A stretch of DNA of 64,000 nt. Source: Rhodococcus sp. 105337 (GTDB lineage Bacteria; Actinomycetota; Actinomycetes; Mycobacteriales; Mycobacteriaceae). The stretch is from assembly GCF_012844225.1 (NCBI RefSeq), contig NZ_JABAGQ010000009.1, positions 62,001 through 126,000 of the forward strand, read 5' to 3'. A program made the position numbers and the translations under genes. Under the pieces are notes generated by a model, which was not told the origin of the DNA, made no database searches, and saw only the letters and a list, made by a program, of their open reading frames with translations. This document shows positions 1 to 64,000 of this stretch, in pieces (the first letter of the stretch is position 1; each line of letters opens with the position of its first letter).

Positions 1-173
1 TCGACACCGAAGCCTCGGGAGGGTCGGCACGCGACCCCGGTAACGGCGCACTCACCCTGCTCGTACTCCTGGGTTCCTTGGCTGGTGCCATCGGAGTAGC
101 GATGCGACTCGCTGAAGAATCCGCGGGCAGCGAACCCACGAGGAACGCGCCGCTGTCGCTGCCTCTTGCGTAA
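1..173 (+). CDS. C-terminal fragment of a membrane protein (cut by window edge)
   Basis: Only the last 57 codons are inside the window, read in the frame that starts at base 3 and ends with TAA at 171-173. The fragment is a Gly/Ser/Asp-rich linker followed by one strongly hydrophobic stretch (about residues 17-36 of the fragment, LTLLVLLGSLAGAIGVAMRL) and a short polar tail. This suggests a C-terminal membrane anchor with a short cytoplasmic end. No family can be named from so little. The next gene starts 54 bases downstream on the same strand, so co-transcription is possible. Confidence 0.55.
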   Translation, partial: DTEASGGSARDPGNGALTLLVLLGSLAGAIGVAMRLAEESAGSEPTRNAPLSLPLA

Positions 174-227
174 CGGGCACCTGGGCGGCTTAACTTCGTG
201 GACCGTCGTCCGGGGGAAGGCCACTCG

Positions 228-1343
228 ATGAAGTTCAGCCGGTATGCAGGGGCACTGATCGCTGCGGTGATGATGACGGCGACGGCACCCGTCGCCTATG
301 CCGGGCCCTTCGCTCTCCCGGACCTGGTCGGTCCCTACCCGTCCGATCTCCCCGCGCGCGTCAACTACATCTCCGTGCTGGACGGGTTCACCGAACTTCG
401 CGAGAGTCGTCCCGACGTTGTGCAGCAGAACCTCGGTACCGCCGTGGCGATCAACAATGCGGCGTCGCCCGTAGAGCAGCAGCGCGCGTTGTTCGACAGT
501 CACTACGACCGGCTGCTGTCGTTGTCGGATGGGTTCGGCCACGGCCTGGGCGAAGCGTTCCGCGTCGCGCTCGACGAGGGACGTCTACCGAAGACCGAGA
601 CTTTGCTCGGAGGAGACCTCGCTCGGGCCGGCGGCATCGCCAATTCGACGCTCCTGGAAAAGCAGCACTGGAACAACCCGCGGCCGTTCGAGGCGGCACC
701 CGAGCGGATCCACTACTACTTCGGCGACGGAACCGGCGGCGCTGCCGACCCCTATGCAGAAGTGTTCGGTACCAGTTCGTACCCTTCGGGTCATACGGCG
801 CAGGCGTATTGGAAGGGAATCCTGCTGGCGGACATGCTTCCTGAGCTTGCTCCGCAGATTCTCGCCCGCGCCTCGGAGGTGGGGAACAGCCGCATCGTGT
901 TGGGTGTGCACTACCCGCTCGACGTGATGGGCGCGCGCATCATGGGCCAGGCCGCAGCGGCCGACCGGCTGAACGACCCGGCGTTCGTCCGTCTCGTCGA
1001 CGAAGCGAAGGCCGAACTCCGGTCGGAACTCGAACGGTCTGTGGGTGCACCCCTGGCCGACTACATCGAGTCCGACCTCCGGTATCGCTCACTCGATGCG
1101 GCGCGCGGCGAATACCGGAACCGGTTGACCTACGGGTTCGAGCCGGTCGATCCGGCGATAGTGAACGACATTCCCGCGGACGCCGCGGTGCTGTTGCGGA
1201 GCGTCGCGCCCCATCTCACGGACGAGGAGCGCCTCGGCGTGCTCCGGGACACCGCGCTACCTGCGGGATACCCACTCGATCGCGCCGGCTCCGACGGCGG
1301 GTGGCTACGCATCGATCTCGCTGCCGCGTACGCGACTGTGTAG
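228..1343 (+). CDS. Secreted PAP2-family (class A type) acid phosphatase
   Basis: A 371-residue exported phosphatase of the PAP2/vanadium-haloperoxidase superfamily, expected to hydrolyse phosphomonoesters or lipid phosphates outside the membrane. The N-terminus is a classical Sec signal peptide (MKFSRYAGALIAAV...) with a likely AYA|G cleavage near residue 25. The three-part active-site signature is complete: K-x6-RP near residue 144 (KQHWNNPRP), PSGH near 186, and SR-x5-H-x3-D near 220-231 (SRIVLGVHYPLD). The ATG at 228 is chosen because a GGGGGAAGG ribosome site lies just upstream and it begins the signal peptide; a GTG at 198 would add ten charged residues in front. The biological substrate is not evident. 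Confidence 0.85.
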   Translation: MKFSRYAGALIAAVMMTATAPVAYAGPFALPDLVGPYPSDLPARVNYISVLDGFTELRESRPDVVQQNLGTAVAINNAASPVEQQRALFDSHYDRLLSLSDGFGHGLGEAFRVALDEGRLPKTETLLGGDLARAGGIANSTLLEKQHWNNPRPFEAAPERIHYYFGDGTGGAADPYAEVFGTSSYPSGHTAQAYWKGILLADMLPELAPQILARASEVGNSRIVLGVHYPLDVMGARIMGQAAAADRLNDPAFVRLVDEAKAELRSELERSVGAPLADYIESDLRYRSLDAARGEYRNRLTYGFEPVDPAIVNDIPADAAVLLRSVAPHLTDEERLGVLRDTALPAGYPLDRAGSDGGWLRIDLAAAYATV

Positions 1344-1431
1344 GAGCCTCGCCGCGTACGATTTGGTGGTTCGGACCTCGCGCGCCGGGGTCGAGGCCAG
1401 CACTGCCGTGGGACGGCAGAAGGAGTGCTCC

Positions 1432-2310
1432 ATGAGCGACCCGACACCCCAGTCCGTCACTCCCGAGTGGTTGCACGAGCACCTCGACGACGAAGACCTC
1501 GTCATCGTCGACGCCACGACACACCTGAGCATGCCGCCGGACGGGTCGGTGCACATCGAGCCCGGTCTCGACACGTACGCCGAGGCGCACATCCCGGGGG
1601 CGGTTTACGCCGACCTGTTCACCGACTTTTCCGACCATCAAGCGCCGCAACCGTTTACCGCTGTGTCGTCGGACCGGTTCGCGATCGCGGCGGGTGCGGT
1701 GGGTATCGGGGACGGACGACGGGTGGTGATCTACGACCAGTCGAGCGGAATCTGGGCCGCCCGATTGTGGTGGCAGTTGCGGCTCGAAGGATTCGACGAC
1801 GCGGCAGTCCTCGACGGCGGCCTCCCCGCGTGGCGTGCCGCGGGGTATCCCGTTTCGGAAGAGCAGGTGATTCCGCACGCCGCGACCTTTACGGCGCATC
1901 GTCGTCCGGACTTGCTGACGTCGACGCAGGACGTTCTGGGCGCTCTCGACGACCCCCACACCCTCATCATCAACGCTCTCGACCCGGCGACCTACCGAGG
2001 TGAAAGCCCGTCGTATCCGCGTCGTGGGCACATCCCGGGCAGCATCAACATCCCCTTCGGCGACCTCGTGGACCCGTCCACCGGCCGCCTCAAGCCCGCA
2101 GCCGAACTGAGGGAGATCTTCGAGAAGGCGGGTGCGCTGGACCCGGACGTGCGACCGGTGACGTACTGCGGTGGCGGCATCGCCGCGTCGGGCGTCGCCC
2201 ACGCGCTTGCCGTGGCGGGTCGCACCGACGCCGCGGTCTACGACGGTTCGCTCAACGCCTGGACCGCCGACGAGTCACTTCCGCTCGTCGAGGGACCCGA
2301 CCCTCGTTGA
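1432..2310 (+). CDS. Two-domain rhodanese-type sulfurtransferase
   Basis: A 292-residue tandem rhodanese protein, the size of thiosulfate/3-mercaptopyruvate sulfurtransferases. These move sulfane sulfur from thiosulfate or mercaptopyruvate to cyanide or a thiol through a cysteine persulfide. The N-terminal inactive domain shows the usual HIPGAVYADL motif; the second domain has RRGHIPGSINIPF and the active-site loop YCGGGIAAS near residues 246-254. The loop CGGGIAA differs from the CGSGVTA typical of mercaptopyruvate enzymes, so substrate preference is uncertain. The ATG at 1432 has an AGAAGGAG ribosome site; an upstream in-frame GTG at 1363 is less likely. Its 3' end overlaps the convergent TetR gene by 73 bases. 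Confidence 0.85.
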   Translation: MSDPTPQSVTPEWLHEHLDDEDLVIVDATTHLSMPPDGSVHIEPGLDTYAEAHIPGAVYADLFTDFSDHQAPQPFTAVSSDRFAIAAGAVGIGDGRRVVIYDQSSGIWAARLWWQLRLEGFDDAAVLDGGLPAWRAAGYPVSEEQVIPHAATFTAHRRPDLLTSTQDVLGALDDPHTLIINALDPATYRGESPSYPRRGHIPGSINIPFGDLVDPSTGRLKPAAELREIFEKAGALDPDVRPVTYCGGGIAASGVAHALAVAGRTDAAVYDGSLNAWTADESLPLVEGPDPR

Positions 2311-2918
2311 CCCGCTGAGTTATTCGTCTCCTGCGCCGACGGAGCATCGAGGACGGCGAGGATCGTCGTGGTGATGCGTTCGGATGCGTCGTGGGGGTCG
2401 AGGCGTGCTATCGAGATCTCGGTGGCGGCGCCGTGCAGGATCTGGTGGATCACGGTGACGAGCCACGACGTCGGCATATCAGTTCGGAACACGCCTTCGC
2501 TTCGTCCGCGTTCGATGAGCGCCTCGACGCGCGCAGCCGGGTCGGTGTGCAGTTCCTGCATTCTCCCGGGCGGTAACTCGTCTTCGGCGGCGGCGATGAT
2601 CGAAGCGGCCTGACTGGTCAGGAGCCAACTGCTTTCGATCAGGCGGCTCAGCGCATCGCGCGGGTTGCCGGATAGATCGACGGCACCGAGGGCACGTTCG
2701 CCCTGTTCGAGGACACGCACGACCACAGCTTCGAGTAATTCCGCGCGTGACGCGAAGTGGCCGTACAGGGTGACGCGGCCGAGACCTGCTCTTTTGGCGA
2801 TATCGGCCATCGACGCGGTGGGCCGTTCGGTGAGGCAGGCGATGGCGGCGTCGAGGATGCGCTCCACGTTGCGGACGGCGTCGGCTCGTTTCGTCGCGCG
2901 AGGTGTCGGTGCTGTCAT
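2238..2918 (-). CDS. TetR/AcrR family transcriptional regulator
   Basis: A 226-residue TetR-type repressor. Residues about 10-60 form the HTH domain (RILDAAIACLTERPTASMADIAKRAGLGRVTLYGHF read in parts), with the typical LYGHF close of the recognition helix region. The C-terminal ligand domain is unspecific. Two adjacent ATGs (2918 and 2921) follow a GGAAGAGG ribosome site; 2918 has the better spacing. The last ~20 residues are low-complexity Ser/Gly and are antisense to the end of the sulfurtransferase gene. It is divergent from the membrane-protein gene at 3035, and a 23-bp inverted repeat lies between them, so it probably represses that gene and itself. Confidence 0.88.
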   Translation of the reverse strand: MTAPTPRATKRADAVRNVERILDAAIACLTERPTASMADIAKRAGLGRVTLYGHFASRAELLEAVVVRVLEQGERALGAVDLSGNPRDALSRLIESSWLLTSQAASIIAAAEDELPPGRMQELHTDPAARVEALIERGRSEGVFRTDMPTSWLVTVIHQILHGAATEISIARLDPHDASERITTTILAVLDAPSAQETNNSAGQRGSGPSTSGSDSSAVQALSEPS

Positions 2919-2967
2919 CATTCCTCTTCCCATACACGGCTGTACGAGTTACGGTAGCAGGGTCCTA

Positions 2968-2990
2968 AAGTAGACAGCACTGTTCGACTT
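2968..2990. promoter_or_regulatory. Candidate TetR operator
   Basis: Imperfect 23-bp inverted repeat in the divergent promoter region. The core ACAG-CA-CTGT is a perfect palindrome and the outer arms AAGTAG / CGACTT nearly match. Size, shape and position fit a TetR-dimer site controlling both the regulator and the membrane-protein gene at 3035. Assignment is by position only. Confidence 0.55.
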
Positions 2991-3034
2991 ATGTGAGGCC
3001 CAGGGGGAAGGCGCCTCGACGATCGGAGTTCGCG

Positions 3035-3685
3035 ATGCTCGACAGGACGGAACCCACACAACAGCTGCCCACGGCAGCTTCGTCGGACAATGCTCCCGAG
3101 GCAGGACGGATTGCGCGCTGGTTCGACAGACTGCCGGGACCTGTGCGGTGGACTCTGCGCCGTTGGCCCGCCCTGCTCGCCCTCGCCCTGGTCGGACCCG
3201 ACGTGGTGGCGGCAGCGCTCGGAGAGAAGGGCGGTTCGGCCCAGTTCCTGGGCGAGGCGCTGCCGATGCTCGCGCTGATCTATCTGATCATGGCCAAGAT
3301 CGGCAACCGGAAGATCACGTGGCCGGTCGTGGTGCTGGTGGCGGGGACGGTCGCGGTCACCGAGGTGACCGGGATTATGGCGCCGTCCACCCTTCTCGTC
3401 GGTGCCTCCCTCGTCCTGCTGGTGTGGGTGATGTCCACAGGGGAAATCGATTCGACGCCGAACATGCGCCTTCAAGCGGTCGGAATCGTGTTTTTCTGCG
3501 GTGTGGCGCTCGCCGGTCTCGCCGTCGATCCGACCATCGGGGTGTACGTGATCGCGGCCGGCTGGTTCCTGCATGGGATGTGGGACTTCGTGCATATCTG
3601 GCGGGACCGGGTGGTCTCGAAGACCTTCGCCGAATGGTGCGGAGTGCTCGACGTCCTGATCGCCGCCCAGCTGGTTCTGATGTGA
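3035..3685 (+). CDS. Integral membrane protein of unknown function
   Basis: A 216-residue protein with a polar ~45-residue N-terminus and then about six hydrophobic segments, e.g. LLALALVGPDVVAAAL, LPMLALIYLIMAKIG, WPVVVLVAGTVAVTEV, LLVGASLVLLVWVMS, GIVFFCGVALAGLAV and VYVIAAGWFLHGMWDF. The ATG at 3035 follows a CGGAG ribosome site. No catalytic motif or transport signature is recognised. It is divergent from the TetR gene and is probably its target, a common arrangement for efflux or envelope-stress genes, but no function can be stated. A 20-bp perfect inverted repeat begins 6 bases after its stop codon. Confidence 0.7.
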   Translation: MLDRTEPTQQLPTAASSDNAPEAGRIARWFDRLPGPVRWTLRRWPALLALALVGPDVVAAALGEKGGSAQFLGEALPMLALIYLIMAKIGNRKITWPVVVLVAGTVAVTEVTGIMAPSTLLVGASLVLLVWVMSTGEIDSTPNMRLQAVGIVFFCGVALAGLAVDPTIGVYVIAAGWFLHGMWDFVHIWRDRVVSKTFAEWCGVLDVLIAAQLVLM

Positions 3686-3691
3686 CGCAAT

Positions 3692-3734
3692 TTGGGTGCG
3701 ATAGTGCCCGCCTAGCGGGCACTATCGCACCCAA
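3692..3734. repeat. Perfect 20-bp inverted repeat with 3-nt loop
   Basis: Arms 3692-3711 and 3715-3734 are exactly complementary around a CTA loop, and pairing continues imperfectly outside the arms. It lies 6 bases after one stop codon and 31 bases before the next ATG. It could be an intrinsic terminator, but no T-run follows. A regulator site or a copy of a dispersed intergenic palindrome are alternatives. Confidence 0.75.
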
Positions 3735-3765
3735 GTTCGTCGCAGGTAACCACTATGGTGGCGCC

Positions 3766-4974
3766 ATGACGCTGCGACAGATCGACGCAACCGAACGCAG
3801 GGCTCGCCTGGCCGCACGACACTGCCTCGCTCCGGAATTTCACGCGAAGGATGCCGTCGAGGCCGCGACCGGCATGGTCTGCCTGCACGGCACCGACCCG
3901 GCGACCGTCTATCTGTCGGCCTGGGCGCGCGTCGACGATTTCCAGGTCTCCGACCTCGACCGCGCGCTCTACGTCGACCGTTCGCTGGTCAAGCATCTCG
4001 CGATGCGGCGGACGGTCTTCGTCTTCCCACGGCATGTTCTGCCACTTGCTCAAGCCGGCGCGAGCAACCGGGTCGCAGCGGTGCAGCGACGCAGCGTGGC
4101 CAAGGATGTCGAGGCCGCCGGTCTGCACGTCGACGGCGAGCAGTGGCTGACCGAGGCGTGCGCGCACGTCCTCGACGCGCTGTCCGGTGGCAGGGAAGCG
4201 ACCTCCACCGAACTGCGGAAGGAGATTCCCCATATCGACAGTGCGATCGACTACGGCACCGGGAAGTCGTGGGCCGGGAAGGTCGCCTTTGCTCCCCGCG
4301 TGCTGACGGTGTTGTCGGCATCGGGAAAAGTGGTGCGCGCCTCCAACAATGGAGCGTGGCGAATTTCGCGGCCGAGTTGGGCCACCACGGAGTCGTGGCT
4401 CGGCGCGGAGATACAGCCGTGCACCGAGGACGACGGCGTGCGCGGCCTGGTGAAGTTGTGGCTGCGGCGTTTCGGTCCCGGCACCGAAGCCGACATCAAG
4501 TGGTGGCTCGGCTCGACGTTGAAGGCGGTGCGCGCGGCGCTCGCCGAATTACACGCGGTGGAAGTGGATCTCGGCGGACGAACCGGTTACCTGATGCCCG
4601 ACGATGTGGACGAGGCCCCACCCGTCGAACCGTGGGGCGCGTTGCTGCCGGCGCTGGACCCGACGACGATGGGCTGGTTCGAGCGCGACTGGTATCTCGG
4701 TTCGTACCGGCAGGCGCTGTTCGACTCCAACGGGAACGCCGGACCCACCGCGTGGTGGGACGGGCGGATCGTCGGAACCTGGTGGCAGGACGACGACGGT
4801 GCCGTCACCCTCCACCTGCTCGAGGACATCGGCGTAGAGGGTTCGGCGTTTCTGGAACAGGAAGCCGCCCGCCTCGACGACTGGCTCGGGGGTGTGCGCG
4901 TGATGCCGAGGTTCCCGTCGCCCCTGGCCAAGGAACTGTCGCAGGGCGCGGACCCCGGTCGCCGAACGCGTTAG
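3766..4974 (+). CDS. Winged-helix DNA-binding protein, AlkZ-like (HTH_42 superfamily)
   Basis: A 402-residue protein of the HTH_42/winged-helix family that includes the DNA glycosylase AlkZ, which unhooks interstrand crosslinks, and YcaQ. The family's tandem winged helices and the LxALDPTTMGW...YLGSYRQALFD C-terminal part are present. In AlkZ the catalytic Gln-x-Gln sits in the first conserved block; here the matching block reads CLHGTDPATVYLSAWAR, with His-Gly-Thr at that place, so glycosylase activity cannot be assumed. The ATG at 3766 is preceded by GGTGGCGCC. The stop codon overlaps the stop of the convergent methyltransferase gene. The role is inferred as DNA binding or repair. Confidence 0.7.
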   Translation: MTLRQIDATERRARLAARHCLAPEFHAKDAVEAATGMVCLHGTDPATVYLSAWARVDDFQVSDLDRALYVDRSLVKHLAMRRTVFVFPRHVLPLAQAGASNRVAAVQRRSVAKDVEAAGLHVDGEQWLTEACAHVLDALSGGREATSTELRKEIPHIDSAIDYGTGKSWAGKVAFAPRVLTVLSASGKVVRASNNGAWRISRPSWATTESWLGAEIQPCTEDDGVRGLVKLWLRRFGPGTEADIKWWLGSTLKAVRAALAELHAVEVDLGGRTGYLMPDDVDEAPPVEPWGALLPALDPTTMGWFERDWYLGSYRQALFDSNGNAGPTAWWDGRIVGTWWQDDDGAVTLHLLEDIGVEGSAFLEQEAARLDDWLGGVRVMPRFPSPLAKELSQGADPGRRTR

Positions 4975-6098
4975 GGACGGTCCCGCACGGCGAGCCGCCA
5001 CAGCGACGTCACTTCCCGCTTGCGCGCGGCGTAGAGCGCATCCGACCGGTCCTCGATCTTGCCGTGCCGCGGCGCCACATCTCGGCGTTCGAGCACGACG
5101 AGACCGGCATCGCCGATCAGAGCGAGTAGTTCCTCGCGGGTCCGCAAGCCGAGATGTTCGGCGATGTCGGACAGGATGAGCCAGCCTTCTCCCGAGGGTT
5201 CGAGGTGCTCGGGCAGTCCGCGAAGGAAGCCCCGGAGCATCGCACTGTCCGGGTCGTAGATCGCGTACTCGATCGGCGATGTCGGCCGGGCGGGAATCCA
5301 CGGCGGATTGCACACGACCAGCGGTGCCCGGCCCTCCGGGAAGAGGTCCGTCTGCACGACCTCGACCCGGTCGCTGTAGCCGAGCCGGTCGAGGTTCGCC
5401 CGCGCGCAGGCGAGGGCTTTCGCGTCGATCTCTGTCGCGACGACCTTCTCGACGCCGCGGTGGGCGAGGACGGCGGCCAGCACGCCGGTGCCGGTGCCGA
5501 TGTCGAACGCCTTGGTGAGCGAGGGCAGCGGGGTGTCGGCGACGAGGTCGACGTACTCGCCGCGAATCGGTGAGAACACGCCGTATCCGGGGTGGATGCG
5601 CGCGCCGAGGGCGGGGATCTCGACGCCCTTCTTCTGCCATTCGTAGGCGCCGATCGCGCCCAGCAGATCCCGCAAGGTGGTGACGGTGGGCTGATCGATC
5701 GGCCCGTACGCCTCGTGGACGGCCTGCCGCACGTCGGGGGCGCGTCGAAGCGGGATCGTCTGGTCCGCGTCGAACGGCACCAGCAGCATCCCGAGGATGC
5801 TCGCTCGCCGGGATTGCGTCTGCCGGTGCAGGTGGAACGCGGTGGCGGGGTCCGTCGACGTCTTGCGGGGCTTGCGCGTGGCCCGGGCGGCGACGGCGGT
5901 GCCGAGTTGGCGGGCGTTGTGGAAGTCGCCGCGCCACAACAGCGCCGTTCCCTCGCACGCCAGGCGGTATGCCTCGTCGGCGGTCATCGAGTCGTCGGCC
6001 ACCCGGACCTTTTTCGGGGGCGTCGCTCCGCTGGTGGACCGCCACACCGCCGACTGCTCGGTGCCGTCCTCGGTCCAGCGGACGAACTCGGTTTCCAT
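4971..6098 (-). CDS. Class I SAM-dependent methyltransferase (PrmC/HemK-like fold)
   Basis: A 375-residue protein whose C-terminal half is a Rossmann methyltransferase: SAM motif I FDIGTGTGVLAAVLA near residues 199-213, acidic loop ATEIDAKAL, and the motif IV VVCNPPWIP. An NPPW/NPPY motif is typical of enzymes that methylate amino nitrogens in proteins, DNA or rRNA. The N-terminal ~170 residues are a helical substrate-binding region. The ATG at 6098 begins METEFVRW. The gene is divergent from the AraC regulator 79 bases away and converges with the AlkZ-like gene. The target is unknown. Confidence 0.78.
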   Translation of the reverse strand: METEFVRWTEDGTEQSAVWRSTSGATPPKKVRVADDSMTADEAYRLACEGTALLWRGDFHNARQLGTAVAARATRKPRKTSTDPATAFHLHRQTQSRRASILGMLLVPFDADQTIPLRRAPDVRQAVHEAYGPIDQPTVTTLRDLLGAIGAYEWQKKGVEIPALGARIHPGYGVFSPIRGEYVDLVADTPLPSLTKAFDIGTGTGVLAAVLAHRGVEKVVATEIDAKALACARANLDRLGYSDRVEVVQTDLFPEGRAPLVVCNPPWIPARPTSPIEYAIYDPDSAMLRGFLRGLPEHLEPSGEGWLILSDIAEHLGLRTREELLALIGDAGLVVLERRDVAPRHGKIEDRSDALYAARKREVTSLWRLAVRDRP

Positions 6099-6177
6099 CG
6101 CACAACCATATGCACTGCCGTGATGTGCCCGACGACCGCACGGGCAGATGGTGACGCTGCGGACATAATGGGTGCCC

Positions 6178-6948
6178 ATGGAGACCAGGACGCTGCCGGT
6201 GTACGAGGCCGGAGCGATCGACGTGCCGTTCGTCATCGCCGGCATGGACGAACTCGTCTCCCGCGACACGCGGTTCGAACCGCACTCACACCCCACCCAC
6301 GAACTGCTGTGGAACGAACGCGGCGCGTCGAGTGTCACGGTGGGGGCACGGACCTGGACGGTGACACCGACGATCGGGTTGTGGATACCCGCCGGGCTGC
6401 TGCACTCCGGCATCACGCCGGCGGGCACGTGGTATCGCACGGCGCACTTCGGCATCGGCGCGACGCCCGCACTCTCCGAGCGCCCGGTGTCCGTCGAGAT
6501 GACGCCGCTGCTCCGGTTACTGCTCGACCGTTTGACGCACGAGTCGCTCGGAAGTGAGTCGCGAGCGCTGACCGAGAAGATGGTGATCGACGTGCTCGCG
6601 CCGTCGGACCAGGAACTGCTGGTGCAGATGCCGACATCCCCGCTGTTGCGGCCGATCGTCGAGGCGGTCGATGCCGACCCCGGCGACCCGCGCACGCTCG
6701 CGGACTGGGCAACGGCGCTGGGGGTGAGTGCCCGGACCATCACTCGCGTGTTCCGGTCGGAGACGGGAATGAGTTTCGGACGGTGGACCGCAGCGGTTCG
6801 GGCACAGCGCGCCGCGATCCTTCTCGGCGCCGGTCTCGAACTCGGCGAGGTGGCCCAGATCATGGGTTATCGGTCGGTGAGCGCGTTCGGCGCGGCGTTC
6901 CGCCGAATCATGGGAAGCACACCGGGCACGTTCCGATTGACGGGGTAG
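6178..6948 (+). CDS. AraC family regulator of the adjacent siderophore uptake operon (inferred)
   Basis: A 256-residue AraC-type regulator: an N-terminal cupin-like sensor with HSHPTHELLW, and a C-terminal double HTH with ADWATALGVSARTITRVFR and the second-helix consensus GEVAQIMGYRSVSAFGAAFRR. The ATG at 6178 is preferred over an in-frame GTG two codons upstream. It sits immediately before a four-gene siderophore importer, as many AraC regulators of siderophore genes do. A 13-bp direct repeat with 21-bp spacing and an IdeR box follow its stop codon, suggesting joint control of the operon by this regulator and by iron. The ligand is unknown. Confidence 0.85.
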   Translation: METRTLPVYEAGAIDVPFVIAGMDELVSRDTRFEPHSHPTHELLWNERGASSVTVGARTWTVTPTIGLWIPAGLLHSGITPAGTWYRTAHFGIGATPALSERPVSVEMTPLLRLLLDRLTHESLGSESRALTEKMVIDVLAPSDQELLVQMPTSPLLRPIVEAVDADPGDPRTLADWATALGVSARTITRVFRSETGMSFGRWTAAVRAQRAAILLGAGLELGEVAQIMGYRSVSAFGAAFRRIMGSTPGTFRLTG

Positions 6949-6949
6949 C

Positions 6950-6983
6950 TGTCCCGAACGCGACATCGGATGTCCCGAACGCG
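6950..6983 (+). promoter_or_regulatory. 21-bp-spaced direct repeat, candidate AraC-type binding sites
   Basis: TGTCCCGAACGCG occurs at 6950-6962 and again at 6971-6983, an exact 13-bp direct repeat with a 21-bp period (two helical turns). This geometry is typical of AraC-protein half sites. It lies between the AraC gene and the operon it probably controls, upstream of the iron box. Confidence 0.55.
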
Positions 6984-7015
6984 CGATTGCGCCCGGACCG
7001 GACAAACATTACGGT

Positions 7016-7034
7016 TTAGGCAAACCTCACCTAA
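7016..7034 (+). promoter_or_regulatory. IdeR/DtxR iron box
   Basis: TTAGGCAAACCTCACCTAA matches the 19-bp IdeR/DtxR consensus (TTAGGTTAGSCTAACCTAA) at about 15 of 19 positions, with intact outer TTAGG and CCTAA arms. It is 54 bases upstream of the siderophore-binding lipoprotein start. Iron-loaded IdeR would be expected to repress the operon here. Confidence 0.8.
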
Positions 7035-7088
7035 TTCCCGCGGTTGTGGGAGTGTGGTCACCCCTTGCACGAGAGCGAGTAATACCCC

Positions 7089-8126
7089 ATGCGTTCCAAG
7101 CGCTTCCTGACAGTGGCCGCGGCGGCAGTCGCGGTCACACTGGGCATGACGGCCTGTGGTTCCGACTCGTCGGAGTCCGCGGACACCGCGGCCTCCGAGA
7201 CCGGACCCGGCGCATTCCCGGTCACGATCGAGCATGCCTTCGGCACCACCACGATCGACGAGAAGCCCACCCGCGTCGCGACCGTGAACTGGGCCAACCA
7301 CGAGGTGCCGCTTGCCCTCGGCATCGTCCCCGTCGGTATGGCCGCAGCGAACTTCGGCGACGACGACAACAACGGCATGCTGCCGTGGGTCGAGGAGAAG
7401 CTCGAGGAACTCGGCGGCGAGACCCCGGTGCTCTTCGACGAGACCGACGGCATCGACTTCGAAGCCGTGTCGGACACCGATCCGGACGTAATCCTCGCGG
7501 CCTACTCGGGATTGACGCAGGAGACCTACGACACGCTGAGCGCCATCGCGCCGGTGGTCGCATTCCCCGAGGCGCCGTGGGCGACGTCGTGGCGCGACAC
7601 CATCCTCTACAACAGCATGGGCCTCGGCATGGAAGACGAGGGCAAGGCCCTCATCGCCGACTTCGAACAGCAGATCGCCGACGAGGTGGCCTCGCACCCG
7701 GGTCTCGCGGGCAAGTCCACGATGTTCCTCACGCACGTCGACACCGCCGACCTGAGCCAGGTCAGCTTCTACACCGCCAAGGACACCCGTTCCGCATTCT
7801 TCGAGGACCTGGGTCTGTCCACTCCGAAGAGCGTCGCCGAGGCGTCGACCGGTGAGGAGTACTCGCAGAAGGTCAGTGCCGAGCGCGTCGACGTCTTCGA
7901 CGATGTCGAGATCATCGTCACCTACGGCGACCAGGCATTGGTGGACGCGCTGAAGGCCGACCCGCTGCTCTCTCAGATGCCGGCTGTTGCCAACAACTCG
8001 ATCGTGTTCCTCGACGGCTCCGGCCCGCTGGGCACGGCCGCGAACCCGACTCCGCTCGCTATCTCGTGGGTGCTCGGCGACTACGTCGACCTGCTCGCGA
8101 AGGCTGCCACCGGCTCACCGGAGTGA
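7089..8126 (+). CDS. Siderophore-binding lipoprotein (FecB/FepB type)
   Basis: A 345-residue ABC substrate-binding protein for ferric siderophores. The signal peptide ends in the lipobox MTAC with Cys23 as lipid anchor, followed by a Ser/Ala/Glu linker. The mature part has the class III features: PTRVATVNWANHEVPLALGI at the start, a PDVILAAYSGLTQETYDTLS segment, and a long connecting helix. Its stop overlaps the GTG start of the first permease, so the four genes form one translationally coupled operon behind the IdeR box. The actual siderophore cannot be read from sequence. Confidence 0.9.
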   Translation: MRSKRFLTVAAAAVAVTLGMTACGSDSSESADTAASETGPGAFPVTIEHAFGTTTIDEKPTRVATVNWANHEVPLALGIVPVGMAAANFGDDDNNGMLPWVEEKLEELGGETPVLFDETDGIDFEAVSDTDPDVILAAYSGLTQETYDTLSAIAPVVAFPEAPWATSWRDTILYNSMGLGMEDEGKALIADFEQQIADEVASHPGLAGKSTMFLTHVDTADLSQVSFYTAKDTRSAFFEDLGLSTPKSVAEASTGEEYSQKVSAERVDVFDDVEIIVTYGDQALVDALKADPLLSQMPAVANNSIVFLDGSGPLGTAANPTPLAISWVLGDYVDLLAKAATGSPE

Positions 8127-9166
8127 CGGTAACCCAACCGGATTCGACGTCGGGCGCTCTCACCACGGGACGCCCGACGTTCGGCCGTCTGCTGTGGCTG
8201 CTGGTTCTTACCGGTGTGCTCGTCGCGCTGACCGTGATGTCCGTCGTCATCGGTTCACGCGACGTCGAATGGTCCGACATCGTCGCTGCGCTCGGCGGCT
8301 CGACGGACAACATCGGTCAGGGCGCCGTGGCCAAACGCATCCCGCGCACTGTGCTCGCGCTCCTCGTCGGCGCCGCTCTCGGCCTCGCCGGCGCGGTGAT
8401 GCAGGGCGTCACCCGAAACCCCTTGGCCGACCCGGGAATTCTCGGAGTCAACATGGGGGCCTCGCTCGCGGTGGTCGTGGGCATGGCGTACTTCGGTCTG
8501 TGGACGCAGACGAGCATGATCTGGGTGGCGATTCTCGGAGCGGGCATCGCCGCCCTGTTCGTCTACACCGTCGGCTCTCTCGGGCGCGGCGGCGCGACAC
8601 CCCTCAAGCTTGCGCTGTCGGGCGCGGCGACGTCGGCGGCCTTTGCGTCGTTCATCACCGCTGTCGTGCTGCCGCGCAACGACATCGCCGGCAGCGTGCG
8701 GTCGTGGCAGATCGGTGGTGTCGGCGGCGCGAGCTTCGACGCCGTCGGGCAGGCATTGCCCTTCCTCGCCGTCGGGTTCGTGGTCTCGCTCCTTTCGGCG
8801 CGCAGCCTCAACTCGCTCGCACTCGGCGACGAGGTCGCGGCCGGTCTCGGTGAGCGAGTCGCGATCGCGCGCGGTATCGCGGCGCTGGGAGCGGTACTGC
8901 TCTGCGGCGCCGCGACCGCCATCGCAGGACCCATCGCTTTCGTCGGGCTCGTCGTGCCGCACCTGTGCCGCATGCTGATCGGGGTCGACAACCGATGGCT
9001 GCTGCCGTTTTCGGCGCTGACCGGCGCCGGCCTGCTCACTGCAGCCGACATCCTCGGCCGGATCGTGGCGAGGCCCAGCGAGATCGACGTGGGCATCATC
9101 ACCGCCCTGATCGGGGCACCGTTCTTCATCTACATCGTCCGACGCCAGAAGATACGCGAACTGTGA
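8123..9166 (+). CDS. Siderophore ABC transporter permease 1 (FecCD family)
   Basis: A 347-residue polytopic inner-membrane protein of the FecCD/BtuC family. Diagnostic family blocks are RIPRTVLALLVGAALGLAGA, the coupling segment GVTRNPLADPGILGVNMGA, and AGPIAFVGLVVPHLCR near the C-terminus. The GTG at 8123 overlaps the lipoprotein's TGA (GTGA), which fixes the start. It pairs with the next permease to form the membrane channel. A polar ~25-residue N-terminal tail precedes the first membrane helix. Confidence 0.9.
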   Translation: MTVTQPDSTSGALTTGRPTFGRLLWLLVLTGVLVALTVMSVVIGSRDVEWSDIVAALGGSTDNIGQGAVAKRIPRTVLALLVGAALGLAGAVMQGVTRNPLADPGILGVNMGASLAVVVGMAYFGLWTQTSMIWVAILGAGIAALFVYTVGSLGRGGATPLKLALSGAATSAAFASFITAVVLPRNDIAGSVRSWQIGGVGGASFDAVGQALPFLAVGFVVSLLSARSLNSLALGDEVAAGLGERVAIARGIAALGAVLLCGAATAIAGPIAFVGLVVPHLCRMLIGVDNRWLLPFSALTGAGLLTAADILGRIVARPSEIDVGIITALIGAPFFIYIVRRQKIREL

Positions 9167-10215
9167 CCGCCACCCTCGATACCTCCACCTCCGGAACCGA
9201 CACCCTTGCGGCAAACCGCGTTCGGCGGGGACGACGCAGACGCGGCATCATCGCGGTGCTGGTCGTGCTCGTGGCCGCCGCGTTCGCAGCAAGCCTGATG
9301 TTCGGCAAGACGTTCTATCCACCGTCCGACGTGATGCGGGTGATCCTGGGGGAGGACGTGCCCGGCGCGTCCTTCACCGTCGGCACACTCCGGATACCTC
9401 GCACGGTGCTCGCGGTGGTCGCCGGAATCTGCTTCGGCCTCGGCGGCGTGACCTTCCAGACGATGCTGCGCAACCCACTCGCCAGCCCCGACATCATCGG
9501 CATCAGTTCCGGCGCGAGCGCCGCCGCAGCCTTCGCCATCATCGTGCTCTCACTCGGCGGGTCGCAGGTGTCCGCGGTCGCGATCGTGGCGGGCCTGGCG
9601 GTCGCGGTGCTGATCTACGCGCTCTCGTTCCGGAACGGTGTGGCGGGCACCCGGCTGATCCTCATCGGCATCGGTATCGCCGCCATGCTCGACAGCCTCA
9701 CGTCGTACCTGCTGAGCACGGCGGCGACCTGGGACCTGCAGGAGACCACCCGGTGGCTCACCGGCAGCCTCAACGGAACGACGTGGACCGCGACCGTTCC
9801 GGTGCTCGTCGCGCTGGCAGTGTTCGGACCGGTGCTGCTCGGTCAGACACGCAACCTGTCGATGCTCCAACTCGGCGACGACACCGCGCAGGCGCTCGGC
9901 GTCCGGGTCGAGCGCACACGCATCGTGCTCATCATCGCCGCGGTGGGGCTGATCGCGTTCGCCACCGCCGCCGCCGGCCCGATCGCGTTCGTCGCGTTCC
10001 TGTCCGGGCCCATCGCAGCGCGCATCGTCGGACCGGGCACGTCGCTCGTCGTTCCCGCGGCCCTCGTCGGGGCGCTGCTCGTACTCGTCGCCGACTTCTG
10101 CGGTCAGTACGCGTTCGGCACCCGCTATCCCGTCGGTGTCGTGACGGGTGTGCTCGGCGCGCCGTATCTCGTCTACCTCATCATTCGTTCCAACCGCTCG
10201 GGAGGCTCGCTGTGA
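9163..10215 (+). CDS. Siderophore ABC transporter permease 2 (FecCD family)
   Basis: The second, 350-residue permease of the importer. Family blocks are LRIPRTVLAVVAGICFGLGG, MLRNPLASPDIIGISSGAS, and AGPIAFVAFLSGPIAARIVG. Where most family members read VPH, this protein reads SGP, a normal feature of FepG/FecD-type partners. The N-terminal ~30 residues are Arg-rich (NRVRRGRRRRG) and cytosolic. The GTG at 9163 overlaps the previous stop by four bases (GTGA). Confidence 0.9.
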   Translation: MTATLDTSTSGTDTLAANRVRRGRRRRGIIAVLVVLVAAAFAASLMFGKTFYPPSDVMRVILGEDVPGASFTVGTLRIPRTVLAVVAGICFGLGGVTFQTMLRNPLASPDIIGISSGASAAAAFAIIVLSLGGSQVSAVAIVAGLAVAVLIYALSFRNGVAGTRLILIGIGIAAMLDSLTSYLLSTAATWDLQETTRWLTGSLNGTTWTATVPVLVALAVFGPVLLGQTRNLSMLQLGDDTAQALGVRVERTRIVLIIAAVGLIAFATAAAGPIAFVAFLSGPIAARIVGPGTSLVVPAALVGALLVLVADFCGQYAFGTRYPVGVVTGVLGAPYLVYLIIRSNRSGGSL

Positions 10216-11027
10216 CCGCAGCCCACACCCTCGTCGTCGAAGACCTCGAACTCGGATACGGCGGACGTACCGTCGTCGAATCCCTCGATCTGGTGGTGCC
10301 GCCGGCAAAGATCACGTGCATCGTCGGGGCCAACGCGTGCGGAAAGTCGACGCTGTTGCGGTCGATGTCGCGCCTGCTGGCGCCGCGCTCGGGGCACGTT
10401 CTGCTCGACGGCAAGGACGTGCACCGGTTGCCGGCCAAGCAACTCGCCCGCACTCTGGGTCTGCTCCCGCAGTCGCCGATCGCGCCGGAAGGAATCGTCG
10501 TGGCGGATCTGGTCGGGCGCGGCCGCCACCCACACCAACGAGTGCTCTCGCGGTGGAGTCGTGAGGACGATGCCGCGGTGGCGGATGCTCTCGCTGCGAC
10601 CCACACGACCGAACTGGCAGAGCGGCACGTCGACGAACTCTCCGGCGGGCAGCGGCAGCGCGTCTGGATCGCCATGGCACTTGCCCAGCAGACCGACGTG
10701 CTGCTGCTCGACGAGCCCACGACCTTCCTGGACGTGAGCCACCAGATCGAGGTGCTGGATTTGCTCACCGATCTCAACCGGAGCCGGGGCACGACGATCG
10801 TCATGGTGCTGCACGACCTCAATCTTGCTGCGCGGTATGCGGATTACCTCGTGGCCATTGCCGCCGGTGATGTCTACGCGGCGGGTGATCCGTCCGACGT
10901 TCTCACCACCGAGACCGTGCGGGCGGTGTTCGGGCTCGACAGTCACGTGATCTCCGATCCGGTGTCGGGCAAGCCCCTGATGCTGCCGCTCGGACGCCAC
11001 CACGTCGCGGAGGGCGCCACGGTCTGA
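10212..11027 (+). CDS. Siderophore ABC transporter ATP-binding protein
   Basis: A 271-residue FepC/FecE-type ATPase powering the importer. Walker A is GANACGKST at residues 39-47, the Q-loop lies in GLLPQSP, the signature is LSGGQRQRV, Walker B is VLLLDEPTTFLD and the switch His is in VLHDLNLAARYAD. The GTG at 10212 overlaps the previous stop (GTGA). It completes a binding-protein/two-permease/one-ATPase set. The operon ends here; the next gene begins 61 bases on behind two palindromes. Confidence 0.92.
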   Translation: MTAAHTLVVEDLELGYGGRTVVESLDLVVPPAKITCIVGANACGKSTLLRSMSRLLAPRSGHVLLDGKDVHRLPAKQLARTLGLLPQSPIAPEGIVVADLVGRGRHPHQRVLSRWSREDDAAVADALAATHTTELAERHVDELSGGQRQRVWIAMALAQQTDVLLLDEPTTFLDVSHQIEVLDLLTDLNRSRGTTIVMVLHDLNLAARYADYLVAIAAGDVYAAGDPSDVLTTETVRAVFGLDSHVISDPVSGKPLMLPLGRHHVAEGATV

Positions 11028-11034
11028 ACGCTCG

Positions 11035-11051
11035 TTGCGCACTTAGCGCAA
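11035..11051. promoter_or_regulatory. Palindrome upstream of pnuC (TTGCGC-N5-GCGCAA)
   Basis: Perfect 6-bp arms TTGCGC and GCGCAA separated by ACTTA, 38 bases before the pnuC start. Its GCGCA half-site resembles the inner arms of the palindrome beside the Nudix-regulator gene at 27993-28010, though the spacing differs by 3 bp. Candidate operator for an NAD-metabolism regulator. Confidence 0.5.
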
Positions 11052-11063
11052 TACTGATCTAAT

Positions 11064-11077
11064 CACTGGCACCAGTG
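11064..11077. promoter_or_regulatory. Perfect 14-bp palindrome just upstream of pnuC
   Basis: CACTGG-CA-CCAGTG lies 12-25 bases before the pnuC ATG and includes part of the leader next to the ribosome site AAAGGA. It may be a second operator or a small RNA hairpin that masks the start region. Confidence 0.45.
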
Positions 11078-11088
11078 AAAGGATCGCC

Positions 11089-11715
11089 ATGCTCACATTC
11101 CTGAACTCGACGGCGTTCACCGCCCTCGGCGCTCCCACCACGTGGGCGGAGGTCCTCGGTTTCCTCTCCGGTGCGTGGTGCGTGTATCTGGTGGGCCGGC
11201 AGTCCGCGCTGAACTGGCCCATCGGCATCGTCAACAACCTGGTCTGGATCCTGCTGTTCGCCACCGCCGGCCTCTACGCGGATTCGGGACTGCAGATCGT
11301 CTACATCGGGCTCGCGGTGTGGGGCTGGACCAACTGGGTGCGGGGGCACGACGGTGGGGTGCTGCCCGTGACCGGCACCAGTGGGCGCGAGTGGCTGTGG
11401 CTCGTCGGCGCGGGTATCGCCGGCACCGCCGCGCTGACCGTCCTGCTCGACACCGCCACCCCGTCGACCGTGCCGTTCTGGGATGCGGCCACCACCGTCC
11501 TCTCGCTGCTCGCGACGTGGGGCCAGGCCACCAAGCGGTGGGAGTCGTGGCTGCTGTGGATCGCCGCCGACCTGATCTACATCCCGCTCTATCTGCACAA
11601 GGGCCTCACCCTGACCGCACTGCTCTACATCGGTTTCCTGGCGCTCTGCGTACGCGGCCTCATCGCCTGGCGCAGCACCCGCGTGAAGACGCCCGAGTTC
11701 GCACGGGTGGCGTGA
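11089..11715 (+). CDS. pnuC: Nicotinamide riboside transporter
   Basis: A 208-residue membrane protein of the PnuC family, which takes up nicotinamide riboside by facilitated diffusion and traps it through phosphorylation by a partner kinase. About seven hydrophobic helices are present. Family motifs are LNWPIGIVNNLVW near residues 41-53, a VWGWTNW block where the family usually has YGWYxW, and the C-terminal SWLLWIAADLIYIPLY. The ATG at 11089 follows AAAGGA. Its stop overlaps the start of the nadR-like gene (TGATG), so uptake and trapping enzymes are coupled. Confidence 0.92.
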   Translation: MLTFLNSTAFTALGAPTTWAEVLGFLSGAWCVYLVGRQSALNWPIGIVNNLVWILLFATAGLYADSGLQIVYIGLAVWGWTNWVRGHDGGVLPVTGTSGREWLWLVGAGIAGTAALTVLLDTATPSTVPFWDAATTVLSLLATWGQATKRWESWLLWIAADLIYIPLYLHKGLTLTALLYIGFLALCVRGLIAWRSTRVKTPEFARVA

Positions 11716-12824
11716 TGTACCGACACGCGCTCGTCATCGGCAAGTTCTACCCGCCACACATCGGGCACCACCATCTGGTGCGCACCGCAGCACAGGTGGC
11801 CGACCGCGTCACCGTGGTCGTCATGGCGTCCGCCGCAGAGTCGATCCCGCTGGGCCGGAGAGTGGCGTGGATGCGCGAGACGCATCGCGCCGACCGCGGA
11901 GTCACCGTCACCGGAATCGTGTGCGACGCCCCGATGGACTTCGGCTCGGACGCTGTGTGGGCGGCGCAGGTCGCCTGCATGCGCGCCGCGGTGCGGACGG
12001 TCACCGGCATCCCGGTCGACGCGGTGGTGTCCAGCGAGAAATACGGTGACGAACTGGCGCAACGCTTTTCGGCGACCCACGTCTGCGTCGACGTCGATCG
12101 CATCGCGTATCCGGTATCCGGAACGGCGTGTCGCGCCGATCTCGCGGGATGCTGGGACCACCTCGACTCGCCTGCCCGCGCGGGTCTGACGACGCGCATC
12201 GTGGTTCTCGGGGCCGAATCCACCGGCACCACGACGGTGAGCCGCGCGTTGTCGGAGCGCTACCGTGCCCGCGGCGGGGTGTGGGAGCGGACTCGGTGGG
12301 TGCCGGAGTACGGGCGACAGGCCACCGTGGACACCCTCGCTCGAATGAAAGAGCGTGATCCGGCCGCGTCGATGCACGCCCTCACCTGGACCGGCGACGA
12401 CTTCGCGCACATCGCCGCGGAGCAGACCCGCCTCGAGGAGGAGGCGGCACGGACCGGATCACCGGTGCTTCTATGCGACACCGACGCGGTCGCGACCACC
12501 GTCTGGGAGCGGCGCTACCTCGGCCCGGAGAGCCGGCGCGCGTGGACGGAGGTTCCCGACCGGGATGCCCTCTACCTCGTCACCGATCACGTGGGAGTCC
12601 CGTTCGTCCAGGACGGGATCCGCGACGGGGAAGACATCCGGGCGGAGATGACGGAGTGGTTCGTCGACATGCTCACGGCGACCGGCCGGTCCTGGGTGCT
12701 GCTCACCGGAACCCTCGCCGAACGCGTGCGGCTGGGGGAGCGGGTGATCGACCAGGCGCTCGGGCTGCGGATGCAGTTCGGCGCTCCGCTGTCGGCGGAC
12801 CTGCCGTCCGGGGAGGTGGGCTGA
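11715..12824 (+). CDS. nadR: NadR-like NMN adenylyltransferase / ribosylnicotinamide kinase
   Basis: A 369-residue bifunctional enzyme: phosphorylation of nicotinamide riboside to NMN and adenylylation of NMN to NAD. Residues ~1-150 form the nucleotidyltransferase with GKFYPPHIGHHH (HIGH motif). Residues ~160-360 form the kinase with a P-loop-like VLGAESTGTTTVS near 164-176. The expected P-loop Lys is Thr here (GxxxxGTT instead of GKS/T). There is no N-terminal HTH, so it is not the enterobacterial repressor form. The start overlaps the pnuC stop. It converges with the 86-residue gene downstream. Confidence 0.88.
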   Translation: MYRHALVIGKFYPPHIGHHHLVRTAAQVADRVTVVVMASAAESIPLGRRVAWMRETHRADRGVTVTGIVCDAPMDFGSDAVWAAQVACMRAAVRTVTGIPVDAVVSSEKYGDELAQRFSATHVCVDVDRIAYPVSGTACRADLAGCWDHLDSPARAGLTTRIVVLGAESTGTTTVSRALSERYRARGGVWERTRWVPEYGRQATVDTLARMKERDPAASMHALTWTGDDFAHIAAEQTRLEEEAARTGSPVLLCDTDAVATTVWERRYLGPESRRAWTEVPDRDALYLVTDHVGVPFVQDGIRDGEDIRAEMTEWFVDMLTATGRSWVLLTGTLAERVRLGERVIDQALGLRMQFGAPLSADLPSGEVG

Positions 12825-12844
12825 GCCGCGGCGGAGCGTTTCGG

Positions 12845-13105
12845 TCAGTACACGTGCCGGATCGCGTCCAGTGCATTCGTGCACGGGATGTGGGCGGCAC
12901 GCAACGCATCGACCATCCGCGACGGCGTGCCCGACGCCGTGCTGTCGAGGACACCACCGGGCACTACAGCCCAGACGACCTCACCGGGTTCGAACTTGCG
13001 GGTGGGGACCAGTCCCCGCTGAGGAGCGAGATCGCGCAACGCACTCCATTGCGCGACTTCTCCGGCGTCGGGATGGCCGATGAACAGCAACCGGTCGTGT
13101 GCCAC
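12845..13105 (-). CDS. Small protein, possibly a degenerate BRCT-like domain
   Basis: An 86-residue protein starting at a GTG (13105) with an AAGAAGGG ribosome site six bases upstream. The order of elements VVWAVVPGGVLDSTASGTPS then MVDALRAAHIPCTNALDAI weakly resembles the second half of a BRCT domain, in which a Ser-rich loop is followed by a helix and then 'GIPI' and a closing helix. No enzyme motif is visible. It converges with nadR and lies divergent from the DinB2-type polymerase gene 157 bases away. Function unknown; the BRCT idea is only a resemblance. The reading frame stays open far upstream on this strand, but that part is antisense to the polymerase. Confidence 0.55.
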   Translation of the reverse strand: MAHDRLLFIGHPDAGEVAQWSALRDLAPQRGLVPTRKFEPGEVVWAVVPGGVLDSTASGTPSRMVDALRAAHIPCTNALDAIRHVY

Positions 13106-13262
13106 GATGAGCCCTTCTTTGTTCCGCTTAGCTTCGGTAGGGATGTCGCGCCGAATGTGTTCTTCGTTACATCCGGCGTGAGACCGCGACGACAGCGGCC
13201 TCCGGCTTTGTCCCGAAACCGTCCTGCTGGGACGGCGCCGGGACATACCGTGATCCGGTGAC

Positions 13263-14324
13263 GTGCGGTTCGACGACCCAGGACGGCCGGGCACCGTGAC
13301 GGCGTGGGTGCTCCACGTCGACCTCGACCAGTTCATCGCTGCCGTCGAGGTCCTGCGCCGGCCCGAACTGGCGGGAAAGCCGGTGGTGGTCGGTGGCCGC
13401 GGCGATCCGACGGAGCGGGGTGTCGTATCCACCGCGTCGTACGAGGCGCGTGAACACGGGGTGGGATCCGGGATGCCGCTGCGCGTCGCGGCGAAGAAGA
13501 TCCCGGATGCGATCTTTCTCCCGGTCGACAAGGACGCGTACAACGAGGTCTCGGACGTGGTGATGAGCACCCTGCGCAGCTTCGACGCCGTCGTGGATGT
13601 GCTGGGGTGGGACGAGGCGTTCCTCGGCGTCGAGACCGACGACCCGGAGTCGTTCGCGCGCAGCGTCCAAGCCGGCGTTCTGGATGCGACCGGGCTGCAC
13701 TGCTCGGTCGGCATCGGGGACAACATCCTCCGCGCCAAGATCGCCACCGGGTTCGGGAAGCCGCGCGGAGTCTTCCGCCTCACCCGCGACAACTGGTTCG
13801 CGGTGATGGGGGAGCGCGACCCCGCAGCACTGTGGGGTATCGGTTCTCGCACCGCGAAGAAACTCGCCGCGCACGGCATTCACACGGTCCGTGAACTCGC
13901 TGAAGCCCCGGTCGATGTCATGGCGCAAAATTTCGGGCCGAAGATCGGTCCGTGGCTGGTCGGTCTCGGTCGCGGGGCGGCCACCGCGACGGTCACGGGG
14001 GAGCCATGGGTGGCCAGGTCGCACAGTCGAGAGACCACGTTCCAGCACAATGTCGCCGATTGGGACGAACTCGCGCAGCACGTACGGCGGCTCGCTGCCC
14101 AGGCGACAGACGATATTCGTGCCGAGAACAGGGAGGGCGTCCGTGTCGGCCTGAAGATCCGGTACGCACCCTTCATCACGCACACGGCGAGCGCGCCGCT
14201 TCCCGGACCGACGTTCGACGCCGACCGGATCGGGGACGCGGCCGTCGCTCTGCTCGATCGGTTCGATCACGAACGCGAGGTGCGTCTGGTGGGCGTCCGG
14301 GTCGAAATGACCCCTCCGCGTTAG
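13263..14324 (+). CDS. dinB2: DNA polymerase IV, DinB2-type Y-family polymerase
   Basis: A 353-residue Y-family translesion polymerase closest in layout to mycobacterial DinB2 (Rv3056). The palm has HVDLDQF with metal-binding Asp20, and GWDEAFL with the Asp-Glu pair near residue 119. The thumb GIGSRTAKKLAAHGI is an HhH motif and a little-finger domain follows. There is no C-terminal beta-clamp tail, as in DinB2. The residue that acts as the sugar steric gate (aromatic in E. coli DinB, Leu in mycobacterial DinB2) is Ile25. A GTG at 13296 is an alternative start giving MTAWVLHVDLD. The stop overlaps the convergent gene. Confidence 0.88.
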   Translation: MRFDDPGRPGTVTAWVLHVDLDQFIAAVEVLRRPELAGKPVVVGGRGDPTERGVVSTASYEAREHGVGSGMPLRVAAKKIPDAIFLPVDKDAYNEVSDVVMSTLRSFDAVVDVLGWDEAFLGVETDDPESFARSVQAGVLDATGLHCSVGIGDNILRAKIATGFGKPRGVFRLTRDNWFAVMGERDPAALWGIGSRTAKKLAAHGIHTVRELAEAPVDVMAQNFGPKIGPWLVGLGRGAATATVTGEPWVARSHSRETTFQHNVADWDELAQHVRRLAAQATDDIRAENREGVRVGLKIRYAPFITHTASAPLPGPTFDADRIGDAAVALLDRFDHEREVRLVGVRVEMTPPR

Positions 14325-14947
14325 ACCGGAGCGGTGAACCGTTCGGCGGGTGCGCCTTTCAGGAGTCCAGGGGGAAGAGAGCGACCCGTGAGCACGAGCA
14401 GCAGGTGCTGCGCGTCGCCGCTGACGGTGTCCCCCGATCCGTACTCCCAGTCGTGATCGTCGGCGCACAGGCGGATGCCGTCCAGGTCGGCTCCGAAGTA
14501 GCGGACACTCTCCGGTGAGACCGACCCGAGCAGCATCGCGATCCGCTCGTCCGGCACCCGCCGGTCGGCTCCGAGGGCGACGGTGATGTCGAGTCCGTGG
14601 ATCACTTCGTGCCACAGCGCGGCGGAGGAGTCGCTGCGCGGTGGCTGCCAGGGATGCGCCACATTGCTGCGCAGGCACTCGAGCAGTTCGGTATCGGTCA
14701 TCGCTCGCGCGTCCGCGCGGGCGCACGCGTCGGCGGCACGATCGAAGTTCCCGCGTGCCTTGAGCATGGCGAGCAGGAGCCGCGGTATGCCGTATCGGTA
14801 CGGCATCGTCGTGTGCGCGACCACCTCTCGGACTCTCCATCCGCGGCACAGGGACGGGGCGCTCCACTGTTCCTCGGTGAGTTCTTCGAGCACGGAGACG
14901 AGATCGCGTCGTTCGGCTTCGACGAGCGGGTGTGCGGTCGCGGGCAT
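14321..14947 (-). CDS. MDMPI/TIGR03083-like protein (mycothiol-type, DinB fold)
   Basis: A 208-residue protein of the mycothiol-dependent maleylpyruvate isomerase N-domain superfamily, a four-helix metal-binding fold. Family marks are CRGWRVREVVAHTTMPYRYG (first His and the GW-x-V motif) and ALWHEVIHGLDITVALG (second and third His, candidate metal ligands). Members are thought to act with mycothiol on thiol or electrophile substrates, but the substrate here is unknown. It converges with the dinB2 gene, sharing stop-codon bases, and is divergent from the ECF transporter gene. Confidence 0.75.
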   Translation of the reverse strand: MPATAHPLVEAERRDLVSVLEELTEEQWSAPSLCRGWRVREVVAHTTMPYRYGIPRLLLAMLKARGNFDRAADACARADARAMTDTELLECLRSNVAHPWQPPRSDSSAALWHEVIHGLDITVALGADRRVPDERIAMLLGSVSPESVRYFGADLDGIRLCADDHDWEYGSGDTVSGDAQHLLLVLTGRSLPPGLLKGAPAERFTAPV

Positions 14948-15067
14948 GAGTGGGTCCTTCCGTCGATGGGGCCCGTACGGACTCTCTGCGTCCGTGCACG
15001 TACCGACTCGTGCGGGCGCGGGAAGTCATCGTTCGCACGAGTGACCTGCGCTGGCACACTGGGACCG

Positions 15068-17080
15068 GTGCACGCGCAAACCGCTCCCCGGACCAGGGGA
15101 CCCCTTCGACCGGCCGAAGCAGCCGCTGCGGCGGTGTTCGGATCACTGACCGCGGTGCTGACCGTGATCACCGGATTCGTTCCGGTCGGGGTGGCGCAGG
15201 TGCTCGTGGCATTGCCGATCGCATTTCTCGCAGCGGCCGGACGGGTGCGATCCGTGGTCGCGGCCACTGTCGCGTCGGGTGTCGTGGCCCTCATCGCGGC
15301 GGGACCGTTCGCGGTGGCCACCGTGTTCGTCCTCGCAGCGGTGGGGGCGCTCGTCGGATTCGCCGACCGAAGGTGGGGCAAGTCGGCGGTGTTCGTCATC
15401 TTCGCGGGCGCCGTGCCGATCGGTCTGCTGCTTGCCGCCGGGGTGATCGGTCTGCTGCTTCTGTTCGAGCAAACCAGAGTGTTGCTGCTCGATGCGCTCG
15501 CGTCGTCGATGCGGGGAACGGTCCGGGCGTTCGAAGCCGCGGGAGCCGGCGACGACTTCGTCCGCACCTTCGAGCAGACCATCGACCTGATGGTGCGTTT
15601 GTGGTGGGTGTGGATCGGCAGCGCCGTGGTGGTCGGCATCGTCGGCACCGCTCTGCTGTGCTTCGGGATCTTCCGGCTCGTGTCGATGCGCAGCACGTGG
15701 AGTACACAGTCGGCCGAGTGGCCGTCCGGCGCCCACTCCGGTGAGCCGAACCCTCTCCCGGTGGCGCTTCGCCTCGTCACCTACCGCTATCCCGGTGCGA
15801 GCGTCGACGCGCTGTCCGACATCGACCTCACGATCGGTCCGGGCGAGTTCGTGGCGGTGGTCGGCAGGAACGGGTCCGGGAAATCGACACTCGCGCGCAT
15901 CCTCGCCGGTCTCGAGCCCACCGCCGGGTTCGTCGACCGGCCCGGCCCCGTCGGCCTCGGGCAACCCGGTGGCACCGTGACGGTGTTCCAGCATCCCGAA
16001 AGCCAAGTGCTCGGCCGCACGGTCGAGGAAGACCTGCGCTGGGGAATCGACGACGTCGACGCCGAGGCGGTGCTCGCGAGGGTGGGTCTCGCCGGCATGG
16101 AGGACCGGCCCACCGAAGACCTCTCGGGTGGTCAGCTTCAGCGACTCGCCCTGGCCGGTGCGCTCGCCCGCCGCCCGTCGCTCCTCATCGCCGACGAGAT
16201 CACCGCGATGGTCGACGCCGCCAGCCGGTCGGCGCTGATCGACCTGCTGGCCGAGGTTGCCAGAGAAGGCACCACCGTCGTGCTCGTGACGCATCTCGAC
16301 GACGAGGCGGCTGCGGCCGATCGCGTCGTGCATCTTGCGGGAGGACGGATCGTAGCGGCACCCGCCGCGGAACCGCGTCCCGCGCCGGTGGTCGCCGCCG
16401 CGCCGACGTTCCCGCAACCCGTCCTCGAACTCCACGACGTCACCTACACCTACGCGGACCGCACACCGTGGGCACACACCGCGCTGGGCGACGTGACTCT
16501 TACCGTGTGCCGTGGGGAGGGCGTGCTGGTGGTGGGTGCGAACGGCTCGGGCAAATCCACACTCGCGTGGATCATGGCGGGGCTGTACCGGCCGACACAC
16601 GGATCTTGTCTCCTGCAGGACACTCCCACGGCGGACCTGCACGGCGACGTCGGGTTCGTCTTCCAGCAGGCCCGGTTGCAGCTCCAGCGTCCGACGGTCG
16701 CGAAGGAGATTTCGGAGGTGGCGGGCCTGCCCCACACCGACCGGCACTACGTTGCGGCGGTGCTGCACCGGGTCGGGCTCGGACCCGATCTCGTGGACCG
16801 CCCGATCGACCGGCTCAGCGGTGGTGAGATGCGGCGGGTCGCACTCGCGGCTCAGCTCGCCCGCACTCCCCGCGTCCTGATACTCGACGAACCCCTGGCG
16901 GGCCTGGACGTGCCCGGCCGCCGCGAACTGGTGTCGATCCTCGCTCACCTGCGAGCGGTCGACCACGTCACGATCGTGGTCATCTCCCACGACCTGCACG
17001 GAATGGAAGAGGTGTGTTCACGCACCGTGGTGCTCGACGCGGGACGGATCGTGGACCAGATCGGTGTGGTGACGACATGA
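15068..17080 (+). CDS. ECF-type transporter: membrane domain fused to two ABC ATPase domains
   Basis: A 670-residue fusion. Residues ~15-210 are a DUF2232-like polytopic membrane domain. Residues ~225-440 form ATPase domain 1 (Walker A GRNGSGKST, signature LSGGQLQRLAL, Walker B LLIADEIT). Residues ~450-665 form ATPase domain 2 (Walker A GANGSGKST, signature LSGGEMRRVAL, Walker B VLILDEP). With the EcfT gene that follows it makes a complete energy-coupling-factor importer, like M. tuberculosis Rv2326c-Rv2325c. The first ATPase has an unusual DEI in place of DEP. The GTG start at 15068 has a GGGA site. The imported micronutrient is not known. Confidence 0.82.
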   Translation: MHAQTAPRTRGPLRPAEAAAAAVFGSLTAVLTVITGFVPVGVAQVLVALPIAFLAAAGRVRSVVAATVASGVVALIAAGPFAVATVFVLAAVGALVGFADRRWGKSAVFVIFAGAVPIGLLLAAGVIGLLLLFEQTRVLLLDALASSMRGTVRAFEAAGAGDDFVRTFEQTIDLMVRLWWVWIGSAVVVGIVGTALLCFGIFRLVSMRSTWSTQSAEWPSGAHSGEPNPLPVALRLVTYRYPGASVDALSDIDLTIGPGEFVAVVGRNGSGKSTLARILAGLEPTAGFVDRPGPVGLGQPGGTVTVFQHPESQVLGRTVEEDLRWGIDDVDAEAVLARVGLAGMEDRPTEDLSGGQLQRLALAGALARRPSLLIADEITAMVDAASRSALIDLLAEVAREGTTVVLVTHLDDEAAAADRVVHLAGGRIVAAPAAEPRPAPVVAAAPTFPQPVLELHDVTYTYADRTPWAHTALGDVTLTVCRGEGVLVVGANGSGKSTLAWIMAGLYRPTHGSCLLQDTPTADLHGDVGFVFQQARLQLQRPTVAKEISEVAGLPHTDRHYVAAVLHRVGLGPDLVDRPIDRLSGGEMRRVALAAQLARTPRVLILDEPLAGLDVPGRRELVSILAHLRAVDHVTIVVISHDLHGMEEVCSRTVVLDAGRIVDQIGVVTT

Positions 17081-17829
17081 AAGAACGTGGCACGAAAGAG
17101 CAGCGCCGGCCGCTGATCCTGTTGCGGCCCGTACCGCGTGTCACCGCACTTCACCGAGTCTGGGCGGGCACGAAGATCCTGGCGGCCGTCGCGCTGTCGG
17201 TCGTCGTGAGTTTCATCCCCTCCTGGACGGCGCTCGGGATCATTGCGGCGGTTCTCCTGACCGGCCTGCTGGTGGCCCGTATTCCGCGAGGAGTGGTCCC
17301 CACGATTCCGTGGTGGGTGTTCGCTTTCCTGGCCTTCGGTGCCGCGCTCAACGTTGCCGGTGGCGGACTGACGAGCTACGTGCGGGCGTTGCTGCTGGGG
17401 GTGTGCCTGCTGGTGCTGGCGTCGCTGGTCGGCTGGACGACGAGTCTGTCGCAACTGGTCGACGCCCTGCCTGTCCTCTTGGCACCGTTGCGGTTGCTGC
17501 GGCTCCCCGTCGACGAGTGGGTGACGGTGTGCGCGCTCGCGCTGCGAATGTTGCCGACGATCCGCGGCGAGATGCGCATGCTCTTCGCTGCACGCCGGTT
17601 GCGCGGACGGCCCGGCATCCGCAATCCCAGGGGGTGGTGGCCCGAACTGATCGACACGGTGGGCGCGGTGGCGTCGGTGTCCATGCGGCAGGTGCGCGAC
17701 CTCGGCGACGCCTTGTCGGTGCGGGGCCCGCGTCCCGTCGTCCGGACCCGGCCCCGCCTCGGCGCGGGGGACGCGGTGACCGTCCTGATCGTGGGCGCGG
17801 CGTGCGCGGCGATCGTGGTCTGGGGCTGA
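17077..17829 (+). CDS. ecfT: ECF transporter T component (EcfT)
   Basis: A 250-residue EcfT/CbiQ-family transmembrane coupling protein. It shows 4-5 membrane helices and then the cytosolic coupling helices with the two Ala-Arg-Gly-like motifs, FAARRLRGRPG and LGDALSVRGPRP, that dock into the ATPase grooves. The ATG overlaps the stop of the fused ATPase (ATGA), so the two are made together. It resembles M. tuberculosis Rv2325c in context. Confidence 0.85.
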   Translation: MKERGTKEQRRPLILLRPVPRVTALHRVWAGTKILAAVALSVVVSFIPSWTALGIIAAVLLTGLLVARIPRGVVPTIPWWVFAFLAFGAALNVAGGGLTSYVRALLLGVCLLVLASLVGWTTSLSQLVDALPVLLAPLRLLRLPVDEWVTVCALALRMLPTIRGEMRMLFAARRLRGRPGIRNPRGWWPELIDTVGAVASVSMRQVRDLGDALSVRGPRPVVRTRPRLGAGDAVTVLIVGAACAAIVVWG

Positions 17830-17835
17830 GCGACG

Positions 17836-18483
17836 TCAGTTCGCCTGGGCGGACAGGCGAGTCAGGAGGGTCGGGACACCGGGGCCGTCGAGGTGGTCGC
17901 AGTAGGCGGGGCGACCGGCCATGACCATGGTCAGGGCGAGAGTCGTCCCGGTGACCGCCGGACCGGAACCGGCAGCGAACGTGCTGTCCGAGGCCTCGAC
18001 TCGCAGACCGTCCACGGTGCTCCGGCTGTCGACCGCGAAGTTGCGTCGCGCGTAGAACTCGGCCACCGGGCGGACCACCTCGGGTGAGGGTGTGTAGGGC
18101 AGCCCCAGCGGATGCCGGATGTCCTGGGAGTGGACGATCACCTCACCGAGCCACGCCGCCGCCGGTCCGGGTGGCGCGGCCGTCGCAGCAACGACGTTGT
18201 CGAAGCGGCCGAGCGTCTCCGCGGGCGTGGCACCTTTGTGCTCGGCCATCCGGCGAGCGTTGTGGCGGTCGAAGTCGAACCGTGCACCCAGCACGCTTCG
18301 GTACCAGCGCATCGGCCCGATGCTCGCGACTGCGGTGAGATGCGCGAGAGTTTCTTCGACGGTCCACCGATCACACAGCGACTGCGTTGCCCACTGCGTG
18401 TCGTCGATCTCGGTCAGGTCGGCCGCGAGTGCGGCACGTTCGGCGCGGATGAGGGACCACGTGTGGGCGTTGCGTCCGAACAT
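17836..18483 (-). CDS. MDMPI/TIGR03083-like protein
   Basis: A 215-residue member of the mycothiol-type DinB-fold superfamily. Marks are CDRWTVEETLAHLTAVA (first His) and WLGEVIVHSQDIRHPLG (second His plus Asp). The ATG at 18483 follows GGGAGGTCCCG. It lies 16 bases downstream of the DedA gene on the same strand and is likely co-transcribed with it. The EcfT gene converges on it six bases away. The substrate is unknown. Confidence 0.72.
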   Translation of the reverse strand: MFGRNAHTWSLIRAERAALAADLTEIDDTQWATQSLCDRWTVEETLAHLTAVASIGPMRWYRSVLGARFDFDRHNARRMAEHKGATPAETLGRFDNVVAATAAPPGPAAAWLGEVIVHSQDIRHPLGLPYTPSPEVVRPVAEFYARRNFAVDSRSTVDGLRVEASDSTFAAGSGPAVTGTTLALTMVMAGRPAYCDHLDGPGVPTLLTRLSAQAN

Positions 18484-18499
18484 CGGGACCTCCCGTGGG

Positions 18500-19150
18500 T
18501 CAGGCGCTGGTCTTCTGGGCGCGCCGCGAGCGGACCCGGCGCTGCACCCCGTAGCCGACGACCACGACGACCACCGCGAGGACAACGTACTGGAGGATCT
18601 CCGCGTACGGCTCGACCTTCTGCCAGTTCTCCCCGAGCTGATAACCAGCGAACACGAAGATCGTGTTCCACACCAGACTGCCCGCGGTGGTGAAGGCGGT
18701 GAACTGCCACAGCGGCATTCGCGTTACACCAGCGGGAATCGAGATGAGGCTCCGGAAGACGGGAACCATGCGGCCGAAGAACACGGCCTTGCGCCCGTGC
18801 TTGCGGAACCACTCCGCCGTGCGGTCGAGGTCCTCCACGTCGACGAGGGGAAGTTTGTCCATCACTTTCCGCAGGCGGTCCTCACCGACCCACCGTCCCA
18901 GCGAGTACAACCCGAGCGCCCCGAGCACCGAGCCGAGGGTCGTCCAGAACAGCGCCCCGAACAACGTGAAGCTGCCGAGACTCGCAGCGAACCCGGCAAG
19001 AGGAAGGATGACCTCGCTGGGAAGCGGAGGAAAAAAGTTCTCGAGAGCGATCGCGAGACCGGCCCCGACACCGCCCAGCCGATCCATCAGGTCGAGCGCC
19101 CATCCGGCGAGTCCGTCGGTGGGCGCTGATGGAGAATCCGCAACACTCAT
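18500..19150 (-). CDS. DedA family membrane protein
   Basis: A 216-residue DedA/SNARE-associated (VTT domain) protein, expected to act in undecaprenyl-phosphate or phospholipid flipping and membrane homeostasis. It has the re-entrant E-NFFPPLPSEVILPLAG motif near residues 37-53 and the conserved FFGRMVPVFRSLISIPAGVT block (two Arg and the Gly) near 123-142, followed by C-terminal helices and an Arg-rich tail. The ATG at 19150 is the first in frame. It is followed closely by the MDMPI-like gene. Confidence 0.85.
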   Translation of the reverse strand: MSVADSPSAPTDGLAGWALDLMDRLGGVGAGLAIALENFFPPLPSEVILPLAGFAASLGSFTLFGALFWTTLGSVLGALGLYSLGRWVGEDRLRKVMDKLPLVDVEDLDRTAEWFRKHGRKAVFFGRMVPVFRSLISIPAGVTRMPLWQFTAFTTAGSLVWNTIFVFAGYQLGENWQKVEPYAEILQYVVLAVVVVVVGYGVQRRVRSRRAQKTSA

Positions 19151-19290
19151 CCGGTCAAGGTTACCGATCGGCTACGAGACGACTCGGCCGGGCGGGTGAG
19201 CGCCTCCTCCGGCAGGTGGGCCACGCGGAAAGTTTGACCCGGCCGGTGCCGGGGAACCGGCCGACCGGCGTCGGAGCGTCGGTGCCTCGA

Positions 19291-19698
19291 TCACCCGAGG
19301 GACGCGAGCAAGGTCCGGCATGCCTGTTCACAGCGCCGGCACGCGTCGGCGCAGATCCTGCAGTGCTCGTGGTGAGAGCTGTGCCGGTCGCATTCGTCCC
19401 CACACGCCTTGCACGCCGCAGCACAGGCTTCGAGGACCGCTCGAGTCACCGAGGCGTTGTCGCCGGTCTGCCGGGACAGCACCCGGCCGGTCGCTTCGCA
19501 GAGGTCGGCGCAGTCGAGATCGGTGCGAATGCATTGGGTCAGTTCTGCGACCGATTCCTCGGCCAGACACGCATCGGCACATGCCGTACAGGTCTGCGCG
19601 CATTCGACGCACGCCTCGATGCACGCAGCCAGTTTCTCGTGGTCGATCGCGCCCATGTCGTGCGGGTAGGTGCCGAGCATGCTCGCTGCGGTGCTCAT
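19291..19698 (-). CDS. Cys-rich four-helix-bundle copper storage protein (Csp/DUF326 family)
   Basis: A 135-residue protein with 18 cysteines arranged as repeated C-x3-C, C-x2-C and C-x6-C spacings along helices (e.g. CIEACVECAQTCTACADAC), plus a His-rich SSHHEHCRIC loop. This matches cytosolic copper storage proteins (Csp3-like), which hold many Cu(I) ions inside a four-helix bundle. There is no signal peptide, so it is cytosolic. The ATG at 19698 is chosen for its GAGGAG ribosome site; a longer reading frame to 19737 lacks one. The DedA gene lies downstream on the same strand after 140 bases. Confidence 0.85.
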   Translation of the reverse strand: MSTAASMLGTYPHDMGAIDHEKLAACIEACVECAQTCTACADACLAEESVAELTQCIRTDLDCADLCEATGRVLSRQTGDNASVTRAVLEACAAACKACGDECDRHSSHHEHCRICADACRRCEQACRTLLASLG

Positions 19699-19934
19699 GA
19701 AGAGTTCTCCTCTCGTCGTTTCCGGGGAGTGGATCACCGCCCGGGTCGACGGGTTGCGTACCCGAAGAAGTCGCGCTCTAACGGACGAATCGGATCTTCG
19801 CGGTTACGAGGAGGGCTTCGATTCCGGCCGGTGCGTTGCGCGGATCGTCGGTGGCACGGGCCGGCGGTCCGCTAATGTCTCGAGTACATTCACGGTGTGA
19901 AAGGTAGTGGCTCGCAGGGTGAGTCCGGGTTCGT

Positions 19935-20561
19935 ATGGCCGAGAAGATCGACTTCAAGAAGACGCTCGACGCCTACCGCGCGACGCGCGGTGAATTCCGC
20001 ATCGTGGACGTGCCGGACATGTGGTACCTCATGATCGATGGTGTCGGCGACCCGAACACCTCACCTGCCTTCGCGGACGCGATCGAGTCGCTCTACCCCG
20101 TGGCGTTCACGCTGAAATTCGCGAGCAAGCGTGAGCTCGGCCGTGACTATGTCGTCCCGCCGCTGGAGGGGCTGTGGTGGTCGGAGGACATGGCGTCGTT
20201 CACCTCTGCACGCGACAAATCCCACTGGAACTGGACGTTGATGGTCATGGTTCCGGAATGGATCGAACGCGACCTGGTCGCCGCCGCCCTCGACCGGGTT
20301 GCCGCGACGAGCACGCCGGTGCGACGCGGCGACGTCCGCCTCGAACCCCTCGTGGAGGGGCGGTGTGTGCAGACGCTCCACGTCGGATCGTTCGACGACG
20401 AAGCGGACGTCCTCGCGGAACTGCACGACGAGTTCGTCCCGGGCAACGGGCTGCGCATTGTCGGCAAGCACCACGAGATCTACCTGAGCGACTTCCGCAG
20501 GACCGCGCCGGAAAAGCTGCGCACCATCCTGAGGCAACCGGTCGCGGCTGCCCGGGAGTGA
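19935..20561 (+). CDS. GyrI-like small-molecule-binding domain protein
   Basis: A 208-residue stand-alone GyrI-like/SOUL-type ligand-binding protein. The opening blocks FRIVDVPDMWYLMIDGVGDP, SLYPVAFTLKF and PLEGLWW, then WNWTLMVMVPEWI, and the closing HEIYLSDFRRTAPEKLRTILR are typical of this family. Related proteins hydrolyse or bind hydrophobic cationic compounds. No HTH is attached, so it is not itself a regulator. It begins after a 236-base gap that follows the copper-storage gene and has its own promoter region. Confidence 0.75.
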   Translation: MAEKIDFKKTLDAYRATRGEFRIVDVPDMWYLMIDGVGDPNTSPAFADAIESLYPVAFTLKFASKRELGRDYVVPPLEGLWWSEDMASFTSARDKSHWNWTLMVMVPEWIERDLVAAALDRVAATSTPVRRGDVRLEPLVEGRCVQTLHVGSFDDEADVLAELHDEFVPGNGLRIVGKHHEIYLSDFRRTAPEKLRTILRQPVAAARE

Positions 20562-20594
20562 AGCGGACGGCATCTGGTCCTACACTTCGGCGAC

Positions 20595-21353
20595 ATGCAT
20601 GACGGGAGAGCTGCCGTGGATCTGTCCGATGTCGACGCGTTGAGTTTCGATTGCTACGGCACATTGATCGACTGGGAGACGGGCATCGCCGCCGTCCTCG
20701 CCCCGTGGGCACAGGACGCCGGACTGGAACTGTCCGACGAGGAATTGCTTCTCGCGTACGCCGAGAACGAGGCGCAGGCCGAGCGCGACACTCCCGACGC
20801 GTTGTACCCCGCGATCCTCGCCGAGGCATCTCGGCGCACCGGCGCGGCACTCGGCGCGGAAGTCTCCGACGAGTGGGCGGCGCGGCTCGGCGCATCCGTT
20901 CCGGACTGGCCGGCGTTCCCGGACTCTGCCGAGGCCCTCGCGGCACTGGCCGAGGACTACACCCTGATCATCGTGTCCAATGTCCATCGTGACGGCTTCG
21001 CCGGTAGCAACGCGCGCCTCGGCGTCGAGTTCGACAAGATCATCACCGCCGAGGACGTGCAGGCGTACAAACCTGCTCTCGACCACTTCGAGGCGCTCGA
21101 CGACGCCCTCACCGAATTCGGGATTCCGCGCGAGCGCCTCCTGCACGTGGCGCAGTCGCTGTTCCACGACCATGTCCCCGCCGCCCGGCGAGGATTGCGC
21201 TCGGTATGGATCAACCGGCGCCACGACCGCCCGGGGTGGGGTGCGACACCGGCACCCACCGGCGAATACACCTACGATCTCGAATTCCCGACCATGCAGG
21301 CATTCGCGGATGCGGCCCGCGCCGCGAAAGCCCGTGGCCCGGCACGGCACTGA
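20595..21353 (+). CDS. Haloacid dehalogenase type II-like HAD hydrolase
   Basis: A 252-residue HAD-superfamily hydrolase. Motif I is SFDCYGTLIDW (nucleophile Asp, with the C-Y-G-T of the haloacid dehalogenase subfamily), motif II is IIVSNVHRDG, the conserved Lys lies in AYKPALDHFEAL, and motif III is HVAQSLFHDHVPA. Substrate may be a 2-haloacid or a phosphate ester; sequence alone does not decide. It follows the GyrI-like gene by 33 bases and converges with the PPOX gene. Confidence 0.82.
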   Translation: MHDGRAAVDLSDVDALSFDCYGTLIDWETGIAAVLAPWAQDAGLELSDEELLLAYAENEAQAERDTPDALYPAILAEASRRTGAALGAEVSDEWAARLGASVPDWPAFPDSAEALAALAEDYTLIIVSNVHRDGFAGSNARLGVEFDKIITAEDVQAYKPALDHFEALDDALTEFGIPRERLLHVAQSLFHDHVPAARRGLRSVWINRRHDRPGWGATPAPTGEYTYDLEFPTMQAFADAARAAKARGPARH

Positions 21354-21362
21354 GGAGCGTCG

Positions 21363-21794
21363 TCAGCGGGCGATGCCGTAGAACCGTTCGACCCGCACCC
21401 GCAACAGCAGACGTCCCTCCGCGACCATGGCATCCCGGAACTCATCCCAGTCGGGGTGATCGCCCTGCACCGCCCGGTACAGCGCGACGAGCTCATCGAC
21501 GGTGGTGTCGTGGGGATCCGCTGCCACATCGGACAATTCGGCGTGTCCTTCGGCTACGGCGTACGACCAGCCGTCCCGAGTGTCGACGAACACGCTCACG
21601 CGCGGGTCCCGCCGCATGTTGCGGGTTTTCGCCCGCGTGTCGGTGATCGAGACCGAGAACGTCCGCGCAAGGAGGTCGTAGGAGTACACGATGTTCGAGA
21701 GCTGTGGCCGCCCGTCGTGTTTCAGGGTGGCGAGCGCCGCGATACCGCTGGATCCGAACAGTGCCTCGAGCGGCACCTCCGACTCTCGGCTCAT
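21363..21794 (-). CDS. PPOX-class (F420/FMN) oxidoreductase
   Basis: A 143-residue split-beta-barrel flavin/F420-binding protein. It opens with the family blocks IAALATLKHDGRPQLSNIVY and SVSITDTRAKTRNMRRDPRVSVFV, and ends DEFRDAMVAEGRLLLRVRVERFYGI. This set is typical of TIGR03618-type F420-dependent enzymes of actinobacteria, which reduce quinones, biliverdin-like or other conjugated compounds. The ATG at 21794 begins MSRESEV. It is divergent from the DUF3558 gene across 197 bases. Confidence 0.78.
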   Translation of the reverse strand: MSRESEVPLEALFGSSGIAALATLKHDGRPQLSNIVYSYDLLARTFSVSITDTRAKTRNMRRDPRVSVFVDTRDGWSYAVAEGHAELSDVAADPHDTTVDELVALYRAVQGDHPDWDEFRDAMVAEGRLLLRVRVERFYGIAR

Positions 21795-21991
21795 GTGGGT
21801 CCTTCCTGATCGCGGTAGGTGAACACATCTTGCCGCGCTGGGACCTTCGCGCGGGGCGGAAATCGTTACCTGCCAGCGTAATCATGCGGGTGCCTGTTGT
21901 CTGCCGCTCCGTTTCGACCACGATGATGTCGCTCGGTGTCACGGATGCACTGTGCTAGCGTCTGCGGCACTTCAGCGCATCGGGGGGTCGC

Positions 21992-22603
21992 GTGAACGGG
22001 TGGGGGACTGTCGCAAAAGCAGTGGCGTGTGTCGCGATCGTGGTGTCGGCAGCATCGTGCGGGTCAGGATCGGCCGCGACCGGCGAGTCGGAATCCGTCT
22101 CCACGGAAAGCGCGACGTCGGCCACCCGCACACCGCGCGTCGTGGATGATTCGGGCCGCCCGCAGATCACGTTCGATCCGTGCCTGGACATTCCGGACGA
22201 TCTGTTGACCGAGGCGGGATACGACCCGCGGAGCAAGGAGCCGACCGACTATCCGATGGGTGACTACTCCTTCCTGGGGTGCCGGTTCAAGGGCACCGTC
22301 CATATCCCGGGATTTCTTCGTCGATACGGACTCAGCGTGCTTTCCGGCAACGTCAGTCTGGAAGAAGAAGCCGCCAAGAACGGTCATATCGCGACCGAGG
22401 TCAGTGTGAATGGACGTCGCGCACTTCTGGAGATCGATCCAGACATGCACGGCTCGTGTGCGTACGTCCTCCAAACAGGATTCGGGATCGTTATCCTGAG
22501 CAGGACATACCATCCTGATCACTCCCGGGCGGTGCCCGAAGCGGAGTGGTGCGCGGGTTTCGACCAGCTCGTTTCGACGATTGAGCCCGGAATACCGGCA
22601 TGA
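21992..22603 (+). CDS. DUF3558-family lipoprotein
   Basis: A 203-residue secreted lipoprotein: signal peptide with lipobox-like SAASC and anchor Cys23, a Ser/Thr-rich linker, and a mature domain beginning FDPCLDIPDDLLTEAGYDP, the hallmark of DUF3558. The mature domain has four cysteines, and the paired pattern DPC...LGC...GSC...EWC suggests two disulfides. Family function is unknown, though it is common in mycolic-acid actinobacteria. The GTG at 21992 follows CGGGGGG. A -10-like TAGCGT lies about 33 bases upstream. Its stop overlaps the next gene's ATG. Confidence 0.8.
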   Translation: MNGWGTVAKAVACVAIVVSAASCGSGSAATGESESVSTESATSATRTPRVVDDSGRPQITFDPCLDIPDDLLTEAGYDPRSKEPTDYPMGDYSFLGCRFKGTVHIPGFLRRYGLSVLSGNVSLEEEAAKNGHIATEVSVNGRRALLEIDPDMHGSCAYVLQTGFGIVILSRTYHPDHSRAVPEAEWCAGFDQLVSTIEPGIPA

Positions 22604-22962
22604 GCCGGACACGGGGTGATGGGAGTCCTCGATTGACCGAGTTCGTACGGCTCGATCCACACGTGATCGACGAAATAGTCGCCATTTGCGACACGATGCT
22701 CGCAGCCTTGCACGAAACGAAGGACGCTGCGGTTGACCTCGTCCGCACCGACGGCTTCGGCGACCTCGAATCCGCCAGGCAACTCGCCGCCGGTTACGCA
22801 CGCAAGGCCGCCGGAACCCCCGCGTCCGCCCGCGAGCGCATCGACCAGTTCATCACCACCCTCACAGACCTGCGCGACGCGTTCGCTTCCGGGGGCGAAG
22901 CGTTTCTTGATTCGGAGTTCGACTGGGCAGGGCGACTCCAGGCGACAAACACCGAGCCGTGA
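22600..22962 (+). CDS. Small helical protein coupled to the DUF3558 lipoprotein
   Basis: A 120-residue, wholly helical protein with no signal peptide or membrane helix. The ATG overlaps the lipoprotein stop (ATGA). The pattern (LDPHVIDEIVAICDTMLAAL, then GYARKAAGTP and ITTLTDLRDAFASG) resembles small ESX/WXG-like or coiled-coil partner proteins encoded next to DUF3558 lipoproteins in this group, but no WXG motif is present. Function unknown; coupling suggests it works with the lipoprotein. Confidence 0.6.
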   Translation: MSRTRGDGSPRLTEFVRLDPHVIDEIVAICDTMLAALHETKDAAVDLVRTDGFGDLESARQLAAGYARKAAGTPASARERIDQFITTLTDLRDAFASGGEAFLDSEFDWAGRLQATNTEP

Positions 22963-23041
22963 GCTGGGTGAGAACCTGATCGACTCGGACCGTGAGAATC
23001 TCGGACCGGTACGTGCACGGGCCACGGACGAGAGGATCGAG

Positions 23042-23818
23042 ATGCTGGATTACACCAGGTACTGCGGGGAGATCACCGCACAGACCGAGTTACTGTGCTC
23101 GGTGCTGCCGGGACGGGACATGAATACCCCGGTGCCGACGTGTCCGGGCTGGAATGTGGGACAGCTGGTGCGGCATGTGGGATACGGCCACCGCTGGGCT
23201 GCCGAGGCAGTGCGTACCGGAGCGACGACGCCCCCGGACGACTCGGCGATGCGTGAGCTGTCCTCGTACGTCGACGAAGATCCTGATCAGCTGGTGCCGT
23301 GGTTGCTTGCGGGCGCACTCGATCTGGAATCGTCCCTGCGCGAGGCCGGTCCCGAGCGGGCGGTCTGGACCCCGATGCCGGTCGGCCCGCAGACCCCGCA
23401 GTTCTATGCGCGACGCTTCACCCAGGAGACTGCAGTGCACCGTGCCGATGCCGTGCTGGCGCTGGGCGAGGGGTTCGATCTCAGCCACGATGTCGCACTC
23501 GACGCCGTCGACGAGTGGCTCGATCTTGCTGTGGTGACGTGGCCGAGGATGAGCGACCGCCGGCACGCGCTGCACGGACCCGATAGCACTCTCCATTTCC
23601 ACGCGACCGATTCGCATGCGGAGTGGGTCGTGGACCTCACCGGCGACGAGTTCGTCTGGCGCCGTGCGCACGAGAAGAGTGCGGTGGCGGTGCGGGGACC
23701 GTTGGTCGAGTTGATGCTGGTGCTTTATCGCCGACGAGCAGTCGCCGACGCCGAGGTCGAGGTGTTCGGCGATGCCGCGCTGCTGGATTCATGGCTCGAT
23801 GTGGTCGCGTTCGGCTGA
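23042..23818 (+). CDS. MDMPI/TIGR03083-like protein with C-terminal domain
   Basis: A 258-residue member of the mycothiol-dependent maleylpyruvate-isomerase-like family. Marks are CPGWNVGQLVRHVGYGHRWA (first His), FTQETAVHRADAVLALG (second His and Asp), and a C-terminal MDMPI_C-like domain with a LMLVLYRRR segment. It is the fullest of the four such proteins in the window. The ATG at 23042 follows GAGAGGATCG. The alpha/beta-hydrolase gene converges four bases after its stop. Confidence 0.75.
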   Translation: MLDYTRYCGEITAQTELLCSVLPGRDMNTPVPTCPGWNVGQLVRHVGYGHRWAAEAVRTGATTPPDDSAMRELSSYVDEDPDQLVPWLLAGALDLESSLREAGPERAVWTPMPVGPQTPQFYARRFTQETAVHRADAVLALGEGFDLSHDVALDAVDEWLDLAVVTWPRMSDRRHALHGPDSTLHFHATDSHAEWVVDLTGDEFVWRRAHEKSAVAVRGPLVELMLVLYRRRAVADAEVEVFGDAALLDSWLDVVAFG

Positions 23819-23822
23819 ACGG

Positions 23823-24710
23823 TCAGAGAATGTCCCGCAGGATGCCGGCGAGTTCCCGGGGCGCGTCGCTCTGTACGGAATGCCCGGAGCCCGGTACCAC
23901 GTGCACATCCAGCCCGGGGACGCGTCGACGCGCCTCGTCGACGTCCTCTTCGGTGACGTAGGCCGAAGCGCCACCGCGCACCAGCGAGACGGGTCCGTCT
24001 AGTGCGGCGAGGTCGTCCCACAGCGGGGTGAAGTCGCGCATGGTGCGCATCCGGTCGTAACGCCACTCCCATCGTCCGTCGCTGCGCTGCCGCGTGTTGT
24101 GGACGACGCCGCGCCGGATCGACGACGGTGATCGGTGCGGTGCCGCCGCGGCGGTGAGGGCGACGATCTCGTCGAACGTGTCGAAGACGGCCGGTCCCGC
24201 CGCGAGAGCGACGGTTCCGCGTTGATTTTCGGCCATGCCCTGGTGCCGCCGGAACGATGCCGGGGTGACGTCGACGAGGACGGTGCGGCGCACGAGTTCC
24301 GGTGCGAGGGAGCCGAGCCGGAGGGCGGTCAAGCCCCCGAGCGACATGCCGACCACGGCCTCCGCACGAGGCGCCCAGCGGCGGACGGCGTGCGCCACCG
24401 CTTCGGCGTTCGGCCACGGCGAGTAGTCGCCGTCGTCGCGCCAGGAGGAGTGGCCGTGACCGGGGAGGTCGACGGCGAGCGCGGGCACCCCGAGTGCGAG
24501 GACCACCGAGTCCCAGGTGTGTGCGTTCTGGGCTCCGCCGTGCAGGAACACGAGGCGGGGAGAGACGTCGCCCCACAGCAGCGCGCTGGTGTGCCCGCCG
24601 TCGTGTTCGGCGCGCACCCGCCGCACGGTCGGCGGTACGGGGAGTTCGAGGCCCAACTCCGCGGCGTTCTCGGGAAGCAGCGCGAACTCGTCGGTGCGGT
24701 GCGGATCCAT
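23823..24710 (-). CDS. Alpha/beta-hydrolase
   Basis: A 295-residue alpha/beta-hydrolase: oxyanion block FLHGGAQNAHTWD, VDLPGHGHSSW, nucleophile elbow GMSLGG (Ser near residue 122), the acid in the VRGGASAYVTEEDVDEA region, and the general-base His in VPGSGHSVQ. There is no signal peptide, so it is cytosolic. It is read from the same strand as the AraC gene upstream, 120 bases away, and may be its target. The ester or lactone substrate is not known. Confidence 0.8.
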   Translation of the reverse strand: MDPHRTDEFALLPENAAELGLELPVPPTVRRVRAEHDGGHTSALLWGDVSPRLVFLHGGAQNAHTWDSVVLALGVPALAVDLPGHGHSSWRDDGDYSPWPNAEAVAHAVRRWAPRAEAVVGMSLGGLTALRLGSLAPELVRRTVLVDVTPASFRRHQGMAENQRGTVALAAGPAVFDTFDEIVALTAAAAPHRSPSSIRRGVVHNTRQRSDGRWEWRYDRMRTMRDFTPLWDDLAALDGPVSLVRGGASAYVTEEDVDEARRRVPGLDVHVVPGSGHSVQSDAPRELAGILRDIL

Positions 24711-24830
24711 GAGGACTTCTCTACGCGACTACCGGGCGAGAAGCCAGATGTGGCTCGGCGCGAACGGAACCGCATGTTGTCAGGGAGTGGAGCGCGGCAG
24801 GGACGATCGCGCTGCGAGGCGCGGGCTCCG

Positions 24831-25694
24831 TCATGCCCGGGAGGACGGTCCGGAGTAAAGATCGGCGAACGCGCCGGGCGTCACGCCCACGGCGTTCTTG
24901 AAGTCGCGCACGAAATGCGGTTGGTCGGCGTACCCGAGGACGGCGGCGACCTCGGACAGCGAACCGGACTTCTCGCGCAGGCGGCCCGCGGCCTCCTGGA
25001 GGCGCCGCCGCTGGATCAGCCATTTCGGGGTAAGTCCGATGCGCCGGTGGACGAGTCGCTGCAGCGCGCGCTCGGAGAGACCGAATTCGTTGCGTACCTG
25101 TTCTACGCGCAACACGTCCGGGTTGTCCTCCACGAACGCCACGACACGGTTGACGAGGCGGCCCTCGTCGTCGACCGGCAGGTAGCGCCGGAAGACCTCG
25201 TCGTAGACGCCCATCACCGCGTGGTGAGCCTCGGGGGACCGCGGATCGCGGCGCATCATCTCGCGCACCCGATCGACGACACGGACGCCCGCGTCGCCGA
25301 GGACCTCCGGCACCTCCACGATCCGGTCGGTGAACGACGCGAGTGGCCCACCGGCCACGAGGGCACCCGCCGCGGGGGCGAGCATGACACCGGCGGCCCA
25401 GCCCTCACCTGTCAGAACGGTGGTCGACAAACCGGACTCGACACCGTAGAAGCGGGCGTAGTCCTCGGTGATCACGACCAGGCATACGGGATACCGCAGC
25501 ACGTGCTGCGGAGCCTCCCGACCCGGAGGGACCCGCCACACGGGAATCCAGTAGCGCCGGACCACGTCGCCCAGATCGGGGGATGCCGGGTATCGGAAGA
25601 TGGTGTGCGTTGTGTCGTTCGGGTGTCTCAGGTGTGCGCGCTCGATCGGCTCGCCGTCGTCTGGCTTTCCGGAGTCCCCGGTGTCGGATTTCAT
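24831..25694 (-). CDS. AraC family regulator with DUF6597-type N-domain
   Basis: A 287-residue AraC-type regulator. The N-terminal sensor starts FRYPASPDLGDVVRRYWIPVW, a DUF6597-like domain, and the C-terminal double HTH includes RNEFGLSERALQRLVHRRIGLTPKWLIQ and SEVAAVLGYADQPHFVRDFK. The ATG at 25694 starts MKSDTGD; only 37 bases separate it from the divergent MDMPI-like gene, so the two share one control region. Likely targets are that gene and the hydrolase downstream. Confidence 0.82.
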   Translation of the reverse strand: MKSDTGDSGKPDDGEPIERAHLRHPNDTTHTIFRYPASPDLGDVVRRYWIPVWRVPPGREAPQHVLRYPVCLVVITEDYARFYGVESGLSTTVLTGEGWAAGVMLAPAAGALVAGGPLASFTDRIVEVPEVLGDAGVRVVDRVREMMRRDPRSPEAHHAVMGVYDEVFRRYLPVDDEGRLVNRVVAFVEDNPDVLRVEQVRNEFGLSERALQRLVHRRIGLTPKWLIQRRRLQEAAGRLREKSGSLSEVAAVLGYADQPHFVRDFKNAVGVTPGAFADLYSGPSSRA

Positions 25695-25731
25695 CAATAC
25701 CTCGCACTGGGCGATCGATAGCGTCGCACCC

Positions 25732-26289
25732 ATGAATACAACAGCGATCCGACACAGCGAAGCAGAACAGCGACTCGGCGCGGTCGTGGGCGCGTTGAAG
25801 GCCGAGGACTGGGACCGCCCGTCACCGTGCGAGGGGTGGACCGCGCGCGACGTCCTGAGCCATATCATCGATACCCAACGCGAATTCTTCACCGGCCGCG
25901 ACCTCGACCTCGGTGATCGGCCCTCCCTCGACGACCCGGCCGGTGCATGGCAGAAGCACAACGCCCGGGTGGCGGACATCGTCGCGGACGACGCCCTCGT
26001 GAACACGCCCTACGACGGGTACTTCGGACCCACGACCATCGGAGCGACCTTCGACCAGTTCTACGTCTGGGACATGATCGTGCATCGATGGGACCTCGCC
26101 ACCAGCGCAGGCCTCGAGGAGACGTTCAACGACGCCGAACTCGAGCGGATCGAGGCCGGAGCGGACAGTTTCGGCGACTCGCTCTACATGGACGGGGTGT
26201 GCGCACCGGGTGTCGAGGCACCGGAGGGCGCCGACCGGTCGACTCGAGTGCTCGCGCGCCTGGGGCGCCGTCGTCCCCACGCCGTGTGA
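25732..26289 (+). CDS. MDMPI/TIGR03086-like protein
   Basis: A 185-residue mycothiol-type DinB-fold protein with CEGWTARDVLSHIIDTQREF (first His) and FYVWDMIVHRWDLATSAG (second His plus Asp). It is divergent from the AraC gene with only 37 bases between starts. The ATG at 25732 begins MNTTAIRHS. It is followed 48 bases later by psuG. Substrate unknown. Confidence 0.74.
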   Translation: MNTTAIRHSEAEQRLGAVVGALKAEDWDRPSPCEGWTARDVLSHIIDTQREFFTGRDLDLGDRPSLDDPAGAWQKHNARVADIVADDALVNTPYDGYFGPTTIGATFDQFYVWDMIVHRWDLATSAGLEETFNDAELERIEAGADSFGDSLYMDGVCAPGVEAPEGADRSTRVLARLGRRRPHAV

Positions 26290-26337
26290 GAGTGCAGGAC
26301 ACGGCCGGCGCGCGGCCCGGCCGTTAGTCTCGGGCGT

Positions 26338-27246
26338 ATGAGCGAACCGATCGTGGTGTCCGGACCCGTGCGGGAGGCGCTGGCCGAACGTCGCCCCGTA
26401 GTCGCGCTCGAATCGACCATCTTCACGCACGGCCTGACCCGGCCCCGAAACGTGGCGGTCGCTCTGGCCGCCGAACAGCAGTTGCGTGACGCGGGTGCTG
26501 TCCCGGCAACCGTGGGCGTCGTCGACGGGGTCCCCACGGTCGGCCTCTCCGAGGAGCAGATCGTCACACTCGGAGACGCCGAGAGCGAGGTGGTCAAGGT
26601 CGGGATACGCGACCTGCCGATGGCCGCGCTCAAGCGGACACACGGCGGCACGACGGTCGCCGCGACCGCGTTTCTCGCGCATCACGCCGGGATCGGGGTA
26701 TTCGCCACCGGCGGTCTCGGCGGCGTACATCGAGGCGCCGCCACCACCTTCGACGAAAGCGCGGATATCGTTGCGCTGGCGTCGATTCCGATTCTCGTTG
26801 TGAGCGCCGGTGTCAAATCGGTCCTCGATGTCCCCGCCACGCTCGAACGTTTCGAAACACTCGGGGTGGTGGTCGCCGGGTACCGCACCGCCCGCTTCCC
26901 CGGGTTCTACGTGCGGGACAGCGGCTGCGTCGTCGACGACATCACTTCACCCGAAGACGCGGCAGCGCTCGCCCGCGCCCGCAACGCTCTCGGGCTCCGT
27001 TCGGCGGTGGTGGTGGGCAATCCTGTGGACGCGTCGGCTCAGGTGGACCCGGAGTTGCACGACCGGGTCCTCGTCGAGGCGGAGCGTGAGGCAGCGGTTT
27101 CGGGACTTCGCGGCAAGAGTCTCACTCCGTTCCTGCTCGAGCACATGCATCGCGCGACGGACGGCCGTACGCTCGAGACGAATATCGCTGCGTACCAGGG
27201 CAATGTCGCTCTCGGCGCGGCGATCGCGAGGGCATTGGTGTCCTGA
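26338..27246 (+). CDS. psuG: Pseudouridine-5'-phosphate glycosidase
   Basis: A 302-residue PsuG, which reversibly cleaves the C-C glycosidic bond of pseudouridine 5'-phosphate to uracil and ribose 5-phosphate. Family blocks are VALESTIFTHGLTRP near residues 22-36, GGTTVAATAFLAH, FATGGLGGVHRGA, SAGVKSVLDVPATLE and the NPVDASAQV loop. The Glu and Lys used in covalent ring-opened catalysis fall in the first and fourth blocks. Length matches the family. The usual partner kinase psuK is not adjacent. Confidence 0.92.
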   Translation: MSEPIVVSGPVREALAERRPVVALESTIFTHGLTRPRNVAVALAAEQQLRDAGAVPATVGVVDGVPTVGLSEEQIVTLGDAESEVVKVGIRDLPMAALKRTHGGTTVAATAFLAHHAGIGVFATGGLGGVHRGAATTFDESADIVALASIPILVVSAGVKSVLDVPATLERFETLGVVVAGYRTARFPGFYVRDSGCVVDDITSPEDAAALARARNALGLRSAVVVGNPVDASAQVDPELHDRVLVEAEREAAVSGLRGKSLTPFLLEHMHRATDGRTLETNIAAYQGNVALGAAIARALVS

Positions 27247-27256
27247 CACGCGCACG

Positions 27257-27307
27257 TCACCGCACCGGGAATGTCACCGCACCGGAAATCTCACCACACC
27301 GGGAATC
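27257..27307. repeat. Three tandem 17-bp repeats
   Basis: Three exact-length units, 27257-27273, 27274-27290 and 27291-27307, each TCACCRCACCGGRAATS (one to three differences). A fourth, degraded start coincides with the end of the convergent Nudix-regulator gene. It fills the whole gap between two convergent genes. Confidence 0.8.
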
Positions 27308-27973
27308 TCACTGCAGCAGAAATGCGGTGGTGGCGGGCGGCAGCGCGACGTCGCGTCGCCGGTAGATTTCGGCAGGGCGGCCGGTGCCTTCGCGGCGGAG
27401 CTCGCCGGTGGGTTCGAGCCCGTGCAGCAGATGCCGCCGGAACGTGTCCTTGGGGTAGCGGCGGTCGAAGACGATTTCGTAGAGACGGCGCAGATCCAGC
27501 ACGGTGAACTCGTCGCCGAGAAATCGGGCCGGGTCCACGGCGGCCGAGTAACGGGCTCGCAGGTCGTCGACGGCCAGTTCCACGATGGTGGCGTGGTCGA
27601 ATGCGAGATCGGCGATGCCGGTGACGGGGGTGAGCTGGGCTTCGGCTGGGATCTCGGCGACGGGAACGGCCGCTCCGTGCGCCATCGACAGCACCCACCC
27701 TCGATCGTCGCGTCCTGGGTCGTCGAGCATCGCGAGCTGGTGGAACTCGATCCCCGAGAGCGAGGCCTTGTCGCGCAGAGCCCGGCGAGCCGCGTCGGCG
27801 AGCCGTTCTCCGGGACGGAGAAACGTCCCGGGAAGTGCCGATGTGCCGTCGGGTCGCTCGATGACCAGTACTTTCAGCGTTTCGTCGACGGTGAGTACCG
27901 CGACGTCCACCGCCACGGACGGGCGCGGATAGTCGGTGAGGGACTTGCCCCGAGGATCGGTCCAGGCCTGCAT
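27308..27973 (-). CDS. NrtR-like regulator: degenerate Nudix domain plus winged helix
   Basis: A 221-residue protein with the NrtR layout: an N-terminal Nudix domain (DYPRPSVAVDVAVLTVD...) and a C-terminal winged helix (DEFTVLDLRRLYEIVF and DTFRRHLL). The Nudix box at residues ~50-72 is damaged: E56 and R64 stay, but the E-E-E-G positions read Ala65, Asp68, Lys69 and Ser71, so hydrolysis is unlikely. NrtR proteins use such a domain to sense ADP-ribose or related nucleotides and repress NAD-related genes. It is divergent from an ADP-ribosylglycohydrolase. ATG at 27973 is given; an in-frame TTG at 27985 is an alternative. Confidence 0.8.
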   Translation of the reverse strand: MQAWTDPRGKSLTDYPRPSVAVDVAVLTVDETLKVLVIERPDGTSALPGTFLRPGERLADAARRALRDKASLSGIEFHQLAMLDDPGRDDRGWVLSMAHGAAVPVAEIPAEAQLTPVTGIADLAFDHATIVELAVDDLRARYSAAVDPARFLGDEFTVLDLRRLYEIVFDRRYPKDTFRRHLLHGLEPTGELRREGTGRPAEIYRRRDVALPPATTAFLLQ

Positions 27974-27980
27974 CTCCCCA

Positions 27981-28022
27981 TTCAATCAAATGTGCGCTAA
28001 TATTTGCGCAGAATTGATCGAA
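27981..28022. promoter_or_regulatory. 42-bp nested palindrome between the NrtR-like gene and the ADP-ribosylglycohydrolase
   Basis: The sequence is symmetric about 28001.5, with 17 of 21 base pairs matching. The inner part is TGCGC-TAATATTT-GCGCA (27993-28010) and the outer arms are TTCAATCAA (27981-27989) and TTGATCGAA (28014-28022). It fills the divergent promoter and probably binds the adjacent regulator. Confidence 0.65.
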
Positions 28023-28033
28023 GGGGAGACGGT

Positions 28034-29038
28034 ATGAGGCTGACGACAGCACAGAACGACCGGGCGGCAGGGGTCCTGCTCGCCACCGCAGCGGGTGACG
28101 CACTCGGCGCGGGCTACGAATTCACCTATCCCACTCCGGAGACAGCGATCCGCATGATCGGTGGGGGACTCGGTCCGTTCGCTCCCGGTGAGTGGACGGA
28201 CGACACGTCCATGGCGCTCGCGATCGCGGAGGTTTCCGCCACCGGAGCCGACATCGGTGCCGGCGACGGACTCGACGCCGTCGCCGCCGGGTTCGCACGC
28301 TGGTATGCGTCCGGGCCCAAGGACATCGGAAACCAGACCTGCGCGGTGCTGAGTACAGCGCAGCCGACCGCAGCGTCGATGACCGAGCGGGCGCGCGCCC
28401 TCCCCGGCAGGAAGGGCGGCAACGGGTCGCTCATGCGGACCGCGCCTGTGGGGATTGCCTACCTCGCCGACGGCGAGCGATGTGTCGCGGCAGCCCGCGA
28501 CATCAGTCGTCTCACGCACGACGATCCCGAGGCCGTCGAGGCATGCATGCTGTGGTCGTTCGCGATCCGGCACGCCGTCCTCCACGGCACGTTCGACGGC
28601 GTCGACGCCGGTCTGGAAACGCTGCCGGGAGACGCGGCACGGCGCTGGTCGACCTTGCTCGACGATGCCCGCACAGCTTCCGACCCGCGGGTCTTCGACA
28701 ACAACGGGTGGGTGGTCCATGCGCTGCAGACGGCGTGGTGGGCCGTGTGCCATGCCGACGCGACCGGCCCCGGTCATCTTCCCCAGGCACTCGAACTCGC
28801 CGTACGTGCCGGGCGCGACACCGACACCACCGCGGCGATCGCCGGTGGGCTGCTCGGCGCCCGGTGGGGTGCGTCGGCAGTACCCGCGCAGTGGCAGCGG
28901 ATCCTGCACGGCTGGCCCGGGTACCGGTCGCAGGACCTCGTGCGCCTCGCCTTGCGCACCGCATGGGCGGGCGCGGGCGACGACCGCCACCGGCCCGACG
29001 CCGAGATCGACTACGCGCAGTTTCTCGTCGAGGAGTGA
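28034..29038 (+). CDS. ADP-ribosylglycohydrolase (DraG family)
   Basis: A 334-residue ARH/DraG-type hydrolase that removes ADP-ribose from proteins or small molecules using two Mg ions. Metal-site motifs are all present: ATAAGDALGAGYE near residues 19-31, EWTDDTSMALAI near 54-65, KGGNGSLMR near 126-134 and the C-terminal AGRDTDTTAAIAGGLLGA. The ATG at 28034 has an AAGGGGAGACGG ribosome site. Being divergent from an NrtR-like ADP-ribose sensor suggests that free ADP-ribose or NAD breakdown products control it. Confidence 0.9.
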   Translation: MRLTTAQNDRAAGVLLATAAGDALGAGYEFTYPTPETAIRMIGGGLGPFAPGEWTDDTSMALAIAEVSATGADIGAGDGLDAVAAGFARWYASGPKDIGNQTCAVLSTAQPTAASMTERARALPGRKGGNGSLMRTAPVGIAYLADGERCVAAARDISRLTHDDPEAVEACMLWSFAIRHAVLHGTFDGVDAGLETLPGDAARRWSTLLDDARTASDPRVFDNNGWVVHALQTAWWAVCHADATGPGHLPQALELAVRAGRDTDTTAAIAGGLLGARWGASAVPAQWQRILHGWPGYRSQDLVRLALRTAWAGAGDDRHRPDAEIDYAQFLVEE

Positions 29039-29096
29039 CTCGGCCCGCTCGTTGGGGTAGACATCCTTCGGACCGAATTGTGACGAAGGGATCCAC

Positions 29097-30257
29097 GTGG
29101 CCGCACACATTGCTCTTCCCCGCGTGATGCGGATCGGCGGGGGCGCCGTCGACGAGATCGGTGAGGTGGTGGCCGGGCTGGGGCTGTCCCGGCCGCTCGT
29201 GGTGACCGACCGGTTCATGGTCGGGACCGGCGCAGTGGATCGCATGGTGTCACGGCTCGGCGCGGCCGGACTCGCAACGGCGGTGTTCGCCGATACCGTT
29301 CCCGATCCCACCACCGACTCCCTCGTCGCGGGTCTCGAGGCAGTCGCCGCCCACGATGCCGATTGCGTCATCGGTTTCGGTGGCGGCAGCCCGATGGACA
29401 CCGCCAAGGCGCTCGGGTTGCTGGCCGTCCACGGTGGGCAGATGAGCGAGTACAAGGCCCCCCGCATCAACAACGGTCCGGCGCTACCCGTCGTCGCGGT
29501 TCCGACCACGGCCGGGAGTGGTTCGGAGGCAACGCAGTTCACCGTGATCAGCGACAGTGTCACCAACGAGAAGATGCTGTGCCCGGGCGCGGCGTTCCTG
29601 CCGATCGCGGCGGTGGTCGACTACCGGCTGACGTTGACGATGCCTCCGCGACTGACTGCCGACACCGGGGTCGACGCGCTCACCCACGCGATCGAGGCGT
29701 ACGTCAGCAAGAAGTCCACTCCGTTTTCGGACACGTTGGCCCTCGCTGCGATCGAGACCATCGGAAGAGTTCTGCGACGCGTCTACGTGAACGGCAACGA
29801 CGAAGACGCCCGGGAGCAGATGATGCTCGCGGCCACCCAGTCGGGGATCGCGTTCTCGAACTCGAGCGTCGCCCTCGTCCACGGGATGAGCCGGCCGATC
29901 GGCGCGCATTTCCACGTCGCGCACGGTTTGTCGAACGCGATGCTGTTCCCCGCGGTGACCGCCTTCTCGGTGCGGGCTGCCGAATCCCGCTATGCGGACT
30001 GTGCCCGCGCGCTGGGCGTCGCCACCTCCGGCGACCACGACGCCGCTGCGGCGGACAGCCTGGTCGCCGCGCTGGCGGAACTGTGCCGCGACGTCGAAGT
30101 GCCCACGCCTCGTGCCTACGGCATCGACAGACGTGACTGGGACTCGCTGATACCGCTCATGGCGGAACAGGCCCTGGCATCGGGATCGCCGAACAACAAT
30201 CCGCTCGTGCCCACGGCGGAGGAGATCCGCGACCTGTACGCCCGGATCTACGACTGA
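29097..30257 (+). CDS. Iron-containing alcohol dehydrogenase
   Basis: A 386-residue group III (Fe-dependent) NAD(P)-linked alcohol dehydrogenase. The nucleotide site is GFGGGSPMDTAKALG near residues 98-112. The family signature TAGSGSEATQF is near 141. The metal ligands lie in DTGVDALTHAIEAYVS (Asp and His) and HGMSRPIGAHFHVAHGLSNAM (two His). The GTG at 29097 has a GAAGGG site. The alcohol or aldehyde substrate is not clear. A hairpin spans the stop codon. Confidence 0.88.
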   Translation: MAAHIALPRVMRIGGGAVDEIGEVVAGLGLSRPLVVTDRFMVGTGAVDRMVSRLGAAGLATAVFADTVPDPTTDSLVAGLEAVAAHDADCVIGFGGGSPMDTAKALGLLAVHGGQMSEYKAPRINNGPALPVVAVPTTAGSGSEATQFTVISDSVTNEKMLCPGAAFLPIAAVVDYRLTLTMPPRLTADTGVDALTHAIEAYVSKKSTPFSDTLALAAIETIGRVLRRVYVNGNDEDAREQMMLAATQSGIAFSNSSVALVHGMSRPIGAHFHVAHGLSNAMLFPAVTAFSVRAAESRYADCARALGVATSGDHDAAAADSLVAALAELCRDVEVPTPRAYGIDRRDWDSLIPLMAEQALASGSPNNNPLVPTAEEIRDLYARIYD

Positions 30258-30272
30258 CGGCAGATCCGGGCG
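30239..30272 (+). terminator. Hairpin at the end of the Fe-alcohol dehydrogenase gene
   Basis: Perfect 11-bp arms CGCCCGGATCT (30239-30249) and AGATCCGGGCG (30262-30272) around a 12-base loop that contains the stop codon. There is no T-run, as is common in high-GC actinobacteria. Likely a transcription terminator or RNA-end stabiliser. Confidence 0.55.
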
Positions 30273-30292
30273 TGGAGGCAGGGGGAAACGGT

Positions 30293-30481
30293 TTACTCGG
30301 GTGCCTGGTCGTCGGGCTCGACAGGCTCGGTTTCCTCGCGATCCGAAGGGCTACCGGCCTTACCTTCCCGCTCGTGCTCGGCTTCGACGCGTTCTTCCAT
30401 GTCGTCCACCAGTCGAGAGATCTTCTCGCCGGTGAGGTCGTCGTTGTCGGCAGGGGTGCCCGGGCGCTCGGATTCAGCCAT
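30293..30481 (-). CDS. Small acidic protein of unknown function
   Basis: A 62-residue, very acidic and charged protein: DNDDLTGEKISRLVDDMEER followed by a Glu/Lys-rich helix and a Pro/Glu-rich tail. It has no hydrophobic segment. The ATG at 30481 follows an AAAGGA ribosome site nine bases upstream. Charge and size resemble small stress or nucleoid-associated proteins, but no family is recognised. It converges with the alcohol dehydrogenase gene and is divergent from the carbonic anhydrase gene. Confidence 0.55.
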   Translation of the reverse strand: MAESERPGTPADNDDLTGEKISRLVDDMEERVEAEHEREGKAGSPSDREETEPVEPDDQAPE

Positions 30482-30506
30482 CGAAATCCGTCCTTTCGTG
30501 AAGTTG

Positions 30507-30535
30507 CCCGGCACGGGACCGCGCCCGTGCTCGGG
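30507..30535. repeat. Palindrome between the small acidic protein and carbonic anhydrase genes
   Basis: Arms GCACGGG (30511-30517) and CCCGTGC (30524-30530) around ACCGCG, extended by CCCG and CGGG with one bulged base. It lies 26 bases upstream of the minus-strand start, where an operator or leader hairpin would sit. Confidence 0.4.
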
Positions 30536-30692
30536 ACAGCACTTGCGATACCCGGGCAGATCGTCGACGAAACCGGCACGAGGCGAATCCCACACCGGGC
30601 CGAATTCGGATCAGGGTGATCGGCACGCTGGCCGGGCGGGTGAGACCGGAGGAGGATGGTACGACCGTGCCCGACGACGTGGAGATGAGCGC

Positions 30693-31196
30693 GTGACAGT
30701 CACCGACGAATATCTGAACAACAACAAGTCGTATTCGGCCGGGTTCACCGGCCCCCTGCCGCTGCCCCCGAGCAAGCACATCGCCATCGTGGCGTGCATG
30801 GATGCGCGGCTCGACGTGTACCGCGCCCTGGGCATAGCGGAAGGGGAGGCACACGTGATTCGCAATGCGGGCGGCGCGGTGACCGACGACGTGATCCGTT
30901 CGCTCGCCATCAGCCGGCGACTCCTCGGCACCGAGGAGATCGTGCTCATCCACCACACCGACTGCGGCGTGCTGACCTTTACCGACGACGAGTTCACCCG
31001 CGCCGTCGAGCAGGACACCGGGATCCGGCCGCAGTGGGCCCCGGAAGCGTTCCGCGACCCCGAGGAAGACGTGCGTCAGTCGCTGCGCCGGATCGAAGTG
31101 AGCCCGTTCGTCACCGAACCGACCTCACTCCGCGGGTTCGTCTTCGACGTCGCTACGGGCAGGCTGAACGAGGTGGCGCACGAACGGACCTCGTGA
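30693..31196 (+). CDS. Beta-class carbonic anhydrase (Rv1284-like)
   Basis: A 167-residue beta-carbonic anhydrase interconverting CO2 and bicarbonate. Zinc ligands and active site match Rv1284: Cys35-Met-Asp37-Ala-Arg39 (VACMDAR), His88 and Cys91 in LIHHTDCG, and the VIRNAGGAV block. The GTG start at 30693 has a GGAG ribosome site eight bases upstream. It is short, as expected for this subgroup. It converges with the EF-G-like gene. Confidence 0.9.
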   Translation: MTVTDEYLNNNKSYSAGFTGPLPLPPSKHIAIVACMDARLDVYRALGIAEGEAHVIRNAGGAVTDDVIRSLAISRRLLGTEEIVLIHHTDCGVLTFTDDEFTRAVEQDTGIRPQWAPEAFRDPEEDVRQSLRRIEVSPFVTEPTSLRGFVFDVATGRLNEVAHERTS

Positions 31197-31227
31197 CGAG
31201 ATCCCGACGTGCTCGCCGAGAGAAGAC

Positions 31228-33279
31228 TCAGCTCGCCGACGACGAGGTCATCCGCGCAGCGAGGTTGTCCGGCATCGGCTCGTGCCGAAGGTACATCCGC
31301 GCGAACTCGGCGGTGCCCTGAGTGATGGCCCGCAGTTCGACGGGATAGCGGCTGAGTTCGATTTCGGGAACCTCCGCGCGCAGCAGGGCTGTTCCCGGTT
31401 CGGGAGATTCGGTGCCGAGGACGCGACCGCGCCGTGCGGAGAGGTCGCCGAGCACCGCGCCGAGGAACTCCTCCGGCACGATCACACGGACCGCGGCTAC
31501 CGGTTCGAGAATGCGGACAGTGCTGTGCGCCGCCGCATCTCGCAACGCGAGCCCCGCGGCGGCCTGGAATGCGGCGTCGGAGGAGTCCACCGAATGAGCC
31601 TTGCCGTCGACGAGCGTGACCTGCACGTCGACAAGGGGGCATCCGGCCGAGGCGACCCCCTTCTCTGCCTGTGCGTACACACCCTTCTCGACCGACGGGA
31701 TGAACTGCCGCGGTACCGCGCCGCCGACCACGCGTTCGGCGAACACCACCCCGCTTCCCATCGGCAAAGGCTCGACTTCGACGTCGACCACCGCGTACTG
31801 GCCGTGCCCACCGGATTGCTTGACGAGCCGCCCGTGTCCGGGCGCGGGCGTCGCGAAGGTTTCGCGGAGCGCTACGGCAAATTCCACCGGATCGACCTGA
31901 ACTCCGTGCCGGGTGCGGAGACGGTCGAGTACCAGTTCCGCGTGCGCTTCACCCGTGCACCACAGCACGATCTGGTTGGTATCGGGATTGTGCTCGACGC
32001 GCACGCCCGGATCTTCCGCCGCGAGCCGTGACAACGCCTGCGACAACTTGTCGTCGTCGGTGCGAGTGTGCGCCTCGATCGCGACGGGCAGCAACGGTGT
32101 CGGGGTCGGCCACATATCCAGGTGCGCAGGCCGATCCGGCTCGTGCAGCACGTCACCGGGCTGTGCGGTCGCGAGTTTCCCGACCGACACCAGGTCGCCC
32201 GCGACGGCCTCTCCGACGGGCCGCTGCTGTTTGCCGAAGGGACTCGACAACGAGGGGATACGGTCGCGCGAATCGCGGTCGCCACCAGTGAGCGCAAGCG
32301 TCGAATCCGGACGGAGCGTGCCGGCATAGACGCGCACCAGGCTGATCCGGCCGACATACGAATCTCCCGCGACGCGGACGATCTGTGCCACCAGATCCGC
32401 GTCCGGGTCGCACGCAGGTGCACCGCGCGACCGCCGGGTGGGATCGGGGAAACCCGTGGTGATCAGCTCGAGCAACTCGACGGCACCCACCCCGTACTCT
32501 GTGGCGGGAACCGCGGGATGTAGCGCGCAGGAGAGGAATTCGCGTGTCAGCCCTTCCTCGAGCGAGGCGGTGTCGAGTTGTTCGCCCGCGATGAACCGTT
32601 CCATGAGCGTGTCGTCCTGCCCCGAGATGGCCTCCACCAGCGCTTCGCGTACGTCCTCGGACACGGGGGACGGGCCCGGTTCGCCGTAACGGCGTCCGGT
32701 CAGCAAACCCATCGAGCCGACCGGCCGGTCACCGTCGTACACGGGGTAGAACAGTGCGCGCAGCGTGTCCGGGCCGAGGCCGAACGCGTCGTGGCATTCG
32801 GAGAGGACGTCGTCGTAGCTGCGCCGGGCGATGTCCAGTTTGTTCACGACGATCGCGCGGGGAATCTTCTCCTCGTCGCACTCGCGCCACAACGCGCGGG
32901 TCGCGGCGGAGATCGGGTCGGTGGACGAGACGACGAAGATCGCGGCGTCGGCAGCGTGCAAGCCCGCCCGGACTTCGGCGTCGAAATCGGGGTGACCCGG
33001 TGTGTCGATCAGATTGATCTTGATGCCCTTCCATTCGAGCGCGAGCACCGTCAACTGCACCGACCGCTGATGTCTCTGCTCGATCTCCTCGTAGTCGGAC
33101 ACCGTGGTGCCCTCGGCGACCCGCCCGGCGCGTCCCACCGCACCCGTCGCGGCCGCCAGCGACTCGGCGAGGGTGGTTTTCCCGGTGCCGGTACACCCGA
33201 CGAGCGCGACATTGCGGATTCGATCGGGGCTGTCGGCGACGGGCGCCTGCCTGCTGCGTGCTGCGGTGCGATCGGGCAT
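31228..33279 (-). CDS. fusA2: Elongation factor G-like GTPase (FusA2 type)
   Basis: A 683-residue EF-G paralog of the actinobacterial FusA2 (Rv0120c) type, not the essential translocase. G1 is GCTGTGKT at residues 28-35, G3 is DTPGHPDF, G4 is NKLD; domains II-V follow with family blocks SGGHGQYAVVDVEVEPLP and SSDAAFQAAAGLALRDAA. It starts at 33279 with MPDRTAAR. Such paralogs may act in ribosome rescue, recycling or stress; the precise role is not established here. It is divergent from the ArsR-type sensor gene. Confidence 0.85.
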   Translation of the reverse strand: MPDRTAARSRQAPVADSPDRIRNVALVGCTGTGKTTLAESLAAATGAVGRAGRVAEGTTVSDYEEIEQRHQRSVQLTVLALEWKGIKINLIDTPGHPDFDAEVRAGLHAADAAIFVVSSTDPISAATRALWRECDEEKIPRAIVVNKLDIARRSYDDVLSECHDAFGLGPDTLRALFYPVYDGDRPVGSMGLLTGRRYGEPGPSPVSEDVREALVEAISGQDDTLMERFIAGEQLDTASLEEGLTREFLSCALHPAVPATEYGVGAVELLELITTGFPDPTRRSRGAPACDPDADLVAQIVRVAGDSYVGRISLVRVYAGTLRPDSTLALTGGDRDSRDRIPSLSSPFGKQQRPVGEAVAGDLVSVGKLATAQPGDVLHEPDRPAHLDMWPTPTPLLPVAIEAHTRTDDDKLSQALSRLAAEDPGVRVEHNPDTNQIVLWCTGEAHAELVLDRLRTRHGVQVDPVEFAVALRETFATPAPGHGRLVKQSGGHGQYAVVDVEVEPLPMGSGVVFAERVVGGAVPRQFIPSVEKGVYAQAEKGVASAGCPLVDVQVTLVDGKAHSVDSSDAAFQAAAGLALRDAAAHSTVRILEPVAAVRVIVPEEFLGAVLGDLSARRGRVLGTESPEPGTALLRAEVPEIELSRYPVELRAITQGTAEFARMYLRHEPMPDNLAARMTSSSAS

Positions 33280-33426
33280 CGGCGTGCTCCTCGGGTGGCC
33301 TGAGCACAGTCTAAGCGGGTTCTCCCCAGCTCACGGCCGAATATTGCCCTCGGTCAATCGGGTTGGCGGAGCGGCCTATCGGGCGATGTGCAGTCGTGAG
33401 AGAACAGAGCTTCGTACACTCGGTGC

Positions 33427-33807
33427 ATGACGGTGGACGCGGTGTTCGACTCCGACGATGTGCGCCGCGCGGCCGCCGCCCTCCGGACGCCGGACATCGC
33501 GCGGTGGGCGGATCGTTTCGAACTGTTGTCCGACGTCAACCGGCTGCGGTTGCTGATGTGCCTGCACCATGCCCCGGGGATCTGCGTCACCGATCTTGCC
33601 GCGGCCCTCGAGATGACCGGGACCGCCGTCTCCCACGCGCTGCGTTTGCTACGAAATCGTGGCTGGGTCACCGCGGAGCGGGAAGGACGCCTGGTGCGGT
33701 ACCGGCTCGCGGACACCACGGTGCACGAACTTCTCCATTCCATCGGGGCCACGCACGAGCAGGCGGGCCATTCGCACACGCACCGCCATCGCACAGTGCG
33801 TTCCTGA
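33427..33807 (+). CDS. ArsR/SmtB regulator, NmtR-like nickel/cobalt sensor
   Basis: A 126-residue ArsR-family repressor: core HTH with LAAALEMTGTAVSHALRLLRNRGWV and wing REGRLVRYRLAD. The C-terminal alpha-5 region reads DTTVHELLHS, then a His-rich tail HEQAGHSHTHRH. NmtR-type Ni/Co sensors use Asp and His on alpha-5 plus His on a C-terminal extension, which fits. The ATG at 33427 is the start. It is tail-to-tail, 15 bases apart, with the cbiMNQO Co/Ni importer, suggesting linked metal control. The operator is not identified. Confidence 0.8.
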   Translation: MTVDAVFDSDDVRRAAAALRTPDIARWADRFELLSDVNRLRLLMCLHHAPGICVTDLAAALEMTGTAVSHALRLLRNRGWVTAEREGRLVRYRLADTTVHELLHSIGATHEQAGHSHTHRHRTVRS

Positions 33808-33822
33808 GGCGGGTCTCCGGCG

Positions 33823-34590
33823 TCATTCCCCGTCGTGCGCGTGTGCCGCCCGCGGCGTCAGGCTGAATCCCCACGGGAGCTCGAGGCGGTTCTGCGCGAG
33901 CAGACCGGAGTCGGACAGGATCGTCTCGATCGGGCCGTCCGCCGCGAGGCGTCCGTCGTTGAGGATCACCGCCCGGGTGCACAGTTGCGCCGCGTAGGGC
34001 AGGTCGTGGGTGACCACCAGCATCGTGGTGCCCAGGCCGAGCAGCACCTCCGCCAGTTCCCTCCGGGACACCGGGTCGAGATCGTTGGACGGCTCGTCGA
34101 GCACGAGTACCTCGGGCCGGCAGGACAGCACCGTCGCCAGCGCGACTCGCCGCTGCTGCCCGGCCGAGAGATGCATCGTCGTGCGCCCGGAGTGTTCCTC
34201 CATCCCCACCGCCTCGAGCGCGGACTGCACCCTCGAGCCGAGTTCCGGTTCCGGCACCCCGAAGTTGGCCGGTCCGAACGCCACGTCCTGGGACACGGTG
34301 GGCATGAAGAGCTGGTCGTCGGGGTTCTGGAACACAAGGCCGACGCGGCTGCGAATTCCGCGCAGCGTACGGCGCGTCACGGGCGTTCCACCGATTCGTA
34401 CGGTCCCGGACGACGGAGCCAGAACGCCGTTGAGGTGCAGCATGAGGGTGGTTTTGCCGGACCCGTTGGGACCGAGGACGGCGACCCGCTCGCCGGGCTC
34501 GACTGCGAGGTCGATACCGCGCAGTGCGTGACGGCCGTCGGGATACACGTGCTGCACCCCCTCGAGTTCGACGGCGGGGGACGTGCTCAC
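33823..34590 (-). CDS. cbiO: Cobalt/nickel ECF transporter ATP-binding protein
   Basis: A 255-residue CbiO-type ATPase of the ECF cobalt/nickel importer. Walker A is GPNGSGKTT, the Q-loop is FQNPDDQLF, the signature is LSAGQQRRVAL (Ala in place of the first Gly of LSGGQ), Walker B is VLVLDEPSNDLD and the switch His is VVTHDLPYAA. It ends in a Pro/His-rich tail, AAHAHDGE. The GTG at 34590 overlaps the cbiQ stop (GTGA). It is the last gene of cbiMNQO. Confidence 0.9.
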   Translation of the reverse strand: MSTSPAVELEGVQHVYPDGRHALRGIDLAVEPGERVAVLGPNGSGKTTLMLHLNGVLAPSSGTVRIGGTPVTRRTLRGIRSRVGLVFQNPDDQLFMPTVSQDVAFGPANFGVPEPELGSRVQSALEAVGMEEHSGRTTMHLSAGQQRRVALATVLSCRPEVLVLDEPSNDLDPVSRRELAEVLLGLGTTMLVVTHDLPYAAQLCTRAVILNDGRLAADGPIETILSDSGLLAQNRLELPWGFSLTPRAAHAHDGE

Positions 34591-35348
34591 AACCCGCCCC
34601 ACGCTGCCGCGCACACCGCGCCGGCGAGTGCCGCGGGCATCAGGCCGAATGCCCACGCTGTCCGGGTCGCCGCCGATCCCGTGGCGGGCACGGCACCGGT
34701 GAAACCCCGGGAAAGCATCGCCCAGTGCACCCGCTCGCCGCGTTCGTACGCGCGCACGAACAACGACCCGACACCGCGTGCCGTCGCCCCGATGCGGTGG
34801 AGCATCCGCGGATCGTCGCCTCGCGAGCGCCGCGCGATATCCATGCTCTTCGCTTCGGCGGCGAGCAACGTGGCATAGCGCAGCATCAGCAGGACCACGG
34901 TGGTGATGAGCGGCGGGACGTGTAACCGTGTCAGACCGCCGGGCAGATCCTGAACCGGTGTGGTCGCGGCGAGGATGAGGGACGCGAGCACACCCAAGGT
35001 GCCCTTGACCACGATGCCCCACGCCGCATACAGGCCCGGCACCGACAGGGACAGCCCCAGCCACTCCACGCGTGTCCCGGACTCCGCGAACGGCAGCAGC
35101 ACCGCGAGAACCAGGAACGGCAGTTCGATGGACATACGGGGCAACAGCCACGACAGCCGGATACGAGCAGCGACGCAGACCGCCGCGACGATCGAGAAAT
35201 ACAGCGCGAACGCCCACATCGCTTCACGGGGTGTCGCGACCACCACGAACGTGAAGACGACCGCACCGACGATCTTCACCTCGGTGGGGAGCCTGCGGGC
35301 TGCCGCGGTGACGGTGGCCGCACCGTTCTCGATCGTCGGGGTGCTCAC
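34587..35348 (-). CDS. cbiQ: Cobalt/nickel ECF transporter T component
   Basis: A 253-residue CbiQ with several membrane helices and the coupling region MDIARRSRGDDPRM...GSLFVRAYERGERVHWAMLSRGFTG (in parts), carrying the Ala-Arg-Arg and Ser-Arg-Gly motifs that dock into CbiO. The GTG at 35348 overlaps the cbiN stop (GTGA), and its own stop overlaps cbiO. Confidence 0.9.
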   Translation of the reverse strand: MSTPTIENGAATVTAAARRLPTEVKIVGAVVFTFVVVATPREAMWAFALYFSIVAAVCVAARIRLSWLLPRMSIELPFLVLAVLLPFAESGTRVEWLGLSLSVPGLYAAWGIVVKGTLGVLASLILAATTPVQDLPGGLTRLHVPPLITTVVLLMLRYATLLAAEAKSMDIARRSRGDDPRMLHRIGATARGVGSLFVRAYERGERVHWAMLSRGFTGAVPATGSAATRTAWAFGLMPAALAGAVCAAAWGGL

Positions 35349-35713
35349 GGCCCGGTTTTCCCGAGGGGCGCGTCGCTCCGGGCGGGCTTCCGGCGGCGTG
35401 CCAGCACCATGAACAACCCCGCTGCGAACACCAGCGTGGCGACCGCGCCGACGATCCCGGCCACGCCGGTGGTCCCTTCGCGTTCGGCGACGGCGTAGTC
35501 GGCGAGCGGGCTCGTTGCCAATGCGTGGTCTTCGGCGCCGATCGCGGGACAGTCACCGGCGAGGGACTCGCTCGTATCGCTCTCGGCGACCTCGCAGCCC
35601 CGCACGGTCGCGGCTTCGAGCCCGTCGGGATTCGGGTCGGCGAACGAGGACACCACCCCGGCGAGGAGCAGCACCGCCGCACCCAGCACGATCAGAACGG
35701 CTTTTCGGCTCAT
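35345..35713 (-). CDS. cbiN: Cobalt transporter small subunit
   Basis: A 122-residue CbiN-like protein: N-terminal membrane helix, then the CbiN hallmark DPNPDGLEA near residues 26-34 in the extracytoplasmic loop, and a second helix near the C-terminus. Two Cys in the loop (GCEVAES and DCPAIG) may form a disulfide. The ATG at 35713 overlaps the cbiM stop (ATGA). Presence of CbiN rather than NikN favours cobalt as substrate. Confidence 0.88.
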   Translation of the reverse strand: MSRKAVLIVLGAAVLLLAGVVSSFADPNPDGLEAATVRGCEVAESDTSESLAGDCPAIGAEDHALATSPLADYAVAEREGTTGVAGIVGAVATLVFAAGLFMVLARRRKPARSDAPLGKTGP

Positions 35714-36399
35714 ACCGGACTCCGATCACCTTGACGCAACGGCCGGAGGAGATAGACCAGGTCGGGGCGCGCTCGTGCCACCGCCATCACCGTCACGGCC
35801 GTGATCACTCCTTCGCCCATGCCGATGAGGACGTGCACGCCGATCAGGAACGGTGCGATGGTCCCGATCGAACCCGCGGTGCCGCCGACGGCGTATTCGA
35901 CGAGGAAGCCCGCGGCCGCGACCACCGTGGCGACCACCGCGGCCACGAAGGATACGACGCCGAGGACCGCGACGCCCGAGGACCGGCGCAGAAGCGGACG
36001 CAAGGCGACGGCCGTTCCGTACCCGGCGGCGACTCCCAGCAACGCCATGTTGGTGACGTTGGTTCCGAGTGCGGTGAGCCCGCCGTCGGCGAACAGCAGT
36101 GCTTGCACGACGAGCACGACTGTCAGGCAGAGTGCGGCTGTCGCCGGGCCCACCAGGATCGCGGCGAGGGCACCTCCGAGGACGTGCCCGCTGACACCGG
36201 GAAGCACCGGAAAGTTGATCATCTGCAGGGCGAACACGAACGCGGCGACGAGACCGGCGAGGGGAGCGGTTCGTTCGTCGAGTTCCCGTCGTGCGCGGGG
36301 CAGCGCCACCGCGAGCCCGAGCGCGGCGATCACGAAGAACACAGCCGATGTCGGTGCGTTGATCAGACCGTCGCTCATGTGCATTGCCGAGACGTCCAT
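35710..36399 (-). CDS. cbiM: Cobalt/nickel transporter S component
   Basis: A 229-residue CbiM/NikM substrate-binding membrane protein with about seven helices. The N-terminal metal site normally begins at the initiator with Met-His. Here the sequence is MDVSAMHMSDGLINAP, so the Met-His pair is residues 6-7, and the third ligand His lies in GVSGHVLGGALAA. The ATG at 36399 has a GGAGGG ribosome site; an internal ATG at 36384 would start directly at MHMSDG but has no clear site. It is the first gene of cbiMNQO; a 16-bp palindrome lies upstream. Confidence 0.85.
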   Translation of the reverse strand: MDVSAMHMSDGLINAPTSAVFFVIAALGLAVALPRARRELDERTAPLAGLVAAFVFALQMINFPVLPGVSGHVLGGALAAILVGPATAALCLTVVLVVQALLFADGGLTALGTNVTNMALLGVAAGYGTAVALRPLLRRSSGVAVLGVVSFVAAVVATVVAAAGFLVEYAVGGTAGSIGTIAPFLIGVHVLIGMGEGVITAVTVMAVARARPDLVYLLRPLRQGDRSPV

Positions 36400-36440
36400 A
36401 GAGTTCCCTCCGACGTGGAAGATCATTCGACCCTACCTGC

Positions 36441-36456
36441 CCGACTGAACAGTCGG
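36441..36456. promoter_or_regulatory. Perfect 16-bp palindrome upstream of cbiMNQO
   Basis: CCGACTG-AA-CAGTCGG lies 42-57 bases upstream of the cbiM start, where a repressor would block the promoter. It may serve a metal-responsive or TetR-type regulator; no binding protein can be assigned from sequence. Confidence 0.5.
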
Positions 36457-36705
36457 ACATGTTTTACGCCGACCCTCCGACGTGAAATATGCGCCGAGAA
36501 CGCATGATTCGGACATCTCGCACAACGAGGACGGCGTCACGCCGGTCGACGCGGATGCGGGCGCGCATCCGCCGGACGAATCGGCGCCGGGATATCGCGC
36601 CAGCGGCACGATCGTGCATGTTCGGAGAAACCCGGTCGTTCCTGTAGAATTCTCGGGTTGCTTCGGGTCGGGCACGGCGGGAGGTCGGGACGCCGTGCAT
36701 CTGTT

Positions 36706-36739
36706 TTGTGCACGCAGAAAAGTCTTGTGCACGCAGAAA
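36706..36739 (+). repeat. 15-bp direct repeat upstream of the MFS gene
   Basis: TTGTGCACGCAGAAA at 36706-36720 is repeated exactly at 36725-36739, a 19-bp period. Each copy contains the palindrome GTGCAC. The second copy ends 17 bases before the MFS start codon, so it lies in the leader or over the start-proximal promoter. Confidence 0.6.
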
Positions 36740-36756
36740 GTCCCGAAAAGGTATCG

Positions 36757-38055
36757 ATGTCCCGCAGTTCACGTTCCGCCCCCTCGCATTTCCGTGTCAT
36801 GCACGATCTGGTCGGGTCGGCGTACTTCCCGATCTCGGCGCTGGCCCGGCTACCGCTGTCCATGCTGGTGCTCGGCGTTCTCACCTATGTCGTCGCCTCG
36901 TCGTCCGACTTCGCCGCCGCCGGCATCGCTGCGGCGGTCACCGGCGTGGGAGTCGCGGTCGGGGCACCGCTGTCCGGTATCGCCTCCGATCGCTGGGGCC
37001 AGCGGCCGACGCTGCTCGTCTCGACCGCCGTCTATGTGGTCGCAGTCGTCGCGGTGCTCGCCGCCGGAAGTTCCCACGGCGTAGGCGAGGCGTTACCGCC
37101 GACCCTGCTGGCCGCCGCGTTCGTCGCCGGTCTCGTCGTTCCGCAATGCGGTCCCATGACACGCGTGCGCTGGATTCGCGGTTTGTCCGCGCGCGGCGCG
37201 GACGAGGCGGTGGAAGAAGCCCAGGGGTACGAGGGAACCATGGACGAACTCGGATTCGTCCTCGGCCCCGCGGCGGTCGGCATCATCGCCGCGGCGTTCG
37301 GTGCTGCCGCACCGTTGTACGTCCTGATCGCCCTGACGGCCGTCGTCGTGCCCTGGTTCGCGGTACACCCCAGTGCCCGATTCGCGGCGCCCGTGCACCG
37401 GTCCGGACCGGTCGGCGGCAGCGCCCCGGACACCGGACCCGCCGCAGTGTCGTGGGGTCCGGTGGCAATTCTGCTGACCGGAATGCTCGGTATCGGAACG
37501 ATTTTCGGGTCGCTCGCCACCATCACGACCGTCTTCGCCGACGAGACCGGGCACCCCGGCAGCGGCGGACTGATCTACGCCGCGCTCGGGCTTGCCTCCG
37601 GCGCAGCGGCGTTGAGCGTGTCCCGGTGGAGTGGACGCTTGACCGTTCCGGTGCGGTGGCTGGGGTGCGCGGTGCTGCTCGTTCCCGCACTGGCGTTGCT
37701 GTGGCTGCCGAGCGCGCCGTGGCAGATGGCCGTTGTCCTGTTCCTCATCGGCGCGCCGATCGGTCCGGTCCTGGTGACGATTTTCAGGGTGGCTGGCGAC
37801 TACACGCCGGCACGGCGACTCGGACTCGTCATGACGTTGCTCAGCGCCGGGATCACCTTGGGCACCTCGATCGGTAACTGGGTCGGCGGCGCACTCGCCG
37901 ATGCCGGAGGGCACTCGGCCGCCACCTGGGTGGCGCTCGGCGCGGGGCTGGCTCTGTTAGCGTCCGGGGTGGTCTTCACCGCCGTGCGCTCCCGCGCCGC
38001 GACCCGCACGCCCGAACCGCCGACGACCCGGGAACTGCTCGAGTCCGTTTACTGA
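36757..38055 (+). CDS. MFS transporter
   Basis: A 432-residue major-facilitator protein with about 12 membrane helices. The loop 2-3 motif A is GIASDRWGQRPTLL near residues 71-84. A cytosolic central loop follows helix 6. No drug-specific motif is recognised; the family usually exports drugs or metabolites with proton antiport. The ATG at 36757 follows CGAAAAGG. It converges with the diflavin reductase gene; a hairpin spans both stop codons. Confidence 0.78.
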   Translation: MSRSSRSAPSHFRVMHDLVGSAYFPISALARLPLSMLVLGVLTYVVASSSDFAAAGIAAAVTGVGVAVGAPLSGIASDRWGQRPTLLVSTAVYVVAVVAVLAAGSSHGVGEALPPTLLAAAFVAGLVVPQCGPMTRVRWIRGLSARGADEAVEEAQGYEGTMDELGFVLGPAAVGIIAAAFGAAAPLYVLIALTAVVVPWFAVHPSARFAAPVHRSGPVGGSAPDTGPAAVSWGPVAILLTGMLGIGTIFGSLATITTVFADETGHPGSGGLIYAALGLASGAAALSVSRWSGRLTVPVRWLGCAVLLVPALALLWLPSAPWQMAVVLFLIGAPIGPVLVTIFRVAGDYTPARRLGLVMTLLSAGITLGTSIGNWVGGALADAGGHSAATWVALGAGLALLASGVVFTAVRSRAATRTPEPPTTRELLESVY

Positions 38056-38074
38056 TCCGTCTCCGGAGTCAGTA
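38050..38074. terminator. Hairpin across two convergent stop codons
   Basis: Arms TACTGATCCG (38050-38059) and CGGA-G-TCAGTA (38064-38074) pair over 10 bp with one bulged G and a 4-base loop. The stop codons of both convergent genes lie within the stem. Probable bidirectional terminator. Confidence 0.5.
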
Positions 38075-39826
38075 GGCGTCGCGAACGTACCGCTTCTCCC
38101 GTTTGAGGGCGGTGACGTACTCGGCGGCCTGCTCCGGGCTCATCCCACCGTGCTCGGCGACGATCGCGTGGAGCGCGGCGTCGACATCCTTCGCCATGCG
38201 GGAGGCGTCACCACAGATGTAGAAGTGACCGCCTTCCTCGAGCCACGCGAACAGCTCTGCCCCGTGTTCTGTCATGCGGGTCTGCACGTAGATCTTCTCG
38301 GCCTGGTCGCGGGAGAACGCGAGGTCGAGCCGAGTGAGTACTCCCGACGCTGTGAACTCGGCGAGTTCGTCCTCGTAGATGTAGTCACAGTCGCGGCGCT
38401 GATCGCCGAAGAACAGCCAGTTCTTTCCGGTCGCGCCGCGCGCACGCCGCTCCTGGAGGAATCCGCGGAACGGGGCGATGCCGGTGCCCGGCCCCACCAT
38501 GATCATCGGTGCGGTGTCGTCGGACGGGACACGGAACGCCTTGTTCCTCGTGACGAAGATGCCGACGGTGCCGTCGCCGACGCGGTCCGCGAGGTAGGTG
38601 GAGCACACCCCGTGGCGTTCACGGTCGTCGTCGCCGTACCGCACCGACGCGACGGTCAGGTGTACCGAACCGTCGCACGCGTTCGGACTCGACGAGATCG
38701 AGTACGCACGGTGCTGCAGCGGCCGCAACAGCGACAGGAACTCCTCGGCCGACAGTTCCGGCGCGGGTTCGAGCAGCAGCACGTCGAGTATGTCGCGGCC
38801 CCACAGCCATTCGTCGAGTGCGGCCTTGTCGCCGTGCCGCAGCACATACGTCAATTCCTCGTTGCGGGTGCGCTTCTCGATTTCCTCGAGCAGGTCGACC
38901 GTCGGCGCGGTGATCTCGAAGTCGTAGGTCAGCAGATGCGTGAGGGTGCTGCCGAAACCGGCGGGCACGACGGAACCGTCGAGGCGCAACCGGTCGAGCA
39001 GCGCCCGCACGAGCGCGGGGTCGTTGAGGGGGACGACGTTCAGCGCGTCGCCGGCCTCGTACTCGATGCCCGACTCGCCGAGCGCGAACTCGTAGTGCCG
39101 GATCTCCTTTGCCGAACCCGCACCCGACAGCACCCGGTTGGTCGTGAGCGTCGCGGGGTAGGGGTTCTTGCGGGTCCACTGCGACTTCGGACGTGCCGGT
39201 GCCGTCGGTGCGGGTGCGGCGGGCGCACCCGGCCCCACGATTCCCTCGACCGCCGCGACGAGCGGCATCGTCTCGCTGATCCACGCGGCGGCGGCATCCT
39301 CGAAATCGACGTCGCAGTCGACGCGCGGGACGATGCGCTGCGCTCCGAGTTGTTCGAGACGGGTGTCGAGCAGTTTGCCCGCCTGGCAGAAGCCGTCGTA
39401 ACCGGTGTCGCCGAGCGCGAGGACCGCGAAGTGCATGCGCTCGAGCCGCGGGGCCGACTCCGCGGACAGAGCGTCCCAGAACAACTCCGCGTTGTCGGGC
39501 ATCTCGCCTTCGCCGTACGTGGAGGTGACGATCAGGACGTGCCCGGCCGAGGCGAACCGGTCGAGATCCATATCGTCGAGTGCACACACCACCGGAGCGA
39601 ACCCGTGCGTGCGCGCCGCGGCGGCCGCGTCCTCGGCCACCGCTTCGGCATTGCCCGTCTGCGAGCCGTAGAGCACATGCAGCACGGGCGCCGCACCGGC
39701 GGTTCCGGCATCGTCGGCGGGACCGCCGGAGAACAGCCGGGTCTGCATACCGGCGAGGAAGCCGGCGAGCCACGACCGCTGGTCGTCGGTGAAGGGCGCA
39801 TCGAGTGGGATGAAAGGAGTTGTCAC
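38069..39826 (-). CDS. CysJ-type diflavin (FMN/FAD) NADPH reductase
   Basis: A 585-residue diflavin reductase. Residues ~48-195 form a flavodoxin FMN domain (YGSQTGNAEAVAED, STYGEGEMPDNAELFW). Residues ~215-585 are FAD/NADPH domains (RAYSISSSP FAD motif, GVCSTYLAD, GPGTGIAPFRGFLQER, FFGDQRRDCDYIYEDEL, C-terminal KRYVRDAY). This is the build of the sulfite reductase flavoprotein CysJ, moving electrons NADPH-FAD-FMN. No CysI lies nearby. Instead the GTG start overlaps the stop of the glutamate-synthase-like gene (GTGA), so it is probably that enzyme's electron donor. Actinobacteria usually use ferredoxin-type sulfite reductase. Confidence 0.85.
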   Translation of the reverse strand: MTTPFIPLDAPFTDDQRSWLAGFLAGMQTRLFSGGPADDAGTAGAAPVLHVLYGSQTGNAEAVAEDAAAAARTHGFAPVVCALDDMDLDRFASAGHVLIVTSTYGEGEMPDNAELFWDALSAESAPRLERMHFAVLALGDTGYDGFCQAGKLLDTRLEQLGAQRIVPRVDCDVDFEDAAAAWISETMPLVAAVEGIVGPGAPAAPAPTAPARPKSQWTRKNPYPATLTTNRVLSGAGSAKEIRHYEFALGESGIEYEAGDALNVVPLNDPALVRALLDRLRLDGSVVPAGFGSTLTHLLTYDFEITAPTVDLLEEIEKRTRNEELTYVLRHGDKAALDEWLWGRDILDVLLLEPAPELSAEEFLSLLRPLQHRAYSISSSPNACDGSVHLTVASVRYGDDDRERHGVCSTYLADRVGDGTVGIFVTRNKAFRVPSDDTAPMIMVGPGTGIAPFRGFLQERRARGATGKNWLFFGDQRRDCDYIYEDELAEFTASGVLTRLDLAFSRDQAEKIYVQTRMTEHGAELFAWLEEGGHFYICGDASRMAKDVDAALHAIVAEHGGMSPEQAAEYVTALKREKRYVRDAY

Positions 39827-42800
39827 GCGGGGACTCCCATCGTGGAGGCGAGGACGTTCGGCACGGCGTTGCGGGCGAACAGTTCTTCGTAACCGGGCAA
39901 ACGACCGATCGCGTCCAGATTCTTGCGGCTCTGCAGGAGAATCCAGCCGTATGTTCCGGGGGCGTCGACCGAACGGACATTGCGCAGTGCGAGCGCCTGC
40001 TTGTAGTCGCCGAGTCGCTTGTCGGCGACCAGCACCGCCAGTTGCTCATCGGAGTGATCGGCGATCGCGGCGAGTGCGTACCGTTCGAGCTTCGCGACGA
40101 GGAAGAAATCTTCGGTCAGCAGCAGATTGCGCGCAGCCTTCTGCACCGCCGGATCCGAGACGTCCGACGCGCCCGGAACCTTCTGCAACGCCATCTCCTG
40201 CGCGGCGGCGAGCACCGTGTAGTTGTTCAGCAGCGCATACATCGTTTCGGTATCGGTGCCCGACGGGGTCAGTCCACCGGCGACGGGCGCACCCGAGCGG
40301 TAGCTCTCCTTGAACTTGCGAACCTGATGGGCCACCAGCGCGGACGCAACCTCGGAGGCGAGTTCCCTGCGCGACGCGGCGGCCAGGATCTCGTCGGCGT
40401 CCTGGTACTGCAGCAGTGCGCGCGGCATCCCGTAGGCGAAGTGGTGTTGCTCGGTCTGCCAGTTGTCCAGCAGGAACCGCGCTTTCACAGATCCGGTCGA
40501 CTCGACGTGCAGGTGCAGCAGCCGAAGCACCGCGGCGCTGTGCAGCGCGGCCTGCGGATCGTCTCCGGTGATGGACCCGAGCAGGATCGAGTCGGCGCTG
40601 GCCTTGGCGGGCAGCAGTCCGTCCGGGTCGTACTGGTAGACGAAACCGCCGGACATGCCGTTGCCGAGTCCCTTGCCGAATCCGCCGAGGTTGAGTACCG
40701 CACCGTTGGTCATGTACTCGCAGGCGAAATCGCCGACACCCTCGACCACGGCCGTCGCGCCGGAATTGCGGACTGCGAAACGGTCACCTGCCTCGCCTTC
40801 GACGAGCAACCGGCCACCCGTCGCCCCGAACAGGGCGAAATTGCCGATGAGTACGTTGCCGCCGCGCTCATCGCAGCCGCCGCCGGGGGAGCGCAGGACG
40901 ATCTGCCCGCCGCACTGACCCTTGCCGACACCGTCGTTCGCGGTGCCGATGTGCTCGAGGTGCATACCGTCGTTGCAGAACGCGCCGTACGACAAGCCCG
41001 CCGATCCGGTGGTGGTCACGGTGACGGTGCCGTCGCGCAACCACCCGCGTCCGCGCTCGTCGCGCAGCACGGACGGAAGGTCGTCGAGATCGTCGTGGTT
41101 GAGCATCCGCTCGATGTCGATCGCCAACTGCGCGCCGACGCTCTTGTTGTTGTTCGTCAGGCGGACCCCGTCGCCGAGAGTCACGGTGCTCTCGCGTGCC
41201 TCGATCAGGGCCTCCCGCAGCCGGACGAGCCACGCGTCGTCGAGCGAGTAGTCCTTCTCCAGGTAGACGGGGTTGTCGACGCGAACCTCGGGCAGGACCG
41301 TGAGCATGGCGCGCAGGTCGAGCTGCCCGATGCTCGAGGGGTGATCGAGCAGGTGCAGCAGGTCGGCGCGGCCGCGGGCATCGCGCAGCGAGCGCAGGCC
41401 CAGCCGGGCGAGCACTTCGCGCGTTTCGTGGGCGATGTTGAGCAGGTACTGCGCCATCGCGCGCGGGTCGCCGTCGAAGACCTCGGGATTGGTGGTCAGT
41501 CCGGCGGGGCACTTGACGTTGCAGTTCTTCGCCATGACGCATCCGAGCATCATCAGTGCGGTGGTGCCGAACTCGAAGCTGTCGGCTCCCAGCATCGCGG
41601 AGACGATGACGTCCGACGCCGTCTGGTGCGCACCCGAACACCGGAGCACGACCTTGTCCCGGAGTCCGTTCGCGGTCAGGGCCTGATGAACTTCGGCCAC
41701 GCCGATCTCGGCGGACCGGCCCGCGTACTTCAGGGACGTCACCGAGGCGGCCCCGGTGCCGCCGGTGTTACCCGCGACGTTGATGACATCGGCGCCGGCT
41801 TTGGCGACGCCGACGGCGATCGTGCCGATACCTTCCGAGGACACCAGCTTGACGACGACGCGCACCCGGGCGGCCTTGCAGTCGTGGATGAGCTGCGCGA
41901 GGTCCTCGATGGAGTACGTGTCGTGGTGTGGCGGAGGCGAGATCAGTTCGACACCCGGGGTCGCACCACGGGCGGCCGCGATCTCGACGGTGACCTTCTT
42001 CGCGGGAAGCTGGCCTCCTTCACCGGGTTTGGCACCCTGCGCGATCTTGATCTCGATCTCCTCGAGCATCGGATCGGCGAGGTACCCGGCCCAGACACCG
42101 AAGCGGCCCGAGGCGAACTGCTTGATGCGGGAACCGCGAATCGTGCCGTATCGCGAGATGTGTTCGCCCCCTTCGCCGCAGTTCGACATGCCACCGACCA
42201 TGTTGGTTCCGTGCGCGACGGCTTCGTGCGCGTTGGAGTTCAAGGCGCCGTGGCTCATCGCACCCGAGGCCAGGGCGCGGGTGATCTCGTGTGCGGGCTG
42301 CACCTGATCGAGACGCACCGCCGCCGGAGCCTGACGGACCAGACTCAGGTAGTCGGCGGCGTCACCGACCGCGTGCACGGTGAGAGTGTCGCCGTAGCAG
42401 CGGTGCGAGACGATGGCGTCGCCGAACCGCGCGACGAGAGACCGGCCGAGCGCTGCGGGCCGGGTGTGGTCGTCGGCGAGCGGTCCGGTCAGCCGGAGCA
42501 CGAACTCGTTCTCGCCCACGCGGGCCGCGGCCAGGCCGCGCACGCGCATCGAGTTGTTGCCGTACCGCGAGAACCGCCCCATCTCTTTGTGGAAGTCGTC
42601 GGTGGTGACCGCGTAGGTGATGTCGGACGGCAGGGCGAGGACATCGCGCAACGCGGCGGGGCGGCGGGAGCGCTCCTCCGCCATGGTCCGCGCGAATGCC
42701 CGGTAGCCGGGGGTGATCTCGAAGGAGTCGATTTCGGCGTCGGTCAGTGCCCGGAAACCGCCGTAGCGGTACGCCTCGTCGTCGAGACCGTGTGCGTCGG

Positions 42801-45318
42801 AGAGGCGGTGCAGCGGCAACAGGCGCAGCGAGTCCGTCAGGTCCGGCTCGGCCTCGCGCACGGCGGGCACGGCGAGGGGTTCTTCGGTCATGTCGACGAA
42901 TCCGCGCACGGCGGTGGTGCCGAACGAGTGTCCCGCCCCTTCGGCGCGTTCCTTGAACAGGCCGAGCAGGGGGACGTCCGCCTCGGACTCGACGGCCGCT
43001 GCGCGTCGATGCCAGTCGGCTACGGCTTGGGCGACGGTGGTGAACCCGACGCCTCCCACCGGGGTGGCCACGTTCGGGAACCAGCGGCGGAGCACCTCGT
43101 CGTCGGTGTCGAGGTAACTGGGCTCGAAGAACTCACCGCCGATGTACGACTCGACGGTGCACAGCCCGACCCTGCCCATCGTCTTCATCAGCGACTTCTC
43201 CGCGGCCTTGCGGAACTTCAGGAACGCGAGGTCGGCTTCGTCGCCGTACTTCTCCTCCGCGCGCATCTGCACGGTGAGCGGGTACACCGCCGCAGCGCCG
43301 AAACCGAGGGTCGCGGCGATGTGGTGCGAGGAGCACAGCTGACCGGACTCGACGATCACCGACACGCGCAGGCGCACGCCGTCGTCGATGAGTCGTTGGT
43401 TGACCGCGGCGATCGCGAGAATCATCGGCAGCGCGGCGCGGTCGGTGGCGACGTGCCGGTCGGTGAGGACTGCGATGCCGCCGGACTCCCGCGCGAAATC
43501 GGCGATGCGGTCGGCAACCCCGTCGATCGCGGCGGCGAGTTGAGCGGCGTTGGCCTTCGTGTCGTCGAAAACCGGGGTGTAGAGCATCTCGAAGCGCCGC
43601 ACCGGGGTGTCGGTCTGCTCCCGGATCCGAAGCATCTCGAGGTGGGTCAGGATCGGGGTGGGCACCACGATCTGGGTCGCGGTCGACGACGGTGCGCCGC
43701 TGCCGGGGCGTGCCCCCAGCGCGACGCGCAGGGTCATGCCGTCGGCCTCACGCAGGGAATCGAGCGACGGGTTCGTCACCTGGGCGAAGCGCTGCGAGAA
43801 GTATTTGGCGACACCGCCTTCCTGATCGGACAGGGCGTTGATGGCGTTGCCGTACCCCATTGCGGAGATCCGTTCCTGACCGGATGCGAGCATCGGGTCG
43901 AGCATGAAACGGAACGACTCCTGGTTGAGTGCGTACGAGACGTACCGCTGGTGCCGCCCGAGATCGCCGTTGTAGCGCAGCGGTGAGCCCGCCTTTTCCG
44001 CGGGGACGGGCGGGAGCGCCTCGATCTCACGTCGTGCGGCATCCACCAGAATCGAGTAATCGCGCTCGGCCGCAAGTAGTTCGAGCGCTTCGACGGTGCC
44101 GTACGAGCGCCGGGTGCGATGGTCGAAGTACAGCATGCCGCCGGCCTCGATGCGTCCGCGGCGCAGTACCGTGCTCGGCGCGAAATCGAACTGGCCGGCC
44201 TCCGACGTGACGGCGAGGTAGTCGGCGGTCTCGACGGACCGCAGCGGGCGCAGGCCGAGGCGGTCGAGACGTGCGCCGACCACGGTGCCGTTACCGAAGA
44301 TCAGCGCCGCAGGACCGTCGTTCTTCTCCTCGTAGAGGGAAAAGAACTCGAGCATCGCACGTACCTGCGGGGACAACGTGGTGTCGTTCTCCCACGCCGG
44401 CGGCATCATCTGCACGACGGCGGTGACCAGGTCGAGACGGTCGAATGCGATCCGGGATGCGAGCGTCTGGTCGAAACGGCAACTGTCGGACTGGCCGGGA
44501 GGCCGGACGATGTCGCGGCCCATCGCCCGGGCCAGCGCACCCTCGAACAAACGATTCTTGCGGTCGGTGTTCAGTTCACCGTTGTGCGCCATGAGCCGGA
44601 ACGGCTGCGCCATCGTGGGGTGCGGGTCCGTGTTGGTGGAGAACCGCGTGTGGAAGAACAAGGTGTGGACCGAATGCCGCGGATCCGTCAGGTCCCGGAA
44701 ATAGGGGATGACCTCATGGGAGTTCAAGCGTCCCTTGAGAACCTGGGTACGGCAACTGAGCGAGAGCGGATACAGCCCCGTGAGATCCGGATCGGGGTAC
44801 GCGCGCGCCTCGACATCGAGGAGCACGTCGTGCAGGAGGCGGTCGAACTCGTCGGCCGACGCGCAGGTGCCGGGGCGGGTGAAGATCCACTGCCGGATCG
44901 GCAGTTGGTACCGGACCGCGGCGGCGCGCAGCACGCTGTCGTCGACCGGGACGTCGCGCACCGCGAGGACCGGGATTCCGGCGTGGGCGAGTGCCGCCGA
45001 GATCAGGCTCTCGGCAGCCGCCCGGGCCGCGTCCTCGGAGGGGAGAAAGAAGTTGCCGACGCCGAAATGATCTTGCTGCAGCGGTGTTCCGGCGATCGCG
45101 GAGAAGAATTCCACCGACAGGTCCACGTTGACGCCGGCCCCGTCGCCGACCCCCTCCGCGGACATGCCGCCCCGGTGCGGGACCACGCAGAGCGCCTCGT
45201 GCCCGCGAGTGAGGATGTCGTGGGTCCGCACACCGTCTTTGCGGGTGATGAAACCTACGCCGCAGCTGCTCTTGTCGAGACTGCTGTCGTACAGCCCGGT
45301 GTTGTCGGCGTTCGTCAA
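39823..45318 (-). CDS. Glutamate synthase (GOGAT) large-subunit-like protein, divergent and extended
   Basis: A 1831-residue GltB relative. The order is: an N-terminal glutamine amidotransferase with nucleophile Cys19 after a short propeptide ([11 protein letters not shown]) and [27 protein letters not shown]; a central domain; an FMN/2-oxoglutarate domain ([17 protein letters not shown]); a Fe-S loop [11 protein letters not shown]; and a GXGXG beta-helix ending [17 protein letters not shown]. The Fe-S loop is C-x5-C-x3-C, one residue shorter than the usual C-x5-C-x4-C. About 180 extra helical residues follow the normal end. No gltD is adjacent. The TTG at 45318 with GGAGGG is preferred over an upstream frame start at 45396. 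Confidence 0.85.
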
Positions 45319-45694
45319 CGGAATGCCCTCCTCGGCGGATCGAGTGCGACGTCGTCCGACAGTGAGGGACGCGAAGGGGGAGGCGAAGATTCGCACTGAT
45401 CCGCGATCGCACAGAGCTCTGCCGGAGACGGTGATGAAAGGCAGACGACGTTGTCCGGATGTGCCGAGCGATGCGACGGTGGAGCGCGCGAGCAGCGAAA
45501 CAAATTGTAGCCTACGTGTTAACGCCGTGTTCGGCGCCGTGCATCACACCCGCCGTGCATCACACCCGCCGCGCTCACCTCCGGATGTCCCGCCCGGCAG
45601 CGCGGGCACCGATCCCGTCGAACAGCCGGCCCACCGACGCGACTTCCTTCGATACGCTGCGCCGGAGAGACGCACGACACACACGGAGGCGCGC
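45319..45694. other. 376-base divergent promoter region of the GOGAT-like and aldehyde dehydrogenase genes
   Basis: No gene is supported. It contains a minus-strand -10-like TACAAT (45504-45509), without a good -35, about 185 bases before the GOGAT-like start. It also contains an exact 16-bp tandem duplication (45536-45567) and the CGGAGG ribosome site of the aldehyde dehydrogenase. Frames that enter this region are continuations of neighbouring frames with no ribosome site. Confidence 0.5.
45536..45567. repeat. Exact 16-bp tandem duplication
   Basis: GCCGTGCATCACACCC occurs at 45536-45551 and immediately again at 45552-45567. It lies about 130 bases upstream of the aldehyde dehydrogenase. 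It may be a doubled regulator site or a slipped-strand duplication. Confidence 0.7.
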
Positions 45695-47119
<1,425 letters not shown>

Positions 47120-47162
47120 TGCAGCCCGGTCTACCGCGCAGATGACGGCTCCCGGCACGACG

Positions 47163-47191
47163 CAGCCCCCGCACCGTGGGTGCGGGGGCTG
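47163..47191. terminator. Bidirectional terminator hairpin
   Basis: Perfect 13-bp stem: CAGCCCCCGCACC (47163-47175), loop GTG, GGTGCGGGGGCTG (47179-47191). It sits between the convergent aldehyde dehydrogenase and chorismate mutase genes. No T-run, but the stem is very stable. Confidence 0.8.
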
Positions 47192-47209
47192 GAAGTGGCG
47201 TGACGGGTC

Positions 47210-47506
47210 TCAGCGTCGGCGCGTGCGCCCGAGGCGCAGCAGCGTCATCGCGAGCGTGTTGCCGTCGGCGCCGAGTTCGTGGAATCGGTCGAGAACCGCC
47301 ATCTCCTCGGCCTGCGCCTCGCGGGTCGCGCCGGACTTCTTCGCGACAGCACCGATGCGTTGTGCCAGCTCGGCGCGTCGCTTGATGACGTCGAGAATCT
47401 GGGCGTCGAGCTCCTGAACCTGTTCGAACAACGTCCCCAGTTCAGCTTCGGTCGTCGACGCTGCGCCCTGGGTGCCGATGCCAGGCGAATCAAGCTGGAC
47501 AGTCAT
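47210..47506 (-). CDS. Chorismate mutase (AroQ type, Rv0948c-like)
   Basis: A 98-residue helical AroQ-gamma/delta-type mutase converting chorismate to prephenate for Phe/Tyr synthesis. Core motif QELDAQILDVIKRRAELAQRIGAV carries the substrate-binding Arg/Lys. The end ELGADGNTLAMTLLRLGRTRRR matches the C-terminus of M. tuberculosis Rv0948c, which must bind DAHP synthase for full activity; the LLRLGR tail is what does that there. It is cytosolic, with no signal peptide. The ATG at 47506 follows GGAGGAG; the frame extends upstream without need. Confidence 0.88.
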   Translation of the reverse strand: MTVQLDSPGIGTQGAASTTEAELGTLFEQVQELDAQILDVIKRRAELAQRIGAVAKKSGATREAQAEEMAVLDRFHELGADGNTLAMTLLRLGRTRRR

Positions 47507-47847
47507 GCAGACTCCTCCGGTCTCGTCTGAATCGTCAGAGATAATGTCGTGTTCCTCGCCGGAGGTGTTACTCGGCCATACCAAAAAATCTCCGGAACCC
47601 GTATTCGCCCCTGTTCCGACCCCCTGAAAACGCCGTGTGAACTGGCGTAACACTACAACTGACCAGTAAGTATGGTAATCGTCACATTCTCGCCTGCCAA
47701 CCGAATTGCCGACCGCGAGACCCTTCGCCGTCCGTGGCTCCCCGGATCACCGACCCGCGGCGGCGCCTACCCGTTCAGGTAGCGTCGGGCTCCGACCGGC
47801 GCGGGCCGGGGGCGTCGGGGCTCCTGGCAGACCCGGAGGGGAGACCG
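47507..47847. other. 341-base divergent region between chorismate mutase and a membrane protein gene
   Basis: No gene is supported. The minus-strand side contains an AT-rich stretch around 47535-47590 (including ACATTAT), a plausible promoter for the chorismate mutase. The plus-strand side has a CGGAGGGGAG ribosome site ahead of 47848. Frames that continue upstream from both genes have no ribosome site of their own. Confidence 0.45.
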
Positions 47848-48762
47848 ATGCGACGAACATACGTTCGGCGGGGTGAAGACGGAGAGGCCGACAGCATTCG
47901 GACGGCTCCGGAACGCCCCCCCGAATGGCCGACGCAGAAATGGAACGTGCCGGCGACCGTGGCGACGGGAGCCGCTGCACTGACGGGGCTCGGTGCGCTG
48001 TGGGGAGGGTTGCGAGCTGCGGAGTCCGGCGCCGGAGGCGAGTCGCGATTCTTCGTGATTCTCGCGGTGCTCATGCTTCTCACCGCGTTGTTCGGAGCGG
48101 TGTACTGGTGGCCGGAGCGACGCGAGCCGAAAGTGCGGTACACGGAGACCTCCGGTCGCGGAACCACCGAGGTGCAGGCCCGCACGGCCGTATTCCTGCT
48201 GCTGGTCGCCATGGTCGGATGCGCGGCGGCACTGTCGCTCGGTGCCGCGGTCGAAGTGCTCGTCACCAACGGTGGTGTACCGCTGGTCAGCGTCGTGCTG
48301 GCAACGCTCGGGTCGGTCTGCGTCGTGTTCCTCGGAGAAGTGGCACTCGGCAGGATCCGCGCCGGAGCGCTGACACTCGGCCCCGACGGGATCAGGCACC
48401 GCGGCTGGTTCGTGGAGTCGTATCTGCCCTGGGTGTCGGTGGCGCGCCTCCGCGCCGTTCATCACGGTTATCCCGAAATGTGGGTGGAGGGCACCGAGAC
48501 CGCCGCGTGGGCACGTCGCCGGACGAGCAAGATCTTCCGCCTGGAATCGATACCCGCCTCCCCGCGGATCGTGGTCGACTCCCGGCGCTTCGATATCGAC
48601 GCCTCGCTCCTGTATCGCGTTCTCGAGCTCTACGTGGGGCGCCCGGACATGCGTGCCGAACTCGGTACCCCGGATGCGGCGACCCGCGTACGCAGCGGTG
48701 ACCTCGCTGCTCCGGAGAAGAAGGACGGTAGCGATGGCGGGCACAGGCACCCGGTGTCGTAA
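47848..48762 (+). CDS. Membrane protein of unknown function
   Basis: A 304-residue protein with about four hydrophobic helices (WNVPATVATGAAALTGLGAL, FFVILAVLMLLTALFGAVYW, TAVFLLLVAMVGCAAALSLG, VPLVSVVLATLGSVCVVFLG). A C-terminal soluble domain follows (GPDGIRHRGWFVESYLPW...), with a pattern like a PH-type domain. The ATG at 47848 follows CGGAGGGGAG; a GTG at 47734 would add 38 unlikely residues. It lies 100 bases upstream of the thiolase gene on the same strand. No function is recognised. Confidence 0.7.
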   Translation: MRRTYVRRGEDGEADSIRTAPERPPEWPTQKWNVPATVATGAAALTGLGALWGGLRAAESGAGGESRFFVILAVLMLLTALFGAVYWWPERREPKVRYTETSGRGTTEVQARTAVFLLLVAMVGCAAALSLGAAVEVLVTNGGVPLVSVVLATLGSVCVVFLGEVALGRIRAGALTLGPDGIRHRGWFVESYLPWVSVARLRAVHHGYPEMWVEGTETAAWARRRTSKIFRLESIPASPRIVVDSRRFDIDASLLYRVLELYVGRPDMRAELGTPDAATRVRSGDLAAPEKKDGSDGGHRHPVS

Positions 48763-48862
48763 TATCCGTCACGGATTTCCCTCGTGCGACCAGGCCACAT
48801 CGGATTGCGGTTCGGAGCGTCGGCGTCGCGGACAACGGTGTTCGATCAGATAGGACGAGAAC

Positions 48863-50047
48863 ATGAGTACTCCGGAACCGATCGTCATCATCGACGGCGC
48901 ACGTACGCCGATCGGTAGCTTCGGTGGCGCCTTCAAGGATGTGCCCGCCCACGAACTCGGCGCCACGGCTGTGCGCGAGGCTCTGAAGCGTGCCGGGGTG
49001 GCACCGGAGGACGTCGACGAAGTCATCATGGGATGCATCGGCCAGGTCGGGGCGGACGCCTACAACGCGCGCCGCGTCACCCTCGCCGCGGGACTGCCGG
49101 TCGAGACACCGGCCCTGACGGTCAACCGCTTGTGCGGCTCCGGGCTGCAGGCCGTGTGGTCTGCGGCGCAGGAGATCCGCTGGGGCAGCGCCGACATCGC
49201 CGTGGCGGGTGGCGACGAGAGCATGTCGCGCATGCCGTTCTACGACTTCGGTGCGCGCAACGGCTACAAGCTCGGCAATCGTGAGCTCGTCGACGGCACC
49301 GTCGGCATGCTGACCGACCCGTTCAGCAACCTCCACATGGGCGTCACCGCGGAGAACGTCGCCCGCGAATACGGCGTCGACCGCGACCAGCAGGACGCCT
49401 TCGCTGTCGAATCGCAGCGCCGTGCCGCGACCGATGCCGCCAAGGCCGTGTTCGCCGAAGAAATCACCCCGGTGGAGATCGGTGGGCGCAAGCCCGTCAC
49501 CGTCACCGAGGACGAGCATCCCAAGCCCGGCACCACCGTCGAAACACTCGGGAAGCTGCGCGCCGCCTTCACGAAGGACGGCACGGTGACCGCCGGTAAC
49601 GCGTCGGGCATCAACGACGGTGCCGCCGCGCTCGTGCTCGCGCGTGAGTCGGCCGCCCGCGAGCGCGGACTCGAAGGCTCCGTGGTTCTCGAGGCCGTCA
49701 CCACCGCCGCGATGGACCCGCAGCTCATGGGCTACGCGCCGACCTTCGCCCTGCGCAAGCTGTTCGAGCAGACCGGCACGTCGCCGGCCGACATCGGCAC
49801 CGTCGAACTCAACGAGGCGTTCGCGTCGCAGGCGATCGCCGTGATGCGCGACGCCAAGCTCGATCCGGAGAAGACGAACCCGTACGGTGGCGCGATCGCC
49901 CTCGGTCACCCGGTGGGAGCAACCGGCGCCATCCTCACCCTGCGCGTCGCGAAGGACCTCGTTCGCCGCGACCTCGAGCTGGGCATCGTCACCATGTGCA
50001 TCGGTGGCGGGCAGGCTCTCGCGGCTCTGCTGCGCCGCGTGAACTGA
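48863..50047 (+). CDS. Acetyl-CoA acetyltransferase (thiolase)
   Basis: A 394-residue thiolase. The acyl-accepting Cys91 is in NRLCGSGLQAVWSAAQEI. The GGGDESMSRMP loop and NEAFASQAIAV are typical. The His of GHPVGATGAI and the second Cys of MCIGGGQALAAL complete the catalytic set. The overall pattern fits a biosynthetic acetyl-CoA C-acetyltransferase (acetoacetyl-CoA synthesis) rather than a long-chain beta-oxidation enzyme, though the choice is not certain. The ATG at 48863 follows AGGACGAGA. It converges with the SMC-like gene. Confidence 0.92.
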   Translation: MSTPEPIVIIDGARTPIGSFGGAFKDVPAHELGATAVREALKRAGVAPEDVDEVIMGCIGQVGADAYNARRVTLAAGLPVETPALTVNRLCGSGLQAVWSAAQEIRWGSADIAVAGGDESMSRMPFYDFGARNGYKLGNRELVDGTVGMLTDPFSNLHMGVTAENVAREYGVDRDQQDAFAVESQRRAATDAAKAVFAEEITPVEIGGRKPVTVTEDEHPKPGTTVETLGKLRAAFTKDGTVTAGNASGINDGAAALVLARESAARERGLEGSVVLEAVTTAAMDPQLMGYAPTFALRKLFEQTGTSPADIGTVELNEAFASQAIAVMRDAKLDPEKTNPYGGAIALGHPVGATGAILTLRVAKDLVRRDLELGIVTMCIGGGQALAALLRRVN

Positions 50048-50084
50048 CGAGCGCGTGAACTGACGACACCGCCACACAGTGGGA

Positions 50085-50117
50085 CCGGGGCCGAGCGACG
50101 AGATCGCCCGGCCCCGG
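50085..50117. terminator. Candidate terminator between thiolase and SMC-like genes
   Basis: CCGGGGCCG (50085-50093) pairs with CGGCCCCGG (50109-50117) across a 15-base loop. It lies between two convergent genes. A 14-bp direct repeat (50037-50050 and 50053-50066) just before it duplicates the thiolase stop region. Confidence 0.5.
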
Positions 50118-50146
50118 CCCGTGTCACGGCCGGGAAGAGCTCCGGG

Positions 50147-53100
50147 TCACGGGAGTGACGGACGCACGTGGCGCGTGCGACCGTCCCAGTGCACCCGCGT
50201 GGTGACCGCAGACCCGTCCTGGAGGCGGCGTACTTCGTAGATGTCGAGTGCCGGCACCCCCGGGACGCAGCCCCACAGGGCATGGCCGGTCATCACGAAG
50301 TCGATGTCCTGCCGTACGAGCAGGCCCATGAGCTCGCCGATGGTCGGCTCGTCGATCTTCGCGAACGCATCGTCGAGCAGAACGAGGCGCAGCGCCAGAT
50401 CGGTATCGGGCAGTCCGGACAGGTAGCCGTCCGCGGCGGCGAACAGCGACACGTACGACACGAACCGGGTCTCGCCCTGGGAAATCTTGGCGCGCGTGGA
50501 GATCCTGCGTTCCTGATCGGGTTCGGGACCCAGGATCGTCACCTCGACCGTGTGCCACTGGCGGTAATCCAGCGCCTGCGACAGGTGCGTGGCGTATCCG
50601 GCCGACGGATCGGTGGCATGTGACGCTTCCACCCGGCGACGCAGCAGCTCGAGGAGTTCCTCGCTGTCACCCGGTGACCGCTCCCCGGTGAGCAGACGGG
50701 TCACCAGAGCCGCGTCCGCATCCTCGCGCACCGGGCGCCACGCGATGCGCACCCCGATCCCGTGGGTGGTGCGGCTGTCGGCCAGGCTGGTGTTCATCGC
50801 AGCGACAAGCTGTTCGGCCTGGGTGATCCTGCGGCGCAGTTCGTCGGCGACCCCGCCCAGCACGAAACCGGTGAACACGTCGCGTTCACGCTGGGACAGT
50901 GCACGACTCTCGTCCTCGACGCGCTTGGTGAGCTCGGCCAGCACACCGGTGGGTGTGGTGTCGTCGCCGACGCCGCCGATGTTCACCACATGCGCGGACT
51001 CGGTGACGGTGTGCCGGACCTCGAGACGATCGGAGATGTCGCGATCGAACCGCTGCAGCGCGGCGAGCATCCGGTTGTCGCCCGTCCCGGTGCTCGCGGG
51101 CAGCACGCTCAACAGTGCCTGTGCAGCGGTGCGCACGTGGTCGGGGTCGTCGAGGTGCGCGAGCGGCTCCGCCTGAATGTCGGCGGCTGCGGCGATTTCG
51201 GGGAGTTGCATCTGTGCCGACAGCCGGCCGGCCGCGGCGGCGAGTTCGTCGCGGTCGCGCCGGAGCCGCTCCCGCACGGCGGCGCACTGCTGAAGGACCT
51301 CCGCGACGGCCTTCCCGAGGTGCTCACGATGGGTCACGGTGCGTCGGCACTGTTCTTCGGTGCGCGCGCGTTCCGCGTCCGAATCGCGCAGCTCGCGAGC
51401 GAGATCGGCGGCATCGACGTCGAGTGCCTCCACCTGTGCGGCCACGACGGCTGCCTTGCCGTGCCACTCGTGCCAGCACGACTCGGCGTTCTCCTCTGCC
51501 TCGGCACGCACGTCGGACGCGGACGCGAAACGGTCGGTGGCCGCGGCGAGTCTGTCCCGTGCGGCAAGCACGTCACCGACATCTCGCGACAGATCCAGGC
51601 AGGTTCTCTCTGCGACCGCACAGGTCGAGACCACCGCTTCGAGGTCTGCCACGTCCCGCGGCAAGGAAAAATGGGTGCAGGTGGCTCGGTGGGTGTCGAG
51701 ATCGGTGGACCATTGGGTCCGCAGTGTCGCGGCGTGCTTTCTGAGTTCGGCCGCGGCGGCGGCGCTGACCTGCGCGCGGCCGTCGGCCTCTCGGTACCGG
51801 TGCAGCGCTTCCTCCAGGGCTCCGGTCGTGGGAGCCGACGACGCATGAGCATGCACCAGGGCCCGGCTCGTGGCCGGATCGCCGCGCTCGGCGGTCCGGC
51901 GCTCGGCGGCGAGGTCGAGTGCCGCGAGGTCCGCGGTGATTTCGTCGAGCCGGATGCGCCGGAGGGCGGTGGCGGCGTCGCGGGCACCCGCGCCGATATA
52001 GCGCGCGGACTCGGCGGTGTGCCGGCCGCGCAGAACCCCGTTGTGCCATCGTCCGTCCCGCGACACCGACGCGACCGCAGCGGCGTCTTCGAACCCGATC
52101 GCGGACAGGACGGCCGTGATCGCGGTGAGCGGTACGTCCGTCTCGGGGGCGGGTACGAGCACCGTCGACAACGGTTGCCGCGGCGGTTCGCCGCGAGGCG
52201 AGACGAGGACCTGGCCGGTGTGCGCCCGGAGCCTGCCCTCGCCGTCCACGGTCGCGGTGAGGAAACCGGCGGCGAGCAGCGCCGCTTCGATGCCGATGCG
52301 GTCGTCTTCACCGAGGGTGTCGGCGAAGTCGACTGCCTGCCACAGCGGTACACCGTTGCTCGGCGACTGCCACGGCGCCCCCACAGGAGTCCCGTCGTCG
52401 GCGTCGAGTGCGTCGCGTTCCTCCGCCAGTGCCCGGCGCCGGGCGTCGTCGGTGCGGTCCTGCGGCGGCGCGACAGCGGTCTCGTCCAGCGCGTCGACGG
52501 CTGCCTCGGCCGCGAACGCCGGCAGGGCGCCGAGTTCCGAGAGGATCGGGTCGGCGTCTGCATCGGTGTCGGTGTCGGCGTCGGTGATCGACTCCAGATA
52601 CGCCGACAAGCGGCGCATCAGCCCGACTGCGTCGAGATCCGGCAGGAGCGCGGACGTCGAGTCCGAGGTGAGCCACTCGCGCCAGCCGTGCCGCAACGAC
52701 AGTGTCGCGTCGTCGAGCCGGGTGGCGGCCTCGAACCGCTGAGCGGAGTCGCGTTCGGCTTCCTGGGCGGCGCGCTCGGCGGCTGCCTCCGCTTCGCGTA
52801 CGCCGCGCCCCCATAGGTCGAGTCGCCGGGCCTCTCCGAGTCGCCGGGACGCCTGCTCGCGGCGACGCCGGGCCGCCGCGGCCGCGTATTCGGCTGCGGC
52901 CCTGGCCTCCTCGCATTGTTCGGGGACGAGCGTCGCCCGCGCGATCGTCGGTCGCGGCGCCGACTCGGGGGGTGCGTCGCGGTCCGTGCGCACCGGGTGC
53001 AAGGCCGGCACTTCCCGGTCGACGTCCAGGCGGACGTCGGCGGGAAGTGCGCCGTGCGGGACGGTGGCGGCGGTGAGTTCACGTTTCGCCAGCGCGAGGC

Positions 53101-54301
53101 GTTCGGTCGTCCGGTCGACCGCCGCGGACAACTCGTCCAGGAGTTCGCCGGCACGGTCTGCTTCGAGGCGCTCGTGGGTGCGCGCTCGCGTCGCCGCGGC
53201 GATCGCCTGATCCGCGGCGAGCCCGAGAGCGTCGACCGCGAGCTGACGTTGGGCAAGGTCGTCTGCGGTGCGGAACAGTTCGTGGGTCTCGAGTCCCCGC
53301 ATCGCGCGCTCGAGTTCGGAGAGCTGATCGCGGCGCTCGCGCAGTCGTGTCTCGGCGGCGGCAGCCTGCGTATCGAGATCGGTGGCGTCGGCTTCTGCTG
53401 CTGCCAGTTCGCGCCGGGTGTCGGATACGCGGTCGGCCGCGGCGACCGCAGCGTCGGCGCTCGCGCGCAGCAGGTCGGCGGCGTAGCGCCGATACACCGC
53501 GTGGAACTGGCGCACGCGCGTCAGCGATGCCTCGAGCTGAGCCTGCGCTCGACGGCTCTCGCCGAGCAGATCGAGCTGACTTCCCGCTTCCACCAGCATG
53601 TTGTCGGCGAGCGGGGGAAGCGCATCGGAAAGGATCTGCGGCAGCCGGCCTTCGTCGATCCGGTTGCCCACATCGGGCGACCGCAATGTGTGGAGCAATT
53701 GCAGCAGCCCGGTGTACCGGTCGCGGCCACCCTCGCCTCGGAGCCCGAAGACCAGGTCACGGACCGTGTCACGATGCCGGTCGGGTTCGCGGGTGAGCTT
53801 GTCCGCGCCGATCCGGGCGGCGAGATCGTCACGCGAAAGCGGAGCACGGAACTCGTCGACGAGCACGAGGTCGTGCCCGATCCGCAGGTCGGTGGTGAAG
53901 AAGTGCACCTCGCTGCGGTGCGCCGTGGCGCTGTACCGGATGTGCGCACCGATGGTGAGGTGACCGTTGGGGCGTGCCAACTCGATCCACAGATAACCGA
54001 TCCGGTTGGTCTGTCCGGCAGCGCCGGTGCGCATCAGTTCGTCGAGGTCGACCTTGGCGGCGCCGGTCGCATCCATGCGTTTGCGGTCGGCGTCGAGAAG
54101 AAACGGCAACAGCATCTCGAGGGCACGCGACTTGCCGGATCCGTTGGTGCCCCGCAGGATCATCCGGCCGCCGGGCAACGTGAACTCGGTGTCGAGGTAG
54201 TGCCACACGTTGACGATTCCTGCTCGCGACAGTCGCCAGCGATGGGGATGGCGTACCGGAACGCTGTCGTCGTGGAGCAGAGCGTCGGAGGAGTGGGTCA
54301 T
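50147..54301 (-). CDS. jetC: SMC-like ATPase, TIGR02680 family (JetC of a Wadjet-type system)
   Basis: A 1384-residue MukB/SMC-like ATPase. It opens with HRWRLSRAGIVNVWHYLDTEF and the P-loop GTNGSGKS at 51-58. Long coiled coils fill about 260-480 and 770-1100, with an intervening hinge. It closes with the signature-like ISQGETRFVSYVSLFAAADG and Walker B LLDD near 1311, then DFVMTGHALWGC. The Walker B Glu position is Asp, which I believe is usual for this family. It acts with a kleisin and KITE-like partner to extrude DNA loops and restrict plasmids. The ATG overlaps the JetB-like stop (ATGA). The end is intact, so it is not truncated. Confidence 0.85.
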   Translation of the reverse strand: MTHSSDALLHDDSVPVRHPHRWRLSRAGIVNVWHYLDTEFTLPGGRMILRGTNGSGKSRALEMLLPFLLDADRKRMDATGAAKVDLDELMRTGAAGQTNRIGYLWIELARPNGHLTIGAHIRYSATAHRSEVHFFTTDLRIGHDLVLVDEFRAPLSRDDLAARIGADKLTREPDRHRDTVRDLVFGLRGEGGRDRYTGLLQLLHTLRSPDVGNRIDEGRLPQILSDALPPLADNMLVEAGSQLDLLGESRRAQAQLEASLTRVRQFHAVYRRYAADLLRASADAAVAAADRVSDTRRELAAAEADATDLDTQAAAAETRLRERRDQLSELERAMRGLETHELFRTADDLAQRQLAVDALGLAADQAIAAATRARTHERLEADRAGELLDELSAAVDRTTERLALAKRELTAATVPHGALPADVRLDVDREVPALHPVRTDRDAPPESAPRPTIARATLVPEQCEEARAAAEYAAAAARRRREQASRRLGEARRLDLWGRGVREAEAAAERAAQEAERDSAQRFEAATRLDDATLSLRHGWREWLTSDSTSALLPDLDAVGLMRRLSAYLESITDADTDTDADADPILSELGALPAFAAEAAVDALDETAVAPPQDRTDDARRRALAEERDALDADDGTPVGAPWQSPSNGVPLWQAVDFADTLGEDDRIGIEAALLAAGFLTATVDGEGRLRAHTGQVLVSPRGEPPRQPLSTVLVPAPETDVPLTAITAVLSAIGFEDAAAVASVSRDGRWHNGVLRGRHTAESARYIGAGARDAATALRRIRLDEITADLAALDLAAERRTAERGDPATSRALVHAHASSAPTTGALEEALHRYREADGRAQVSAAAAAELRKHAATLRTQWSTDLDTHRATCTHFSLPRDVADLEAVVSTCAVAERTCLDLSRDVGDVLAARDRLAAATDRFASASDVRAEAEENAESCWHEWHGKAAVVAAQVEALDVDAADLARELRDSDAERARTEEQCRRTVTHREHLGKAVAEVLQQCAAVRERLRRDRDELAAAAGRLSAQMQLPEIAAAADIQAEPLAHLDDPDHVRTAAQALLSVLPASTGTGDNRMLAALQRFDRDISDRLEVRHTVTESAHVVNIGGVGDDTTPTGVLAELTKRVEDESRALSQRERDVFTGFVLGGVADELRRRITQAEQLVAAMNTSLADSRTTHGIGVRIAWRPVREDADAALVTRLLTGERSPGDSEELLELLRRRVEASHATDPSAGYATHLSQALDYRQWHTVEVTILGPEPDQERRISTRAKISQGETRFVSYVSLFAAADGYLSGLPDTDLALRLVLLDDAFAKIDEPTIGELMGLLVRQDIDFVMTGHALWGCVPGVPALDIYEVRRLQDGSAVTTRVHWDGRTRHVRPSLP

Positions 54302-55434
54302 GTGGCAGATCTTTCGGCGGCGGTGGGGCGGTAACGGGCGGCGGGGGCGGCCAGCATCAGTCCGTCCTCCGAGGGTCGGGCGAGGCCCAGTCGCGTCAGC
54401 AGCGACGTCACGTCGCGTCGGAGCAGCGGAACATCACGGACGTAGTCACGGCGCCACGTTCGTGCATGCGCCGCCACGAACTCACCCAGCAGGGCATCGA
54501 GGGCAGCCGTGTCGACGTGCAGGTCCGCACCCGGTTCGGTGTCGTAGCGGTCGGTGAGTTCGGAGACGAGCAGCAGCGCCGCCTGCTCGACCGTTCCCGC
54601 TCCTGGAAAGGGCGCGTCGGTGAGTTCACCGTCGGGGTCGTAGGCCAGGGCGCCTTCGGTGCGCACCTCGAGCACCAGTCCGAAGTCCTCGTCGAGCCGC
54701 CGGGTGAGCTCGGCCCGGTCGCGGACGAGCACGTCGACCGCGTCTGCGTCCAGGTCACGGCGAGCGACGAACGGGTCTTCCACCAGGCGGCGGTACAACC
54801 GGCGCGCCGCCGGTTCCTGCGCGGGCGACGCGACGATCGCCGCCGGTCCGGTGGCCTTGTGCAGCGGACCGGACATCAGATGGGGGAGCAGCGCCCGGTC
54901 GACCGTGAGCGGAACGTCGCCGGGGAGATCGTCGACGGCAGTGCCCTCGCCGCCGGGTTCGGTGAGGACGCCCCACTCTTGGAGCGTCTGCAACGCCGAC
55001 ACCAGGTGCCGACGCTCCGACAGCGTGTCGCCGAGCGCGATTCCGTGTTCGTCCGCGTCGGCGCGGATCTGGTCGACGAGGTGCGAGACGAGCACGCGGT
55101 CGTCCGCGCCGGGCGCGAGCAGGGCAGCGCAGACCAGTGCGAGATACATGTAGGCGGTGGCCCCGAACTCGTCTCCGTTGCCGCGACGCACGGGCCGGCT
55201 CGGGGCCGAACCGTCGAGCGGTGCTTTCGTCAGCCGCGCGAACGAGGTGTCGACGACGAGTGTGTATCCCAGTTGCTCCGCGAACATCGACTTCAGAGCC
55301 GTGGCGTGTCGCCGTACCAGTTCGAAGGTGTCGGGGTCCTGCGCCGCGGTGAGGATCGGCTGCTGGAGCAGTACCCGGGCCGCATGCCGGCGGCCGGTGG
55401 TGTCCTGGGCCACCGTGCCCGTCGTTGTGGTCAC
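54298..55434 (-). CDS. jetB: TIGR02678/DUF2398 protein (JetB-like subunit)
   Basis: A 378-residue DUF2398 protein. Marks are RRHAARVLLQQPILTA near 15-30, FELVRRHATALKSMFAEQLGYTLVVDTSFARL, and the C-terminal DYVRDVPLLRRDVTSLLTRLGLA. In TIGR02677/TIGR02678/TIGR02680 cassettes this is the small accessory (KITE-type) subunit that binds the SMC-like ATPase. The GTG start overlaps the JetA-like stop and its own stop overlaps JetC, so the three are coupled. Confidence 0.82.
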   Translation of the reverse strand: MTTTTGTVAQDTTGRRHAARVLLQQPILTAAQDPDTFELVRRHATALKSMFAEQLGYTLVVDTSFARLTKAPLDGSAPSRPVRRGNGDEFGATAYMYLALVCAALLAPGADDRVLVSHLVDQIRADADEHGIALGDTLSERRHLVSALQTLQEWGVLTEPGGEGTAVDDLPGDVPLTVDRALLPHLMSGPLHKATGPAAIVASPAQEPAARRLYRRLVEDPFVARRDLDADAVDVLVRDRAELTRRLDEDFGLVLEVRTEGALAYDPDGELTDAPFPGAGTVEQAALLLVSELTDRYDTEPGADLHVDTAALDALLGEFVAAHARTWRRDYVRDVPLLRRDVTSLLTRLGLARPSEDGLMLAAPAARYRPTAAERSAT

Positions 55435-56939
55435 TCCGTACCTGTTCTCTGCGAGTCGGTGTCGGTCTGTGCACGGGTGCCGGTCGGTGCACGGCTGGCG
55501 GGCACCGAGGCCCGCAACGAGAGCGCGTGCACGGTGAGGTCACCGTCGGGGCAGTGCACCACCGTGTCGGGCCCCGGTTCGGCGGTGAGGGAGAGACCGA
55601 GGTCGTGGTCGTCGACGCGTGCGGGGCTGTCGAGCGACCGCGAGCGGGCCAGCAGTTCCCCGAGCGCGTCGAGCAGCAGGGTGCGGGCGAGGTCGGAGAC
55701 ATGTGCGCCGTTCAGGTCTCCCGCATCGCACAGTTCCTCGACGGCCGCGGCCCGCTCCTGCGACTCCTGGGTCGCGAGCGCGTCGGCACGTGTGCGATCG
55801 GGCGTCGGATCGGGAATGCGCGCCGTGCGTCCGCGGGGGGAACGGTCGCCGCGTTCGCGGAGCGAGACCGGAACATGCACGGGATCGGCGTCCCACCACG
55901 ACGTGCCCGGCCCGACCCGGGGGTCGGGTTCGTCGGGGCCGAGAAGAAGATGCCGGCTGGGGTAGGCGCCGAAGGTTGCCGCGAACAGGCGGTGCGCCTG
56001 CTCGTCGGAGGATTCGGCGAACCATCCGGCGAGCCGCAGCAGGTCGGCGCGGTGGGAGAAGCCCGGTGTGGCCGACGTGAGTCGCCGCGTGTGTACCAGC
56101 AGGCGGGTCAACGCGTGCGCTGCCGCGTCCCGCAACCGGCGCGGTCCCGAATCCTCGTCGTACCACCGGGCGAGTTCGTCCCAGTCGCTGCGGGTGCGCC
56201 CCGGCGACCGCACGACACCGGCCGGGTCGGGCAGGCCTGTGCCGGGCAACGCGGCGAGCAGCAGGTCCAGCCGGGGTGCCAGATCGCGCAGCCGGGTAGC
56301 GACGAGCGGAGCGTACTGCGCGACATCCGAGGTGACGACGTCGAGATACTCGAGCAAGACGAGCTTGAATTCGGTGTAGTCGTCGTCGGACAGGTCCAGC
56401 CGGGCGAGGACCCCGCCGAGGTAGGTATAGAAATCGGCGACGCTCTCGGTGAACATCCGGTGGTGTGCGAACACGCCGGTGACGTGGCCTGCGAGCGCGT
56501 CGGGATCGGCGACGGAACCCGAGTCTCCGACCAGGGCGTCGATCAGGACGAGCGCGTCGGCGATGCGCCCGAGCGACTCGCGTGCCACCTCGCGCGCGCC
56601 GTCACGCGACGACAGCACCGCGGCGGCCTCCCGGTGCACCCGGGCTCCGGGAACGGTGGTGCGATAGCGGGCGCGGGCACGGACGTAGTCGGTGACGGCG
56701 CTTCCGCCGGTGTCGCGTCCCGACGCCGCGAGATTCCCCCAGTGGACGAGCCGGCGGCAGCGCGCCTCGACCACGTCGGCGTGCAGCGGGGTGCCCGTGG
56801 CGGCGAGGGCCGACGCGATGTCCGCGGCGGACAACTCGGCGAGAAGGAGACCGGAGAAGCAGTCCATCACCGCGGTGTAGTCGTCGGCTTCGTCGGCGAC
56901 CAGATATCGGAACAGGTCTCGGCCGCCCCCATCACCCAT
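55431..56939 (-). CDS. jetA: TIGR02677/DUF2397 protein (JetA-like subunit)
   Basis: A 502-residue DUF2397 protein. Opening GGRDLFRYLVADEADDYTAVMDCF and LSAADIASAL are typical of TIGR02677, as are the YRTTVPGARVHREAAAVL and FAHHRMFTESVADFYTYLG blocks. It is the kleisin-like large accessory subunit of the Wadjet-type cassette. The ATG at 56939 has a strong AGGGAGG ribosome site, so this is the first gene of the operon. No JetD (TIGR02679/DUF2399) follows in the window. Confidence 0.82.
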   Translation of the reverse strand: MGDGGGRDLFRYLVADEADDYTAVMDCFSGLLLAELSAADIASALAATGTPLHADVVEARCRRLVHWGNLAASGRDTGGSAVTDYVRARARYRTTVPGARVHREAAAVLSSRDGAREVARESLGRIADALVLIDALVGDSGSVADPDALAGHVTGVFAHHRMFTESVADFYTYLGGVLARLDLSDDDYTEFKLVLLEYLDVVTSDVAQYAPLVATRLRDLAPRLDLLLAALPGTGLPDPAGVVRSPGRTRSDWDELARWYDEDSGPRRLRDAAAHALTRLLVHTRRLTSATPGFSHRADLLRLAGWFAESSDEQAHRLFAATFGAYPSRHLLLGPDEPDPRVGPGTSWWDADPVHVPVSLRERGDRSPRGRTARIPDPTPDRTRADALATQESQERAAAVEELCDAGDLNGAHVSDLARTLLLDALGELLARSRSLDSPARVDDHDLGLSLTAEPGPDTVVHCPDGDLTVHALSLRASVPASRAPTGTRAQTDTDSQRTGTE

Positions 56940-57121
56940 CCGAACCTCCCTGCACGTGCGCCGTCACGGTAGGGACAGGCTAGCGGTGCGGACCGTCCCG
57001 GTATCGGTCGCCCGGCGGCGCCTCGAGAAGCGTGACAACGGTCCAGGCCTGCTCGCGCGCCGGTCGTGGACGGATCACAGGGACGGGTCGTACCGATTAG
57101 TGTCGCAGCACACCCCGCGCC

Positions 57122-57133
57122 TATAGTTGCCCT
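57122..57133 (+). promoter_or_regulatory. -10 element of a probably leaderless MarR gene
   Basis: TATAGT at 57122-57127 is followed by only six bases before the GTG at 57134, so transcription would start at or next to the start codon. No ribosome site is visible there, which fits a leaderless mRNA. Confidence 0.5.
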
Positions 57134-57625
57134 GTGCAACACGAGTGGCAGGCCGGGACGCCGGCCGAGACCGAAGTGGCGCAGGTCTACGACGAGTTCG
57201 TGCACCTCGTCCGCTTCCTGACAGCCGGGGAGCGCGCACACGACAGCGCGCTCAGTCTGGCTCAGCACTCCCTGCTCGGATTCATAGCCCGCCATCCGGG
57301 CTGCCGTGCCACCGAGATCTCGGAGACCTTCGGCGTCAACCGGTCCACCGTGTCCCGCCAGGTGCGCAACGCGGTCGAGGCGGGGTGGGTCGAGGCCATG
57401 GCAGGCCCGGTCAGGACGGGTAACCCCCTGCGCTTGACCGACCGCGGCCGGGCGATCCTCGACGACACCGTGCTGCGCAGGCACGGCGAGATCCGGGCGG
57501 GTCTCGCCGGATGGGAAAAGGACGATCTCGACCGGTTCGTGCACCTTTTGCACCGCTTTCGAAGCGGCGTCGAGTGGGGCACCACCCGGACTCCCGACCA
57601 GAACGATGGAGATATCAGTGCGTGA
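57134..57625 (+). CDS. MarR family regulator
   Basis: A 163-residue winged-helix regulator of the MarR type: LAQHSLLGFIARHPGCRATEISETFGVNRSTVSRQVRNAVEAGWVE (in parts) gives the HTH, followed by the wing GPVRTGNPLRLTDRG. The GTG at 57134 appears leaderless. The stop lies inside the start region of the acyl-CoA synthetase gene, so the two are co-transcribed and the regulator probably controls fatty-acid activation. Confidence 0.8.
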   Translation: MQHEWQAGTPAETEVAQVYDEFVHLVRFLTAGERAHDSALSLAQHSLLGFIARHPGCRATEISETFGVNRSTVSRQVRNAVEAGWVEAMAGPVRTGNPLRLTDRGRAILDDTVLRRHGEIRAGLAGWEKDDLDRFVHLLHRFRSGVEWGTTRTPDQNDGDISA

Positions 57626-59408
57626 GTACTCGACCCCTGCCCAGTACACCATCGGTGAGGACGAGTCCGTGGTCCACACGGTCTTCGAACATGCGGAGAA
57701 GACCCCGCACCGAGTGATGTATTCGCGCCCGGTGGGCGACGAATGGATCGGTGTGACCGCGGGTCAGTTCGGGGAACAGGTCAGCGGCGTCGCCAAGGGC
57801 CTGATCGCCGCCGGCGTCCGCCCGGGTGACCGTGTGGCGCTGCTGTCCGCGACCCGGTACGAGTGGTCGCTGTTCGACTACGCGATCTGGGCGGCCGGTG
57901 CGGTGTCGGTGCCGATCTACGATTCGTCGTCGACCGAGCAGATCCGCTGGATCCTCGAGGACTCCGAGGCGTGTCTGGCCATCGTCGAGACCCCGCGTCA
58001 CGAGGCACTGTTCGTCGGCATGCCCGAGACGCTGCGGCGTGTCGTGCAGATCGAGGCGGACGCGGTCAACACGCTGCTTGCCGAAGGTGCCGACGTCGAC
58101 GATGCGGAACTGAAGGCGCGTCTGGCGGGTATCCGCTCGGCCGACCTCGCCTCGCTCGTCTACACCTCCGGCACCACGGGTCGGCCCAAGGGCTGCATGC
58201 TCACGCACGCCAACTTCCTGTCCGAGGTCCGCGCGATCCTCACCTCGTCGGTAGGCGCGGTCGCCAAGCCCGGAAACCGCGGCCTGACCTTCCTGCCGCT
58301 CGCCCATGTGCTCGCTCGCGCGGTCTCGCTCGCGTTGTTCGAGGCGGGCGCGGCGCAGGCCCACTGGGCGGACTTCTCGACCGTCTCGGGACAGTTCACC
58401 CGGTACTCGCCGAACATCATCCTCGGCGTTCCGCGGGTCTTCGAAAAGGTGCGCGACGGTGCCGCGGCCAAGGCCGCCGCCGGCGGCAAACTCAAGGGTG
58501 CCATCTTCGCGTTCGCCGAGCAGACCGCAGTCGAATACAGCGAGTCGCTCGACCACGGCGGCCCGACGTTCACCCTCAAGGCGAAGCACGCGCTGGCCGA
58601 CAAGCTGGTCTTCTCGAAGCTGCGCGAGGCGATGGGTAACCAGTGCTGGTACGCCATTTCGGGTGGAGGGGCACTGAGCCCCAAGCTCGGCCACTTCTTC
58701 CGTGGCGTCGGCGTTCCTATCTACGAGGGTTACGGACTGACCGAGACCACCGCCGCACACAGCGTCAACACCCCGGGCGCCCAGAAGATCGGCACCGTCG
58801 GTCAGCCGATGGGCGGCAACAGCGCGCGCATCGCCGCCGACGGGGAGATCGAACTCCGCGGCAACGTCGTGTTCAACGGGTACTGGCGTAACGATGAGGC
58901 CACCGCCGAGGTGTTCGACGACGGCTGGTTCCGTTCCGGAGACCTCGGATCGATCGACGACGAGGGATACGTGTCGATCACGGGCCGCAAGAAGGACCTC
59001 ATCATCACCGCCGGAGGCAAGAACGTCTCGCCCGGGCCCCTCGAGGACCGCATGCGGTCGCACACCATCATTTCGCAGGCGGTCGTGATCGGAGACGGAC
59101 GGTCGTTCATCACCGCGCTCCTCACCGTCGACCCCGACGTCTTCGAGAACTGGAAGACCGAGAACGGCAAGCCGTCCACCGCGACGATCGCCGATCTCCG
59201 CCACGATCCGGCTCTCCGCGACGCTCTGCAGACGATCATCGACGACGCGAACACGATGGTGTCGCATTCGGAGTCGATCAAGAAGTTCGTCGTGCTCGAG
59301 CGGGATCTGACCGAGGAATCCGGCGAGCTGACGCCGACGCTGAAGATCAAGCGCAATGTCGTCACCGAGCGGTTCGCCGCCGATATCGAGGCGATGTACC
59401 GCAAGTAG
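57618..59408 (+). CDS. Long-chain fatty-acid-CoA ligase (AMP-forming, FadD-type)
   Basis: A 596-residue AMP-forming acyl-CoA synthetase. The ATP-loop is YTSGTTGRPKGCMLTHAN, the A5-type motif is YEGYGLTETTAAHS, A7 is GWFRSGDLGSIDDEGYVSI, then GRKKDLIITAGGKNVSP, and the catalytic Lys is in TPTLKIKRNVV. The order and the long-chain FACS-type N-terminus fit fatty-acid substrates. The GTG at 57618 has a GGAG site six bases upstream; an ATG at 57606 overlaps the MarR gene and has none. Confidence 0.88.
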   Translation: MREYSTPAQYTIGEDESVVHTVFEHAEKTPHRVMYSRPVGDEWIGVTAGQFGEQVSGVAKGLIAAGVRPGDRVALLSATRYEWSLFDYAIWAAGAVSVPIYDSSSTEQIRWILEDSEACLAIVETPRHEALFVGMPETLRRVVQIEADAVNTLLAEGADVDDAELKARLAGIRSADLASLVYTSGTTGRPKGCMLTHANFLSEVRAILTSSVGAVAKPGNRGLTFLPLAHVLARAVSLALFEAGAAQAHWADFSTVSGQFTRYSPNIILGVPRVFEKVRDGAAAKAAAGGKLKGAIFAFAEQTAVEYSESLDHGGPTFTLKAKHALADKLVFSKLREAMGNQCWYAISGGGALSPKLGHFFRGVGVPIYEGYGLTETTAAHSVNTPGAQKIGTVGQPMGGNSARIAADGEIELRGNVVFNGYWRNDEATAEVFDDGWFRSGDLGSIDDEGYVSITGRKKDLIITAGGKNVSPGPLEDRMRSHTIISQAVVIGDGRSFITALLTVDPDVFENWKTENGKPSTATIADLRHDPALRDALQTIIDDANTMVSHSESIKKFVVLERDLTEESGELTPTLKIKRNVVTERFAADIEAMYRK

Positions 59409-59415
59409 TCTCCTG

Positions 59416-59455
59416 CCGTGCAGCCACCCGGTCCGAGGATCGGGTGGCTGCACGG
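59416..59455. terminator. Bidirectional terminator hairpin
   Basis: A 15-bp stem: CCGTGCAGCCACCCG (59416-59430), 10-base loop, and its complement CGGGTGGCTGCACGG (59441-59455). It sits exactly between the convergent acyl-CoA synthetase and malQ genes. Confidence 0.8.
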
Positions 59456-61582
59456 TCAGTCCCGAGCGGTAGCGGGCGGTGAGAGTGCCGCTGCGAGTGC
59501 GGCGAAGCGCTCGTTGCCCGCGAGATCCTCGAGCAACACCGCCTTGCCGTGCTCGTCGGCGAGCGGAATCCGCCAGTTCGGGTACTCGTCGACGGTGCCC
59601 GGCTGGTTCTGACTGCGTCGTTCGCCCACAGCGTCTGCAAGCGAAAGCCCCAGCAGCACAGAAGGACTGGTCGCGATCAGGCGATGCAGCGACTGCACAG
59701 TGACCGCGTCGTCGGAGTCGTCCTCCGACACCGGGAACCCGTGTTCCCTCGCGAGCCGCAGCACCGCATCCCGTGCGACCGCTTCGTCGGCCAGTTCCGT
59801 CTCGAGGTCGCGTTCGAGCAGTCCGAGCGCCGACCGCAACGTGATGTGCTCGGCAGCAAGGTAACCGGACGTGGGCGGCAGGTCATGGGTCGTCACGGAG
59901 GTCAGGCACAGCCTGCGGTAGGTCTCGGGGGAGCGAGGGGTGTCGCCGTCCTTCTCGAACCACAGGATCGACGTGCCCGCGATTCCGCGCCGGGCCAGAT
60001 ACTCCTGCACCCACTCCTCGAACACACCGAGATCCTCGCCGATCACCACGGCATCGGCACGCTGCGCCTCGAGCGCGAGAATGCCGATCAGGGCCTCGTG
60101 GTCGCTCCGTACATAGGCGCCGTCCGCGGGGGAGAAGCCTTCCGGGACCCACCACGTACGGAACAATCCGAGGATGTGATCGACCCGGACACCTCCCGCG
60201 TGACGCAGTGCCGAGCGCACCACATCGCGGTACGGAAGGTAGCCCACCTCCGCGAGTCGGTCCGGCCGCCACGGTGGCTGATTCCAGTTCTGCCCGTTGC
60301 GATTGAAGTCGTCCGCGGGAGCGCCGCCCGTGACGCCCGAGGCGAGCACATCACCCAGGGTCCACGCGTCGGCGCCGTCCCGGCGCACACCGACCGCCAG
60401 GTCGTGAACGATCCCGATGTCGAGCCCGGCGGCGCGAGCGCTGTCCTGTGCGTCGGTGAGCTGCTCGTCGCACACCCACTGCAACCACCGATAGAAATCG
60501 ATTCGGCCGGCAAGTTTCTCCCGGAGTTCGCCGACGCCCGGGGCGTCGGGGGACGGCGCGCGGGTGAGCCATTGCGACTTCCGGGAGCCGAACTTCTCGG
60601 CCAGCGCACACCACAGTGCGAAGTCGTCGAGCGCCGCTCCGCCCTGGGCGCAGAACGCGTCGAACCGTGCCTGCCGCGCGGGGCCGCGAGGCACCCGGTA
60701 CACATGCTCGAGCATGTCCAGCTTCGCCCGGTACGTGGTGTCGCGGTCCAGTTGCGCCGCCTTCTTGTTCACCTTCGTGAAGCGGGCTGCGCTCTCGTCC
60801 AGCTTGGCGCGGTGCTTGCGCGGCAGATACGCGGTTTCGGGGATGTTCTCGACCCGCACGTACAGCGGGTCGACGAACCGGCGGGACGACGGGAGATAGG
60901 GCGACGGCTCGTGTGGCGGGACCGGCTCGGCGGCGTGCACCGGATTGACCAGGACGAAATCTCCGCCGTGCCCGCCGGTGACGGCCGCGAGGTCGGCGAG
61001 ATCGGCGAAATCCCCGATACCCCACGAACGGCGTGACCGTACCGAATGCAACTGCGCCGCAAGGCCCCAGCGTTGCTGTTGCAGGATTCGGTCGGCTGTC
61101 GCCAGTCGCACCGGCGTGACGACGAGTGTCGCCGTGCTCTCCACGTCGTTGCTGCGCGCGTGCAGCGTGTGCCAGCCGAGGGGCAGGCGGGGCACCGCGA
61201 AGGTGGCCCGGCCGACGAGCCGGTCGTCGACGAGACGCGGGTCGACCCAGATGTCGAGTTGCTCGACGGCGACCTCACGGCCGTCCTCGTCGACCACCCA
61301 CACCGACACCGGGTCGCCGTGCGGGACGTGGACGGGAAAGGTCCGTTGTTCGTTCTCCGTGACCACCAGGGACGGCGGCAGCATCTGCCGCCACGGCCGG
61401 TCGGGTACATCGGCGAGCGAGGCCGAGATCTGCTCGGGAGTGGCGGCGGGAACGTCCAGCGCTGCCAGGATCCGTTGCAGCGTGCGGTCCGAAACATCGT
61501 GCTCGTCGCCGTCCCAGCCGACGTAGGTCGTGGAGATCCCGTGATGGCCGGCCAGTTCTCGTAGATTTTCCGTCGACGTCAC
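59456..61582 (-). CDS. malQ: 4-alpha-glucanotransferase
   Basis: A 708-residue GH77 amylomaltase that disproportionates maltodextrins. The N-terminal ~170 residues are the beta-sandwich found in MalQ of E. coli. Catalytic elements are in place: the nucleophile Asp in VRVDHILGLFRTWW, the acid Glu in VVIGEDLGVFEE, and the stabiliser Asp in VTTHDLPPTSG; the C-terminal GTVDEYPNWRIPL is diagnostic. The GTG at 61582 has no strong ribosome site. It is downstream of the YbjN-like gene on the same strand. Confidence 0.92.
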   Translation of the reverse strand: MTSTENLRELAGHHGISTTYVGWDGDEHDVSDRTLQRILAALDVPAATPEQISASLADVPDRPWRQMLPPSLVVTENEQRTFPVHVPHGDPVSVWVVDEDGREVAVEQLDIWVDPRLVDDRLVGRATFAVPRLPLGWHTLHARSNDVESTATLVVTPVRLATADRILQQQRWGLAAQLHSVRSRRSWGIGDFADLADLAAVTGGHGGDFVLVNPVHAAEPVPPHEPSPYLPSSRRFVDPLYVRVENIPETAYLPRKHRAKLDESAARFTKVNKKAAQLDRDTTYRAKLDMLEHVYRVPRGPARQARFDAFCAQGGAALDDFALWCALAEKFGSRKSQWLTRAPSPDAPGVGELREKLAGRIDFYRWLQWVCDEQLTDAQDSARAAGLDIGIVHDLAVGVRRDGADAWTLGDVLASGVTGGAPADDFNRNGQNWNQPPWRPDRLAEVGYLPYRDVVRSALRHAGGVRVDHILGLFRTWWVPEGFSPADGAYVRSDHEALIGILALEAQRADAVVIGEDLGVFEEWVQEYLARRGIAGTSILWFEKDGDTPRSPETYRRLCLTSVTTHDLPPTSGYLAAEHITLRSALGLLERDLETELADEAVARDAVLRLAREHGFPVSEDDSDDAVTVQSLHRLIATSPSVLLGLSLADAVGERRSQNQPGTVDEYPNWRIPLADEHGKAVLLEDLAGNERFAALAAALSPPATARD

Positions 61583-61644
61583 GATGTCGAATCATGCCAG
61601 CAAGCCGGGCCGGTCGCAGACGCAGACCCGTTAGCTGCCGACGG

Positions 61645-63033
61645 TCAGTCGCCGAAGCCGTCGAACAGGGTGGGTTCGTCGGGGTTGTCGAACAGGGCGG
61701 GCTGGTCGGGCGGGAGCGGCTTCGAGCGGGGCGCGCGCTGCTTCGGCTCGTCGCCCTGTCGCTCGAGGAGTTCGAGTGCGGCGGTGAGCGAGCGGCCGGT
61801 CAGCTCCCACTGGTGTGCCTTGGCGTCCGCCTCGGCCACGCCGTCGTCGTTCCCGGAGGCAGCGCGCGCGAGTGCTTCACTCGCCCAGCCGACCTGCTGT
61901 TCGTTGCTCATGTCGAGGAACGCCTGCAGGTGCTCGGACTCCCAATCGCCGATCGCGGCGACCGTCCTCGTGGGGATTTCGACCTTGCCGTCGAGGTGGA
62001 AGTCGCGCAGTGCCAGCAGTGGCAGCGGAAGATCTTCTTCTCCCGCGGGTGTCCACGGCGGATCCTCGAACGATTCGGGGACACACTCGTGGTCGGGTTC
62101 CTGTTCGCGCAACGGCATGCCGCCGACGTGCGACGCGAACGCGTTGTCGACGGTTTCGAGGAACTGTGCGAGCCCGTCGAGTGCGGACACCAGGTGCGCG
62201 GGTACGAACGGTGACGCGGGCAGGTGGTTCACCACGGCGAGACGGTCGTCGACGAGGACGAATTTCTGGTGGGGCCAGCGCCGATTGAGATCGGACGCCA
62301 CTTCCGCCGCCCGGGTGCGGCCGGTGATGGAATGGACGATCGGGGCGAACAGGTCGACCGACGCGCCACCCGGACCGACGCCGACGAACACCAGCACTCC
62401 GTCGATCTTGAGAATCAGATCGCCGTCCTCGTCCCAGGCGGGGCACTCGCCGATGCGGTCGTGCACGGTGGATTCGATCAGCTCGCGGATGTGGTCCTCG
62501 CTCACGGGTTCGACGGCCAGTTGGGAAAGCACCGCCGGGCGGCTCTCGGCCCGTGGCCCGGGCGGCTCGAACACCGGTGTGCGTCCCGCGCCGAACGTCT
62601 CGGACCGCAGGAACAACGGATGCGGCACGCCCCAGACCTCGCGCAGCGCACGGACGGACAGTTCGGCGAGCTGATCGGCCCACGCCAGCGGCCGGTCGAT
62701 CCAGAACGCGGGGGATCCACCGTCTTCCGGGTCGTCGGCGCCACGCGACGGCGCGTGCAGCCCGAGTTCGAGCAGCAACGCCTCGTCCTCCGGGCGCAAC
62801 CTGCGGTTGTCCGCGAGATGGGTGTTGGACGGCACCTCGCACCGCACCTGGTCTTCGTCCCATGCGTAGAACTGCACGCACGGCCCGGCGGGCCCGGCCG
62901 ACTCCTCTGCGAGAGGCTCGAGTACCAGGCCGTCGCCGTCCTGCATGGCGGCGACGTGGTCGGCCAGTCGCGCGCGGAATTCCCGCCACGCCAGATCGAC
63001 GTCGCGGTCGAAGCGGTTGTGCGCCTCGGACAT
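61645..63033 (-). CDS. YbjN/TY-Chap-like multidomain protein
   Basis: A 462-residue soluble protein built of repeated YbjN or type III chaperone-like units: WLVD-type core near 45-120, a second unit around 190-290 (LKIDGVLVFVGVGPGGASVDLFAPIV), and a helical C-terminal region. It ends in an acidic ALFDNPDEPTLFDGFGD tail. Such proteins are found in mycolata, often near secretion systems, but the function is unknown. The ATG at 63033 follows GGAAGGGGG; a 20-residue longer frame is less likely. Confidence 0.6.
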   Translation of the reverse strand: MSEAHNRFDRDVDLAWREFRARLADHVAAMQDGDGLVLEPLAEESAGPAGPCVQFYAWDEDQVRCEVPSNTHLADNRRLRPEDEALLLELGLHAPSRGADDPEDGGSPAFWIDRPLAWADQLAELSVRALREVWGVPHPLFLRSETFGAGRTPVFEPPGPRAESRPAVLSQLAVEPVSEDHIRELIESTVHDRIGECPAWDEDGDLILKIDGVLVFVGVGPGGASVDLFAPIVHSITGRTRAAEVASDLNRRWPHQKFVLVDDRLAVVNHLPASPFVPAHLVSALDGLAQFLETVDNAFASHVGGMPLREQEPDHECVPESFEDPPWTPAGEEDLPLPLLALRDFHLDGKVEIPTRTVAAIGDWESEHLQAFLDMSNEQQVGWASEALARAASGNDDGVAEADAKAHQWELTGRSLTAALELLERQGDEPKQRAPRSKPLPPDQPALFDNPDEPTLFDGFGD

Positions 63034-63190
63034 GTTCGGCCCCCTTCCTTGCTTCGGTCCCTTCTCAGGGCTTCGACCCGTGCCAAAAAACACTAGTCGC
63101 CCCTACCGACACCGCGCTCGGCACACCGCACCGACCGCACCGCTCCTGGCCGGACCGGCGGGAATGGGAGACAGGCAACCCGACCGGTGC

Positions 63191-63205
63191 GCAACCGATG
63201 GTTGC
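63191..63205. promoter_or_regulatory. Palindrome 1, candidate ArsR operator
   Basis: GCAACC-GAT-GGTTGC, perfect 6-bp arms. It overlaps the -35 element (63202-63207). It shares its GCAAC/GTTGC half-site with palindrome 2. Confidence 0.55.
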
Positions 63206-63230
63206 ACTGTAGTGAGGGAAGGGCTAGCGT
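63202..63230 (+). promoter_or_regulatory. Sigma-70-like promoter of the ArsR-SRPBCC operon
   Basis: -35 TTGCAC (63202-63207), a 17-base spacer and -10 TAGCGT (63225-63230). The palindromes overlap the -35 and follow the -10 directly, the placement expected for a repressed promoter. The transcript would start near 63237. Confidence 0.65.
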
Positions 63231-63234
63231 GATG

Positions 63235-63251
63235 TGCAACCACCAGTTGCA
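63235..63251. promoter_or_regulatory. Palindrome 2, candidate ArsR operator
   Basis: TGCAAC-CACCA-GTTGCA, perfect 6-bp arms, placed right at the expected transcription start. Same half-site as palindrome 1. Confidence 0.55.
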
Positions 63252-63263
63252 TATGGAGCATGT

Positions 63264-63338
63264 ATGGACAGAAAACCGGTTGCCGTCGAACTCGCCCCGT
63301 TCGGGGCCGAGACAGGCTGGGGGACTGTCACTCCATGA
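63264..63338 (+). CDS. 24-codon leader ORF coupled to the ArsR gene
   Basis: A short ORF starting at ATG 63264 with a GGAG ribosome site five bases upstream. The peptide begins MDRKPVAVELAPFG and ends ETGWGTVTP. Its TGA overlaps the ATG of the ArsR gene (ATGA at 63335-63338), so the pair looks translationally coupled. It may be a leader peptide or a tiny protein. A chance ORF remains possible, and another ATG at 63260 would simply extend the ArsR protein by 25 residues. Confidence 0.4.
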   Translation: MDRKPVAVELAPFGAETGWGTVTP

Positions 63339-63688
63339 GCGTGTCGGTCGACGACGATCTGTGGTCGGCGATAGGGGATCCGACCCGTCGGCGGTTGCTC
63401 GACCTGCTCCTGACGGAGGGCGAGGGCACCGCAACAGGTCTCAGCGAACATCTCCCCGTGACCCGGCAGGCCGTCGCAAAACATCTCGGTGTGCTGGACC
63501 GGGTCGGCTTGGTGCACGTCGCGCCTGCCGGGCGGGAACGCAAGTACCGGGTTGACGAGGTGCAACTCGCTCGCGCAGTCGCGCAGCTGTCCTCGGTGGG
63601 GTCGGGGTGGGATGCCAGGCTCCGGCGCATCAAGCGGGTCGCCGAGGCTCTCGAGCGTGAGACGGACCGGAACGGCACATCGCCGTGA
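63335..63688 (+). CDS. ArsR family regulator
   Basis: A 117-residue winged-helix repressor: AIGDPTRRRLLDLLLTEGEGTATGLSEHLPVTRQAVAKHLGVLDRVGLV (in parts) and wing AGRERKYRVD. It has no metal-binding Cys box, so it is the type that accompanies an SRPBCC protein rather than a metal sensor. It is followed 41 bases later by such a gene. The ATG at 63335 has a GGGGGA site about nine bases upstream and overlaps the 24-codon ORF. Confidence 0.82.
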   Translation: MSVSVDDDLWSAIGDPTRRRLLDLLLTEGEGTATGLSEHLPVTRQAVAKHLGVLDRVGLVHVAPAGRERKYRVDEVQLARAVAQLSSVGSGWDARLRRIKRVAEALERETDRNGTSP

Positions 63689-63729
63689 CGTGACGGAGAC
63701 GCAACAACACCGGAAAGGAAGTACCCGAA

Positions 63730-64000
63730 ATGGTAGACATCCTGCACAGGGTCGGGATCGAGGCGCCGGTGGCGCAGGTCTATGCCGCCCTGACCACCGC
63801 CGAGCGGCTTGCCGGCTGGTGGACGACCGACACCCGAGGTGACGGCGACGACGTCGGCGGCACGCTGCGATTCCGGTTCGGGGCCGGAGGATTCGACATG
63901 AAGGTCCTCGAACTCGATCCGGATACGCGGGTGCTCTGGGAGGTGATCGACGGACCCGAGGAATGGATCGGCACACACGTGTCCTGGGACCTCGAGCAGG
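63730..64000 (+). CDS. SRPBCC/AHSA1-domain protein (5' part, cut by window end)
   Basis: The first 90 residues of an SRPBCC (START-like) ligand-binding protein of the AHSA1 type. It opens IEAPVAQVYAALTTAERLAGWW, then GGTLRFRFGAGGFDMKVLELDPDTRVLWEVIDGPEEWIGTHVSW, the usual family pattern. The ATG at 63730 follows GGAAAGGAAG. It is the partner of the ArsR gene just upstream, a frequent pairing. The ligand is unknown. Confidence 0.85.
   Translation, partial: MVDILHRVGIEAPVAQVYAALTTAERLAGWWTTDTRGDGDDVGGTLRFRFGAGGFDMKVLELDPDTRVLWEVIDGPEEWIGTHVSWDLEQ

Follow-up and report, generated by a model that had tools for sequence, protein, structure and literature searches.

The question raised by this locus is how a glutamate synthase large subunit receives its electrons when its neighbor is not GltD. 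According to PMC8097209, bacterial NADPH-dependent glutamate synthase (GOGAT) consists of GltB and GltD, with a linear chain running from FAD through two [4Fe-4S] clusters and a [3Fe-4S] cluster to FMN. In the window, the whole 64,000-nucleotide stretch of Rhodococcus sp. 105337 DNA that was analyzed, a long-form large subunit gene (B) is followed by a gene for a CysJ-like diflavin reductase (J). The original prediction, made from the sequence alone, described an 1831-residue GOGAT-like gene sharing a GTGA with a diflavin reductase, with neither GltD nor CysI nearby. Both open reading frames and their overlap are confirmed (Table 1), and neither the GltD Fe-S domain (PF14691) nor a NIR_SIR domain is present on the window's contig. 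An in-frame GTG upstream of the TTG at position 45318 would lengthen B from 1831 to 1857 aa. B-J is very probably a glutamate synthase, and we infer that NADPH electrons enter it via the CysJ-like subunit rather than via GltD.

Table 1. Features of the B-J locus, in window coordinates.
Feature	Position	Strand	Remarks
B, long-form glutamate synthase large subunit	39823..45318	-	TTG start, 1831 aa; domain order as in GltB (four domains)
B glutaminase domain, residues 19-421	44056..45264	-	nucleophile Cys19
B central domain, residues 458-732	43123..43947	-	PF04898
B insertion, about residues 800-970	42409..42921	-	about 150 aa; absent from classical GltB
B FMN/synthase domain, residues 983-1308	41395..42372	-	
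B Fe-S loop, C1260-x5-C1266-x3-C1270	41509..41541	-	spacing identical in 81/81
B GXGXG domain, residues 1416-1585	40564..41073	-	PF01493
B C-terminal extension, residues 1640-1831	39826..40401	-	family-specific
GTGA shared by the B stop and J start	39823..39826	-	4 nt
J, CysJ-like FMN/FAD/NADPH diflavin reductase	38069..39826	-	GTG start, 585 aa; Flavodoxin_1, FAD_binding_1, NAD_binding_1
J flavodoxin (FMN) domain, residues 51-182	39281..39676	-	
J FAD-binding domain, residues 218-411	38594..39175	-	
J NAD(P)-binding domain, residues 443-548	38183..38500	-	

Domain searches identify GATase_2, Glu_syn_central, Glu_synthase and GXGXG in B, the same four domains and the same order as in classical GltB. 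In comparison with NADPH-dependent GltBD (A. brasilense 1ea0, 2vdc and 6s6s; the B. subtilis-type 7mfm), B also shares the glutaminase cysteine, the FMN-domain residues and the three cluster cysteines, and has 38-41% identity with three normal GltBs; it differs by the C-x5-C-x3-C loop, an insertion of about 150 aa, an extension of about 190 aa and a diflavin partner instead of GltD. B falls under the NCBIfam cut-off for classical GltB (NF008730; 1033.1 versus 1047 bits), a model with which the genome's normal GltB scores 1682.8. The loop spacing was correctly predicted: the three cluster cysteines are invariant and always spaced x5/x3 in 81/81 B proteins, whereas the normal GltB of the same genome has x5/x4 (CVMMRVCHLDTC). 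The cluster they bind is probably [3Fe-4S]. Likewise, the predicted run of about 180 residues past the normal C-terminus is present throughout the family, with 187-212 residues after position 1640 in 80/81 rows, the remaining row being cut by a contig end. The insertion, located ahead of the FMN domain, had been overlooked. Searches of PDB and Pfam gave nothing credible for either the insertion or the extension, and none of the 103 matches of the extension search (longest 1899 aa) is a B-J fusion protein.

The residues expected for the chemistry are retained. The glutaminase residues Cys19, R225, N246, G247 and D278 are invariant in 81/81 family members, and so are the equivalents of Synechocystis E903, K966, Q969, K972, Q978 and R992, which we take to be the 2-oxoglutarate ligands.

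The association of the two genes is strongly conserved. Of 80 related loci (Actinomycetota, Pseudomonadota and one Verrucomicrobiales MAG), 79 have J following B, and the remaining one ends at a contig edge; the interval from B stop to J start spans about -7 to +189 nt. B and J distances co-vary: across 79 rows the correlation is 0.962, against 0.114 for the best of 1000 permutations. The two genes, whose lack of conserved proximity would have spoken against the original prediction, are thus conserved neighbors. Within the window's genus, 3 of 18 genomes are without B.

J has the same FMN-FAD-NADPH order as CysJ (6efv, 9c91) and is 39-42% identical to 19 CysJ sequences. With a score of 598.5 bits against the CysJ model (TIGR01931) and many named relatives annotated as sulfite reductase subunit alpha, J could be read as an assimilatory sulfite reductase flavoprotein that merely adjoins B. 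We regard this as extremely improbable, because the score lies under the cut-off of 668.15 bits, as do those of J in all 21 genomes tested, and J proteins form a separate clade in the tree (68 rows, support 93). Moreover, in 20/20 B-carrying gammaproteobacterial genomes tested, a CysI over its family cut-off has its own adjacent CysJ, which exceeds the CysJ cut-off in 19 and is split over two ORFs in the other (G029); by gene context, these findings speak against a role of J in serving a sulfite reductase encoded elsewhere. In the case of the window's Rhodococcus genome, no CysI over the family cut-off is found; the protein nearest to CysI scores best with the ferredoxin-nitrite reductase model, yet is under that cut-off too. 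CysJ-like modules occur in other settings, as the same genome contains a 1357-aa ORF, presumably a nitrate reductase fusion, whose CysJ-like part (G000:C30:240884-242572) is 46% identical to J but lies inside a larger ORF with another partner.

Whether B-J works with a distant GltD can be judged from genomes in which B has no normal counterpart. Among 50 genomes, B is the only GltB-type (PF04898) protein in 16, of Pantoea/Erwinia-type and SAR92, while the other 34 encode B plus a normal GltB, and in these B may have a different role. PF14691 is entirely absent from 14 of these 16 and from three further B-only genomes, that is, from 17 of the 19 B-only genomes tested, which argues against standard activity with a GltD encoded elsewhere. 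The B-only Erwinia genomes G033 and G034 each encode two other proteins that carry a GltD-type Fe-S domain; one of them, from G034, was scanned and is YgfT/AegA-like, scoring over the cut-off of a GltD-family model. In 149 genomes from Pantoea's family, 94 had a match, and B was present in six, alone in five and beside a normal GltB in G136; the three further B-only genomes lacking PF14691 come from this set. The original prediction had also asked whether the pair recurs across actinobacteria and whether its carriers keep gltBD: the pair does recur, and the window's genome retains a complete normal gltBD elsewhere, which had been overlooked, with the single PF14691 occurrence of that genome adjoining its normal gltB. 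In this Rhodococcus, B-J is very probably a second glutamate synthase beside normal gltBD.

B-J occupies the place of gltBD in two lineages. The arrangement arcB-[B-J]-sspB corresponds to arcB-[gltB-gltD]-sspB in relatives, and aroB-[B-J]-hemE in three SAR92-type loci to aroB-[gltB-gltD] in 8/8 sampled relatives. The adjacency of hemE and J in SAR92 was considered as a haem link and dropped, because hemE also follows gltD in 5 of the 8 relatives.

Genetic evidence comes from Pantoea ananatis. PMC12364357 reports that strain AJ13355 lacks a close homologue of the E. coli GOGAT, that its gltB shares 64% identity with the large subunit from an Agrobacterium, and that knocking out this gltB causes glutamate auxotrophy. 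By global alignment, B of another P. ananatis strain is 68% identical to one Agrobacterium B and 38-40% identical to three normal GltBs, and P. ananatis LMG 2665 encodes no GltB-type protein besides B. Judged by the quoted identity and by the sole occurrence of B in LMG 2665, the published knockout gene, PAJ_RS19710, fits B. The work cited for this knockout is reportedly Hara et al. 2012. Because such a knockout exists, the original statement that no characterized example is known was too strong. A diflavin partner for glutamate synthase is not mentioned in the open-licence papers found, mostly represented by listings or the first lines of abstracts.

These data also bear on the product. The different loop, the insertion and the extension, together with the normal GltB kept by 34 of 50 carriers, could indicate that B-J makes another amino acid or amide from a different oxoacid. 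Such a product is very improbable, given that the presumed 2-oxoglutarate ligands are invariant in 81/81 proteins, that the tested genomes of Pantoea/Erwinia-type and SAR92 have no GltB-type protein other than B, which lies at the gltBD site, and that the gltB knockout reportedly leads to glutamate auxotrophy. The ligands and the auxotrophy make B-J most likely a glutamate synthase; of the two options left by the original prediction, 2-oxoglutarate stands and another amidotransfer most likely does not.

As a glutamate synthase, B-J would convert glutamine, 2-oxoglutarate and NADPH into two glutamates. B would hydrolyze glutamine at Cys19 and channel the ammonia to 2-oxoglutarate, and the resulting imine would be reduced by the FMN of B. 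J would accept a hydride from NADPH onto FAD and pass single electrons via its own FMN first to the cluster and then to the FMN of B, doing the job of GltD without its two [4Fe-4S] clusters. The predicted FAD-FMN route bypassing GltD is supported and appears largely right, with J as the putative direct donor, which may dock at the insertion or the extension specific to the family. Independence from GltD has a precedent in the ferredoxin-dependent enzyme (Synechocystis 1llw/1ofd), whose large subunit works without it, as stated in PMC8097209. This precedent, and the resemblance of J to reductases that hand electrons on, would allow B to use ferredoxin or flavodoxin, with J only reducing that carrier. 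We consider a separate carrier very unlikely, since J has its own flavodoxin domain and the ferredoxin loop is absent from the FMN domain of B: the GEGGE-to-IKQ stretch comprises 12 residues in 80/81 rows (the pattern was not found in one), compared with about 35 in the ferredoxin enzyme, though one enterobacterial GltB also has 12. B further differs from the ferredoxin enzyme in having its own NADPH reductase gene. The gene listing around the pair covered ORFs of at least 80 aa.

Direct reduction of B by J would also alter the iron demand of the enzyme. Iron-box-like sites are found upstream of B in 19 of 28 actinobacterial loci, the window's locus not among them, and HemS-like genes neighbor the pair in 21 of 76 loci, which hints at an iron-saving role. 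In 52 non-actinobacterial loci, the sequence upstream of B scored no higher with the Fur-box consensus than 14% of random stretches do. An Rfam search of window positions 44800-46200 found nothing up to E = 5, and with gathering scores seven related loci gave only one tRNA; actinobacterial leaders aligned for a shared leader RNA (n=23) have a mean column identity of 29%. As a tentative proposal, B-J may represent a third, iron-saving electron-donor class in which a diflavin replaces two [4Fe-4S] clusters (about 3 versus 11 irons per protomer), switched by DtxR/IdeR at low iron in Actinomycetota, with J possibly feeding the adjacent HemS-like haem protein, and spread horizontally, permanently displacing gltBD at least twice. 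In the window's Rhodococcus, B-J perhaps serves iron-poor conditions.

The pairing of a long glutamate synthase with a sulfite-reductase-like flavoprotein is found in several major bacterial groups. GOGAT is a central enzyme of ammonia assimilation, and a diflavin-fed form would change the picture of GltB plus GltD, would explain the Pantoea and most tested Erwinia genomes without the GltD Fe-S domain, and would mean that J, commonly named a sulfite reductase, is mislabeled. B-J offers a natural test of the need of glutamate synthase for low-potential clusters and a possible link from iron supply to nitrogen assimilation.

In the window, the predicted GTGA overlap between the long-form glutamate synthase large subunit (B) and the CysJ-like diflavin reductase (J) was confirmed, and a convergent MFS gene comes after J. 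Domain searches identified all four glutamate synthase large-subunit domains in B and, as proposed for a diflavin reductase, flavodoxin, FAD and NAD(P) domains in J; each protein scores below the cut-off of its classical NCBIfam model (B, 1033.1 bits versus 1047 for GltB; J, 598.5 versus 668.15 bits for CysJ). Aligned with solved GltS structures, B gives two main stretches separated by about 150 extra residues (at about 800-970), an insertion that the original prediction had missed, and continues for about 190 residues beyond the normal end, in line with the C-terminal extension it had described. Pfam and PDB searches with either segment yielded no credible relative. The closest named protein matches of B are from Rhodococcus, with 97% in the extension and, at full protein length, 92% to R. 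coprophilus.

Positions of the genes and neighbouring features discussed in the text
Feature	Locus	Position	Strand	Remark
B	window	39823-45318	minus	ORF, 1831 aa
J	window	38069-39826	minus	ORF, 585 aa
Leader of B	window	about 45319-45480
Second CysJ-like flavoprotein	L093	G000:C30:240884-242572		within a 1357-residue ORF
HemS-like gene	L022, L023, L026, L027, L028, L032, L033, L046, L051, L057, L058, L059, L061, L066, L068, L069, L070, L071, L078, L085, L088			after J
HemS-like gene	L077	4882-5841		before B

Scanning GTDB genomes yielded at least 581 candidates encoding any relative, from which 80 loci were kept on B similarity alone: Actinomycetota (28, counted from record titles), Alphaproteobacteria (29), a Pantoea/Erwinia/Mixta-type set (18, including one with the label Enterobacter ludwigii), three loci of SAR92/HTCC2207, and one each from Lampropedia and a Verrucomicrobiales MAG. 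The two genes are conserved neighbours, J following B in 79 of the 80; the exception (L086) has a contig edge inside B, a contig edge truncates J in L075, and the spacing of the two genes varies between about -7 and +189 nt. Across 79 rows, made up of the window plus 78 loci, the distances of B and J have a correlation of 0.962, against 0.114 for the best of 1000 permutations; common descent of the genomes as a whole also pushes such a value up. The C-x5-C-x3-C spacing read from the Fe-S loop is kept in all 81 rows (the window and 80 loci), as are the glutaminase cysteine and the equivalents of Synechocystis E903, K966, Q969, K972, Q978 and R992, which we take to be the 2-oxoglutarate-binding residues; structure alignment with B reproduced the Synechocystis numbering exactly. 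In the J tree, Erwiniaceae-type rows join Lampropedia, a betaproteobacterium, a grouping that is a sign of horizontal spread of the pair. Large plasmids of Sinorhizobium, Shinella, Neorhizobium, Ketogulonicigenium and Tsukamurella bear B relatives at 63-71% identity (nine records), which fits such spread.

J could alternatively serve a sulfite reductase encoded elsewhere. All 20 gammaproteobacterial B genomes tested carry, besides J, a CysI over the cut-off beside another CysJ; this CysJ is itself over the cut-off in 19, and in G029 it is split over two ORFs. In the J tree, for which 11 near-copies and short rows were dropped from the 80, 68 rows form a single J group with support 93, and the 19 CysJ rows fall outside it. 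Judged by gene context, with a separate CysI-CysJ pair in 20 of 20 genomes, and by J's own tree group, a role as sulfite reductase subunit is very unlikely. In a CysI model search, scores stayed below the cut-off throughout G000 (the window's own genome), G001, G002, G005, G007, G010, G012, G036 and G046. G000 encodes a second CysJ-like flavoprotein, 46% identical to J, whose long branch leaves its placement in the J tree unsure.

Whether B stands in for normal gltBD differs among genomes. GltB-type proteins were counted by their central domain (PF04898) in the window's genome and in the genomes behind 49 of the 80 loci, 50 in all: B is the sole such protein in 16 (15 Pantoea/Erwinia/Mixta-type and SAR92 G020); in the remaining 34 it is accompanied by one or two normal GltBs. 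The possibility of a distant GltD was likewise answered in part: its Fe-S domain (PF14691) is missing from 14 of the 16 B-only genomes, but G033 and G034 have two such proteins each, on contigs other than B's, and the one scanned is YgfT/AegA-like. Among 149 genomes drawn from Pantoea's GTDB family, 94 had a match: normal-type only in 88, B alone in 5, and both in G136; PF14691 is missing in three further B-only genomes of this family and present in G136 and four normal controls. The normal gltB is broken, partial or stop-interrupted in at least G077, G100, G103, G153 and G184 of the family. The window's own assembly (4.46 Mb) also carries a normal gltB with gltD adjoining, and in its genus normal GltB occurs in 18 of 18 genomes and the long form in 15 (all except G197, G199 and G203), split over two frames in G206, whose assembly is 75% complete.

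Genomic position was compared using the labels arcB, sspB, aroB and hemE, which were read from the sequences, not from a family search. All 18 Pantoea/Erwinia/Mixta-type loci have an arcB-like gene upstream of B, and 17 have sspB-sspA downstream of J (exception L041); the same arcB and sspB genes flank gltB-gltD in a normal-GltB genome (L103) and in G136 (L099), and B-J again in G162 (L101) and G113 (L102). In G168 (L100) the arcB side alone was seen, the 3.4 kb past J giving no sspB match. On contig C1 of G136, gltBD occupies the home site and B-J lies elsewhere in the genome (L098, L099), which is what an intermediate would show and is possibly a snapshot before gltBD loss. Three SAR92-type loci have the arrangement aroB-[B-J]-hemE. 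For comparison, 8 normal-GltB relatives were sampled among the 74 further genomes of the same taxonomic order that had a match: gltB-gltD comes after aroB in all 8, and hemE follows gltD in 5; in the other 3, no hemE was found in the 3.5-4.2 kb past gltD. Because these flanks match those of gltBD, B-J occupies the gltBD site in two lineages, with direct replacement and gain plus loss both possible.

Upstream regions were scored against a DtxR/IdeR consensus. Among the 28 actinobacterial loci, 19 (e.g. L032, L046, L029) match it at 13 or more of 19 positions ahead of B; many of the 28 are closely related, so this count overstates independent events. The expectation was 0.18 from 200 dinucleotide shuffles per region, and of 1120 random 300-nt stretches drawn from these loci 17 reached that score. 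Extrapolated from the match, the iron-box-like sites lie about 107-201 nt before the B start. No such site was found upstream of B in the window (9/19) or in L009-L013, its closest Rhodococcus relatives (9 or 10), and no Fur box stood out in the 52 non-actinobacterial loci. Of the 76 loci with 1.2 kb or more of sequence remaining, 21 have a HemS/ChuX-like gene directly after J, and none lies beside B-J in the window; 9 of 11 scanned neighbour proteins reached the Pfam HemS cut-off (L071, 21.6 versus 24; L059, no match). An iron-saving role for part of the family is plausible from these sequences, and the main conclusion is independent of it. Actinobacterial B leaders showed little conservation on alignment and no Rfam match; a weakly conserved GCTCMAC..CG stands some 60-100 nt ahead of the start in the window and, for example, in L026, L031 and L083. 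By eye, rhizobial L018, L019, L020, L021, L027 and L063 have TTGACT near a palindromic GTCAG-N5-CTGAC-like element upstream of B.

In classical NADPH-GltS, the electron route described in PMC8097209 is FAD - [4Fe-4S] - [4Fe-4S] - [3Fe-4S] - FMN. B likewise retains the three cluster cysteines and the FMN domain, whereas its tighter cluster loop, insertion and extension set it apart from GltD-bound GltB; because B differs there, these three regions are the first candidates for J docking. B-J very probably works as a GOGAT with J as reductase, in which the simplest chain would be NADPH - FAD(J) - FMN(J) - cluster(B) - FMN(B).

According to passages of a 2025 PLoS One paper (PMC12364357), Pantoea ananatis AJ13355 lacks a close homologue of E. 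coli GOGAT, its gltB (PAJ_RS19710) is 64% identical to an Agrobacterium large subunit, and knockout of gltB, attributed to Hara et al. 2012, causes Glu auxotrophy; its main text contains none of the words gltD, small subunit, cysJ and flavoprotein. P. ananatis LMG 2665 (G024) has the long form only; its identity is 68.2% with a B of Agrobacterium and 38.4% with a GltB from an enterobacterium, and because of this content and identity pattern the knocked-out gene is taken to be B. No name for this variant was found in the literature searched. B-J is a real, widespread glutamate synthase variant, and the P. ananatis gltB knockout, as those passages relate it, has already shown part of its function.
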